Both the position numbers and the translations under genes were made by a program. A stretch of DNA of 45,986 nt from Oceanospirillaceae bacterium (lineage in GTDB: Bacteria > Pseudomonadota > Gammaproteobacteria > Pseudomonadales > Balneatricaceae). Location: the NCBI GenBank assembly GCA_002686055.1, contig NYZU01000035.1, positions 1 through 45,986 of the forward strand, given 5' to 3'. The notes beneath the pieces were generated by a model that saw only the letters and a program-made list of their open reading frames with translations, was not told where the DNA came from and did no database searches. Shown here one piece after another: positions 1-45,986 of this stretch (position 1 is its first letter; every line of letters begins with the position of its first letter).

Positions 1-822
1 ACTAAGCTGAGCATTTTCTAGCAGCTGGCGATGCTTGGGTGAAAATAAAACGGGTGCGCCCCAAGCGCCATCAATATGTAACCATAGGTCGTACTTATCA
101 GCAATTTGGCGACATTCTAAAACCGGATCAAAGGCTCCTGTGACTGTTGTACCTGCGGTAAGGCCAATATAGAAGGGGTGGTAACCCAGCACTAAGTCGG
201 CTTCAATTTGTGCCTTTAAGGCTTGTGTACAGAGACGACCTTGCTTATCCGAAGCCACGCCAATTAAATTATCTGTGCCAAGGCCAAGGGTGTTGGCCGC
301 TTTTTGGCTAGAGTAATGGGCTTGGTCTGATACATAGGCTCGCAAGCGACGACCATCAGCCCCTTGGGTTTTAAAATCAGGGCAAGCATGGTGACGCCCT
401 AGCATCATGGCAACCAAATTGGCTTGGCTGCCACCGGGTACGATCATACCTTCACCTGTTTTATAGCCTACTAGGTCACGCCAAGCTTTGATCACTTCCC
501 GCTCCATTAAAGTCGCTACGGGACTTACCTGATAAGTATGCATATTGACATTACTTAAACTGGCTACCCAATCACCAATCATTGCTGCTTTATTGCGGCC
601 CGCATAGAGTTGTTTGAAAAAGTCTGGGTGGGCAGCATCTGGGCTATGTTCTAAGAATGCCTGCAGCACTGCTTCAAGAGTCTTTAAGTCTGCACCTTTA
701 GCTTGCAGTTGCAAATCTAGCTGAGTGTCTAAATCTTGAATTTGAGTGGTTTGGATAACGTCACGTGGCTTGTTAAGGTGATTATTAACAACACGATTAA
801 AAATATCTAAATAGGGCTGCAT
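1..822 (-). CDS. PLP-dependent decarboxylase (group II), N-terminal part
   Basis: This is the N-terminal 274 codons of a pyridoxal-phosphate decarboxylase of the glutamate / aromatic amino acid / diaminobutyrate decarboxylase family; the gene runs off the left edge. Visible family marks are VPGGSQANLVAM (cofactor phosphate-binding region), SDQAHYS with the His that stacks on the PLP ring, and HIDGAWG with the Asp that contacts the pyridine nitrogen. The PLP-binding Lys would lie outside the window. An in-frame TAA two codons upstream fixes the ATG at 822, although no clear Shine-Dalgarno sequence is seen. Substrate specificity cannot be read from this part. It is transcribed away from the MFS exporter gene. 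Confidence 0.88.
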   Translation of the reverse strand, partial: MQPYLDIFNRVVNNHLNKPRDVIQTTQIQDLDTQLDLQLQAKGADLKTLEAVLQAFLEHSPDAAHPDFFKQLYAGRNKAAMIGDWVASLSNVNMHTYQVSPVATLMEREVIKAWRDLVGYKTGEGMIVPGGSQANLVAMMLGRHHACPDFKTQGADGRRLRAYVSDQAHYSSQKAANTLGLGTDNLIGVASDKQGRLCTQALKAQIEADLVLGYHPFYIGLTAGTTVTGAFDPVLECRQIADKYDLWLHIDGAWGAPVLFSPKHRQLLENAQLS

Positions 823-1138
823 ATATTAGGCTTATTTTTTCTAGGGTAAAGAGTATTTGTTTACTGGCAACGACAAACTGTTTGCTTGATCAGAGACAGG
901 TATTTCCTTATTTACTGGAGTCTAAATTGACGTTGCATGCATTTGAGGAGCCATATATTAACGTATGGTATTGGGGATTAACATAGACAAGTTAAATGCA
1001 AAACTAGTTTATTGTCTATTTGGCCATACTTTTGGGGCTTTATTATGGCTTGGCCTTTTTTAAGCCAAAACCATATGGACCTAGGTGGGTTTTGCTGTAT
1101 TATGGCTGCTCCCCAATTAGGTATGATGTAAACCTGCC
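823..1138. promoter_or_regulatory. Divergent intergenic control region with repeated CCATA/TATGG half-sites
   Basis: These 316 bases separate two divergent genes and hold no convincing ORF. CCATA and TATGG recur as inverted pairs: 951-955 with 964-968, 1024-1028 with 1044-1048, and joined as CCATATGG at 1071-1078, with another TATGG at 1101-1105. A hairpin can form at 1045-1074 (ATGG.TTGGC against GCCAA..CCAT). I could not assign convincing -35/-10 boxes. Reading the repeats as operator half-sites is inference. Confidence 0.3.
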
Positions 1139-2356
1139 ATGGCCTCATCCTCATTAGCCACGCAACGTATCCCCATGCTTGAATTTATCTTGCTGGTGGG
1201 CAGTATGATGTCCTCTGTGGCTTTGTGTATTGATGCGGTATTACCCTCCCTAGGCTATATGGCTGTGGACTTTGCTGTTAGCGGTAGCGAAATTCAATTG
1301 GTAATCACCACGGTTTTTGTGGGCTTTGCTTTGGGGCAGTTAATCTATGGCCCTCTGTCTGATCGTTGGGGGCGCTTACCGAGTATTTATGCAGGGCTGC
1401 TGGTGTTGGCCATTGGTAGTGCAATTGCTATGTCTGCTCAGTCCCTTGAGACGATGCTTTTAGGCCGCTTTCTGCAAGGCGTTGGTGCTTCTGGACCCCG
1501 TATAATGGTTTCTGCTTTAGTACGTGATTGCTTTAGTGGTAGAAAAATGGCCCGGGTTATGTCATTTGTTGGCACAGTATTTATGATGGTGCCCCTATTG
1601 GCGCCTATGTTGGGGCAGTCAATACTCTGGCTCGGTCCTTGGCAATATATTTTTGTAATGTATATTGGCGTAGCGGTTATTTTAGCTTGCTGGGTCAATT
1701 TGCGTCTGCATGAAACCCTGCCTCCAGAAAATCGGCGTTCGGTTCACCCCATAGCATTATGGCAGGCTTTTCTAATCGTCATCAGGAATCGTTCAGCCGC
1801 AGGTTATACCGTAGCAAGTGGGATTTTGTTCGGTGCTTTTTTGGGCTATTTAAGCTCGAGTCAGTTGGTATTTCAGGATATTTATTTGGTTGGTGACGCC
1901 TACCCTTTGTATTTTGCCATTCTCGTCTTACCTAATGTGGCTTCTTCATTACTAAATGCCAAACTTGTGATGCGTTGGGGCATGTATAGGGTGGTGCAAA
2001 CAACCAATATTTTGGTGTTAATAGGGGCCACAAGTTTGTATTTCTATGCCCAGACTTATGCTGGAGTGCCACCTCTTACTTACTATATGGTGTTCTTATT
2101 TTTTATCTTTTCTGGGGTCGGGTTGCAGTTTGGTAATCTGAATACCTTAGCTATGGAGCCTTTGGGTAAAGTGGCGGGGATGGGAGCCTCTATCGTGGGC
2201 ACGGGATCAACATTGGTATCCATCCCCATAGGTGGCCTGATTGGCATGTCAATTTCCCAAAGTGTAACCCCCCTTGCGCTGGGGTTAGCCATTTGCGCAT
2301 TAATATCAATGTTACTAATGCATTGGGTTCGCTTTGGTGGGCGTTTGCCAGCTTAA
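1139..2356 (+). CDS. Bcr/CflA-type multidrug efflux MFS transporter
   Basis: A 405-residue inner-membrane protein with about 12 hydrophobic segments, the usual length for drug:H+ antiporters of the Bcr/CflA branch. The loop 2-3 signature GPLSDRWGRLP is near residues 72-82, and GRFLQGVGASGPR follows around residues 108-120, as in the antiporter motif of this family. It would export small toxic compounds in exchange for protons; the substrate is unknown. The ATG at 1139 has no good Shine-Dalgarno sequence, and the Met at residue 13 is an alternative start. It faces gcvP tail to tail, with a hairpin between them. Confidence 0.85.
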   Translation: MASSSLATQRIPMLEFILLVGSMMSSVALCIDAVLPSLGYMAVDFAVSGSEIQLVITTVFVGFALGQLIYGPLSDRWGRLPSIYAGLLVLAIGSAIAMSAQSLETMLLGRFLQGVGASGPRIMVSALVRDCFSGRKMARVMSFVGTVFMMVPLLAPMLGQSILWLGPWQYIFVMYIGVAVILACWVNLRLHETLPPENRRSVHPIALWQAFLIVIRNRSAAGYTVASGILFGAFLGYLSSSQLVFQDIYLVGDAYPLYFAILVLPNVASSLLNAKLVMRWGMYRVVQTTNILVLIGATSLYFYAQTYAGVPPLTYYMVFLFFIFSGVGLQFGNLNTLAMEPLGKVAGMGASIVGTGSTLVSIPIGGLIGMSISQSVTPLALGLAICALISMLLMHWVRFGGRLPA

Positions 2357-2378
2357 TAAATACTGTTAGTAGCATAGC

Positions 2379-2403
2379 GCCCCCAACAAGTTTGTTAAGG
2401 GGC
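2379..2403. terminator. Hairpin between convergent MFS and gcvP genes
   Basis: GCCCC at 2379-2383 pairs with GGGGC at 2399-2403, and AACA/TGTT pairs inside. The hairpin sits between the two stop codons. Neither strand has a T-run after it, so it may act in both directions but only weakly. Confidence 0.45.
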
Positions 2404-2417
2404 ACTAAAATACTTAC

Positions 2418-5309
2418 CTATTCTGCGTAGGTTTCCATAGGTGGGCAGCTGCAGATTAGATTACGGTCACCATAAACATTATCGATACGATTGACGGTTG
2501 GCCAGAATTTAGCTGCTTTTGTCGCCGCACTTGGGAAAGCTCCGATAGTGCGAGAGTAGCCACGATTCCAACCATGACTAGCCAAATCTACTTGCGTATG
2601 TGGTGCCATTTTTAGAGGGTTGGCTTTTGGGCTCCATTCACCATCTTCAATTTTCTTAATTTCAGCACGAATTGATGCCATGGCGTCACAAAAACGGTCA
2701 ATCTCACCTTTGGATTCGGACTCTGTAGGCTCAATCATTAACGTGCCGGCAACAGGGAAGGACATGGTTGGCGCATGGAAACCATAGTCCATAAGTCGCT
2801 TAGCAATATCCTCTTCACTAACGCCTGTAGCTTCCTTAATAGGGCGAATATCGACAATGCATTCATGGGCGATGCGGTCGTGATTGCCACGGTATAAAAT
2901 TGGGAAGTGCTTAGCCAATCTACTAGCCATATAGTTAGCATTGACGATCGCCATAACCGTAGATTGCTGCAGTCCCTGTGCGCCCAGCAAGGTAATATAG
3001 GCCCATGAAATGGTTAAAATTGAGGCGCTACCATAGGGAGCACCCGAGATGGCACCATTACCGTCTTGTTTGCCATGGACTGGGATAACAGGGTGGTTAG
3101 CCAAGAAAGGTGCCAGATGCGCTTTTACTCCAATGGGACCCATACCAGGGCCACCACCACCGTGGGGTATGGCAAAGGTTTTATGTAAATTTAGGTGGGA
3201 TACATCGGAACCAATTAGCCCCGGCTTACTGACACCTACTTGAGCATTCATATTGGCACCATCCATATAGACCTGGCCGCCAAAGTTATGAATGATGTCA
3301 CAGATATCTTTGATATTTTGCTCGAACACACCATGGGTAGATGGATAGGTAACCATTAGGCAGGATAGATTGTCCGCATGTTCCTCTGCTTTGGCACGTA
3401 AGTCATCTATATCGACATTACCTTGTTCATCACAGCGGGTCATAACCACTTTCATATCGGTCATAGCCGCACTAGCTGGATTGGTACCGTGAGCGGAGCT
3501 GGGAATCAAGCAGATATTACGGTGACCTTCGCCAATACTGGCTTGGTATTTACGAATGGCAACTAGGCCAGCATATTCACCCTGTGCCCCCGAGTTAGGT
3601 TGCATGGAAATTTTGTCATAGCCAGTAATTTCTACTAGCTGTTCTTCCAAGGAGCGAATAAGCGCTTGGTAACCTTGGGTTTGATCAGCTGGTGCAAAGG
3701 GGTGCATATTGGCAAATTCAGGCCAAGTGACAGGCGCCATTTGCACACTAGCGTTAAGCTTCATAGTACATGAGCCAAGGGGGATCATACCGTGCACTAA
3801 GGAAAAGTCTTTGTTTTCTAACTGTTTTAGATAGCGAAGCATATCTGTCTCGCTATGATAACTGTTGAACACAGGATGACTTAGGATGGCATCGTCGCGC
3901 TGCAAATCAGCGGGCATGCCTTTTTGCTCATTGCAAATAATTTGGTAAAGCGCTTCAAGGTCTGCTTGGCATTCCTGATCAGTAAACACTCTAACAAGCT
4001 CTGTAAGGTCTTCCAGACGCGTAGTTTCATCGAGGCTAATGCCGAGACTGTCAGTTTTATCGGTACGCAGGTTATAACCTGCCGCCACAGCACGATCGCT
4101 AATAGTTTGGGTGTTATCACCAGTATTGATCGTTAAGGTATCAAAGAAATACTTATTAGCTAGGTCGAAGCCCTCTGCTTCTAATAAGCGAGCCAGTATT
4201 GCTGTAAAGGCTTGAATACGCTGGGCGATATTACGAAGACCTTTAGGGCCATGATAAACAGCATAAAAGGATGACATATTGGCTAATAAAGCCTGCGCAG
4301 TACAAATATTGGAGTTGGCTTTTTCTCGGCGTATATGCTGCTCACGGGTTTGCATCGCCATGCGCAAAGCTTGGTTGCCTTTGCTATCGATGGAGACACC
4401 AATAATACGTCCGGGCATGGAACGCTTATATTTGTCTTTGCTAGCAAAAAAGGCAGCGTGAGGGCCACCAAAGCCCATAGGCACCCCAAAGCGTTGACTA
4501 CTACCAAATACAACATCAGCACCCAAATGTCCGGGTGCTTTCAGTAGCACTAAGCTCATAATATCAGCACCAACGGCTACTAGGGCATTTTGCTTATGAG
4601 CAGCATCGCAGATGGATTGTAAATCAACAATATCACCGTCACTGCCAGGGTACTGTACTAATACCCCAAAAGCGTCGTGTTGGTCTAATTCTGTGGCAGG
4701 GTCACCAACGACTATCTCAAAGCCAAAATATTCGGCACGTGTTTGCATCACGGATAGGTTTTGTGGGTGAGTATTGGCATCCACAATAAAGGTAGCCGAC
4801 TTTTTCTTATTGGCGCGTTTGCACAAAGCCATAGCTTCGGCGGCTGCTGTAGCTTCATCTAATAAAGAAGCGTTGGCTAGCTCCATACCTGTCAGATCCA
4901 TCACCATCTGCTGATAGTTAAGCAATGCCTCAAGGCGACCTTGGGCAATTTCTGGCTGATAGGGCGTATAAGCTGTATACCAAGCTGGGTTTTCCATCAC
5001 ATTGCGTAAGATAACATTGGGTACCAATGTATTGCTGTAGCCCATGCCAATACAAGACTTTTTAACTTGGTTTTGTGCCGCCATCGCACGTAATTTAACG
5101 AGGGTCTGGTTTTCACTAACTGGGTTGGGTAAGGCAAGAGGCTGCGCTAGGCGAATACTGCTGGGTATCGTTTGCTCTAACAGTTCTTCGGTGCTATTGA
5201 CCTGCAAATAGTCCAGCATAGCCTGAGTATCTTTTGGTCCCGGGCCAATATGGCGCTCAATAAAATCGTGCTCTTGAATCAAATCAGACAGGTGCGGCTG
5301 GTTCGACAT
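2418..5309 (-). CDS. gcvP: Glycine dehydrogenase (decarboxylating), P protein
   Basis: The P protein decarboxylates glycine with PLP and passes the aminomethyl group to the lipoyl arm of the H protein. At 963 residues it has the usual length of the single-chain form, with two homologous halves. The PLP lysine is in [18 protein letters not shown] (Lys710, codon 3180-3182). Near the N terminus are RHIGP and the [14 protein letters not shown] motif. Start: ATG at 5309 with GAGG six bases upstream. It lies 76 bp downstream of gcvH on the same strand, so the two form an operon. Confidence 0.98.
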
Positions 5310-5385
5310 AGTAAACCTCGTGTATCAATGCTTACATGCTAAGAAAGTAGCCATTGGTAATGGCTATGATTTAATGGTGAATGGC

Positions 5386-5778
5386 TTAGGCTTCGTTGGC
5401 GACAACTTCTGCGTAACCTGCAGCATCAAGCAGACCATCTAATTCTGTTGCGTCTGCCAACTGCAATTTCATAATCCAGCCATCGGTGTAGGGTTCTTCG
5501 TTAATGGTTTCAGGTGCATCTTCTAATGCTTCATTAAACTCAATCACAGTGCCTTTGACTGGGGCATAGGAATCTGACGCTGCTTTCACAGATTCAATAA
5601 CGGTGAACTCTTCGCCGGCATCTAGCTCACGGTCACTGTCTACTGCTTCGATAAATACAATATCACCAAGCAGTTCTTGGGCGTGGTCGGTAATACCAAC
5701 AGTAACTGTGCCATCACCATTATCACTAACCCACTCATGGGTACTGGTATAACGCAGTTCGGTAGGGATATTGCTCAT
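5386..5778 (-). CDS. gcvH: Glycine cleavage system H protein
   Basis: The lipoyl carrier that shuttles the aminomethyl intermediate between the P, T and L proteins. The protein is 130 residues; lipoylation is expected at Lys65 in ESVKAASD, the same position as in E. coli GcvH. The N terminus reads MSNIPTELRYTSTHEW. I chose the ATG at 5778 because a strong Shine-Dalgarno sequence, GGAAGGAG, lies just upstream; starting nine codons earlier (5805) would leave that site inside the gene. First gene of the gcvH-gcvP operon. Confidence 0.97.
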   Translation of the reverse strand: MSNIPTELRYTSTHEWVSDNGDGTVTVGITDHAQELLGDIVFIEAVDSDRELDAGEEFTVIESVKAASDSYAPVKGTVIEFNEALEDAPETINEEPYTDGWIMKLQLADATELDGLLDAAGYAEVVANEA

Positions 5779-5790
5779 TGGATGCTCCTT

Positions 5791-5840
5791 CCTATTAATG
5801 GTCAATAATGGTCATTAGTGACAATGACTAATGGATTGTG
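5791..5840 (-). promoter_or_regulatory. Repeat-rich gcvH leader
   Basis: Just upstream of the gcvH ribosome site is a run of GGTCA/TGACC-like and CATTAGT/ACTAATG words. CATTAGT-N7-ACTAATG and, nested with it, GTCATT-N6-AATGAC form inverted repeats between 5812 and 5833. A possible promoter on the minus strand, TTGATT-N17-TATCCT, lies upstream at about 5846-5874. The repeats could be an mRNA stem-loop or a protein site. Confidence 0.3.
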
Positions 5841-5876
5841 CGCAGGATACCATTTTGGGGTAACCTAATCAACAAA

Positions 5877-5892
5877 ATTTCCTATAGGAAAC
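5877..5892. promoter_or_regulatory. TTTCC-N4-GGAAA palindrome between gcvH and the XRE-cupin gene
   Basis: The 14-base core TTTCCTATAGGAAA (5878-5891) is a perfect palindrome. It lies in the divergent region serving gcvH-gcvP and the regulator gene. It matches the site before gcvT (6783-6798) at 14 of 16 positions, and both are followed by TT. The likely reading is an operator of the regulator encoded next to it. Confidence 0.6.
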
Positions 5893-6016
5893 TTAATTAT
5901 TGTGCCCTAATATCAAAATGGATATATATTGTCCCCTTACATAGCGCTCTATGACAGCCCGTGTTAGGATGCCCGTTGGCTATATTGCCCGTTTGATAGA
6001 ACCTTAGGAGAGAATC

Positions 6017-6640
6017 ATGTCTGTGGAACAACCAGATATGCCAGAGTTAAAAATTGAGTCCGGCTCCGGTGCGGAAACCAATGTTGAACCATTAAAGCTG
6101 GGGCAGCGGTTACGGGAAATTCGCAAGAATATGCAGCTTACTCTGGAAGAGGCTAGTCAGAAAACGGGCTTGGCAAGATCAACTCTCTCGAAGATTGAAA
6201 ACGAGCAAATATCACCTACGTTTACCGCCGTACAAAAGCTTGCCCATGGCTTAAATATCGATATCCCTCAGTTGTTTGCTGCACCTAAAAATGCCATGGC
6301 TTCTGGCCGTCGCGTTTTGACAAGAGCCGGCGAGGGCACTAGCCATCCTACCAGTACCTATGAGCATGAGCTGTTATGTACCGAGCTTGCGAATAAGCGC
6401 ATGATTCCTTTTAAAACGCGGGTGCGGGCACGAAGCTTTGATGACTTTACTGACTGGGTTCGTCATGAGGGCGAAGAGTTTCTTTTAGTACTCGAAGGTG
6501 AGGTAGCTTTATACACTGAATTTTACGAGCCCATTGCCCTGCAGGAGGGTGATAGTATGTACTATGACGCCAATATGGGACATGGCTTGATTAGTCTCTC
6601 TAACCAAGATGCCTTGGTCTTATGGGTGGTAGCTCGTTAA
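6017..6640 (+). CDS. XRE-cupin transcriptional regulator, probable gcv regulator
   Basis: A 207-residue two-domain regulator. Residues about 28-87 form an XRE/Cro-type helix-turn-helix (LGQRLREIRK ... TGLARSTLSKIENEQISP). Residues about 150-205 form a small cupin barrel (GEEFLLVLEGEV ... LQEGDSMYYDANMGHG), the usual place for a small-molecule effector. Start: ATG at 6017 with AGGAGA upstream. It sits between gcvH-gcvP and gcvT, and the same palindrome occurs on both sides of it. I infer that it controls all three gcv genes, probably in response to glycine or a related metabolite, and possibly its own gene. I do not recognise a named orthologue. Confidence 0.85.
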   Translation: MSVEQPDMPELKIESGSGAETNVEPLKLGQRLREIRKNMQLTLEEASQKTGLARSTLSKIENEQISPTFTAVQKLAHGLNIDIPQLFAAPKNAMASGRRVLTRAGEGTSHPTSTYEHELLCTELANKRMIPFKTRVRARSFDDFTDWVRHEGEEFLLVLEGEVALYTEFYEPIALQEGDSMYYDANMGHGLISLSNQDALVLWVVAR

Positions 6641-6780
6641 GCAGCTAAGGCACCCAATTTAACTGTCTCACCAGATCACTAGCTTTGTATTATGGGCTTA
6701 AAATATCCCAACATTGGGGTGTCTATTAGTAAATTTGACCTGTTTGCGAAGATACTCCGCATAATTTTTATTAAGAAAAT

Positions 6781-6809
6781 TTGTTTCCTATTGGAAACTT
6801 CCCTATAAT
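6781..6809 (+). promoter_or_regulatory. gcvT promoter with overlapping palindromic operator
   Basis: A good promoter is visible: -35 TTGTTT (6781-6786), 17-base spacer, -10 TATAAT (6804-6809). The perfect 16-base palindrome GTTTCCTATTGGAAAC (6783-6798) covers the -35 box and much of the spacer. A protein bound there should block RNA polymerase, so repression is the natural reading. The leader to gcvT is about 75 bases and shows no glycine-riboswitch features. Confidence 0.65.
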
Positions 6810-6891
6810 CGCCCCTCAATATAGCAATTAACCACTGACGATCTATCCTTAAAATTTGTCAGAATGGATGTAAATATTATGTGGGGGCCTT

Positions 6892-8016
6892 ATGTCTGAT
6901 AGTCTGTTAATTACTCCTTTCCATGCAATGCACAAGGACGCTGGTGCCAAAATGGTGCCTTTTGCCGGTTATGATATGCCAGTTCAATATGCCCTTGGGG
7001 TGAAACAAGAGCATCTCCATTGTCGAGCAGCGGCAGGCTTATTTGATGTCTCCCATATGGGTCAGTTAAAGTTTACTGGTCCCTCAGTAGAAGCTGTCGC
7101 TTTGGCTCTTGAGTCCCTCATTCCAGCAAATTTTTTAGATTTGCCTGAAGGTCGTCAGCGTTATGGTATGTTTACCAATGCTCAGGGTGGCATTATGGAT
7201 GACTTGATGGTGACGCGCCTAGAAGATGGCTTTTATATGGTGGTTAATGCCGCCTGTAAAGCGCAGGATATTGAGCACCTGCGCGCTAATCTGCCTGCTG
7301 ATATTGAAATGCAGGAACTTGACGACCGAGCATTACTTGCCTTGCAGGGCCCCATGGCCGTTGAGGTGCTTGCTCGTTTGGCACCAGAAGTGTCAAGCAT
7401 GCGTTTTATGGATGGACAACCAGTAAGTATCTTAGGCCATGATTGCTTTGTTGGTCGGGCGGGTTATACCGGTGAGGATGGTGTTGAAATTTCTGTGCCT
7501 AATGATCGTGCTGAGGCTTTAGCAGCCGCCCTTGTTGCCTTTGATGAAGTAGAGTGGATTGGTCTCGGAGCGAGGGATTCTTTGCGTCTAGAGGCAGGTC
7601 TATGTCTTTATGGTCATGACCTTGATCAGACCACAACCCCTGTAGCCGCTAATCTCCTATGGGCGATGCAAAAGACCCGTCGCCCTGGTGGTGAACGTGA
7701 GGGTGGCTTTCCTGGGGCGGAGACCATTTTTGCTGAACTAGAGACTCAGCCAGCGCAGTTGCGGATTGGTTTACTTCCCGAGGGTCGGGCGCCAGTGCGT
7801 GAAGGTGTTGAGATCGCTGATGCTGATGGCAAAGTTATTGGCAGAGTTACTTCTGGTGGTTTTAGTCCAACCATGGGAGCGCCTATCGCTATGGCTTATA
7901 TTGATACCGCCTCAGCGACAATAGAGAATCAGGTTTTCGCTTTGGTGCGTGGCAAGCAGCTGCCATGTCGGGTAGCGCCCATGCCATTTGTGCCCCAGCG
8001 TTATTATCGTGGTTAG
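6892..8016 (+). CDS. gcvT: Aminomethyltransferase, glycine cleavage T protein
   Basis: Transfers the methylene group from the H-protein-bound intermediate to tetrahydrofolate and releases ammonia. At 374 residues it has the family length. Recognisable stretches are MVPFAGYDMPVQY, LFDVSHMGQ, TNAQGGIMDDLMV with the folate-site Asp, and the C-terminal TSGGFSPTMGAPIAMAY. Unusually, gcvT is not in the same operon as gcvH-gcvP: it is divergent from them, across the XRE-cupin gene, with its own promoter. The ribosome site is only a G-rich tract (GTGGGGG). Confidence 0.97.
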   Translation: MSDSLLITPFHAMHKDAGAKMVPFAGYDMPVQYALGVKQEHLHCRAAAGLFDVSHMGQLKFTGPSVEAVALALESLIPANFLDLPEGRQRYGMFTNAQGGIMDDLMVTRLEDGFYMVVNAACKAQDIEHLRANLPADIEMQELDDRALLALQGPMAVEVLARLAPEVSSMRFMDGQPVSILGHDCFVGRAGYTGEDGVEISVPNDRAEALAAALVAFDEVEWIGLGARDSLRLEAGLCLYGHDLDQTTTPVAANLLWAMQKTRRPGGEREGGFPGAETIFAELETQPAQLRIGLLPEGRAPVREGVEIADADGKVIGRVTSGGFSPTMGAPIAMAYIDTASATIENQVFALVRGKQLPCRVAPMPFVPQRYYRG

Positions 8017-8088
8017 TTGAACATTTAATTCAATTAACCAAAAGCGGGCTGGTTTACTAATAGTGATCCAGCCTGTGAAAATCAAGTG

Positions 8089-8115
8089 AATAACAATCCA
8101 TAAGTCATTGTTATT
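8089..8115. terminator. Hairpin after gcvT
   Basis: A perfect 9-bp inverted repeat, AATAACAAT / ATTGTTATT, with a 9-base loop, preceded by a second stem GGCTGG/CCAGCC (about 8048-8074). There is no T-run, so factor-independent termination is uncertain. Confidence 0.35.
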
Positions 8116-8180
8116 ATCCATCTGGTATCAACAACAATCTCCTTATACAATGGTTTTCTATTCTTTAAGGAGCTAATGCC

Positions 8181-9629
8181 GTGGCCTATCAGCCTGACCA
8201 GACTAAGTCCCTTCTATGGCATGACTACGAGACCTTTGGTACTGACCCTAAGGTTGATCGCGCGGTGCAGTTTGCCGCTATCCGCACGGACCTAGATTTT
8301 AATCCCATTGGCGACCCAGTTATGTGGTACTGTCGCCCCGCTGATGATTATCTACCTTCCCCAACTGCTTGCTTGGTGACTGGTATTACGCCCCAAGTTG
8401 CGTTACAAGAAGGTTTGCCAGAAGTGGAGTTTATGGCACGCATTAATGCCTTAATGAGTGAGCCTGGTACTTGTGTGGTGGGCTATAATAATTTGCGCTT
8501 TGATGATGAATTTACCCGTTATGGTTTATACCGCAATTTTTTCGATGCCTATGCGCGGGAGTGGCAAGGAGGTAACAGCCGCTGGGATTTAATGGATTTA
8601 GTCCGCGCCGCCGCTGTATTAAGGCCTGATGGCATTAATTGGCCAACTAATCAGGATAATGAAAAGATTCTTAAGCTAGACCAATTGGCACCTGCTAATG
8701 GCATTGAGCATGGTGATGCTCATGATGCTCTGGCGGATGTGCGAGCCACCATTGCCTTGGCTAAAAAAATACGTGAAGCCCAACCGCGATTGTATAATTT
8801 TGCTTTTCAGATGAAGCATAAGGCGCAGGTATGGGGACAATTAGACCTACAGTTAAAGAAGCCTATTTTGCATATTTCGGGAATGTATGGGCGTAAGCAA
8901 GGCAATCTGGCTATAGTGGCCGCACTCGCTGCCCACCCAAGTAACAAAAATAGTGTCTTGGCCTTTGATTTGCGGCATGATCCTAAACAATGGCAGGGCT
9001 TAAATGTTGAGGCATTGCAGCAGGCTATGTTCTCCTCTAAACAGGTCTTAGGAGATAGTCCACGCTTACCAGTAAAAGAAATCCATATTAATAAATGCCC
9101 TATCGTGGCGCCAGCTAATACCTTACCCGAGGAGGTTGCTGACCACTACAAGATTGATCGCCAGCAAAGTCTGGCTTATTTGCGTTGGCTAGACGAGCAT
9201 CGGGACTTTATTGATACCGTGGTGGCAGCCTATAGTCAGCGTGAAGCCATGTCTGATGTGGACGTGGATAGCTCCTTATACTCAGGTGGCTTTTTTGACG
9301 AGCATGATAAACGCATGCAGCAACAAGTGCATAAAACACCACCTCAGCAATGGCAGGAGCAAGCCTTTGATTTTCATGATGAGCGCTTATCACGTATGTT
9401 GATGCGTATGAAAGGGCGTTGTTACCCGCAACTACTTTCTGCCAGTGAAGCTGAGCAATGGGAGCTATTTCGCCAACAGCGTCTGATTCAAGGTGAACAG
9501 CAAAATGTGCGTACTTTTGAGCAATTTGGTGCAGAATTAAACCGACTGGCTCAAGAGCGAACAGATGCTGCTAGCCAAACTATCTTGCAGGAATTGGCGA
9601 CCTACGCTGAATCCATTTATCCCTATTAG
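8181..9629 (+). CDS. sbcB: Exodeoxyribonuclease I
   Basis: A 3'-5' single-strand DNA exonuclease of the DEDDh family that acts in recombination and mismatch repair. The protein is 482 residues (E. coli 475). ExoI motif HDYETFG carries Asp15 and Glu17 as in the E. coli enzyme; ExoII is VGYNNLRFDDEF; ExoIII is HDALADVRATIALA. The start is GTG at 8181, set by AAGGAG eight bases upstream (8167-8172); the ATG at 8176 is out of frame. It stands alone on the plus strand, with a YqaA-like gene 18 bases downstream. Confidence 0.96.
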   Translation: MAYQPDQTKSLLWHDYETFGTDPKVDRAVQFAAIRTDLDFNPIGDPVMWYCRPADDYLPSPTACLVTGITPQVALQEGLPEVEFMARINALMSEPGTCVVGYNNLRFDDEFTRYGLYRNFFDAYAREWQGGNSRWDLMDLVRAAAVLRPDGINWPTNQDNEKILKLDQLAPANGIEHGDAHDALADVRATIALAKKIREAQPRLYNFAFQMKHKAQVWGQLDLQLKKPILHISGMYGRKQGNLAIVAALAAHPSNKNSVLAFDLRHDPKQWQGLNVEALQQAMFSSKQVLGDSPRLPVKEIHINKCPIVAPANTLPEEVADHYKIDRQQSLAYLRWLDEHRDFIDTVVAAYSQREAMSDVDVDSSLYSGGFFDEHDKRMQQQVHKTPPQQWQEQAFDFHDERLSRMLMRMKGRCYPQLLSASEAEQWELFRQQRLIQGEQQNVRTFEQFGAELNRLAQERTDAASQTILQELATYAESIYPY

Positions 9630-9647
9630 TTTCTCAAGGCTTATATT

Positions 9648-10079
9648 ATGTTTGTGGCGCTAAGCAGCCTATTTTTGGCTGGCCTCTTGTCGGCTACTCT
9701 GCTGCCAGGGGCTTCAGAATTATTATTTGTGCAGCAAGTTTTGGCTAACCCCAGCCAAGGTCTGTGGTTATGCTTAGCAGTTACAGCAGGCAATAGTGTG
9801 GGTGGTGCCATTACCTTTTTTATGGGTGTGGGACTAGCGCGGGTGGGCTCAGCTTGGAAATTAGCGCAACGATTAGGTGTGCAACCACCCAGTCCCGGGA
9901 CTATGGTCAATGTGCAGCGCTATGGCCGTTGGCTATTACTGTTTTCATGGTTGCCAGTGGTAGGGGATGCTTGGTGCTTGGCAGCGGGCATGCTGGGCTG
10001 GTCATGGCGCTTTAGTTTGGCATTGATTGTGGCAGGCAAGGCAGCGCGCTATAGCGTTTTATTGCTAGCTATAACCTGA
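9648..10079 (+). CDS. YqaA-like small inner-membrane protein (VTT/DedA-related)
   Basis: A 143-residue hydrophobic protein with four or so membrane segments. Shared with E. coli YqaA, which has the same length, are SATLLPGASE near the N terminus, AGNSVGG in the middle and LLFSWLPVVGDAWCLAAG plus GKAARY toward the C terminus. YqaA belongs to the wider VTT/DedA group, some members of which move lipids across the membrane; the role of this branch is not known. The gene follows sbcB closely and could be co-transcribed with it. No strong ribosome site is seen. Confidence 0.8.
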   Translation: MFVALSSLFLAGLLSATLLPGASELLFVQQVLANPSQGLWLCLAVTAGNSVGGAITFFMGVGLARVGSAWKLAQRLGVQPPSPGTMVNVQRYGRWLLLFSWLPVVGDAWCLAAGMLGWSWRFSLALIVAGKAARYSVLLLAIT

Positions 10080-10118
10080 TTAAATATTTTCTCAGCTTCT
10101 AGTGGCTAGAGATCAATA

Positions 10119-10898
10119 CTAAGCATCGGCCTCATGGCGTAAAAATACCCATTCACTTTCTGTGCTCTGTTCTGGGCTATAGTAATAGCCAGCAGTATTA
10201 AACCCTTTTAGCTCTTGAACATCCGTAGCTCGTTGTTCAATAGCCCATCTAGCCATTAGGCCGCGGGCTTTTTTGGCATAGAAGCTGATAATTTTAAATT
10301 GGCCATTTTTCTGATCTTTAAAGACTGGGGTAATAATGTCAGCCTGCAAATTTTTAGGCTTAACAGCTTTAAAATATTCATTGGAGGCGAGATTAACTAA
10401 TACGGGCTTAGGGTCTTTGGTTAAAGCCTGATTTAGTTGTTCGGTTATTTGGTTATCCCAAAAGGCATACAGGTCTTTGCCCTTTTGGTTGGCAAATTTG
10501 GTACCCATTTCAAGTCGATAAGCTTGCATTAGATCAAGAGGGCGTAACAGACCATAGAGCCCAGAAAGAATACGCACATGGGATTGGGCCCAATCTAAAT
10601 CTGCGGCATCGAGACTTGATGCATCCAAACCAGTGTAGACGTCGCCTTTAAAGGCTAATACCGCGGGCTTGGCATTGGTGGAAGTAAAAGGCTGTTGCCA
10701 AGATGCATAGCGGGCCACATTTAATGCCGCTAGCTTGTCACTTAGCTTCATTAACTTAGCTAGGTCCTGAGGGCTTAGATGTTGTAATTCGTCAATTAAC
10801 GCTTGGGATTGATCCAGCAAATCGGGTTGGCTGTAGTCACTGATATGGGCAGGGGTGTCATAGTCCAGAGTTTTTGCGGGGGATAGTACCAAGATCAT
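10119..10898 (-). CDS. yaaA: Peroxide stress protein YaaA
   Basis: A 259-residue cytosolic protein of the UPF0246/YaaA family. In E. coli, YaaA is induced by OxyR and lowers free intracellular iron during peroxide stress. The family start [13 protein letters not shown] and the stretch [11 protein letters not shown] followed by [12 protein letters not shown] are all present, and the length matches the family. It is transcribed leftwards, facing the YqaA-like gene. I see no OxyR site that I can name. Confidence 0.95.
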
Positions 10899-11068
10899 AA
10901 TTTTGCTCTTTCAGTTAACCAAAGATTATTGCCCGATAATGTAAGGTGTTGAAACCTGACAAACACGCATACATAGATAATGTTAGTTTAATGATTAAAA
11001 GCATTTCTCTCAAGTTGGTTTATGCATGACGATTTACTGTTAGACTAGCAGACTTTAACTCAGCTTAT

Positions 11069-11680
11069 ATGTCCATGATAACGTCGCAGCAACTTCTTCA
11101 GCAGCTACAGCAGCAGAGTCAATCTCAGGATTGCGTGGTGGTGGCTATTGATGGTTTTGCAGGAGCAGGTAAATCTACCCTTGCCAAGTGGCTTAAGGAA
11201 CACCTGTCAGAATGTCAGATTATGGCCCTTGATGATTTTTATCAGCCTCTAACGAATAAGCAATGTTCACAGTTAACTGAGGAGGCTGCTTTACAAGCCT
11301 ATTTACCTACTCAGGCCCTTGCTCAGCAACTGTTGCAACCATTGCAGCAGGGGCAGTCTATTTCCTGGCAAGCTCAAGATTGGCTAACTAAGAAACTGTC
11401 CCCAGAAAAGACAATTGTGCCTCGGGGGGTGATCCTTGTGGATGGTGTCTTTTCAAGCCATAAAGATTTTAGGCCATGGGTTGATTTGAGGGTCTTGGTG
11501 TCAACACCACCTGCTACCTGTAGTCGCAGAGTATTAGCCCGGCCCCAGCCTAGTGCCGATTGGTTTGCCCATTGGCAGCGTACAGAGACCTGGTTCCACA
11601 CCCATAACAAAACAGGCCTGTGTGTGGATTATGTGACCACGGGTTCTGTCCCTCAAGACGTCAAATTAGATATGGATTAA
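11069..11680 (+). CDS. Uridine-kinase-like P-loop kinase
   Basis: A 203-residue nucleotide-binding protein. The Walker A loop is GFAGAGKST (residues 29-37), followed by MALDDFYQPL, the Asp-rich segment at the same place as in uridine and pantothenate kinases, and by VILVDGVFSS, like the V(E)G segment of uridine kinases. Substrate is unknown; nucleoside or another small molecule are both possible. The N terminus is rich in Gln. ATG codons at 11069 and 11075 are both possible starts and neither has a strong ribosome site. It is followed by a hairpin and then by the nrd control region. Confidence 0.7.
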   Translation: MSMITSQQLLQQLQQQSQSQDCVVVAIDGFAGAGKSTLAKWLKEHLSECQIMALDDFYQPLTNKQCSQLTEEAALQAYLPTQALAQQLLQPLQQGQSISWQAQDWLTKKLSPEKTIVPRGVILVDGVFSSHKDFRPWVDLRVLVSTPPATCSRRVLARPQPSADWFAHWQRTETWFHTHNKTGLCVDYVTTGSVPQDVKLDMD

Positions 11681-11693
11681 AAGCTTATAAAGG

Positions 11694-11720
11694 GGCTGTT
11701 TTTGGGCTTAGCCCACAGCC
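11694..11720 (+). terminator. Nested hairpin after the P-loop kinase gene
   Basis: GGCTGT at 11694-11699 pairs with ACAGCC at 11715-11720, and inside it GGGC pairs with GCCC around TTA; four T bases are left unpaired on one side. A T-run after the stem is lacking, so this is a plausible rather than a typical terminator. Confidence 0.4.
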
Positions 11721-11775
11721 TGTCTATAGTTGCTTAAAGTCAAGTTAGATATGTTAAAAAATCGTATTTTTTTGC

Positions 11776-11842
11776 TTGATTTTTCCAAATCAAAAACCTA
11801 TATTTAGTGTCGATAAGGCATTTCCTGCACTATATATAGTGT
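11776..11842 (+). promoter_or_regulatory. nrdA promoter with two NrdR boxes
   Basis: The promoter is -35 TTGATT (11776-11781), 17-base spacer, -10 TATATT (11799-11804). Two NrdR-box matches follow. Box 1 (11795-11810) contains CTATATTTAGTGT and overlaps the -10. Box 2 (11827-11842), GCACTATATATAGTGT, matches the consensus at 15 of 16 positions. They are 16 bases apart, 32 bases start to start, the spacing at which NrdR binds as a repressor of RNR genes when dATP is high. The rest of the 300-base region before nrdA has one long-range inverted repeat and a small hairpin (GTCT-ATAA-AGAC). Confidence 0.85.
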
Positions 11843-11980
11843 TTTACTCTTTTTTAAGCCCTATCGTATTGTAGTTAAATTTTTGTCTATAAAGACAGGT
11901 TTTACATCGACACTAATCGACATTAGTAAAAAATAACAATAACAAAGCTATATACAAATCACTGCAAAAAAGGGCACGGT

Positions 11981-14239
11981 ATGCAAGACTTAATGGTCAC
12001 TAAGCGCAATGGGAAACAAGAAAAAATAGATCTAGATAAAATCCATCGTGTGATCGATTGGGCCGCGGAAGGTTTGCATAATGTCTCCGTCTCGCAAGTA
12101 GAAATAAAATCTCATATTCAGTTCTTCGATGGTATCCGTACAGAAGATATCCATGAAACCATTATTAAATCAGCGGCTGATTTAATCTCTGAAGAAGCAC
12201 CTGACTATCAATATTTAGCCGCCCGTTTAGCTATTTTCCATTTGCGTAAAAAAGCTTTTGGCCAGTTTGAGCCACCTCATCTATATGACCATGTGCAGAA
12301 AATGGTCGCCGATGGGCGTTATGATAGCGCCTTAAATTCGGACTATAGCCAAGACGAGTACAATGAGTTAAACGACCACCTCCAGCATAGCCGTGATATG
12401 AACTTTAGCTATGCAGCTGTAAAGCAAATGGAAGGTAAATACCTAGTACAAAACCGAGTCAGCGGTGATATGTACGAAAGCCCTCAGATTCTTTATATGT
12501 TAGTGGGTGCTTGTCTATTCTCAGGCTATCCTAAGGATACGCGTCTAGACTATGTTAAACGTTTCTACGATGCTTGTTCTTTGTTTAAGTTATCCCTGCC
12601 TACGCCGATTATGTCAGGCGTACGCACGCCAACCCGTCAGTTTAGCTCTTGTGTATTGATAGAGTGTGGTGATTCCCTTGATTCTATTAATGCTACTGCC
12701 GGCTCCATTATCAAGTATGTGAGTCAACGCGCTGGTATTGGTGTAAATGCTGGTCGTATCCGTGCTCTGGGTAGCCCTATTCGCGATGGTGAAGCTTTCC
12801 ATACGGGTATGATTCCGTTTATTAAGCATTTCCAGACAGCTGTAAAGAGTTGCTCCCAGGGTGGTGTGCGCGGTGGTGCTGCAACATTGTTTTACCCTAT
12901 TTGGCATTTGGAAGTTGAATCGTTACTGGTATTGAAAAATAATCGCGGTGTAGAAGAAAACCGTGCCCGCCATATGGACTATGGTGTGCAGTTTAACCGT
13001 TTGATGTACCAGCGCTTGATTAAGGGTGGCAATATTACTCTCTTTAGTCCATCAGATGTACCTGGCCTTTATGATAGTTTCTTTGAAGATCAGGATCGTT
13101 TTGAAGAGCTATATGAAGCAGCAGAAAATAATCCCGATGTTCGTAAGCGTACAGTTAAAGCGGCCGACTTATTTAGTAAATTTGCCCAAGAGCGGGCGCA
13201 GACAGGTCGTATATACTTACAAAACGTTGACCACTGTAATACCAGAAGTGCCTTTAACCCAGCCAAAGCTCCAGTGCGCCAAAGTAACTTGTGTCTAGAG
13301 ATTGCGCTGCCAACATCACCTTTACAAAGCATTGATGACCCTAACGGTGAAATCGCCTTATGTACCTTGTCGGCGTTTAACTTGGGTGCCCTGGAAAGCC
13401 TAGATGAGTTGGAAAATCTATCGGATTTGATTGTGCGTGCCTTGGATAGTTTGTTGGACTATCAGGAATACCCGATTGTGGCGGCCTATGAGGCGAGTAT
13501 GAAGCGCCGTACCTTAGGTGTTGGGGTGACTAACTTCGCTTATTACTTAGCCAAAAATGGTGTGCGTTACTCAGATGGGTCAGCTAATAACCTCACTCAC
13601 CGTACCTTTGAGGCTGTGCAATACAATCTACTAAAAGCGTCAAATAATTTGGCCAAAGAGCAGGGCGCTTGTCCGTCATTTGGTGATACCTTCTATGCCC
13701 AAGGTAAAATGCCCATTGATACTTACAAACAAGACGTTGATAAGTTCTGTGATGAAGCCCTACATCTTGATTGGGATGCATTGCGTGACAGTATTCTTGA
13801 GCATGGCCTGCGTAATAGTACCCTAACCGCATTAATGCCTTGTGAAACATCAAGCCAGATTACTAATAGTACCAATGGTATTGAGCCACCACGTGGTTTT
13901 GTAAGTGTTAAGGCCAGTAAAGATGGTATTTTAAAGCAAGTAGTGCCTGAATTTGAGCGCCTAAAAGATGCCTATGAATTGTTGTGGACTATTCCCAATA
14001 ACGAAGGCTATTTACAGCTAATTGGTATTATGCAGAAGTTTGTTGACCAAGCTATCTCAGCGAACACTAATTATGATCCAGCCCGTTTCGAAAGTGAGAA
14101 GGTACCCATGAAGCAACTCTTGAAAGATTTGCTAACCGCCTATAAATATGGAGTGAAGACCCTTTACTACCATAATACCCGTGATGGGGCTGATGATGGT
14201 CAGGATGATGGCTGTGAAGGCGGCGCTTGTAAGCTGTAA
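11981..14239 (+). CDS. nrdA: Ribonucleoside-diphosphate reductase class Ia, alpha subunit
   Basis: The catalytic subunit that reduces NDPs to dNDPs with a thiyl radical; 752 residues against 761 in E. coli. The N-terminal ATP-cone (residues 1-90, VTKRNGKQEKIDLDKIHRV) is the site of dATP feedback inhibition. Active-site cysteines are in FSSCVLIE, SNLCLEI and LCTLSAFN, and the redox-relay pair is in the C-terminal tail CEGGACKL. The operon continues with nrdB 50 bases downstream. Regulation by NrdR is predicted from the upstream boxes. Confidence 0.98.
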   Translation: MQDLMVTKRNGKQEKIDLDKIHRVIDWAAEGLHNVSVSQVEIKSHIQFFDGIRTEDIHETIIKSAADLISEEAPDYQYLAARLAIFHLRKKAFGQFEPPHLYDHVQKMVADGRYDSALNSDYSQDEYNELNDHLQHSRDMNFSYAAVKQMEGKYLVQNRVSGDMYESPQILYMLVGACLFSGYPKDTRLDYVKRFYDACSLFKLSLPTPIMSGVRTPTRQFSSCVLIECGDSLDSINATAGSIIKYVSQRAGIGVNAGRIRALGSPIRDGEAFHTGMIPFIKHFQTAVKSCSQGGVRGGAATLFYPIWHLEVESLLVLKNNRGVEENRARHMDYGVQFNRLMYQRLIKGGNITLFSPSDVPGLYDSFFEDQDRFEELYEAAENNPDVRKRTVKAADLFSKFAQERAQTGRIYLQNVDHCNTRSAFNPAKAPVRQSNLCLEIALPTSPLQSIDDPNGEIALCTLSAFNLGALESLDELENLSDLIVRALDSLLDYQEYPIVAAYEASMKRRTLGVGVTNFAYYLAKNGVRYSDGSANNLTHRTFEAVQYNLLKASNNLAKEQGACPSFGDTFYAQGKMPIDTYKQDVDKFCDEALHLDWDALRDSILEHGLRNSTLTALMPCETSSQITNSTNGIEPPRGFVSVKASKDGILKQVVPEFERLKDAYELLWTIPNNEGYLQLIGIMQKFVDQAISANTNYDPARFESEKVPMKQLLKDLLTAYKYGVKTLYYHNTRDGADDGQDDGCEGGACKL

Positions 14240-14289
14240 TAGTTTTGCCATTTAGATATTTAAGTTAAGCGATATTAAAGAGCAACCTA

Positions 14290-15423
14290 ATGACTTATTC
14301 TACTTTTAACAAGACCAAAAATGATGCCTTAAAAGAACCTATGTTCTTTGGCCAAAATGTAAATGTTGCACGCTACGATCAGCAACGTCATGCGATTTTT
14401 GAAAAGTTAATTGAAAAACAATTGTCTTTTTTCTGGCGTCCAGAAGAGGTTGACTTGTCCACTGACCGTAAAGATTTTATGGCCATGGCAGACCATGAGA
14501 AGCATATCTTCTTAAGTAACCTTAAATACCAAACATTATTGGATAGTGTCCAAGGGCGTTCGCCCAACGTGGCTTTTCTACCCATTGTGTCATTGCCAGA
14601 ACTGGAAACTTGGTTAGAAACTTGGTCGTTTAGTGAAACTATCCATAGTCGCAGCTACACCCATATTATTCGTAATGTCGTGGCTGATCCAAACTTGGTA
14701 TTTGATGATATTGTCGATAATCCAGAAATTGTAAAACGTGCTGAGTCAGTAACGCGTTACTATGATGAGTTTATTGCTAAGTGTCATTTATATAGTTTGT
14801 TGGGTGAAGGCGAGCATATCCTTAATGATGAGACTGTAACGGTAAATATGCATGAGTTAAAGCGGCTTATGTATCTAACCGTAGCTTCTGTTAATGTGCT
14901 GGAGGCTGTGCGCTTCTATGTCAGTTTTGCTTGCAGTTTTGCCTTTGCTGAACGGGCTATTATGGAAGGCAATGCTAAGGTGATAAAGCTTATTGCGCGT
15001 GATGAGGCGCTGCACTTGGCTGGTACCCAGCATATGCTAAATCTTATGGCTCAGGGTCAAGATGATCCGGAAATGGCGGCCATTGCTGAGTCCTGCAAGG
15101 AAGAAGTGAAGAATATCTTTATGCAAGCGGCCGAACAGGAAAAAGAATGGGCGAGCTACTTATTTAAAGATGGTTCTATGATTGGTTTAAATGCGGACAT
15201 TCTAAAAGAATACGTTGAGTATATTACCAATGTTCGTATCAAGGCCATCGGCTTTGATGAGCTTTTCCCTGGCCGTAATACTAACCCATTGCCTTGGATG
15301 AATGCCTGGTTGGTTAGTGATAATGTGCAAGTGGCTCCTCAAGAAGCAGAAATCAGTTCTTATTTAGTTGGTGCAATCGATAGTGATATGGATGATGCTG
15401 ACTTTGATGACTTCGATCTATAG
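14290..15423 (+). CDS. nrdB: Ribonucleoside-diphosphate reductase class Ia, beta subunit
   Basis: The diiron/tyrosyl-radical subunit that starts catalysis in NrdA. The protein is 377 residues, like E. coli NrdB (376). The radical tyrosine is Tyr123 in HSRSYTHI, equivalent to E. coli Tyr122. Iron ligands are within [15 protein letters not shown] and [16 protein letters not shown]. The C-terminal acidic tail ends DADFDDFDL, as used for docking to the alpha subunit. A strong terminator follows directly. Confidence 0.98.
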
Positions 15424-15447
15424 TCGGTCAATTATGCATTTCTACAG

Positions 15448-15482
15448 TGGGGTCAGGTCGTTAGTATCTGACCCCATTTTTT
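15448..15482 (+). terminator. Rho-independent terminator of nrdAB
   Basis: A 9-bp perfect stem, TGGGGTCAG / CTGACCCCA, with an 11-base loop, followed by six T bases. It lies 25 bases after the nrdB stop and separates the ferredoxin gene from nrdAB. Confidence 0.9.
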
Positions 15483-15501
15483 GTGACCGCTAGTCTGGGT
15501 A

Positions 15502-15529
15502 TTGCATTCTTTAACCCCAGTACTATCTT
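15502..15529 (+). promoter_or_regulatory. Possible promoter of the YfaE-type ferredoxin gene
   Basis: TTGCAT (15502-15507), a 16-base spacer and TATCTT (15524-15529) lie after the nrdB terminator. This is a weak to moderate match. An own promoter would be needed for steady expression given the strong terminator upstream. Confidence 0.4.
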
Positions 15530-15575
15530 ATGCCATATAAACTCGATTAACTGAGGTTTTTAGGTTTACTATCCT

Positions 15576-15833
15576 ATGAGCAATGTGACCGTCACTGTAA
15601 ATAAAACCATCGTCTTTGATTATGATGATGAGTTTTCTTTGCTGGATAGCATGGAAGAGCATCAGGTGCCTATAAACTATAGTTGTCGTGGCGGTTATTG
15701 TGGGTCGTGTAAGGTCAAGTTAACCAAAGGTAGTGTGACTCTGGTGCAAGACAGCCTAGTACCTTTACCAGAAGGTGAAGTATTGGCTTGCTGTTGTGTG
15801 CCCCATGGGCCCATCAGTATTGAAGTGGATTAG
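15576..15833 (+). CDS. yfaE: 2Fe-2S ferredoxin, YfaE type (NrdB cofactor maintenance)
   Basis: An 85-residue plant-type ferredoxin. Cluster ligands fit Cys37, Cys42, Cys45 (CRGGYCGSC) and one cysteine of the unusual triplet Cys72-Cys73-Cys74. E. coli YfaE, encoded next to nrdB, supplies electrons to rebuild the diiron-tyrosyl cofactor; the same job is very likely here from position and size. Unlike in E. coli, a strong terminator stands between nrdB and this gene. Start: ATG at 15576 without a clear Shine-Dalgarno sequence. Confidence 0.88.
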   Translation: MSNVTVTVNKTIVFDYDDEFSLLDSMEEHQVPINYSCRGGYCGSCKVKLTKGSVTLVQDSLVPLPEGEVLACCCVPHGPISIEVD

Positions 15834-15878
15834 CCCAGCTAAGTGTTAATAGTCCGAGCTAATCCATGGGTGGATAGA

Positions 15879-17234
15879 TTATCGATTGATGCGAGCTTGC
15901 TTAAGGGTATCGGCAATTAAAAAGGCTAACTCAAGGGCCTGATCTGCATTTAAGCGTGGATCGCATGCCGTATGATAGCGATTATGCAGATCCTCGGCAG
16001 AAATATCATGGGCTCCGCCCATACATTCAGTGACATTTTGGCCAGTCATTTCAAAGTGCACTCCACCAGCATAAGTGCCTTCTGCGGCATGAACATCAAA
16101 GAAACCTTTTACTTCCCGTAATACATCGCTGACTAAGCGGGTTTTATATCCAGATGAGGACTTAATAGTATTGCCATGCATAGGGTCTGAGCTCCATAGT
16201 ACTTCTCGTCCCTCTGCTTTGACAGCCCTCACTAGTGCTGGCAGATGCTCAGCTATCTTGTCCGCACCCATGCGGGCAATAATATTGATGCGACCGGGTT
16301 CATTGTCTGGGTTAAGTATATCCAGTAAACGCAGTAAATCGTCTACCTGCATACTTGGCCCTGCCTTAAAGCCGAGAGGGTTTTTGACGCCACGGAGAAA
16401 TTCGACATGGGCACCGTCAACCTGTCGGGTGCGGTCACCAATCCATAGCATATGAGCTGAACAATCATACCAGTCGCCAGAGAGGCTATCCTGGCGGGTT
16501 AAGGCTTGTTCAAAGTTCAGGAGCAAAGCTTCGTGGGAAGTGTAGAGACTCGTTTCATGAAGTTGCGGTGTGGTTTCAGCATTAATACCGCAGGCCGCCA
16601 TAAAGTTTAGCGACTGATCTATCTGAGCAGCTAAATGTTCGTAGCGTTCACCTAGAGGGCTATTACCGACAAAATCAAGATTCCAGCGGTGGATTTTATT
16701 GAGATCGGCAAAACCACCTTGAGCGAAAGCCCGTAATAGGTTCAAAGTAGCGGCTGATTGATTGTAAGCCTGCACAAGCTTGTCTGGATTAGGTACACGA
16801 GCTTGGCTAGTAAAATCCAGATCATTGATAATATCTCCACGATAGCTAGGTAAGGTGACATTATCGATGGTTTCTGAATCAGCAGAACGGGGCTTAGCAA
16901 ATTGACCAGCCATACGGCCTACTTTAACCACTGGGCAGCTACCGGCAAAAGTGAGTACTACAGCCATCTGCAAAAGCACTTTAAAAGTATCGCGGATATT
17001 GCCGGCATTAAACTCTGCAAAACTTTCTGCACAGTCGCCTCCTTGCAGCAAGAAAGCTTTACCTTGCGTCGCCTCGGCTAATTGTCGCTTCAGAGCACGA
17101 GCTTCGCCAGCAAACACTAGCGGTGGTAAATTCCCCAGTTGTTGTTCCACGCGGTTAAGGGCCTCAGCATCAGTGTATTGAGGTTGTTGCTGAATGGGGA
17201 AGTTGCGCCAGCTGGTAGGAGTCCAGTTATACAT
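15879..17234 (-). CDS. 3-deoxy-7-phosphoheptulonate synthase, class II
   Basis: First step of the shikimate pathway: PEP plus erythrose 4-phosphate to DAHP. The 451-residue protein is of the class II (plant-like) type, not the AroF/G/H class I type of E. coli. Recognisable features are the N-terminal [43 protein letters not shown], and near the C terminus [19 protein letters not shown]. It stands alone between the ferredoxin gene and metR. I see no attenuator or leader peptide. Confidence 0.96.
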
Positions 17235-17327
17235 AATGTTTGTGTTCTTCTATTAAGGTTAAAACCAATAGGGGTTTATAACATGGCTAATCAAGGTTAG
17301 TCATGCACTAAAATTTGTTTGTGGTAA

Positions 17328-18257
17328 TTAAATCATATCGTCAACCGCTGGGCGAATACCCACCAAGGCTCGCGCTGAGGTTTCTTTGGCTGATTGCAAA
17401 AAGGCTTGCATATAATCCATAGGCAATTGATCAGAGCGCACTGCCGCATAGAGCGTACACCAAACACCCTCAGCACCTAGGGATCGGGCACTAACATAGC
17501 CACGACTGGAATATTCATTTAAGGCCCAATTAGGTAGTGCACAAACACCACGACCACTAGCCACTAATTGCATCATCATCATGGTTAATTCAGCATGACG
17601 AATAGCCTTGGGCTCGACCTCAGCCGGTTCTAAAAAATGAGTAAAAACATCAAGCATTTCACGTTCGACTGGGTAACAAATTAGGGTTTCATGAGCTAAA
17701 TCACTAGGCTTAATAAAGGCTTGCTCCACTAAAGCGTGATGATTACTAACAGCTAAAACCGATTCGTAGGTAAAGAGGGGCACATAGCTGATACCCGATA
17801 GCGGTTTAGGGTTGGCGGTAATAACTAGATCCAATTCACCTCGGCGCAAAGCGGGTAAGGGGGCAAAACTAAAACCACTAGCTATATCTAACTCAATATC
17901 AGGCCAGGCACTGCGATAGTTATCCAAAGAGGGCATTAACCATTGGAAGCAACTATGGCACTCAATAGCAATATTTAAGCGTCCAGAGCCACCTTGCGCT
18001 AGACGTTCAATTTCCCGCTCTGTATTACGAATTTGGGGGAGTACTTCATCAGCTAACAAGATAAGACGCTTACCAGCCGTGGTAAATTCAACGGGTTTGG
18101 TCTTGCGGATAAAAATTGGGGTTCCCAATTTGGCTTCTAAATCTTTGATTTGATGGGATAAGGCGGATTGGGTAAGAAATACTTTTTCGGATGCTTCCAC
18201 CAGACTGCCGGTATCACGAAGAGCAGTAATAGTGCGCAAATGGCGTAAATCGATCAT
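17328..18257 (-). CDS. metR: LysR-family regulator, MetR type
   Basis: A 309-residue LysR protein. The N-terminal winged HTH (residues 1-60, MIDLRHLRTITALRDTGSL ... TQSALSHQIKDLE) is followed by the periplasmic-binding-like effector domain. Identity with MetR is supported by IAIECHSCFQWLMPSL, FSFAPLPALRRGELDLV and the tail LYAAVRSDQLP. MetR activates methionine genes with homocysteine as coregulator. I start it at the ATG at 18257, which aligns with MetR; an ATG 15 codons further upstream adds an unrelated extension. No met biosynthetic gene is in this window. A MetR-like site lies upstream. Confidence 0.9.
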   Translation of the reverse strand: MIDLRHLRTITALRDTGSLVEASEKVFLTQSALSHQIKDLEAKLGTPIFIRKTKPVEFTTAGKRLILLADEVLPQIRNTEREIERLAQGGSGRLNIAIECHSCFQWLMPSLDNYRSAWPDIELDIASGFSFAPLPALRRGELDLVITANPKPLSGISYVPLFTYESVLAVSNHHALVEQAFIKPSDLAHETLICYPVEREMLDVFTHFLEPAEVEPKAIRHAELTMMMMQLVASGRGVCALPNWALNEYSSRGYVSARSLGAEGVWCTLYAAVRSDQLPMDYMQAFLQSAKETSARALVGIRPAVDDMI

Positions 18258-18657
18258 GTGAAAATGGTGATATGGAATGGCTAAAAGGCGTATTATACAC
18301 AAATAAAATTCATAAATAATGCCTTTTTTGATATGTTTTACTGAATTCTATTCACTAAAATAGCTATTTTGACTTTATTTTTTGCTTTTCTCCCCAATCA
18401 AATAGTGTTGTTTGTAAATAGCATAACCAAAGCTTGATGTTGTGACTTATGAGCGTTAATTTGGTGATGTATTTATTTGACTTACTGAATGCCAATTTTG
18501 GACTAGACTAATAGCCAAGCTAAGATAGCTGCAAATAAATTACTCATTAACTTATTGGTAATTTTGTGTGGTTGTCAGTGATGAAGTAAGTGAAGATTTA
18601 AGCAGATATTTAAGCAGAGACTCTAAAATAATTTTAAATAACCAGTGGGTAGTCAAG
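18258..18657. promoter_or_regulatory. Divergent control region metR / Deg protease, with MetR-like box
   Basis: This 400-base gap holds a TGAA-N5-TTCA site (TGAATTCTATTCA, 18342-18354), which fits the MetR box and lies 85 bases before metR. Next to it is a perfect 14-base palindrome, AAAATAGCTATTTT (18357-18370). Nearer the protease gene is an 11-base direct repeat, ATTTAAGCAGA, at 18596-18606 and 18608-18618. The sequence is AT-rich and I see no other gene in it. Confidence 0.45.
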
Positions 18658-20136
18658 ATGTTGATGGTTAGTAAAACAACAGCCCTATTTGTACTGACGA
18701 TGTTAGGGATTTTGCTAAGTAGTGCGTCACAGGCAGTGGATTTTGAGGATGCAAAAGCTGCGGTGGTTAAAGTCTATGTGACGTCCGTGGAACCTGATTA
18801 TTACGAGCCATGGAGTCTAATGAATCCCCGCAACTCAACTGGCTCGGGGGTAATTATTGATAGCAACAGGGTATTAACCAACGCCCATGTGGTAGCTGAC
18901 GAGCGCTATATCCAGGTAAGCAAGCATGGTGAGGCTAAAAAGTATCGTGCCAATGTTATGTTTGTATCCCATGCTGCTGATTTGGCTTTATTAGAGGTTG
19001 AAGATCAGAGTTTCTTTGACAATGTAGATCCATTAGCCTTGGGTCAGTTGCCAAAAGCCCAAGAACAAGTGATTGTGCTTGGTTACCCTGTCGGTGGTAA
19101 AAGTTTAAGTGTTACCCAAGGGGTATTATCTCGTATCGAGCATATCTCATATGTGCATTCTGGTAGAACATTTTTAGCTGGGCAGATTGATGCGGCCATC
19201 AATTCTGGCAATAGCGGTGGGCCAGTTATTCAAGACAATAAAATTGTGGGAATTGTGATGCAGGAAATACCGGGTGCCGACAATCTAGGATATATGGTGC
19301 CCCCCGTGATGATTGAACAGTTTTTAACGGATGTTGGGGATGGTCAATTTGATGGCATTCCTGAATTGGGTATTGTTAGTCAACCAGTGGAAAATCCAGG
19401 TATGAAAACCTATTTGGGTCTGGCTGCTGATAAAGATGGCATCCTAGTAAAACGTGTGTTCCCTCGATTAGATAAATTGGTTGAGGTGTTACCCGGGGAT
19501 ATTATTACGGCTGTGGATGGCTATCCTATTGCAGAAGATCAAACCATTGAATTTCGTGAGGGTGAGCGAACACGATGGAGCTATCTAGTGGATACCCAAC
19601 AAATGGGTGGTGCGGTTGAATTATCTTTGTTGCGAGATGGTCAGCCAGTGCAGGTTGAAGTGCCTTTATTTGAAAGTGCTAATGATCATCGGCTGGTACC
19701 GCTGCAGCAATATGATGTACTACCTCAATATCATATTGTCGGCGGAATTGTATTTACCCCATTGACGGTTAATTTGATGCAACGCTGGGGCAGTGATTGG
19801 CGCCAAGGTGCACCAGTATCGTTTTTACATTCTTTAAATAAAATTGCGAAATTCTCTGGTGAAGAGAGGGTGGTGGCATTGCGTGTATTGTCTGGTGATG
19901 TCAATACGGGTTATCACGATTATAGTCGCAGACTGGTACAGTCAGTAAATGGGGAGCGCTTTGATAACTTCGCAGAATTTGTAACACTGCTGAACAACAA
20001 TCAACAGCCCTATTTATCTTTGGTAGATGAAAATGAGTTTGAATTGGTAATTGATGTACAGCAGTCTGAGCAAGAGTTACCTAGGTTGTTGCAACGTTTT
20101 AATGTTCCTGCACCCAGTTTTGTAAATCCTAAATAA
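18658..20136 (+). CDS. Deg/HtrA-type serine protease with signal peptide and PDZ region
   Basis: A secreted or periplasmic trypsin-like protease of 492 residues. The signal peptide is about residues 1-26, ending SSASQA. The triad is His77 (LTNAHVV), Asp108 (AADLALL) and Ser186 (NSGNSGGP). A PDZ-like domain follows (around residues 255-345, GILVKRVFP ... VLPGDIITAVDG). The C-terminal third resembles the extra domain of plant DEG9-like proteases rather than the second PDZ of DegP. I chose the ATG at 18658 because it gives the signal peptide directly; a GTG at 18568 would place 30 polar residues before it. ATG 18664 is also possible. Substrates are unknown. Confidence 0.85.
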   Translation: MLMVSKTTALFVLTMLGILLSSASQAVDFEDAKAAVVKVYVTSVEPDYYEPWSLMNPRNSTGSGVIIDSNRVLTNAHVVADERYIQVSKHGEAKKYRANVMFVSHAADLALLEVEDQSFFDNVDPLALGQLPKAQEQVIVLGYPVGGKSLSVTQGVLSRIEHISYVHSGRTFLAGQIDAAINSGNSGGPVIQDNKIVGIVMQEIPGADNLGYMVPPVMIEQFLTDVGDGQFDGIPELGIVSQPVENPGMKTYLGLAADKDGILVKRVFPRLDKLVEVLPGDIITAVDGYPIAEDQTIEFREGERTRWSYLVDTQQMGGAVELSLLRDGQPVQVEVPLFESANDHRLVPLQQYDVLPQYHIVGGIVFTPLTVNLMQRWGSDWRQGAPVSFLHSLNKIAKFSGEERVVALRVLSGDVNTGYHDYSRRLVQSVNGERFDNFAEFVTLLNNNQQPYLSLVDENEFELVIDVQQSEQELPRLLQRFNVPAPSFVNPK

Positions 20137-20170
20137 CTAAGCGCAGGGAGTTTAAATTGCTTGTAGGTAA

Positions 20171-21094
20171 TTAGATGGCTGGCTTAAGGAGCAGAAACTC
20201 CATTAAAGCCTTTTGTGCATGGAGGCGGTTTTCTGCCTCATCAAATACTACTGAGCGAGGATCAGCAAACAGATTTTCGCTTATTTCCATACCGCGATAA
20301 GCGGGCAAACAGTGCATAAATAGCACATCATCAGCCGCCAGATCGAGCATCGCTTCATCAACCTGATAGCCAGCAAATGCTTGCTCACGTTCTTGCTTTT
20401 CCTCTTCTTGACCCATGGAGGCCCAAGTATCAGTAACAACCAAATGAGCCCCTTTAACTGCTTCTTCAGGGATACGACTGATAGTTATGCGATCTTGATT
20501 AGCCGCAACTAGCTCAGAAGATGGTTCAAAGCCCTCTGGACAGGCGATTTGTAGTTGGAAATCAAATTGCCGAGCCGCGTTAATAAAGGACTGACAAACA
20601 TTATTGCCATCACCTACCCAAGCCACAGTTTTACCCTGAATGCTACCCCGATGTTCAATAAAGGTTTGCATGTCGGCTAATAGCTGACAGGGGTGATAAT
20701 CATCGGTAAGCGCATTAATTACGGGTACCTGTGAGTTAGCAGCAAAATCTTCCACAATGCTATGTTCATCAGTACGAATCATAACGATATCAACCATGCT
20801 GGAAATCACTTTAGCACTGTCATCAATGGGTTCACCACGACCTAATTGTGTATCTCGGGGCGACAAAAAGATGGCATGACCACCCAGTTGTGCCATACCA
20901 GCTTCAAATGAAACCCGAGTCCGAGTAGATGACTTGCTGAAAACCATACCCAAGACACGATTTTTAAAAGGCTCGTAAATATCGCCTTGGTTACGGATGG
21001 CTTTGAGTTCTATAGCCCGCTGCATAACCCAGTTTAATTCCTTAGGGTTAAGGTCTAGCAGTGTTAGAAAATGACGTGGTTGCTTGCTGATCAT
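20171..21094 (-). CDS. argF: Ornithine carbamoyltransferase
   Basis: Makes citrulline from ornithine and carbamoyl phosphate in arginine synthesis. The protein has 307 residues. The carbamoyl-phosphate loop SSTRTR is at residues 55-60; [11 protein letters not shown], the ornithine-side DTWASMGQ and the active-site HCLPAYRG are all present. Single gene, transcribed leftwards. No ArgR box that I would trust is visible upstream. Catabolic OTC is possible in principle, but no arc genes are nearby. Confidence 0.96.
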
Positions 21095-21415
21095 AGTGTT
21101 TGCTTGAGCAAAACGAGCATTCTATGTGTTTCCAGACATAGGTGCAACCTGAGCCTATAAAGGCTTGATCGATACTTCACGGGCAACACTATTGCAGCCA
21201 ACATGGTTGTTTCTGTTTTGGCCTTTATTTTAGTCAAATTAAAGGTTATTTTTTTGTAAAATAATAACTGATTAAATGACTTGGTCTTTGTTATAATAAT
21301 TGCCAATTGTTTTATCACCCGGCCTTGAAAAACAGCAAAGCGATGCTATAAAAGGTGAATCACTATATGGCCATGTCTGTTTGCAGATATGGCACTGCTT
21401 GAATAGGATAAGCTA
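21095..21415. promoter_or_regulatory. argF / grxD divergent region with extended -10 promoter
   Basis: A 321-base gap. On the plus strand an extended -10, TG-T-TATAAT (21289-21297), with a weak -35 near 21268-21274 (CTGATT/TGATTA) would start grxD mRNA at about 21304. That leaves a leader of roughly 110 bases. On the argF side a 6-bp hairpin, CTATGT-N8-ACATAG (21122-21141), lies in the argF leader. No ORF here is believable. Confidence 0.45.
21370..21393 (+). promoter_or_regulatory. Strong hairpin in the grxD leader
   Basis: GCCATGTCTG (21370-21379) and CAGATATGGC (21384-21393) form a 10-bp stem, with one G-T pair, closed by the loop TTTG. It is 22 bases before the grxD start and just before the ribosome site AGGATAAG. 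There is no T-run, so it is not a terminator; an mRNA control or stability element is the likely use. Confidence 0.45.
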
Positions 21416-21739
21416 ATGGATACTATTGACGTTATCAAAGACCAAATCAGCAACAACGATATTTTGCTGTATATGAAGGGCACCCCGAAATTTCCACAAT
21501 GTGGTTTTTCGTCCCAAGCTGTGCAAGCTGTAATGGCCTGTGGTGAGCGTTTTGCTTTCGTAAATATCTTAGAAAATCCTGATATTCGAGCTGAACTGCC
21601 TAAATATGCTAATTGGCCAACCTTCCCACAGCTTTGGATTAAAGGCGAATTGGTAGGTGGTTGTGACATCATTATGGAGTTGTCACAATCAGGAGAATTA
21701 ACTGAAATGATTTCTGCTGCAGCCCCTGCTGCAGAATAA
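21416..21739 (+). CDS. grxD: Monothiol glutaredoxin, Grx4 family
   Basis: A 107-residue CGFS-type glutaredoxin that carries and delivers [2Fe-2S] clusters with glutathione and BolA-type partners. The active site CGFS is at residues 29-32 (FPQCGFS). The glutathione-contacting stretches WPTFPQLWIKGELVGG and GCDI are in place. Start: ATG at 21416 with AGGATAAG upstream. A peroxiredoxin follows 57 bases downstream on the same strand, giving a small redox group. Confidence 0.96.
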   Translation: MDTIDVIKDQISNNDILLYMKGTPKFPQCGFSSQAVQAVMACGERFAFVNILENPDIRAELPKYANWPTFPQLWIKGELVGGCDIIMELSQSGELTEMISAAAPAAE

Positions 21740-21796
21740 TTGAATTAAACCAAGAGGTGCACGCCTCTTGTATTCTGACAATCAAGGAGTAACAAC

Positions 21797-22402
21797 ATGA
21801 GCGTATTAGTAGGTAAGCAAGCACCTGACTTTACTGTACCAGCAGTACTAGGTGATGGCACTATTGTGAGTGATTTTAATCTGTCTGAAAACATTAAAGG
21901 CAAATATGGTCTGGTTTTCTTTTATCCATTGGACTTTACCTTTGTTTGTCCTTCGGAGCTGATTGCCTTGGATCACCGTATGGATGATTTTAAAGCCCGC
22001 AATGTAGAAGTAATTGGTGTGTCTATTGACTCACACCATACTCACAATGCTTGGCGTAATACAGCCATCAACGATGGTGGTATCGGCCCAGTTAAGTATA
22101 CCTTGGCTGCTGATATGGCTCATGACATTTGTCGCGCCTACGATGTGGAACTAGCAGATGGCACCAAAGCTTATCGTGGTGCTTTCTTGATTGACCGTGA
22201 TGGTGTTGTCCGTTCACAAATTGTAAACGATCTACCATTAGGTCGTAATATGGATGAGCTAATACGTTTGGTTGACGCTCTACAATTCCATGAAGAACAT
22301 GGTGAAGTTTGTCCAGCTGGTTGGCAAAAAGGCGACTCTGGTATGCAAGAATCTGCTGCTGGCGTAGCTTCTTACCTAAGTGGCAATGCCGACAAACTAT
22401 AA
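21797..22402 (+). CDS. Typical 2-Cys peroxiredoxin (AhpC/Prx1 family)
   Basis: A 201-residue thiol peroxidase that reduces H2O2 and organic peroxides. The peroxidatic cysteine is Cys51 in FTFVCPSE, and the resolving cysteine is Cys172 in GEVCPAGW, close to the C terminus. The start is well set by AAGGAG eight bases before the ATG at 21797. It is followed by a strong terminator, which ends the grxD-prx unit. The reductant (thioredoxin or AhpF) is not encoded nearby. Confidence 0.95.
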   Translation: MSVLVGKQAPDFTVPAVLGDGTIVSDFNLSENIKGKYGLVFFYPLDFTFVCPSELIALDHRMDDFKARNVEVIGVSIDSHHTHNAWRNTAINDGGIGPVKYTLAADMAHDICRAYDVELADGTKAYRGAFLIDRDGVVRSQIVNDLPLGRNMDELIRLVDALQFHEEHGEVCPAGWQKGDSGMQESAAGVASYLSGNADKL

Positions 22403-22468
22403 GTGAGTTTGGCTGACCAACTGGTCAAGCCATGATACAAGCTTAAGTGTTAGTATGTTCACGCTAAG

Positions 22469-22500
22469 CCCCGTTTAGACTTGTCTAGGCGGGGTTTTTT
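22469..22500 (+). terminator. Rho-independent terminator after the peroxiredoxin gene
   Basis: An 11-bp stem starting CCCCG (22469-22473) and ending CGGGG (22490-22494), with two G-T pairs and the loop CTTG, followed by six T bases. Confidence 0.92.
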
Positions 22501-22522
22501 GTTGTTGTCCATAAGGCATTCA

Positions 22523-22551
22523 TTGCATAAGCGAATGGGGGTCGGTAAAAT
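22523..22551 (+). promoter_or_regulatory. Promoter of the mevalonate operon
   Basis: -35 TTGCAT (22523-22528), 17-base spacer, -10 TAAAAT (22546-22551), lying between the peroxiredoxin terminator and the HMG-CoA reductase gene. CATTC (22517-22521) and GAATG (22533-22537) flank the -35 as an inverted pair. Confidence 0.55.
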
Positions 22552-22606
22552 TGGCCTCTTTTCTCCAGCCGTAAGCGCTTCTAGTCTATAAACACAGGTA
22601 AACTGA

Positions 22607-23656
22607 ATGGCAACAAACAGTCCTAAAGTCACCCAAGCCCCTGTACCTATGCGCTTTGTTGGGCCATTAAAGATCCAAGGCCAAGGTTGGGAAGATAAGG
22701 TGTCTGTGCCATTGGCTACCTATGAAACACCCCTCTGGCATTCTGTCGGTCGAGGTGCCAGGGTGTCGGTATTGTGTGATGGTATCAAAACCACCCTTGT
22801 CGATGAGCGTATGAGCCGGTCCATTTTGTTGGAAGCGCAAACCGCATCAGAGGCTTTATCGGCTTGGCAAGCCCTGCAAAATAGCCAAACGCAAATGCAA
22901 GAGGTGGTCAGTCAACATAGCCGCTTTGCCAAATTGGTTGATATGCATGCTCAAATTGTGGGTAACTTGTTGTATCTGCGCTTAGAGTTCACTACGGGTG
23001 ATGCCTCTGGCCACAATATGGTTACTCAGGCGGCTGACAATATAATGAACTGGGTTTTGGCTGCCCATCCACAATTAACCTACTGTTCTATTTCAGCAAA
23101 TTATTGCAGTGATAAAAAAGCCACAGCGGTCAACGGTATTCTAGGACGTGGCAAGTATGTTGTCGCCGAGATTACCATCCCCCGTGCGTTATGTGAAAGG
23201 CGTTTGCTGACCACGCCCGAAAAGGTGGTAGACCTAAATATTAAAAAGAACCTGATTGGAACCCTAATGGCGGGTGGTGTGCGCAGCGCCAATGCTCATT
23301 ATGCCAATATGCTATTGGGTTTTTATTTGGCTACTGGCCAAGATGCTGCCAATATTATTGAAGGTTCTCAGGGTGTTACCCATGCTGAAGTCAAAAATGG
23401 TGATTTGTACTTCTCTTGTACACTCCCCAATTTAATCATGGGCACTGTTGGCAATGGTAAAGGCTTGGATTTTGTCAGTGAAAATCTAGCAAGCTTAGGT
23501 TGTGCAGAGGAGCGGGCAGCAGGTGAAAACGCGCGCCGTTTAGCCCAGATTTGTGCTGCTACAGTGTTATGTGGTGAATTATCCTTATTGGCTGCGCAAA
23601 CGAACCCCGGGGAGTTGATGGAAGCTCACCTAAAGCTAGAGCGTAAAGCACCATGA
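22607..23656 (+). CDS. Hydroxymethylglutaryl-CoA reductase
   Basis: Reduces HMG-CoA to mevalonate. Catalytic residues can be placed: Glu40 (YETPLW, at the TEGCL position of the family), Lys170 or Lys171 in SDKKATAVN, Asp132 in GDASGHNM, and His341 in LMEAHLKLE near the C terminus. At 349 residues it is a short, soluble, catalytic-domain-only form without membrane spans. It is first in the operon; its stop overlaps the start of the isomerase gene (ATGA). Whether it uses NADPH or NADH is not evident. Confidence 0.9.
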   Translation: MATNSPKVTQAPVPMRFVGPLKIQGQGWEDKVSVPLATYETPLWHSVGRGARVSVLCDGIKTTLVDERMSRSILLEAQTASEALSAWQALQNSQTQMQEVVSQHSRFAKLVDMHAQIVGNLLYLRLEFTTGDASGHNMVTQAADNIMNWVLAAHPQLTYCSISANYCSDKKATAVNGILGRGKYVVAEITIPRALCERRLLTTPEKVVDLNIKKNLIGTLMAGGVRSANAHYANMLLGFYLATGQDAANIIEGSQGVTHAEVKNGDLYFSCTLPNLIMGTVGNGKGLDFVSENLASLGCAEERAAGENARRLAQICAATVLCGELSLLAAQTNPGELMEAHLKLERKAP

Positions 23657-24693
23657 GCAATTCCATTTCTAAGCGCAAACGTGAGCATATTGAAGTCATC
23701 AACCGTGATCCAATGGTTGATCGACAAGGCCACTTTTTTGATGCCATTCAACTGCAGCACCGCGCCCTACCAGAAATCAATCTACAAGATGTAGACCCAA
23801 GTATTAGCGTAATGGGCAAAACCTTAAGTTTCCCATTATTAATATCCTCTATGACCGGTGGTGACGATCAATTAGTTAAGAAAGTGAATCGTCATCTTGC
23901 TGAAGCCGCACAGATTACCGGTGTTGCTATGGGTCTAGGTTCGCAGCGCGTCATGTTACAGCAACCAGAGGCAGAGCTTAGCTTTCAGGTGCGTGATGTA
24001 GCGCCAGATATTTTATTGTTCGGAAACCTAGGTGCCATACAGCTCAATAATGGTGTGACCTCAGAGCAAGTAAAAGAGATATTGTCTAAGGTGCAGGCTG
24101 ATGCTTTATTCCTGCATTTAAACCCTTTACAGGAGGCCATCCAACCTGAGGGCGATACCAACTTTGCTGGCTTAGCTGCGCGTATTGGCGAGTTACAAAC
24201 AGCCCTTGATTATCCAGTTGTCCTTAAAGAGGTGGGTGCTGGTCTTAGTGTACAGGATATTGAACTGGGCCTAAGCCAAGGTATTAAATGGTTTGATGTC
24301 GCTGGTCGGGGCGGTACATCTTGGGCTCGTATCGAACAACATCGTCGTAAAGATGATAGTCAGCTTGGCTTTACCTTACAGGATTGGGGTATCCCCACCA
24401 CTGTCTCTTTGCAACAAGCTAGGCCCTATATGCAAGATGCTAACTTTATTGCAAGTGGCGGCCTACGGGATGGGCTAGATCTAATAAAGAGTGTTATAAT
24501 GGGCGGCTATTTAGGCGGTGTTGCCAAACCATTGTTAGCACCCGCTATGGAATCGACTGCAGCAGTCGTTACTGCCATTGAGTCCTTGAAAAAAGAATTT
24601 GTGACCGCCATGTTCTTGTTATCTGCAAAAAATATAGCAGACTTGCGACTTAACGATACTTTGTTGTTGCCGCAGCAGGGTATTAATAAATAG
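23653..24693 (+). CDS. fni: Isopentenyl-diphosphate delta-isomerase type 2 (FMN-dependent)
   Basis: Interconverts IPP and DMAPP using reduced FMN. The 346-residue TIM-barrel protein shows SKRKREHIEV at the N terminus, PLLISSMTGG, the GLGSQRVML segment, LHLNPLQEAIQPEGD and the FMN-phosphate motif VAGRGGTSWARIE. It overlaps HMG-CoA reductase by four bases, so the two are translationally coupled. Type 2 isomerase is commonly found with bacterial mevalonate genes. Confidence 0.95.
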   Translation: MSNSISKRKREHIEVINRDPMVDRQGHFFDAIQLQHRALPEINLQDVDPSISVMGKTLSFPLLISSMTGGDDQLVKKVNRHLAEAAQITGVAMGLGSQRVMLQQPEAELSFQVRDVAPDILLFGNLGAIQLNNGVTSEQVKEILSKVQADALFLHLNPLQEAIQPEGDTNFAGLAARIGELQTALDYPVVLKEVGAGLSVQDIELGLSQGIKWFDVAGRGGTSWARIEQHRRKDDSQLGFTLQDWGIPTTVSLQQARPYMQDANFIASGGLRDGLDLIKSVIMGGYLGGVAKPLLAPAMESTAAVVTAIESLKKEFVTAMFLLSAKNIADLRLNDTLLLPQQGINK

Positions 24694-24761
24694 TGTGGCA
24701 GACAGTCAAGCCACTGTCGTATACGGAAATAACGCGGAAGCGGAAATAATTGAGATCTTTT

Positions 24762-25940
24762 ATGTCTGTCGGTATTGATGACATCAGTTTTTACACATCG
24801 AACTTTTGCTTGGATCTGCAAGAATTAGCAGCTAATAACGGTGCTAGTGCAGCTAAGTATACAGTTGGTATTGGTCAGGATCGTATGAGTATTCCTGGTG
24901 CAGATGAAGATGTGGTTACGATGGCGGCCAACGCTTGCCTACCTTTATTAGAAGGTATGGCAGAGCGGGGCGAGCAAATTGATACTATCACCAGCGTGTT
25001 GTTCGCTACAGAGACAGGTATCGACCAATCTAAAGCTGCAGGTGTTTATCTGCACAAGCTCTTGGGTTTATCATCCCATTGTCGTGTCGTGGAGCTCAAA
25101 CATGCCTGTTATAGTGCGACGGCTGCTTTGCAAATGGCAGCTGCTATGGTGGCGCGTAAACCAGCAGAAAAAATCTTGGTTATAGCCGCAGATATTGCCC
25201 GTTATGAACGCCAATCTCCTGGTGAGGCGACCCAAGGCTGCGGTGCTGCAGCTATGTTAGTCACTACCCAGCCACGGATAATTGAATTAGACCCTGAAAC
25301 GGGTGTGCATACTGAAGATGTGATGGACTTTTGGCGGCCTAATTATCGTTCTACAGCTATTGTTGACGGTAAGTACTCCACCAAGGTTTACCTGCGCAGT
25401 GTGCGCGCTGCCTGGCAAGATTTTCAGCGCCAATCAAGTTTGTTATTTAAGGACTTTGATTACTTCTGTTATCACTTACCCTTTAGTCGCATGGCGCAGA
25501 AAGCCCACACGCATTTGGCCAATGGCCATAAGCATCATATGACCGAAGATGATCTGTCAGAGCAAATTGATGCCAGCTTGATTTACAATCGTATTACCGG
25601 CAATAGTTATACTGCTGCACTTTATATCGGTTTTATCTCCTTACTAGATCATGTAGCCAATATGGTTGGTAAACGGGTTGGCTTCTTTAGTTATGGTTCT
25701 GGCAGTGTTGGAGAATTTTTTACCGGTAAGCTGGTGGCTGGTTATGAAGCCATGCTGCATACCCAACGGCACCAGACCATGTTGGCAGATCGACAACCTA
25801 TTAGCTATGCAGAATATGTGGAAATGTATGATTTTCAGGTGCCAACAGATGGTGGTACGCATGATTTTCCTCAACAAACCAATGGTCGCTTCCGTTTAGC
25901 TGGTATTAGCCAACATAAACGCCAATATGAGGCGCGATGA
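24762..25940 (+). CDS. mvaS: Hydroxymethylglutaryl-CoA synthase
   Basis: Condenses acetyl-CoA with acetoacetyl-CoA. The 392-residue thiolase-fold protein carries the acylated cysteine Cys116 (KHACYSATAAL), Glu84 (ATETGIDQSK) and the His in CYHLPFSRMAQKAH. I start at the ATG 24762 (MSVGIDDISFY), which aligns with the family; a TTG four codons upstream is less likely. It ends with a four-base overlap (ATGA) with the next gene. No thiolase for acetoacetyl-CoA is encoded in this operon. Confidence 0.94.
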   Translation: MSVGIDDISFYTSNFCLDLQELAANNGASAAKYTVGIGQDRMSIPGADEDVVTMAANACLPLLEGMAERGEQIDTITSVLFATETGIDQSKAAGVYLHKLLGLSSHCRVVELKHACYSATAALQMAAAMVARKPAEKILVIAADIARYERQSPGEATQGCGAAAMLVTTQPRIIELDPETGVHTEDVMDFWRPNYRSTAIVDGKYSTKVYLRSVRAAWQDFQRQSSLLFKDFDYFCYHLPFSRMAQKAHTHLANGHKHHMTEDDLSEQIDASLIYNRITGNSYTAALYIGFISLLDHVANMVGKRVGFFSYGSGSVGEFFTGKLVAGYEAMLHTQRHQTMLADRQPISYAEYVEMYDFQVPTDGGTHDFPQQTNGRFRLAGISQHKRQYEAR

Positions 25941-26995
25941 CTAAGCCTGCTGCTGCCCAAAGTCACTATTGGGCTTCAGTACCCGGTAAAGTGATTATTA
26001 CCGGTGAATATGCTGTGGCCTTCGGTCAGTCAGCTATTGGCGTGGCCATTAATCGTTTATCGAAAGCCACCTTAAGCTGTCAGCCAGCTGCCTCCAATAC
26101 TGACCCTATGCTGACTCTGCAGCTACCTCAATTACGTAAGCAGCGGTCTCTCTCTGTCCATCAGGCTCAGCAACTAGCTGACCATGTGGCGCAGCAACAT
26201 AAAGCGTTTTTGGCCGGGCAGATACCTCTGTCTAGTCTATTTTCTGATCCTGAAGATTTACTGCTTGCGGCATTAGGCTATGGTATCTCTACTAATCAGC
26301 TTGCTGTGCAACAGCATCTGGATTTTACCTTACATAGTGAGCTCTTAATGGGTGGCGGTATGGGTTCATCCGCCTCTACCATTGCTGCACTATTGGCAGC
26401 TTTGCTAAACGCCAATGCTTATCCATTTGATAAGCATAGTCTTTATCAACAGGTACAGGTTATCGAGCATTGGCAACATGGTCGTTCAAGTGGTTTGGAC
26501 CCTCGCCTGTGTGTTTATGGCGGTATGCATTTCCTCCAAGGTGGGCAATACCGGCAATTGCATATCTCTATTCCTCCGCAATGGTTTTTGGTGTCTTCTG
26601 GCAACCCCCAAAGCAGTACTGGTGAATGTGTTGAACTGGTGCGACAGCAACAACATTCTGAGTCATTTTGGCAGCAGTTTGGAGAGGTTGTTAAGGCTAT
26701 GGAAGGGGCCTTGTTAGAGGCCGATAGCGACGCTTTGGTGGAGCTAATAAAAACTAACCATCGTTTATTGCAAACATTAACGGTGGTTCCCAAAACAGTG
26801 GCTGATTTTATTGCCCAAGTTGAGCTAGCAGGCGGTGCTGGTAAAGTTTGCGGTGCTGGCAGTATTCGTGGTGAAGCTGGCGGTCTGATATTGGTTGCGG
26901 GCGTTAATATTGAACCCTTAGAAAAGCTTTGTCAGGCAGCAGGTTATCAATATTGGCCCTTGGCAAGTAACCACCAGGGGGTAATGTATGGCTAG
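25937..26995 (+). CDS. GHMP kinase, probable phosphomevalonate kinase
   Basis: A 352-residue GHMP-superfamily kinase. The N terminus has VPGKVIITGEYAVAFGQSAIG, the ATP loop is GGGMGSSASTIAALLAAL, and CGAGSIRGEAGG is the third motif. The operon has two such kinases, and mevalonate must be phosphorylated twice; since the next gene looks more like mevalonate kinase, this one is assigned phosphomevalonate kinase by elimination. The reverse assignment is possible. It overlaps mvaS by four bases and the next kinase by eight. Confidence 0.7.
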   Translation: MTKPAAAQSHYWASVPGKVIITGEYAVAFGQSAIGVAINRLSKATLSCQPAASNTDPMLTLQLPQLRKQRSLSVHQAQQLADHVAQQHKAFLAGQIPLSSLFSDPEDLLLAALGYGISTNQLAVQQHLDFTLHSELLMGGGMGSSASTIAALLAALLNANAYPFDKHSLYQQVQVIEHWQHGRSSGLDPRLCVYGGMHFLQGGQYRQLHISIPPQWFLVSSGNPQSSTGECVELVRQQQHSESFWQQFGEVVKAMEGALLEADSDALVELIKTNHRLLQTLTVVPKTVADFIAQVELAGGAGKVCGAGSIRGEAGGLILVAGVNIEPLEKLCQAAGYQYWPLASNHQGVMYG

Positions 26996-27959
26996 GCAAG
27001 GGATTATTTGCTCTGCTCCCGGCAGTGCCATGCTGTTAGGTGAACATGCTGTGCTGCATGGTTATCCAGCCTTGGTGGCGGCTTTGGATACTAGGCTTAA
27101 GGTAATATTAACGCCACTTGAAAACCAACAATTGTGTATAGAGTCTAGTTTGGGTCAATGGCAGTCTCCCTTAAGTGATTTAGCTGAGCTACCTATTGCT
27201 GGTCATCCCTTACGCTTTGTCTTTGCTGGCATACAACAAGTAGCTGTACAGGCAGATTTACCAACTGGCTTGATGATCACCATTGAGTCTGAAATTGATA
27301 GCACTATGGGGCTGGGTTCTTCGGCTGCCCTGAGTGTGGCTTTAGTGGCCGTATTGCGCCGCTGGCTAAACTTGGATACGGCGCCTGTGGTTATTTTGGC
27401 TGAGGCCGTAGCGCTAATTCGCCAAGTGCAAGGGCGGGGTTCCGGTGCTGATGCTGCGGCTAGTTGCTATGGTGGTTTGGTGCGTTATGATGCAGACTCA
27501 AAACAAGCACAACCTTTGCAATTAGATGCCAATATAGCCATGCCGGCTCTACGCCTAATTTACACCGGTTATAAGACGCCAACGGCCGATGTTATAGCCA
27601 TGGTGACAAAATGGGCGCAGGCTAAACCACAAGCCTACGCAGACATATATAAATCTATGGGTGAGCTGGTTATTAGTGCTGAGGCAGCTATATTACAAGC
27701 CGATTGGCCTACCTTTGCTAAGGTCATAAATGCCTATCAGCAACAAATGGTTGCCTTGGGGGTTTGTGATCAAGGGACACAAAAGGCCATTAATGCTGCT
27801 TGGCAACAAGTAACAGCAGGTAACCAGCTTGCGGCGGTAAAAATATCTGGCTCAGGTCTAGGCGATTGTATACTTGGTCTTGCCGTACCAGAACTAGTAG
27901 ACTGGCCTCATAGACAATTTTCTATGCATATTGGCATGCAGGGTTTAGTATGGCACTAA
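26988..27959 (+). CDS. GHMP kinase, probable mevalonate kinase
   Basis: A 323-residue GHMP kinase with APGSAMLLGEHAVLHGYPALVAA at the N terminus, the ATP loop MGLGSSAALSVALVAVL, GRGSGADAAASCYGG and KISGSGLGDCILG. The LGEHAVLHGYPAL segment is close to the classical mevalonate kinase signature. It would make mevalonate 5-phosphate from mevalonate. It starts within the last codons of the preceding kinase gene, so translation is coupled. The gap to the decarboxylase gene is 34 bases. Confidence 0.72.
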   Translation: MARQGIICSAPGSAMLLGEHAVLHGYPALVAALDTRLKVILTPLENQQLCIESSLGQWQSPLSDLAELPIAGHPLRFVFAGIQQVAVQADLPTGLMITIESEIDSTMGLGSSAALSVALVAVLRRWLNLDTAPVVILAEAVALIRQVQGRGSGADAAASCYGGLVRYDADSKQAQPLQLDANIAMPALRLIYTGYKTPTADVIAMVTKWAQAKPQAYADIYKSMGELVISAEAAILQADWPTFAKVINAYQQQMVALGVCDQGTQKAINAAWQQVTAGNQLAAVKISGSGLGDCILGLAVPELVDWPHRQFSMHIGMQGLVWH

Positions 27960-27993
27960 TCAGCCAGTGGGTGGACAATAAACTAGAGATACT

Positions 27994-29007
27994 ATGACAG
28001 CAATTACCCCAGCACTTTGGGTGCAAGAAGAGCTTTTGGCAGGCCGATCTTTGCAACCTATCCAAGAACAGGCCACAGCCTATGCGCCAGCAAATATTGC
28101 TTTAAGTAAATATTGGGGTAAGCGTGAAAGCCAATTTAATTTACCCCTGACAGGCTCTCTTTCTGTGTCTCTAGCTGATCATGGTACGCATACCCAACTT
28201 AGCCTGATTGATGCTGCTGATCACCAAGTCTATTTAAATGGTGTTGAGCAAGCTGGAGAATCAGCTTTTGTTGTGCAGTTAAAAGCCTGGTTAAGCTTAT
28301 TCTTACCAACTGGTGTTAGTCTGCGTATTGAAACCCGTAATACCATTCCCACGGCAGCTGGTTTGGCATCGTCGGCCAGTGGTTATGGTGCTTTGGCACT
28401 GGCCTGTAATGAGCTTTGTGGCTGGCAGTTAGACTATACGTCACTCTCAGCTTTAGCGCGGCTTGGCAGTGGCAGTGCTAGTCGTTCTTTATGGCATGGC
28501 TTTGTAAAGTGGCAGGCTGGAGAGGCAGCAAATGGCCATGATAGTGTGGCCTATGTTTTACCGGAGCGCTGGCCTCAACTAAGGGTAGGTATATTAACCG
28601 TTAGTGATGCCAAAAAGGCGGTTTCCTCCAGAGAAGGCATGGGGCGCACAGTACAAACATCGGCATTATTTAAACAATGGCCAGCCCAAGCCGCACGCGA
28701 TATGCAATGTATTGAGCAGGCCATTATGGATAATGACTTTGTGGCTCTTGGGCAAACGGCTGAACATAATGCTATGAGTATGCACGCCACTATGCAGGCC
28801 GCTTGGCCACCATTGGTCTATTGGCAGCCAGAAAGTTTAGCCGTTATGCAGCAAGTATGGGAGCTACGGCAACAAGGTCTAGAAGTTTATTTCACTATGG
28901 ATGCTGGCCCTAATCTAAAGCTGTTATTTGAAGCATCCAATACGGCGACTATACTGCAGCACTTTCCTACACTGGAAGTCATCCAACCCTTTGCTGATCC
29001 AAGCTAG
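27994..29007 (+). CDS. mvaD: Diphosphomevalonate decarboxylase
   Basis: ATP-dependent decarboxylation of mevalonate diphosphate to IPP. The 337-residue protein shows APANIALSKYWGKRE near residue 30, LPLTGSLSVSL, the ATP loop TAAGLASSASGYGALA and the family stretch GSGSASRSLWHGFVKW. This completes the acetoacetyl-CoA to IPP route encoded from 22607 onward. The stop codon is followed after two bases by the polB start. Confidence 0.93.
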   Translation: MTAITPALWVQEELLAGRSLQPIQEQATAYAPANIALSKYWGKRESQFNLPLTGSLSVSLADHGTHTQLSLIDAADHQVYLNGVEQAGESAFVVQLKAWLSLFLPTGVSLRIETRNTIPTAAGLASSASGYGALALACNELCGWQLDYTSLSALARLGSGSASRSLWHGFVKWQAGEAANGHDSVAYVLPERWPQLRVGILTVSDAKKAVSSREGMGRTVQTSALFKQWPAQAARDMQCIEQAIMDNDFVALGQTAEHNAMSMHATMQAAWPPLVYWQPESLAVMQQVWELRQQGLEVYFTMDAGPNLKLLFEASNTATILQHFPTLEVIQPFADPS

Positions 29008-29009
29008 CC

Positions 29010-31397
29010 ATGCACGGCTTTCTGTTGACCCGTCACCATAGTGATCAGTCCAATGGTTTACAGTTGGATTACTGGTTGGCAACGGAGCAAGGCCCAGTAT
29101 GTTTGCAACAAAGCCAGCAGCAGCGAGTTTGCTTTTTTGATAGTGAGCAACACGATTTGGTCCAGCAAATACTGGCACAGTCTTCACCAACCAAACAGCA
29201 TTGCCAACTGAAGCACATCGAGTTGAAGTGTTTTTCTGGTCATAAGGCTATGGCCTTATATACCGACAATGATGCTGTGTGGCGGCAATTACGTCCCCAA
29301 TTAGAAGCCAAGGGGGTGGAGTTAATGGAGGCTGATCTGCGGCCCGAAGAACGCTTTCTTATGGAGCGTTTTATCACCGGTGCTATGCAGTTAGATAGGG
29401 CTCCAGAGACTAAGATAAATAACCGTTATGGTCTGCTGGTCAATGCGCGCCTAAAAACCAGTGAATTTGTTCCGCAACTGCGTTGTGTTTCTTTAGATAT
29501 AGAAACCTCTTTGGATGGTCGCCATATTCATAGTATTGCTGTCTATGCCAATGACCAACAGCAAGCGGTGCGTAAGGTTTGGTTACATTGGCCAGCAGAA
29601 GATTTGCCAAGAGATTTGCCCGACTATACAGAGGTAATGCCTAATGAGCGGCAGATGCTGCGTGAGCTCGTGCAATGGCTAGAACATTATGATCCAGATG
29701 TATTTATGGGCTGGAGCTTGGTGCAGTTTGATTTTCGTATTTTATGTCATCGAGCCAAAGAGTTAGGTGTACGGCTTCGCTTAGGGCGCGGGGGCGAAGA
29801 AATACACTGGCGCGCAGGCAATAATGGCCGCCCAGCCCGGGTATATATGCCTGGGCGTATTGCCTTAGATGGCATTGAAGTAATGCGGGCAGCGACTTGG
29901 CAGTTTGAATCCTTTGCCTTGGAAAATGTGGCTCAACAGCTACTGGGGCGGGGCAAGGAAATCACTAAACCCCATGAGCGGGGGGCAGAAATACAGCGAA
30001 TGTATGCCCAAGAACCCCATCTACTGGTGGCCTATAATTTAGAAGACTGTCGATTGGTATGGGATATTTTTGCCAAAGCTGACCTCCTAAATTTTGTCAT
30101 TGCCCGCAGTCAATTGACCGGTTTACCTATGGATCGTATTGGCGGCTCCGCCCAAGCTTTTGACCATTTATATTTACCCAGACTGCATCGTGCCGGCTGG
30201 GTAGCGCCGGCCTATGCTTCGGGTATGGCTGGAGAAAGCCCCGGTGGTTTTGTTATGGATTCACTGCCTGGGCTCTATAGCAATGTCTTGATACTCGATT
30301 TTAAAAGTCTATATCCCAGTATTATTCGTAGCTTTCTAATTGATCCATTGGGTCTGATAACTGGTGCCGAGCAGGATAACGCTGTGGCAGGTTTTAAAGG
30401 CGCCAGATTTAGCCGTGAAGACGCTATTTTGCCAACTATTATTGCCACCTTATGGCAAGCCAGAGACCAAGCCAAAGCAGCGCAAAATACACCCCTATCA
30501 ACATCTATTAAGATTGTAATGAATGCCTGCTATGGGGTGTTGGGCTCTAATCGCTGCCGCTTTTATGATCAACGTTTAGCGTCTTCTATTACCCAACGTG
30601 GTCACGCTATCCTAAAGCAAACCAAGGCCTTAATTGAGGCTCAGGGTTACCAAGTTATCTATGGTGATACTGATTCGGTATTTGTCTGGTTGGGTGATCA
30701 AGCTATGACCATGGCAAAGGCCCATCAAACGGGCAAGAACTTGGCTACTGTATTAAATAATTGGTGGCGTGAGCATTTGCAAAGGGAATATAACCTCACC
30801 AGCTATTTGGAAATCGAATTTGAGACCTTATTTAAGCGTTTTGTGATGCCCACTATTCGTGGTTTGGAAGTAGGCAGTAAAAAGCGTTATGCCGGGCAGG
30901 TGGTGCAAGCTGATGGCTCCTTAAAAACCTTATTTAAGGGCTTAGAGAATGTGCGCACAGACTGGACTCTGATGGCTCGTGAACTGCAACAGCAGCTCTA
31001 TAATAAGGTTTTTGCAGAACAAGACTATAAAGCGTTAATTACCAACACAGTAGCGGATATCCAAGCTGGCTTAGTGGATGATAAGTTGATTTATCGCAAG
31101 CGCATTCGCCGCCCCTTGGCTGAATACAGTAAAAATATTCCACCCCATGTCCAAGCCGCCAATAAAACCGAGCAATGGTTAGCTGAGCAGGGTTTGGATT
31201 CGCGTTATAACGAGGGTGGCTGGATCGAATATGTCATCACCAAACAGGGCCCCCAGTCCATTGATATGCCGCCCTTGCCTTTGGATTATGAGCACTATAT
31301 AGAACGCCAATTAATGCCCGTGGTGGATGGAATTCTTAATTTACTGGGGGATAGCTTTGCCCGCCTAACTGACCAGCAGTTAGGCTTATTTGAATAA
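29010..31397 (+). CDS. polB: DNA polymerase II (family B)
   Basis: A 795-residue family B polymerase (E. coli Pol II is 783). Proofreading exonuclease: ExoI SLDIETS with Asp163 and Glu165. Polymerase motif A is DFKSLYPS (residues 430-437), motif B KIVMNACYGVLG, motif C YGDTDS (residues 551-556), and GSKKRYAG is also kept. Pol II restarts stalled forks and bypasses lesions in the SOS response of E. coli. Here it starts two bases after mvaD with no promoter, LexA box or ribosome site of its own visible, so it is probably expressed as the last gene of the mevalonate operon. Confidence 0.97.
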   Translation: MHGFLLTRHHSDQSNGLQLDYWLATEQGPVCLQQSQQQRVCFFDSEQHDLVQQILAQSSPTKQHCQLKHIELKCFSGHKAMALYTDNDAVWRQLRPQLEAKGVELMEADLRPEERFLMERFITGAMQLDRAPETKINNRYGLLVNARLKTSEFVPQLRCVSLDIETSLDGRHIHSIAVYANDQQQAVRKVWLHWPAEDLPRDLPDYTEVMPNERQMLRELVQWLEHYDPDVFMGWSLVQFDFRILCHRAKELGVRLRLGRGGEEIHWRAGNNGRPARVYMPGRIALDGIEVMRAATWQFESFALENVAQQLLGRGKEITKPHERGAEIQRMYAQEPHLLVAYNLEDCRLVWDIFAKADLLNFVIARSQLTGLPMDRIGGSAQAFDHLYLPRLHRAGWVAPAYASGMAGESPGGFVMDSLPGLYSNVLILDFKSLYPSIIRSFLIDPLGLITGAEQDNAVAGFKGARFSREDAILPTIIATLWQARDQAKAAQNTPLSTSIKIVMNACYGVLGSNRCRFYDQRLASSITQRGHAILKQTKALIEAQGYQVIYGDTDSVFVWLGDQAMTMAKAHQTGKNLATVLNNWWREHLQREYNLTSYLEIEFETLFKRFVMPTIRGLEVGSKKRYAGQVVQADGSLKTLFKGLENVRTDWTLMARELQQQLYNKVFAEQDYKALITNTVADIQAGLVDDKLIYRKRIRRPLAEYSKNIPPHVQAANKTEQWLAEQGLDSRYNEGGWIEYVITKQGPQSIDMPPLPLDYEHYIERQLMPVVDGILNLLGDSFARLTDQQLGLFE

Positions 31398-31445
31398 TGA
31401 TCTAATATTCAATACCTAGTTGTTAAAAAACAGGTTATTAAGAAA

Positions 31446-32198
31446 TCACTTAATATTTTCCAATACCATCTGATTACGAATGTCGTAAAGTTCGTTATAG
31501 CCTCTAACAACACGCAATGTTAAGGGGGTTTGCTCAGGCACATAGGCAGCGGCATTTTTTTCTGCCAGTTGTATCTGTTCGGTGGTTAAAAAGGCAGCGT
31601 TTTCTGCTAATAACTCTCGCATTCTGGGTAAATATTTGGCTTCGTTCGTTTTTGCTATCGCTATACTTAAATATTGATGAGCTAGTGCTCTATCTTCTAC
31701 ACCCCATTGTGGATCTGAGTAAAGAGTAAAAAGATTAGTAAAAGAACGATCATGGCCTTGTTGCGCTGATTTCGTAATCCAGTAAACAGCTTCTTCATAA
31801 TTGCCTTTTGCAAACAACATATTGCCGGTGACAAATTGGGCAAGACTATAGCCAGCCTCGGCGGAACTAAGGTAATAGTTAAAGGCTTTTTCCTTATCCA
31901 CAGCAACTGCTTCAGGTGCTTGTCCGTCGTAGTAACAGCCTAACTTAAAGGCAGCGAGTTTGTCGCCACCTTGTTCAGCTTGTTGGAATAGGGCAAAGGC
32001 TTTTGTTCTATCCATTTCTGTTTCAAAGCCATTGTTATACATCATACCTAAGATGTATTGTGCGTTTGGGTTGCCCTTATCAGCAAGCTCGGCAGCTAGA
32101 TCAAATAATTTAGGTTGAAATAAGCCAAAAAAACTTAGGGCTGGACTGGCAAAGCTAATAGCGATAATCAAACTCATTATGCGGATGAAAATTCTCAT
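31446..32198 (-). CDS. Sel1-repeat protein with signal peptide
   Basis: A 250-residue exported protein. The first 22 or so residues form a signal peptide (MRIFIRIMSLIIAISFASPALS). Residues about 30-190 hold Sel1-type TPR repeats, each with the spacing of AEAGYSLAQFVTGNMLFAKGN: A..G...AQ...G.M...G. Such proteins act as scaffolds in the periplasm; no specific partner can be named. GGAG eight bases before the ATG supports the start. It is transcribed leftwards, facing polB. Confidence 0.82.
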   Translation of the reverse strand: MRIFIRIMSLIIAISFASPALSFFGLFQPKLFDLAAELADKGNPNAQYILGMMYNNGFETEMDRTKAFALFQQAEQGGDKLAAFKLGCYYDGQAPEAVAVDKEKAFNYYLSSAEAGYSLAQFVTGNMLFAKGNYEEAVYWITKSAQQGHDRSFTNLFTLYSDPQWGVEDRALAHQYLSIAIAKTNEAKYLPRMRELLAENAAFLTTEQIQLAEKNAAAYVPEQTPLTLRVVRGYNELYDIRNQMVLENIK

Positions 32199-32512
32199 CT
32201 TGAATACTCCAATTAGTAAAGTACTTTCAATTAAGTATAAATAATTATAGTATATAGGATTATATTTTGTTGAATTTATTATTTCAGCAGCTTAAATATT
32301 CTGTTGTATATTGAATAGTTCAACTATTGTTTTGGTGATTAAGTTTTTAGCTTTATTGCCTTTTTCTTGAGGTCTAATGACGGCTTGAGAAAAAAGGCTT
32401 TAATAGGTACAATTACGCCCCTAATTTATTTAGCTTATGTCACTGAATTACATAGCTATATCAACATCCCAAGTGGCCTTTGGTAGGGGTCACCACTGAG
32501 TAAGGAAAATTT
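32199..32512 (+). promoter_or_regulatory. thrS promoter and structured leader
   Basis: This 314-base gap holds the thrS control region. The promoter is TTGAGA (32385-32390), 17-base spacer, TACAAT (32408-32413). The leader of about 90 bases can form two stems: TAGCT.ATGT against ACATAGCTA (32431-32458, one bulged T) and AGTGG against CCACT (32472-32497), the second ending just before the ribosome site AAGGA (32502-32506). Further upstream are a 15-base palindrome AATAGTT-C-AACTATT (32314-32328) and an A/T-rich stem (32358-32398). E. coli thrS is repressed by its own product through two leader stems, so a like mechanism is possible. Confidence 0.5.
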
Positions 32513-34432
32513 ATGCCAGTTATTACTCTTCCTGACGCGAGTCAACGTTCTTTCTCCGCACCTGTATCGGTGCATGATATTGCCTTTGATATTGGTCCTG
32601 GTCTTGCTAAAGCCGCTCTGGCTGGCAAGGTCGATGGTGAGCTGGTAGATACCAGTCATGTTATTACCGATGATGCCCAGCTAGCTATTATTACCAGCCG
32701 TGATGAAGAGGGGCTAGAGGTGATTCGTCACTCTTGTGCCCACTTAATGGCGCAAGCGGTACAAGATGTTTTTCCGGGTGCCCAAGTGACCATTGGCCCA
32801 GTTATTGAAGACGGTTTTTATTACGACTTTGCCTATGAGCGGGCTTTTACTCCGGAAGATCTGGCCCTGATAGAAAAGCGCATGAAGGAGCTAGTAAAGC
32901 AGAACTTGCCTATTAGTCGCTCGATTATGAATCGCTCTGATGCTGTGGCATTTTTTGCAGACCTTGGTGAAGAATATAAAGTCGAGATTATCGATTCTAT
33001 TCCCGGTGACGAAGATCTATCTTTTTATAATCAAGGTGGCTTTACAGATTTATGCCGTGGCCCCCATGTTCCTTCCACAGGGCATATTAAGTCGTTTAAG
33101 TTAATGAAGGTGGCTGGTGCCTATTGGCGTGGTGATTCCAATAATGCCATGTTAACTCGTGTGTATGGCACTGCTTGGGCGGACAAAAAAGATTTAAAAG
33201 CCTATTTGCATCGTTTAGAAGAAGCAGAAAAGCGTGATCACCGTAAATTAGGTAAGCGCCTTGACCTATTCCATACCCAAGAAGAAGCACCCGGTATGGT
33301 GTTTTGGCATCCTAATGGTTGGACTATTTATCAGGTTGTAGAACGCTATATGCGTGCTATGCAACAGGCTAATGGCTATGTAGAAGTGAAGACTCCGCAA
33401 GTTGTTGACCGTTCTTTGTGGGAACGTTCCGGGCACTGGGATAAGTTTTCCGAGATGATGTTTACCACAGCGTCGGAAAATCGCGACTATGCTGTTAAAC
33501 CCATGAACTGCCCTTGTCATGTGCAGATTTTTAATCAAGGACTGCGTTCTTATCGAGATCTGCCAATTCGTATGGCAGAATTTGGTTCCTGTCACCGTAA
33601 TGAACCGTCTGGTACTTTGCACGGCATTATGCGCGTGCGCAGCTTTACTCAGGACGATGGACATATTTTCTGTTCTGCTGATCAAATGCAAGATGAAGTA
33701 GCCAAGTTTATTGATTTCTTATATACCGTCTATGCCGACTTTGGTTTTGACGAAGTGATCTTAAAGCTATCTACGCGCCCAGAAAAACGTGTCGGTTCTG
33801 ATGAAGTTTGGGATCGGGCTGAGGCGGCTCTAGCCCAAGCACTAAATGCTAAGGATTTACCCTTTGATATCTTGCCAGGCGAAGGCGCTTTCTATGGCCC
33901 TAAAATTGAATTCTCCTTAAAGGATTGCCTAGGTCGGGTTTGGCAATGTGGCACTATTCAAGTTGACTTCTCCATGCCAGGTCGCCTTGATGCTCAGTTT
34001 GTTAATGAAGCGGGTGAAAGGGAAGTGCCGGTCATGTTGCACCGAGCTACTTTGGGTTCTTTTGAGCGTTTTCTTGGCATTTTGATTGAAAACTTTGCTG
34101 GCGCTATGCCACCTTGGTTGGCACCAAAACAAGCCGTAATTTTGAATATTACCGATAAACAGGCCCCTTTCTGCCAGGAAATTGCAGAAAAACTAACAAA
34201 AATGGGCTTCCGAGTCGCTGCGGACTTGAGAAACGAAAAGGTAGGCTTTAAAATTCGCGAGCATACAATTCAGAAGATTCCTTATTTGCTGGTAGTAGGT
34301 GATAAGGAAGTGGAAACAGGCACAGTTACTGTGCGCACCCGAAGTGGTGAAGATTTGGGTAATATGAGCCTTGATGCTTATGCCCAACTACTTACCGAAG
34401 CAGTAGCAGAAAAAGGCCGTTTTCAAGGATAA
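32513..34432 (+). CDS. thrS: Threonyl-tRNA synthetase
   Basis: A 639-residue class II synthetase. The N-terminal TGS domain (residues 1-62) is followed by the editing domain with [12 protein letters not shown] and the catalytic core with [10 protein letters not shown] (zinc Cys), motif 2 around [15 protein letters not shown], and the C-terminal anticodon-binding domain. AAGGA six bases upstream supports the ATG at 32513. infC begins 44 bases after the stop, so thrS leads the thrS-infC-rpmI-rplT group. Confidence 0.98.
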
Positions 34433-34476
34433 AGGCTGAGTGCCATTGCACTCTAACTAAAAGTGGAGATAGCGCA

Positions 34477-35016
34477 ATTAAACGCGAATTCAATAAGGGT
34501 CGAGCGAAACGCCCTGCAATAAATGAACATATTGAGGCGAACGAAGTTCGACTAATTGGTGCTGACGGTAGTCAAGTTGGCATCGTTACCTTAGCAGAAG
34601 CATTGCGTCATGCTGAGGAAGCAAAACTGGATCTGGTGCAAATTGCAGCTGATGCGGAGCCGGTAGTTTGTAAAATTATGGACTACGGCAAGCATGTATT
34701 TGAAGCCAAGAAGCAAAAAGCTGCTGCTAAGAAAAAGCAGAAGCAGATTCAGGTAAAAGAGATCAAGTTCCGTCCGGGAACTGATATAGGAGATTATCAG
34801 GTAAAACTACGCAACCTGATACGTTTCCTAGAAGGTGGTGACAAGGCCAAAGTGACCTTGCGTTACCGTGGTCGAGAAATGGCTCACCAGGAGCTGGGCA
34901 TGGAGTTGTTGAAACGGGTCGAAACCGATCTGGATGAATACGGCATCGTGGAACAGTATCCAAAGATGGAAGGCCGTCAATTGACCATGGTGCTAGCACC
35001 AAAAAAGAAAAAGTAA
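34477..35016 (+). CDS. infC: Translation initiation factor IF-3 (ATT start)
   Basis: A 179-residue IF-3, which binds the 30S subunit and checks the start codon. The reading frame is homologous to IF-3 well upstream of its first ATG (34603); the only fitting start is ATT at 34477, with GGAG at 34465-34468, eight bases before it. That start gives E. coli length (180) and the N-terminal sequence [17 protein letters not shown]. The C-terminal domain has [32 protein letters not shown] and ends in a Lys-rich tail. A rare ATT start is the classic basis of IF-3 autoregulation. Confidence 0.95.
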
Positions 35017-35073
35017 CTGTTCGCGGTTACTTTAACTGGAGACCACCAAGGGGTTTAGGTCCTGAGGTGAGCC

Positions 35074-35093
35074 TTCATTAACAAATTAATGAA
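35074..35093 (+). promoter_or_regulatory. Hairpin before rpmI
   Basis: TTCATTAA and TTAATGAA form a perfect 8-bp stem with loop CAAA, ending five bases before the rpmI ribosome site (GGAG at 35099-35102). In other bacteria L20 represses this operon by binding its leader; whether this hairpin is part of such a site is inference. Confidence 0.35.
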
Positions 35094-35110
35094 TGCGTGG
35101 AGTAAGTGAA

Positions 35111-35305
35111 ATGCCTAAGATGAAATCTTGCAGCGGTGCTGCAAAACGATTCAAGAAAACTGCTAATGGCTTTAAGCATAAGCAGTCCTTTACCAGTCAT
35201 ATACTGACTAAGAAGTCCACCAAGCGTAAGCGTCAGCTACGTGGCACTTTGCAGATTTGTGCTGCAGATAAGCCATTAGTAAAGCGCATGCTGCCGTACA
35301 TCTAA
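35111..35305 (+). CDS. rpmI: Ribosomal protein L35 (bL35)
   Basis: A 64-residue, strongly basic ribosomal protein beginning [20 protein letters not shown], as in bL35 family members. I chose the ATG at 35111, with GGAG eight bases before it, and not the ATG six codons upstream. It lies between infC and rplT in the usual order. Confidence 0.96.
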
Positions 35306-35330
35306 CAGTCACTGGTAAGGAGAAAGAATC

Positions 35331-35687
35331 ATGCCTCGCGTAAAACGTGGTGTACAAGCACACCGTCGTCATAAGAAGATTTTAAAGCAAGCTAAAGGTT
35401 ACTACGGCGCTCGCAGCCGTGTATTCCGTGTTGCTAAACAAGCCGTTATCAAGGCCGGCCAATATGCCTACCGTGACCGTCGTCAACGTAAGCGTCAGTT
35501 CCGTGCCCTGTGGATTGCCCGTATCAACGCCGGTGCGCGTATGAATGGCCTGTCCTACAGCCGTTTGATTGCTGGTTTAAAGAAATCTTCCATTGAGATT
35601 GACCGTAAAGTGTTGGCCGATTTGGCCATTCATGACAAAGCGGTATTTAGCGCGATCGTAGAAAAAGCCAAAGCGGCACTCGCTTAA
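35331..35687 (+). CDS. rplT: Ribosomal protein L20 (bL20)
   Basis: A 118-residue basic protein, [20 protein letters not shown] at the start, matching bL20 in length and sequence. L20 is needed early in 50S assembly and in many bacteria represses the infC-rpmI-rplT mRNA. AAGGAG lies just before the ATG at 35331. A strong terminator follows. Confidence 0.98.
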
Positions 35688-35731
35688 GTTTTTACCTCGA
35701 TCGGGTAGATTTCCAAACTTGGAAAGAACAA

Positions 35732-35766
35732 AACAGGGGCAGGGTGCAAACTCTACCCCTGTTTTT
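35732..35766 (+). terminator. Rho-independent terminator after rplT
   Basis: AACAGGGG (35732-35739) pairs with CCCCTGTT (35756-35763); a run of T bases follows (35762-35766). It lies before pheS, so pheST expression needs read-through or a promoter after it. I found no Phe-rich leader peptide, so a pheM-like attenuator is not supported. Confidence 0.85.
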
Positions 35767-35787
35767 ATTTAAAAAAAGACAAAATAG

Positions 35788-36834
<1,047 letters not shown>

Positions 36835-36885
36835 TTGAGCGTCACACTATATAAAAAGCACAGCAAAGAATATTAGGTAAGAAAA

Positions 36886-39264
36886 ATGAAGTTCAGTGAA
36901 AAGTGGTTACGTGAATGGGTGAATCCAGCTATCTCTAGTGATGAGTTAGTGGCGCAAATTACCTTGGCAGGTCTCGAAGTAGATGGTGTGGAAGCCGCAG
37001 CTGGTGACTTTAGTGGCGTAGTAGTAGGTGAAATTATTGCCGCGGAGCCACATCCTAACGCCGATAAGTTACAAGTTTGCACAGTTTCTGATGGTCAAGC
37101 CGACCAGCAGGTGGTCTGTGGTGCGCCTAATGCTCGCCCGGGTATCAAAGTAGCCTATGCCACTTTAGGTGCAGTATTGCCTGGTAACTTTAAGATCAAA
37201 AAAGCCAAATTACGCCAAGTTGAGTCCTTTGGTATGTTGTGCTCGGCGGCTGAATTACAAATTAGTGAAGATAACGATGGCATTATGGAATTGCCAGCCA
37301 ATGCCCCAGTGGGCACTGATCTGCGTGATTATATGCAACTTGATGATCAGGTGATTGATGTTGATCTAACCCCCAACCGTGGAGACTGTTTAAGTATTGC
37401 CGGTTTGGCACGGGAAGTAGGGGTACTCAATAGTGTCGATGTAACCTCGCCTGACATGTTTGAAGTGGCACCCCAACTGGAAGATACCTTCCCTATTAAT
37501 GTCAGTGCTCCAGAAGCTTGTCCACGCATCACGGCGCGTGTTATCCGCAATGTGGATATCTCTCAGCCCAGCCCACAGTGGATGCAGGATAGATTGCTGC
37601 GTAGCAATATTCGTCCCATCGACGCCGCTGTTGATATAACGGCTTACGTTATGCTTGAGCTTGGTCAGCCCATGCATGCTTATGATTTGGATAAGCTCGA
37701 TGGTGCCATTAACGTGCGTATGGCCAATCAGGGTGAAGAGTTAACGCTGCTTAATGGTCAAACTGTCGCCTTAAATGAAGATATTTTGGTGATTGCCGAT
37801 AACGAAGGTGCCATTGGTATGGCTGGCATTATGGGCGGTGATTCAACAGGTGTTTCCGACACGACTAAAAATATACTGCTAGAAGCGGCTTTTTTTGAGC
37901 CCGTTAATATTGCTGGTAAAGCCCGCAGCTTTGGTTTGCATACAGATGCTTCACATCGTTTTGAACGTGGGGTTGACTATACCTTGCAACGCCAAGCTAT
38001 GGACCGTGCTACAGAGCTTTTACAAAGCATTTGTGGTGGTGAAGCAGGCCCCATAATTGAGCAGGTTGCTGATGAGCACCTTCCTAAAGCAAACAAGGTC
38101 GTATTGCGTAAACAACGCTTAAATTCCTTATTAGCCTTTGCATTTGACGATGCACAGGTAGAAGATATTCTACTGCGTTTAGGTCTCGAGCTGGTTAGCT
38201 CTGATGCTGAAAGCTGGACTTTCTCAGCCCCCAGCTGGCGTTTTGATATTGCTATTGAAGCCGATTTGATTGAAGAAATTGCTCGGGTCTATGGCTATAA
38301 CAATTTACCGAGTACTAACCCAGTGGGCAGTATGGATATTCCTGCCAAGCCAGAGGCTAAACGTGCAAATACCTTGTTACGTCACCATATGGTGAGCCGT
38401 GGTTATCAAGAAGCCATCACCTATAGTATGGTGGAACCTGAGCTACAGGGCAAAATGGATAACCAGCATAAGCCTGTGGCATTGGCTAATCCTATTTCGG
38501 CTGATATGTCGGTGATGCGCACCAGTATTTGGCCAGGCTTAATTAAAGCTCTGCAGCATAACCAAAACCGCCAACAGCAACGGGTCAGATTGTTTGAGAC
38601 GGGCCAGCGCTTTATTCCAAGTGCTGAGGGTCTGCAACAGGAAGATGTGATGGCTGGTTTGATATGCGGCCCTCGTCACCCAGAAAGCTGGCATGGTAAA
38701 AATGATAGCGTCGACTTTTTTGACCTAAAAGGTGATATTGAAAGCCTCTTGGCCTTAACCGGCAAAGGGGAGGCATTCCAATTTAGCAATGGAGAACATG
38801 TTGCCCTGCACCCTGGCCAAAGTGCCGCCATTTATCAACAAGATACATTGGTGGGTTATGCAGGTGCCTTGCATCCAGGATTGCAACAGGAGCTTGATCT
38901 TCAAGGCCCTGTATATCTATTTGAAATTAGTTTAGCTGCACTGACAGAAGGTGTGGTGCCAGCCTTTACGGCCCTGTCTAAGTTCCCAGAAGTAAGACGC
39001 GATCTGGCCGTATTAGTTGATGAAGCTTTACCAGTCAGTGAACTACAGGCAGTTATTAATCAGCACGCTGGAGAATTCCTGCAACATGTGGGTCTTTTTG
39101 ATGTATACGCTGGACAAGGTATTGCTGAAGGCAAAAAGAGTTTAGCCTTAAGCGTGACTTGGCAACATCCTGAGCGCACCCTTAATGACGACGAGGTAAA
39201 CCAATGGTTTGACCAAATTGTTGAGGCCATGCAAAGCCAGTGCTCAGCTAGCTTGCGGAGCTAG
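36886..39264 (+). CDS. pheT: Phenylalanyl-tRNA synthetase, beta subunit
   Basis: A 792-residue subunit with the N-terminal tRNA-binding (EMAP-like) domain (GEIIAAEPHPNADKLQVC), the B3/B4 editing domain that clears Tyr-tRNA(Phe), the B5 domain, the inactive core-like domain and the C-terminal anticodon-binding fold. Length matches E. coli PheT (795). pheS and pheT are in the usual order, with ihfA next. Confidence 0.98.
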   Translation: MKFSEKWLREWVNPAISSDELVAQITLAGLEVDGVEAAAGDFSGVVVGEIIAAEPHPNADKLQVCTVSDGQADQQVVCGAPNARPGIKVAYATLGAVLPGNFKIKKAKLRQVESFGMLCSAAELQISEDNDGIMELPANAPVGTDLRDYMQLDDQVIDVDLTPNRGDCLSIAGLAREVGVLNSVDVTSPDMFEVAPQLEDTFPINVSAPEACPRITARVIRNVDISQPSPQWMQDRLLRSNIRPIDAAVDITAYVMLELGQPMHAYDLDKLDGAINVRMANQGEELTLLNGQTVALNEDILVIADNEGAIGMAGIMGGDSTGVSDTTKNILLEAAFFEPVNIAGKARSFGLHTDASHRFERGVDYTLQRQAMDRATELLQSICGGEAGPIIEQVADEHLPKANKVVLRKQRLNSLLAFAFDDAQVEDILLRLGLELVSSDAESWTFSAPSWRFDIAIEADLIEEIARVYGYNNLPSTNPVGSMDIPAKPEAKRANTLLRHHMVSRGYQEAITYSMVEPELQGKMDNQHKPVALANPISADMSVMRTSIWPGLIKALQHNQNRQQQRVRLFETGQRFIPSAEGLQQEDVMAGLICGPRHPESWHGKNDSVDFFDLKGDIESLLALTGKGEAFQFSNGEHVALHPGQSAAIYQQDTLVGYAGALHPGLQQELDLQGPVYLFEISLAALTEGVVPAFTALSKFPEVRRDLAVLVDEALPVSELQAVINQHAGEFLQHVGLFDVYAGQGIAEGKKSLALSVTWQHPERTLNDDEVNQWFDQIVEAMQSQCSASLRS

Positions 39265-39277
39265 TTAATTCGCTACT

Positions 39278-39354
39278 AACCACATTATATTTCTGCTTTT
39301 GTGCCTTTTAGGTGAGTGATTTAACACCCCTGAATTCGGCAATATAATGTGGTT
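39278..39354. repeat. 14-bp perfect inverted repeat between pheT and ihfA
   Basis: AACCACATTATATT at 39278-39291 and AATATAATGTGGTT at 39341-39354 are exact reverse complements, 49 bases apart. The middle can form a smaller stem (GGTG/CACC). The right arm contains the -10 box of the likely ihfA promoter. It could be a long hairpin in the pheT 3' end or a pair of protein sites. Confidence 0.6.
39320..39348 (+). promoter_or_regulatory. Likely ihfA promoter
   Basis: TTTAAC (39320-39325), 17-base spacer and a consensus TATAAT (39343-39348). The transcript would have a leader of about 100 bases before ihfA. Confidence 0.55.
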
Positions 39355-39452
39355 CATGGTCGACAATAAAACTAATCTTTACTTTTCGAGGCTGCCTGTT
39401 ACACTGAATACTCTGAATCCTTAATAAAAATAATGGCATAGGGGAAAATTTT

Positions 39453-39743
39453 ATGGGTTCATTGACGAAAGCCGATATGGCAGAGCGTCTCAGTAGCGAG
39501 CACAATCTTAGTAAGCGAGAAGCCAAAGATTTAGTTGAATCTTTCTTTGACGAAATCGCTAGTTGCCTAGTGAATAACGAACAGGTAAAACTGTCCGGCT
39601 TTGGTAACTTTGATTTACGTGATAAGCGCTCGCGTCCAGGTCGTAATCCGAAAACTGGCGAAGAAGTGGCTATCTCAGCCCGTCGCGTAGTGACTTTTCG
39701 ACCGGGTCAAAAACTTAAGGATCGGGTTGAGTCTGTAGACTAG
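39453..39743 (+). CDS. ihfA: Integration host factor, alpha subunit
   Basis: A 96-residue HU/IHF-family DNA-bending protein that pairs with IhfB. The beta-arm [29 protein letters not shown], with the intercalating Pro in NPKTGE, is of the IHF-alpha type. Placement after pheT is the standard gammaproteobacterial arrangement. AGGGG about ten bases before the ATG is the likely ribosome site. Confidence 0.97.
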
Positions 39744-40000
39744 CTATAGATAAGATCAGAAGCCTAGTTCTTAACCGCCTACCTTAAAAGTTTGGCGGGT
39801 GTTGCCGTACCTTATTAAGCCCCCATATATCGAAACCAAGTCATTTAATAACCAGCTTGTTTAAGCTTAAAAACAGCCATTGTTGCTGAAATAACCACGT
39901 GCTAAATATTCAGCCTTTTTCAGCTGTGAAGTGCTTCACAATCCCCCAAGATTAAAGTAATATACCGCCTCCTTGAGTACCACTCGGTACGAGAGTTTGT
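39744..40000 (+). promoter_or_regulatory. tRNA-Pro control region with a CRP-type site
   Basis: Between ihfA and tRNA-Pro no gene is visible. A hairpin CCGCC/GGCGG (about 39777-39800) may end ihfA mRNA. The tRNA promoter is TTCACA (39935-39940), 17-base spacer, TAATAT (39958-39963), followed by a GC-rich discriminator typical of stable-RNA promoters. The -35 is the right half of a perfect palindrome, TGTGAAG-TG-CTTCACA (39925-39940), which contains TGTGA-N6-TCACA, the CRP/Vfr consensus. The 5' leader has a small hairpin GTACC-ACTC-GGTAC (39977-39990). Confidence 0.55.
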
Positions 40001-40077
40001 CGGGGCGTGGCGCAGCTTGGTAGCGCACCTGCATGGGGTGCAGGGGGTCGCAGGTTCAAATCCTGCCGTCCCGACCA
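40001..40077 (+). tRNA. tRNA-Pro (anticodon GGG)
   Basis: A complete 77-base cloverleaf with encoded CCA. The acceptor stem CGGGGCG pairs with CGTCCCG. The anticodon stem CCTGC/GCAGG holds the 7-base loop ATGGGGT with anticodon GGG. The T arm is GCAGG-TTCAAAT-CCTGC. Its last 19 bases plus 4 bases beyond are repeated at 40208-40230. Confidence 0.97.
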
Positions 40078-40230
40078 ATTAGACCCCTTGGGTTTAATTG
40101 TTTTGGATTAAATTCAGGTTCACAAAACGCGTAGGCGTTTTGCATCAAGCAGCGTCTGCTGCGCAGCCCCAAGGGGAAGTGAAAGCCGAGCAGGCTTTTG
40201 CTTAATCAATCCTGCCGTCCCGACCAATTA
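40059..40230 (+). repeat. 23-bp direct repeat of the tRNA-Pro 3' end (att-like sites)
   Basis: The 23 bases at 40059-40081 (tRNA 3' end plus ATTA) recur exactly at 40208-40230, 149 bases further on. Tyrosine-recombinase elements that insert in tRNA 3' ends leave just such repeats, and a decayed integrase lies directly to the right. I read the copies as attachment sites. Confidence 0.8.
40084..40198 (+). other. Multi-hairpin unit between the two tRNA-Pro 3'-end repeats
   Basis: An outer 9-bp helix (CCCCTTGGG 40084-40092 with CCCAAGGGG 40168-40176) encloses three hairpins: TTTAAT/ATTAAA (40093-40112), CAAAACGC-GTAG-GCGTTTTG (40123-40142) and GCAGC-GTCT-GCTGC (40149-40162). A further stem AAAGCC/GGCTTT follows (40182-40198). 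No ORF fits. It may be a structured RNA made by read-through from the tRNA gene, or a recombination scar. Confidence 0.5.
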
Positions 40231-40309
40231 AATCAATGACTTACTGTCTTTGTTTTCTCCTGTAAACTAAAAAAGGGACGAAACAGGGGACGAGATCAGC
40301 AAAAATAAA

Positions 40310-40996
40310 CTATCTTGTTGCCTCTACTTCCAGCTTTCTTTTGTAAACTTTTCTCATTTTTGGGTCTAGGTGACCTGTTGCATCTAATACATCACCATTA
40401 AAGTCGGTGCCGCCTTTCGCTTTTAAGTCATGAAAGTTAAACGGCTCTATACCCGCTTTTTTCATTTTCTTTTTTAAGCGAGTCCAAGCCGATTTAAAGG
40501 CTGATTCGGGTATTCTTTGGCCATAGCGGTTATGTATTATATAAAAACTCTCAATTTCACTAGCTTTATAATTAACAGCCGCCACTAGGCGATCTGACCA
40601 AAACGTAATTGCATCTTTACTACCCTTAACACGTTGCGTGTCGAAACCTTCTTTAAGTATATGTTTTTTGGTAGCGGCTAATATTTCACAGCGTTTCATG
40701 CGGCAAAGATATGCTAATTCCATAGCAGGACGCAAGTAGGGTGTGCCCTCTGCTAATTGATATGCAATATTATATTCTTTATCAGTTACATAATGATCTC
40801 TGGGTTTCTCGTCATTTGGCTTAACTACTTTGGTCGGATTGTCGAGGGTTATATAATCTCGTTCTAAAGCCCAGTTCCATGCGACTGAGATCAAGGCCTT
40901 TTCCCGATTTCCAACCACAGAACCACTGGGCAGGATCTCAATATTCACAGGACCGCCAGTAAGTTCACGAACGTCATTAGCAAACTCATTTAACAA
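40310..40996 (-). pseudogene. Tyrosine integrase remnant fused to a TRAP receptor fragment
   Basis: About 200 residues of a phage-type tyrosine recombinase C-terminal part: NREKALISVAWNWALE, DNPTKVVKP, then the catalytic core. The GHL box (ATGHLD) and the nucleophile region (MRKVYKRK) are present. By my alignment both catalytic arginine positions hold Lys (CRMKRCEI and FHDLKAKG), which may be family variation or decay. The N-terminal domains are missing: the first 29 residues of this open frame (LNEFANDVRELTGGPVNIEI..) belong to a TRAP transporter solute receptor. The junction is near 40909. It points toward the tRNA-Pro att-like repeat, as expected of an island integrase. Confidence 0.75.
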
Positions 40997-41127
40997 ATGT
41001 ACTTTATCAGACTTGGTGCCAAGTACTGACTGTACACGAATGGTAACGTCTTTAGCATGAATAGCGGTGGAACTGATAATCAGTGCCCTGCTACAACAGC
41101 TAACTTTACTTTATTTAATACGGACAT
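40909..41127 (-). pseudogene. 5' fragment of a TRAP-type solute-binding receptor (DctP-like), frameshifted
   Basis: On the minus strand an ATG at 41127, with GGAGG six bases before it, begins a signal peptide (MSVLNKVKLAVVAG) that stops after 15 codons. One frame over, at 41087, the sequence continues as ALIISSTAIHA-KDVTIRVQ and then SDKVHLLNEFANDVRELTGG and ILPSGSVVG, the N-terminal pattern of TRAP transporter periplasmic receptors. A single missing base in the signal peptide explains the break. After SVVG the frame passes into the integrase fragment. The gene is therefore truncated and frameshifted. Confidence 0.65.
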
Positions 41128-41226
41128 AGTTGCCCTCCAGTTGTTACTATTCTCCTTCCCATTACTGTTTTACTTGCTACTACATGGAAGGTTTTATGTA
41201 GCAACCCCTAGGGGAAACAGACACTT

Positions 41227-41250
41227 AAAAAGTCAGCAGGCTAGCCTGCT
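41227..41250 (-). terminator. Terminator of the terC-family gene
   Basis: A perfect 16-base palindrome, AGCAGGCTAGCCTGCT (41235-41250), followed on the minus strand by GAC and five T bases, 22 bases after the TerC stop codon. Confidence 0.65.
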
Positions 41251-41271
41251 AACCAATAAACACTTGGGTTT

Positions 41272-41907
41272 CTATAAATCCCAGCCTTCTACCCAACCTA
41301 GTAAGGGTAAAATACCTTGCTCAATATCCATAATACCACGCAGCATCATTTCACTAGATACATAGACTAAGACAATCAAACCTACCCAAGAAATCCAACG
41401 GTATTTGACTAATAGCTGCATAATAAATGTGGCTGCTACAGCCATTAGCACAATAGCTAGGCCCAAACCAATGACTAGTTTTTGGGTATCACCATCAGCA
41501 ATTGCCGCCACAGCCAACACATTGTCTAAAGACATAGATACATCAGCAATCAAGATGGACAACAAGGCTGCCTTTAAAGTCGTGGGCGATGCCGCTGTCA
41601 CTTCTGGGTTATCTAAATCGACACCAGCATTGGCATTTTCTCGAATTTCCACATACAAACGCCAGCACACGTAATACAGCAAACAGGCACCAATAAATAA
41701 AATACCCGGGATGCCTAATAAATGGGTCACGATTAAGGCAAACACTACCCGTAAGCCAGCGGCCACCAGCATGCCATATAAAATGGCCTTTTTACGTTGT
41801 TCAGCGGGCAAACCCGCTGCGGCCATGCCAATAATTAAGGCGTTATCACCCGATAAAACTAGGTCTGCGATAACAATTTGGGCATAATCAGCCAGCAATT
41901 CAAACAT
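41272..41907 (-). CDS. TerC-family membrane protein (YjbE-like)
   Basis: A 211-residue protein with about seven membrane segments. The two acidic family motifs are DLVLSGDNALIIGMAA (residues about 15-30) and ADVSMSLDNVLAVAA (around residues 120-135). TerC/YjbE proteins are linked to Mn2+ export and to metal loading of secreted proteins; the exact role here is not shown. AGGA before the ATG supports the start. It lies 20 bases after a broken GMC gene, and no yybP-ykoY riboswitch is possible in that gap. Confidence 0.9.
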   Translation of the reverse strand: MFELLADYAQIVIADLVLSGDNALIIGMAAAGLPAEQRKKAILYGMLVAAGLRVVFALIVTHLLGIPGILFIGACLLYYVCWRLYVEIRENANAGVDLDNPEVTAASPTTLKAALLSILIADVSMSLDNVLAVAAIADGDTQKLVIGLGLAIVLMAVAATFIMQLLVKYRWISWVGLIVLVYVSSEMMLRGIMDIEQGILPLLGWVEGWDL

Positions 41908-41927
41908 TAATTTCTATCCTTAATAGG

Positions 41928-42219
41928 CTAATTAGTAGCCTTGTGTAAATTATCTTCGGCATCTTGCAATATAATATCTGCCGCTTTCTCACTAATCATT
42001 ATGGCAGGGGCATTGGTATTACCTGAAACAATAATTGGCATAATCGAGGCGTCGGCTACACGCAAGCCTTGTACCCCATAAACCTTTAAGCGTGGGTCGA
42101 CCACGGCTTGATCATCCACACCCATTTTGCAGGTGCCTGTGGGGTGGTAAATAGTAGTTGAATGGTTATGGATCCAATCTAATAGGCCCACATCATCATC
42201 TTCGGCAATACTACTAGAT
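41928..42219 (-). pseudogene. C-terminal stub of a GMC oxidoreductase
   Basis: The last 95 or so residues of a choline-dehydrogenase-like flavoprotein: [10 protein letters not shown] with the active-site His, [16 protein letters not shown] and [19 protein letters not shown]. The FAD-binding N-terminal 400 or more residues are gone: the frame runs back only to a TAA just upstream of 42219 and has no good start (a GTG at 42191 is the first candidate). It is therefore a fragment left by deletion. Confidence 0.8.
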
Positions 42220-42280
42220 GTTTAAATTCTTCAACAATTAAATCTTTTAATGGCACTGAATAAGTTAGGTTTGCTATTGG

Positions 42281-42730
42281 TTACTCAATTTCAGCAATTT
42301 GCAGAACCCTATCCTTGGTGCCCGTAATTTCTACTTGAGCACCTGCTTTAAGGTCGGAAGCAGCTTGCAAGCGCCAAAAGGTGTCGCCAATTTGTTCTTT
42401 GCCTTCACCATTTTGTAAATCTTTGCTAAGGGTTAGGGTGCGACCCACTAGTTGTGCTGCCCGATCATTAAGGTTGGGGCGATCCGTCTTTTCATTAAAA
42501 GAGCGAAACTGCTGCCAATAGCGCCAAGATAAAAACACCGCCACAATGCCAAAGACACTAAATTGCATTTGCCAACTTAAGTCATCATTTATTAAGTTTA
42601 ATACCACAAGGGTAGCAGCAGCACCGGCAGCACCAAGTAAGAAGCCAGAAGCTCCCATGGCCTCACCGCCTAGTAATAGCAATACTAAGATTAACCAGTG
42701 CCAATATGTTAATTCGGTAAAAAATTCCAT
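42281..42730 (-). CDS. NfeD-like membrane protein
   Basis: A 149-residue protein with two or three membrane segments in residues 5-70 and a C-terminal OB-fold domain (LVGRTLTLSKDLQNGEGK ... ITGTKDRVLQIAEI). This is the short NfeD form (YbbK-type partner in E. coli) that is normally encoded with an SPFH protein, as here (21 bases downstream of it). It is thought to help the SPFH protein assemble in membrane microdomains or in membrane quality control. AGGAAAG before the ATG supports the start. Confidence 0.9.
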   Translation of the reverse strand: MEFFTELTYWHWLILVLLLLGGEAMGASGFLLGAAGAAATLVVLNLINDDLSWQMQFSVFGIVAVFLSWRYWQQFRSFNEKTDRPNLNDRAAQLVGRTLTLSKDLQNGEGKEQIGDTFWRLQAASDLKAGAQVEITGTKDRVLQIAEIE

Positions 42731-42751
42731 GGGCTTTCCTATTGTCTGTAC

Positions 42752-43684
42752 TTAAGAGGGTTGTTGGTCTTTATTTAGATCTTTTACCAAGTCAGAGATA
42801 CCAGCAATGGAGCCTATAACACTGCTTGCTTCCAATGGAATCATCATGACCTTGTTATTATCAGATTCTGCCAAACGCCCCAAGGCTTCTACATATTTTT
42901 GGGCGACAAAGTAATTAATGGCTCGGCCATCACCATCCTGAATAGATTTAGATACCATTTCTGTCGCTTTCGCTTCGGCTTGAGCCAATCTCTCACGAGC
43001 TTCGGCTTCCCGCTTAGCGGCCTCTAGTTGACCCTCAGCTTTTAAAATTTCTGACTGCTTTTGGCCTTCTGCAACCTTAATTGCTGCTTCGCGTTCACCT
43101 TCAGCTTCCAATATTTGCGCACGTTTCTCCCGTTCCGCTTTCATCTGTCGAGCCATGGCATTAACCAAATCATTGGGTGGAGCGATATCTTTGATTTCGA
43201 TACGGGTGACTTTTACACCCCAAGGATCCGTTGCTTCATCTACTTTAAGCAGAAGTTCACCATTAATACGCTCACGATTGGAGAGCATATCATCCAGCTC
43301 CATAGAGCCAAGTACGGCACGAATATTGGTCATTACCAGGGCTTGCATAGCACGTTCCAAATCATTGACTTCATAAGCCGCTTGCGAAGCCTGTTGGATT
43401 TGGAAAAAACATACCGCATCAGTTTTAACCTGAGCGTTATCGGAGGAGATGATTTCTTGTGGGGGTACGTCCAGTACCTGTTCCATCATATTTAACTTGC
43501 GCCCAACCACATCAATAAAGGGAATAAGAATATGCAGTCCTGGGTTAAGAGTGCGGGTGTATTTGCCGAAACGTTCAATGGTCCAATTGAAGCCCTGTGG
43601 CACCATACGTACGCCTTTAAACAGCACCAATAAGGCAAATATTAAAAACACAATTGCCGTGATGCTTTCACCTAAATTAATCAT
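42752..43684 (-). CDS. SPFH/stomatin-like protein, QmcA type
   Basis: A 310-residue protein: one N-terminal membrane segment (residues about 8-25), the SPFH domain ([15 protein letters not shown] ... [21 protein letters not shown]), then a long Ala/Glu/Lys-rich coiled coil (around residues 180-250). QmcA/stomatin proteins form large membrane-bound cages and work with FtsH-type proteases or NfeD partners. GGAG is well placed before the ATG. It forms an operon with the NfeD-like gene. Confidence 0.93.
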
Positions 43685-43885
43685 GTGATCACTCCTTTTA
43701 TCAATATTTATAATCTTGTAATAGCTTACTGTATTTATTTATAATTAAATATACTTACCTAAGTTTAGTTTATTCTACTGTATCAGTGAAGTGTTTATTA
43801 TTTGCTTGCATTAATAAAGATAGCCGAATAGCTGCTAGCTTAGACTGTGTAGGAAAGTCTTTTCAGGACTAAAAGTTAGGTCGCG

Positions 43886-43919
43886 AAGCCTATTACCTTA
43901 GGTGTGAGGTATTAGGCTT
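43886..43919. terminator. Hairpin overlapping the stop codon of the AraC-domain gene
   Basis: AAGCCTATTACCT (43886-43898) and AGGTATTAGGCTT (43907-43919) form a 13-bp stem with one T-T mismatch and an 8-base loop. It probably ends the ansA-araC transcript. No long T-run follows on either strand. Confidence 0.55.
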
Positions 43920-44431
43920 TAAACAGCGAGAGCTAGCTCAGGAAACTGTTGTTTGCGAATTTTCGATGGTGGTAAAGCAAACTTTTGCTTAAACAGACAA
44001 CTAAAAGATGTTGAAGAAGCAAAGCCACATAGCTGAGAGATATGGCAGATTTTGAATTTTGTCGAGTTGATCAGGGTATAAGCATAACGCAATCTAATTT
44101 CCATATAGACTTTACTCGGTGAAGTGCCCAAACAGGCAGTAAACTGGCGCTCTAGGTGGCGCCTAGAAAGGCCTATAAGATCAGCTAACTCACATATGCC
44201 TAAAGGTTCCTGCAAGTTGTTCTCCATCAGCACCAGAGCTTCTTCCACCGCTAAGGGCAGTTGGATATTAGTACTCATAGCGGAACGAATATAGCGAATG
44301 GTTTGCGGATGAGTTAGAAGCATATGCTCCAACAATAGATCTTTGGAAGGGATGACGATAGATTGTATCTGTTGAATGTAGCTATTATCGTCTAGATTAT
44401 TGGCATAAAGCATATTCGCGTTCATAGTCAT
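43919..44431 (-). CDS. Short AraC-family regulator (HTH domain only)
   Basis: A 170-residue protein. The C-terminal part is a double-HTH AraC domain: first HTH ICELADLIGLSRRHLERQF, second HTH KICHISQLCGFASSTSFSCLF. The segment just before it (LPLAVEEALVLMENNLQEPL) is like that in GlxA-type regulators, but the DJ-1/PfpI-like sensing domain those have is absent. It starts six bases after the L-asparaginase stop on the same strand. It may be a natural small regulator or the remains of a longer one. Met3 or Met6 could also be the start. Confidence 0.78.
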   Translation of the reverse strand: MTMNANMLYANNLDDNSYIQQIQSIVIPSKDLLLEHMLLTHPQTIRYIRSAMSTNIQLPLAVEEALVLMENNLQEPLGICELADLIGLSRRHLERQFTACLGTSPSKVYMEIRLRYAYTLINSTKFKICHISQLCGFASSTSFSCLFKQKFALPPSKIRKQQFPELALAV

Positions 44432-44437
44432 TTACTC

Positions 44438-45454
44438 TTAGCGGCATTCGCCCCTGATTGGGGTTGGCATTAATTTCTTTATATCAGCACTGCTGTGGCC
44501 ACTGGCCAGCAGAAAGTGGAGTTTGGTAAAAGCAGCTTCAAGGGTCAGATCTGCACCACCAACAATGCCGATTTTATTGAGAGTTGCCCCTGTGGCATAA
44601 CTGCCTTGAAAGACACCCCCAACCAAACATTGACTGAGGTTAACAACAATAATGCCATCCTTATTGGCTTTGGTTAGGCGCTGCATTAAAAGCTTATTAG
44701 CATCAGGTGGGTTACCCACACCGTAGGTTTGCAAAATCAAAGCTTTTATCCTTTGATTAGTAAGGATGGCATTGACGATATTAGCTGGCACACCAGGATA
44801 CATAGGTACAATGGCTACAGCCTCGGGATCAAAGTTATAACTTTTAAAGTCTGGTTTACTAGCTGGCAGTAGTAAGCTTTGCTGAACATCGACATCAATA
44901 CCCACTGTTGCTAGGTCAGGGAAGTTGGGTGATTGAAAAGCATCTAGTTGCATACTTTTTAACTTGGTGCTGCGATTGCCCCGCAGTAACTTACCATTAA
45001 AGTAAATACATACTTCGTGGATATCATAATTGGCGGCCAGCATCATGCTGATAATCAGATTCCTGAGGGCATCATTACGAACCTTAACTAAGGGAATCTG
45101 GGAGCCTGTAAGAATGACTGGCTTATCTATTTCCCCTAAAATAAATGATAATGCAGAGGCAGTGTAGGCCATGGTATCCGTGCCATGCAGCACTACAAAA
45201 CCATCGTATTTATGCCAGTGTTCACTAAGTAGGTCAGCGATTGCCGTCCAATCTTTGGGTGTCGAGTTAGCACTATCAATTAAATGATCGGTTTCTAGCA
45301 GATTGTAGATGGGTAGCTCTGTGCCACCAATATTTTGATTGTCTAACTGTTCATGCAGGCGCGCAGGAAAATTCTCGCTGGGCACATAACCCTGGTCGGA
45401 TTGCACCATACTAATAGTGCCTCCAGTATGGAGAATTAGAATACGCTTGCTCAT
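44438..45454 (-). CDS. ansA: L-asparaginase, type I (cytoplasmic, AnsA type)
   Basis: Hydrolyses asparagine to aspartate and ammonia. The 338-residue protein has no signal peptide, fitting the cytoplasmic type. Catalytic segments: ILHTGGTISM with the nucleophile Thr near residue 12, and VLHGTDTMAYTASALSF with the second Thr and Asp; the Lys of the triad is likely in PLVKVRNDA. The gene is followed immediately by the AraC-domain gene. Two sets of repeats lie in its upstream region. Confidence 0.94.
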   Translation of the reverse strand: MSKRILILHTGGTISMVQSDQGYVPSENFPARLHEQLDNQNIGGTELPIYNLLETDHLIDSANSTPKDWTAIADLLSEHWHKYDGFVVLHGTDTMAYTASALSFILGEIDKPVILTGSQIPLVKVRNDALRNLIISMMLAANYDIHEVCIYFNGKLLRGNRSTKLKSMQLDAFQSPNFPDLATVGIDVDVQQSLLLPASKPDFKSYNFDPEAVAIVPMYPGVPANIVNAILTNQRIKALILQTYGVGNPPDANKLLMQRLTKANKDGIIVVNLSQCLVGGVFQGSYATGATLNKIGIVGGADLTLEAAFTKLHFLLASGHSSADIKKLMPTPIRGECR

Positions 45455-45646
45455 AGTGAAAACTTGATGTGGATTAATGACGTGTACAACTACTATTCAA
45501 ACAAAAGTTTGAATGATTACCTATTTGTCTATATGATGCTATTTGAAACTAAATGATGCTAGATGAGCATCAACTAGTATCAAAATGATATTTCGTTTTT
45601 TAGGCTAGGCTGGTTTTAGTTGAACTTATTGTGGACTTGCAGCCCG
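45455..45646. promoter_or_regulatory. Divergent ansA / HTH-regulator region with palindrome and direct repeats
   Basis: A perfect 8-bp inverted repeat, ATTCAAAC-AAAA-GTTTGAAT (45495-45514), lies 41 bases before ansA. Beyond it ATGATGCTA occurs at 45533-45541 and 45553-45561, a 20-base period, and an inverted AGCATC follows at 45566-45571. These look like operators, possibly for the AraC-domain protein (direct repeats) and the HTH protein (palindrome). Which protein binds what is inference. Confidence 0.5.
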
Positions 45647-45986
45647 ATGGATACTGATTTTTCTAGAAATTTAAAGCTCTTATGTAGTTATTACAAATCA
45701 ATTGCAGAGGTATGCCGGCGCCTACAAATTAACCGTCCGCAGTTTAATCGTTACCTGTATGGTCGCAGCAGGCCCTCGGCAAATACCTTACGCCGCTTTT
45801 GCGATTTTTTTGGGGTAGAAGAATTTGAAATCATGTTGCCCCATGACCAATTTCAGCGCTTAATTCAAGTGCGTCCGCAACAATCCCAGCAGCAGAATCA
45901 GGCCTCACCCGTGGCGGAGCATATGGATAAGTTGTTGGCATTTAGTGATAGTGATTTAGAGAAATATATCGGCTATTACTTTGAAT
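45647..45986 (+). CDS. XRE-like helix-turn-helix regulator, N-terminal part
   Basis: The first 113 codons of a regulator that runs off the right edge. Residues about 5-60 form an HTH (FSRNLKLLCSYYKSIAEVCR, NRPQFNRYLYGRSRPSANTL), followed by FGVEEFEIMLPHDQF. I recognise this as a family of XRE-type regulators in gammaproteobacteria but know of no assigned function. The ATG at 45647 lacks a clear ribosome site. It is divergent from ansA. Confidence 0.8.
   Translation, partial: MDTDFSRNLKLLCSYYKSIAEVCRRLQINRPQFNRYLYGRSRPSANTLRRFCDFFGVEEFEIMLPHDQFQRLIQVRPQQSQQQNQASPVAEHMDKLLAFSDSDLEKYIGYYFE

Follow-up and report, generated by a model that had tools for sequence, protein, structure and literature searches.

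Among TRAP transporters, systems dedicated to sulfonates are known, including hpsKLM and iseKLM (PMC4334477), and IseJ has been described as a flavin-dependent isethionate dehydrogenase that acts together with Xsc (PMC6453916). Grounded prophages and integrase remnants, on the other hand, are found at tRNA genes (PMC6379469). Here we describe a locus where relics of a transporter gene and of an integrase gene share a single open reading frame. The stretch of DNA analysed (the window, 45,986 nucleotides) is one contig of a 1.44-Mb assembly of an Oceanospirillaceae bacterium that is 72% complete and comprises 46 contigs (this genome is called G000). The minus strand of positions 40310-41127 is very probably a deletion-fused relic, made up of the start of a TRAP receptor gene and the end of an integrase gene, and thus an ordinary scar of genome decay without any new gene. 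What remains at the locus is TerC plus three gene ends.

Features of the locus, with their positions in the window and the evidence for each
Feature	Position	Strand	Basis
tRNA-Pro (GGG), likely integration target, adjoining ihfA and pheST	40001..40077	+	ARAGORN, Rfam
att-like core copy 1, the 3′ end of tRNA-Pro	40059..40081	+	perfect 23-bp repeat
att-like core copy 2, 79 bp from the integrase stop codon	40208..40230	+	perfect 23-bp repeat
Phage-type tyrosine integrase, 3′ part, about 203 codons	about 40920..40310	-	Pfam, PHROG, IMG/VR matches
Junction interval, short shared TGGNAAY (Gly-Asn)	40908..40920	-	alignments with sister dctP loci and phage integrases
DctP-type TRAP receptor gene, 5′ part, about 70 codons	40908..41127	-	alignment with seven sister loci
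TerC/YjbE-family membrane protein gene, open	41272..41907	-	ORF and sister loci
GMC choline-dehydrogenase-like gene, 3′ end, 87-aa frame	41928..42191	-	DNA homology about 41962-42158; 5′ part missing

The reading frame and its joint

An ATG at 41127 opens a receptor-like start with a DctP-like signal peptide that runs into a stop after 15 codons, while the neighbouring minus-strand frame is open for 266 codons. The receptor half of this longer frame contains no ATG; the ORF program proposes a TTG at 40996, giving a 228-aa frame. Alignment with seven sister dctP loci shows that a single base present in all seven is missing from the window at 41086-41088, within the signal peptide, precisely the kind of one-base frameshift that the original prediction had read there.

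By blastn the window is 74-80% identical in DNA sequence to these seven loci, and the homology ends at 40908 in six cases and at 40907 in one, in line with the joint that had been placed at about 40909. In a protein search of 56 genomes (including the window's own) with a 256-aa query, the joint falls at residues 57-60. Ten receptor rows end at residues 56-61 and fifteen integrase rows begin at residue 47 or later, those beginning at 47, 50, 55 and 56 extending up to about ten residues beyond the joint. The two homologies thus meet at the joint, and none of the 25 foreign rows, drawn from 55 other genomes, covers both halves. This agrees with the proposed in-frame chimera of two unrelated genes, and the alignments across the junction that would mark a new chimeric family were absent from these rows. 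A DNA search of the same 56 genomes gave no match crossing the joint among the foreign rows listed.

The window sequence at the joint is GTTGGAAATCGGGAA, the corresponding position reading GTTGGTAACACTGAC in three sister dctP loci and TCTGGAAATCGTGAA in the phage integrase L124. The TGGNAAY motif, coding for Gly-Asn, is common to the dctP and integrase sides; among five phage integrases compared, Ala replaces Gly in L126, and the first base is a different one in L125 and L128. At the joint, some 5-7 bases of homology are plausible, although the true parents are not among the sequences compared. The shared 'xRE' form that had been suggested as the short homology has to be abandoned, since the dctP relatives all read Asn-Thr-Asp at this place (7/7).

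The receptor half and its sulfonate-type cluster

The receptor half shows 76% identity over residues 7-76 of a 367-aa DctP orthologue, encoded by the dctP gene of a sister genome (G013), and is therefore homologous to the DctP N-terminus. A complete solute-binding domain with an in-frame signal peptide is not found, as the homology stops at about codon 70 and one base is missing. The named records matching this half are three MAGs assigned to Oceanospirillaceae or Pseudomonadales. In G000 a full DctP query matched only the fragment at 41127-40908, and the orthologous fused dctQM permease gene gave no match at E<=1e-100 in this 72% complete genome; at the same threshold it is present in 6 of 15 genus genomes, G000 and G011 not being among the matches. 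Full-length dctP could be aligned in five of the seven sister loci, the gene being interrupted in L043 (G001) and running off the contig in L049 (G006). TerC lies beside dctP in six of the seven; it was not found between GMC and dctP in L048 (G002).

In G013 the gene order is gltX, xsc, fused dctQM, dctP, TerC/YjbE and GMC oxidoreductase, with a histidinol-dehydrogenase-family gene further on, and the order from gltX to the GMC gene recurs in G010 and G007. The G013 xsc gene exceeds the NCBIfam cut-offs for sulfoacetaldehyde acetyltransferase. The window has kept the order GMC 3′ end, TerC, dctP 5′ end, as in the sister cluster, and in G000 xsc and an HpsN-like gene persist on another contig. 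Judged by its orthologues, the receptor comes from a cluster of sulfonate type (xsc, TRAP, TerC, GMC), of which some sister genomes have a complete copy. The histidinol-dehydrogenase-family gene of G013 may be HpsN-like and one cluster gene might have an IseJ-like role; the cluster is predicted to import isethionate or dihydroxypropanesulfonate.

The integrase half and the tRNA-Pro site

The integrase half matches PHROG 1 (E 8.6e-24) and scores 25.4 bits with Pfam PF00589, just below the cut-off of 27.1. Its best three relatives in IMG/VR are L126 (66% identity, E 3e-84), L124 (65%, 4e-88) and L125 (63%, 4e-84), followed by L127 (57%), L128 (49%) and L129 (46%), and all six are full-length integrase frames of 320-396 codons. 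A relative of residues 208-256, 58% identical, occurs in a Methylophaga MAG. The first 127 residues of L124 have no match in the window, so that the N-terminal arm and core-binding region (about 127 aa) are missing, while homology to the catalytic domain is evident from the retained His box (HDLK), GH and Tyr.

For the catalytic residues we aligned 29 homologue rows, of which two truncated ones were gapped, leaving 27 (L003, L018 and L111 being one gene counted thrice). At the Arg I position the window has Lys, where 26 of the 27 rows have Arg and one has Gln. The Arg of L124 at this position pairs with a lambda Int Arg that we take to be the catalytic one, although the match is weak (E 0.025), and the Lys of the window is probably a loss. 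At the Arg II position Lys is found in the window and in 25 of 27 rows, with Arg in the other two, which looks like a trait of the integrase subfamily and not like damage. The prediction that both catalytic Arg read Lys was accurate as a reading; as a sign of decay it stands for Arg I and falls for Arg II. The subfamily with Lys at Arg II (40310-40920 and L107-L129) includes phages.

The integrase is the sole element gene recognised at the locus. With L124 as query, four of 15 genus genomes gave a match at E<=0.001, namely G000 itself, a broken copy in G013, a remnant in G011 and a weak match in G004. A search of sister strains for an intact TRAP operon and an intact island had been suggested as a check: the sulfonate-type TRAP cluster is complete in some, but an intact element was seen in none of the 15 genomes searched with L124.

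The order pheT, ihfA, tRNA-Pro is identical in 12 of 12 relative loci. In the window the tRNA-Pro 3′ end occurs as a perfect direct repeat of 23 bp near the integrase gene, copy 1 overlapping the end of the tRNA. No third, distal copy was detected on either strand of the window when up to 4 mismatches were allowed over 21 bases, as would be expected if the distal copy had been deleted. A similar core lies 68, 79 and 92 bp after the integrase stop codon in L124, L126 and L127, with three mismatches in the first two and two in L127, where it runs into a tRNA-Pro (GGG) gene; the other three of the six related phage loci (L125, L128, L129) have no tRNA 3′-end core after the integrase. The most similar genome, G011 (84% over 6.9 kb), has both core copies at the same tRNA, the second without one base, together with a shorter integrase 3′ remnant, and this suggests that the element is older than the split of G000 and G011. 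An integrase remnant is present in one of the 12 relative tRNA-Pro loci, but five of these contigs break off less than 500 bp from the tRNA, and its absence from those carries little weight.

The tRNA-Pro 3′ flank differs among sister genomes (loci L046, L050-L060), which together with the five short contigs makes it a possible hotspot of integration. A second core copy borders an assembly gap in G006 (L055). In L054 and L056 the gene that begins at the next start codon resembles the 193-aa frame of L057, presumably thymidine-kinase-like, an arrangement that perhaps represents the empty site. The 124 bp between the two cores of the window (40084-40207) fold as single-stranded DNA far better than shuffled sequences (z -5.7). 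This segment is found in two of 15 genus genomes, G000 and G011 (84%), and is perhaps a remnant of a small att-flanked element. The exact form of the hairpin was in no viral contig searched, and a shorter motif occurred at 12 of 161 loci, all of which, judging from their place names, trace back to the G000 or G011 site. An RNA between the cores was also considered, Rfam giving only the tRNA.

A possible course of events and its alternatives

A prophage or related element carrying this integrase would have inserted itself into the tRNA-Pro (GGG) 3′ end, its integrase gene on the side of the tRNA, and the att-like repeats would date from that event. Illegitimate recombination between a few shared bases would then have joined the interior of the integrase gene to that of dctP in a sulfonate-type uptake cluster. 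Lost in this step would be the 5′ portion of the integrase gene and everything else of the element, together with the fused dctQM and the 3′ portion of dctP; most of the GMC gene would have gone in a second break. The deletion originally proposed thus accounts for the loss of both remainders, but one simple deletion is not enough, as the GMC gene beyond TerC is truncated too. On the far side of this relic are nfeD and a stomatin-like gene. In relatives, nine nfeD loci gave no match to TerC, GMC, dctP or the integrase gene, and none to nfeD, stomatin, TerC or dctP was found in the 12 tRNA-Pro loci, with the short contigs mentioned above. Because of the truncation and these unseen adjacencies, the region was shaped by two or more breaks, or by one break plus a rearrangement. 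The arrangement before the deletion was likewise seen in no sister locus of either set, and as the assembly is fragmented the missing pieces could lie in its unassembled parts, which would speak against a scar.

Two observations concern the surroundings. The 3′ end of the GMC gene directly adjoins nfeD (41928-42281), a second gene break unseen in the nine relative nfeD loci, and some 7 kb from the tRNA in L057 there is another, different GMC gene, 54% identical over the fragment. Further away, at 22607-29007, lies a mevalonate-pathway cluster, unusual in Gammaproteobacteria, with HMG-CoA reductase-like, type 2 IPP isomerase and HMG-CoA synthase genes, two mevalonate-kinase-like proteins and diphosphomevalonate decarboxylase; the reductase and both kinases score below curated cut-offs.

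A variant that deserves some weight, though we consider it the less probable one, is that the sulfonate cluster was cargo of the element and not a chromosomal neighbour, the deletion then being internal to one island. The relic of the cluster does sit at the integration site, and gltX and fhs are adjacent without the cluster in G000 and G011 and have it between them in G013. However, the cluster adjoins gltX in G013, G010 and G007, of which G010 and G007 gave no phage integrase match and G013 a single one on a different contig, and the window has no third att copy.

That the contig wrongly joins dctP-terC-GMC to the tRNA-Pro/integrase region is the main doubt left, though an improbable one. 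The assembly is certainly fragmented and incomplete, and the adjacency was found in no other tRNA-Pro or nfeD locus examined, but each half looks decayed in its own right (the missing base in dctP, Arg I changed to Lys in the integrase), the complementary piece of dctP was not found in G000, and G011 independently carries an integrase remnant at the same tRNA.

Even less credit can be given to a real gene, in which the 228-aa frame from the TTG would be translated and functional, for instance as a truncated DNA-binding integrase. The frame is open over its 266 codons, and where it differs from phage integrases, third positions are still the most affected (61, 46 and 108 differences at positions 1, 2 and 3 versus L124, compared with 46, 32 and 118 for the phage pair L124-L125 and 57, 33 and 119 for L124-L126). 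But an open frame is just what is expected soon after two coding halves are joined in phase, no foreign match crosses the joint, the frame is no longer in phase with the original start, and Arg I has been replaced. The ratio of first- plus second-position to third-position differences is also higher for the window versus four phage integrases (0.82-0.99) than for the two phage pairs (0.66, 0.76), a weak argument as the comparisons are few and the window pairs more distant. Together with the dctP fragment, which over 49 codons shows 6, 1 and 19 differences from G013 at codon positions 1, 2 and 3, these values give a weak hint that the loss was fairly recent. Most improbable of all is that the frame is expressed as a truncated integrase lacking Arg I, whose binding to the att site of tRNA-Pro would impede further integration at that site; if true, this would be immunity as a by-product of a gene-fusion scar.

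Read as a decay scar, this one joint documents the shared decay of a nutrient-uptake cluster and of a prophage relic at a tRNA gene in a lineage of marine Gammaproteobacteria. It is also a caution for annotation: a frame that runs open and in phase through two families can be a scar, and labelling it a fusion protein should be avoided.

Compared with its closest phage relatives (L124-L127), the integrase shares 57-66% identity and, with L124, L126 and L127, a tRNA 3′-end core after the gene, whereas these relatives have complete frames of 334-349 codons with Arg I intact, the window gene being truncated with Lys. Like the hpsKLM and iseKLM systems (PMC4334477), the window has a DctP-type receptor, whose orthologues adjoin xsc with a histidinol-dehydrogenase-family gene further on; unlike them it retains only about 70 receptor codons, and its substrate is predicted. 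With the grounded prophages and integrase remnants at tRNA genes (PMC6379469), the locus has in common an integrase fragment, a repeated tRNA 3′ end and decay by deletion. It differs from that account in that the deletion also fused the integrase gene in frame to a transporter gene.
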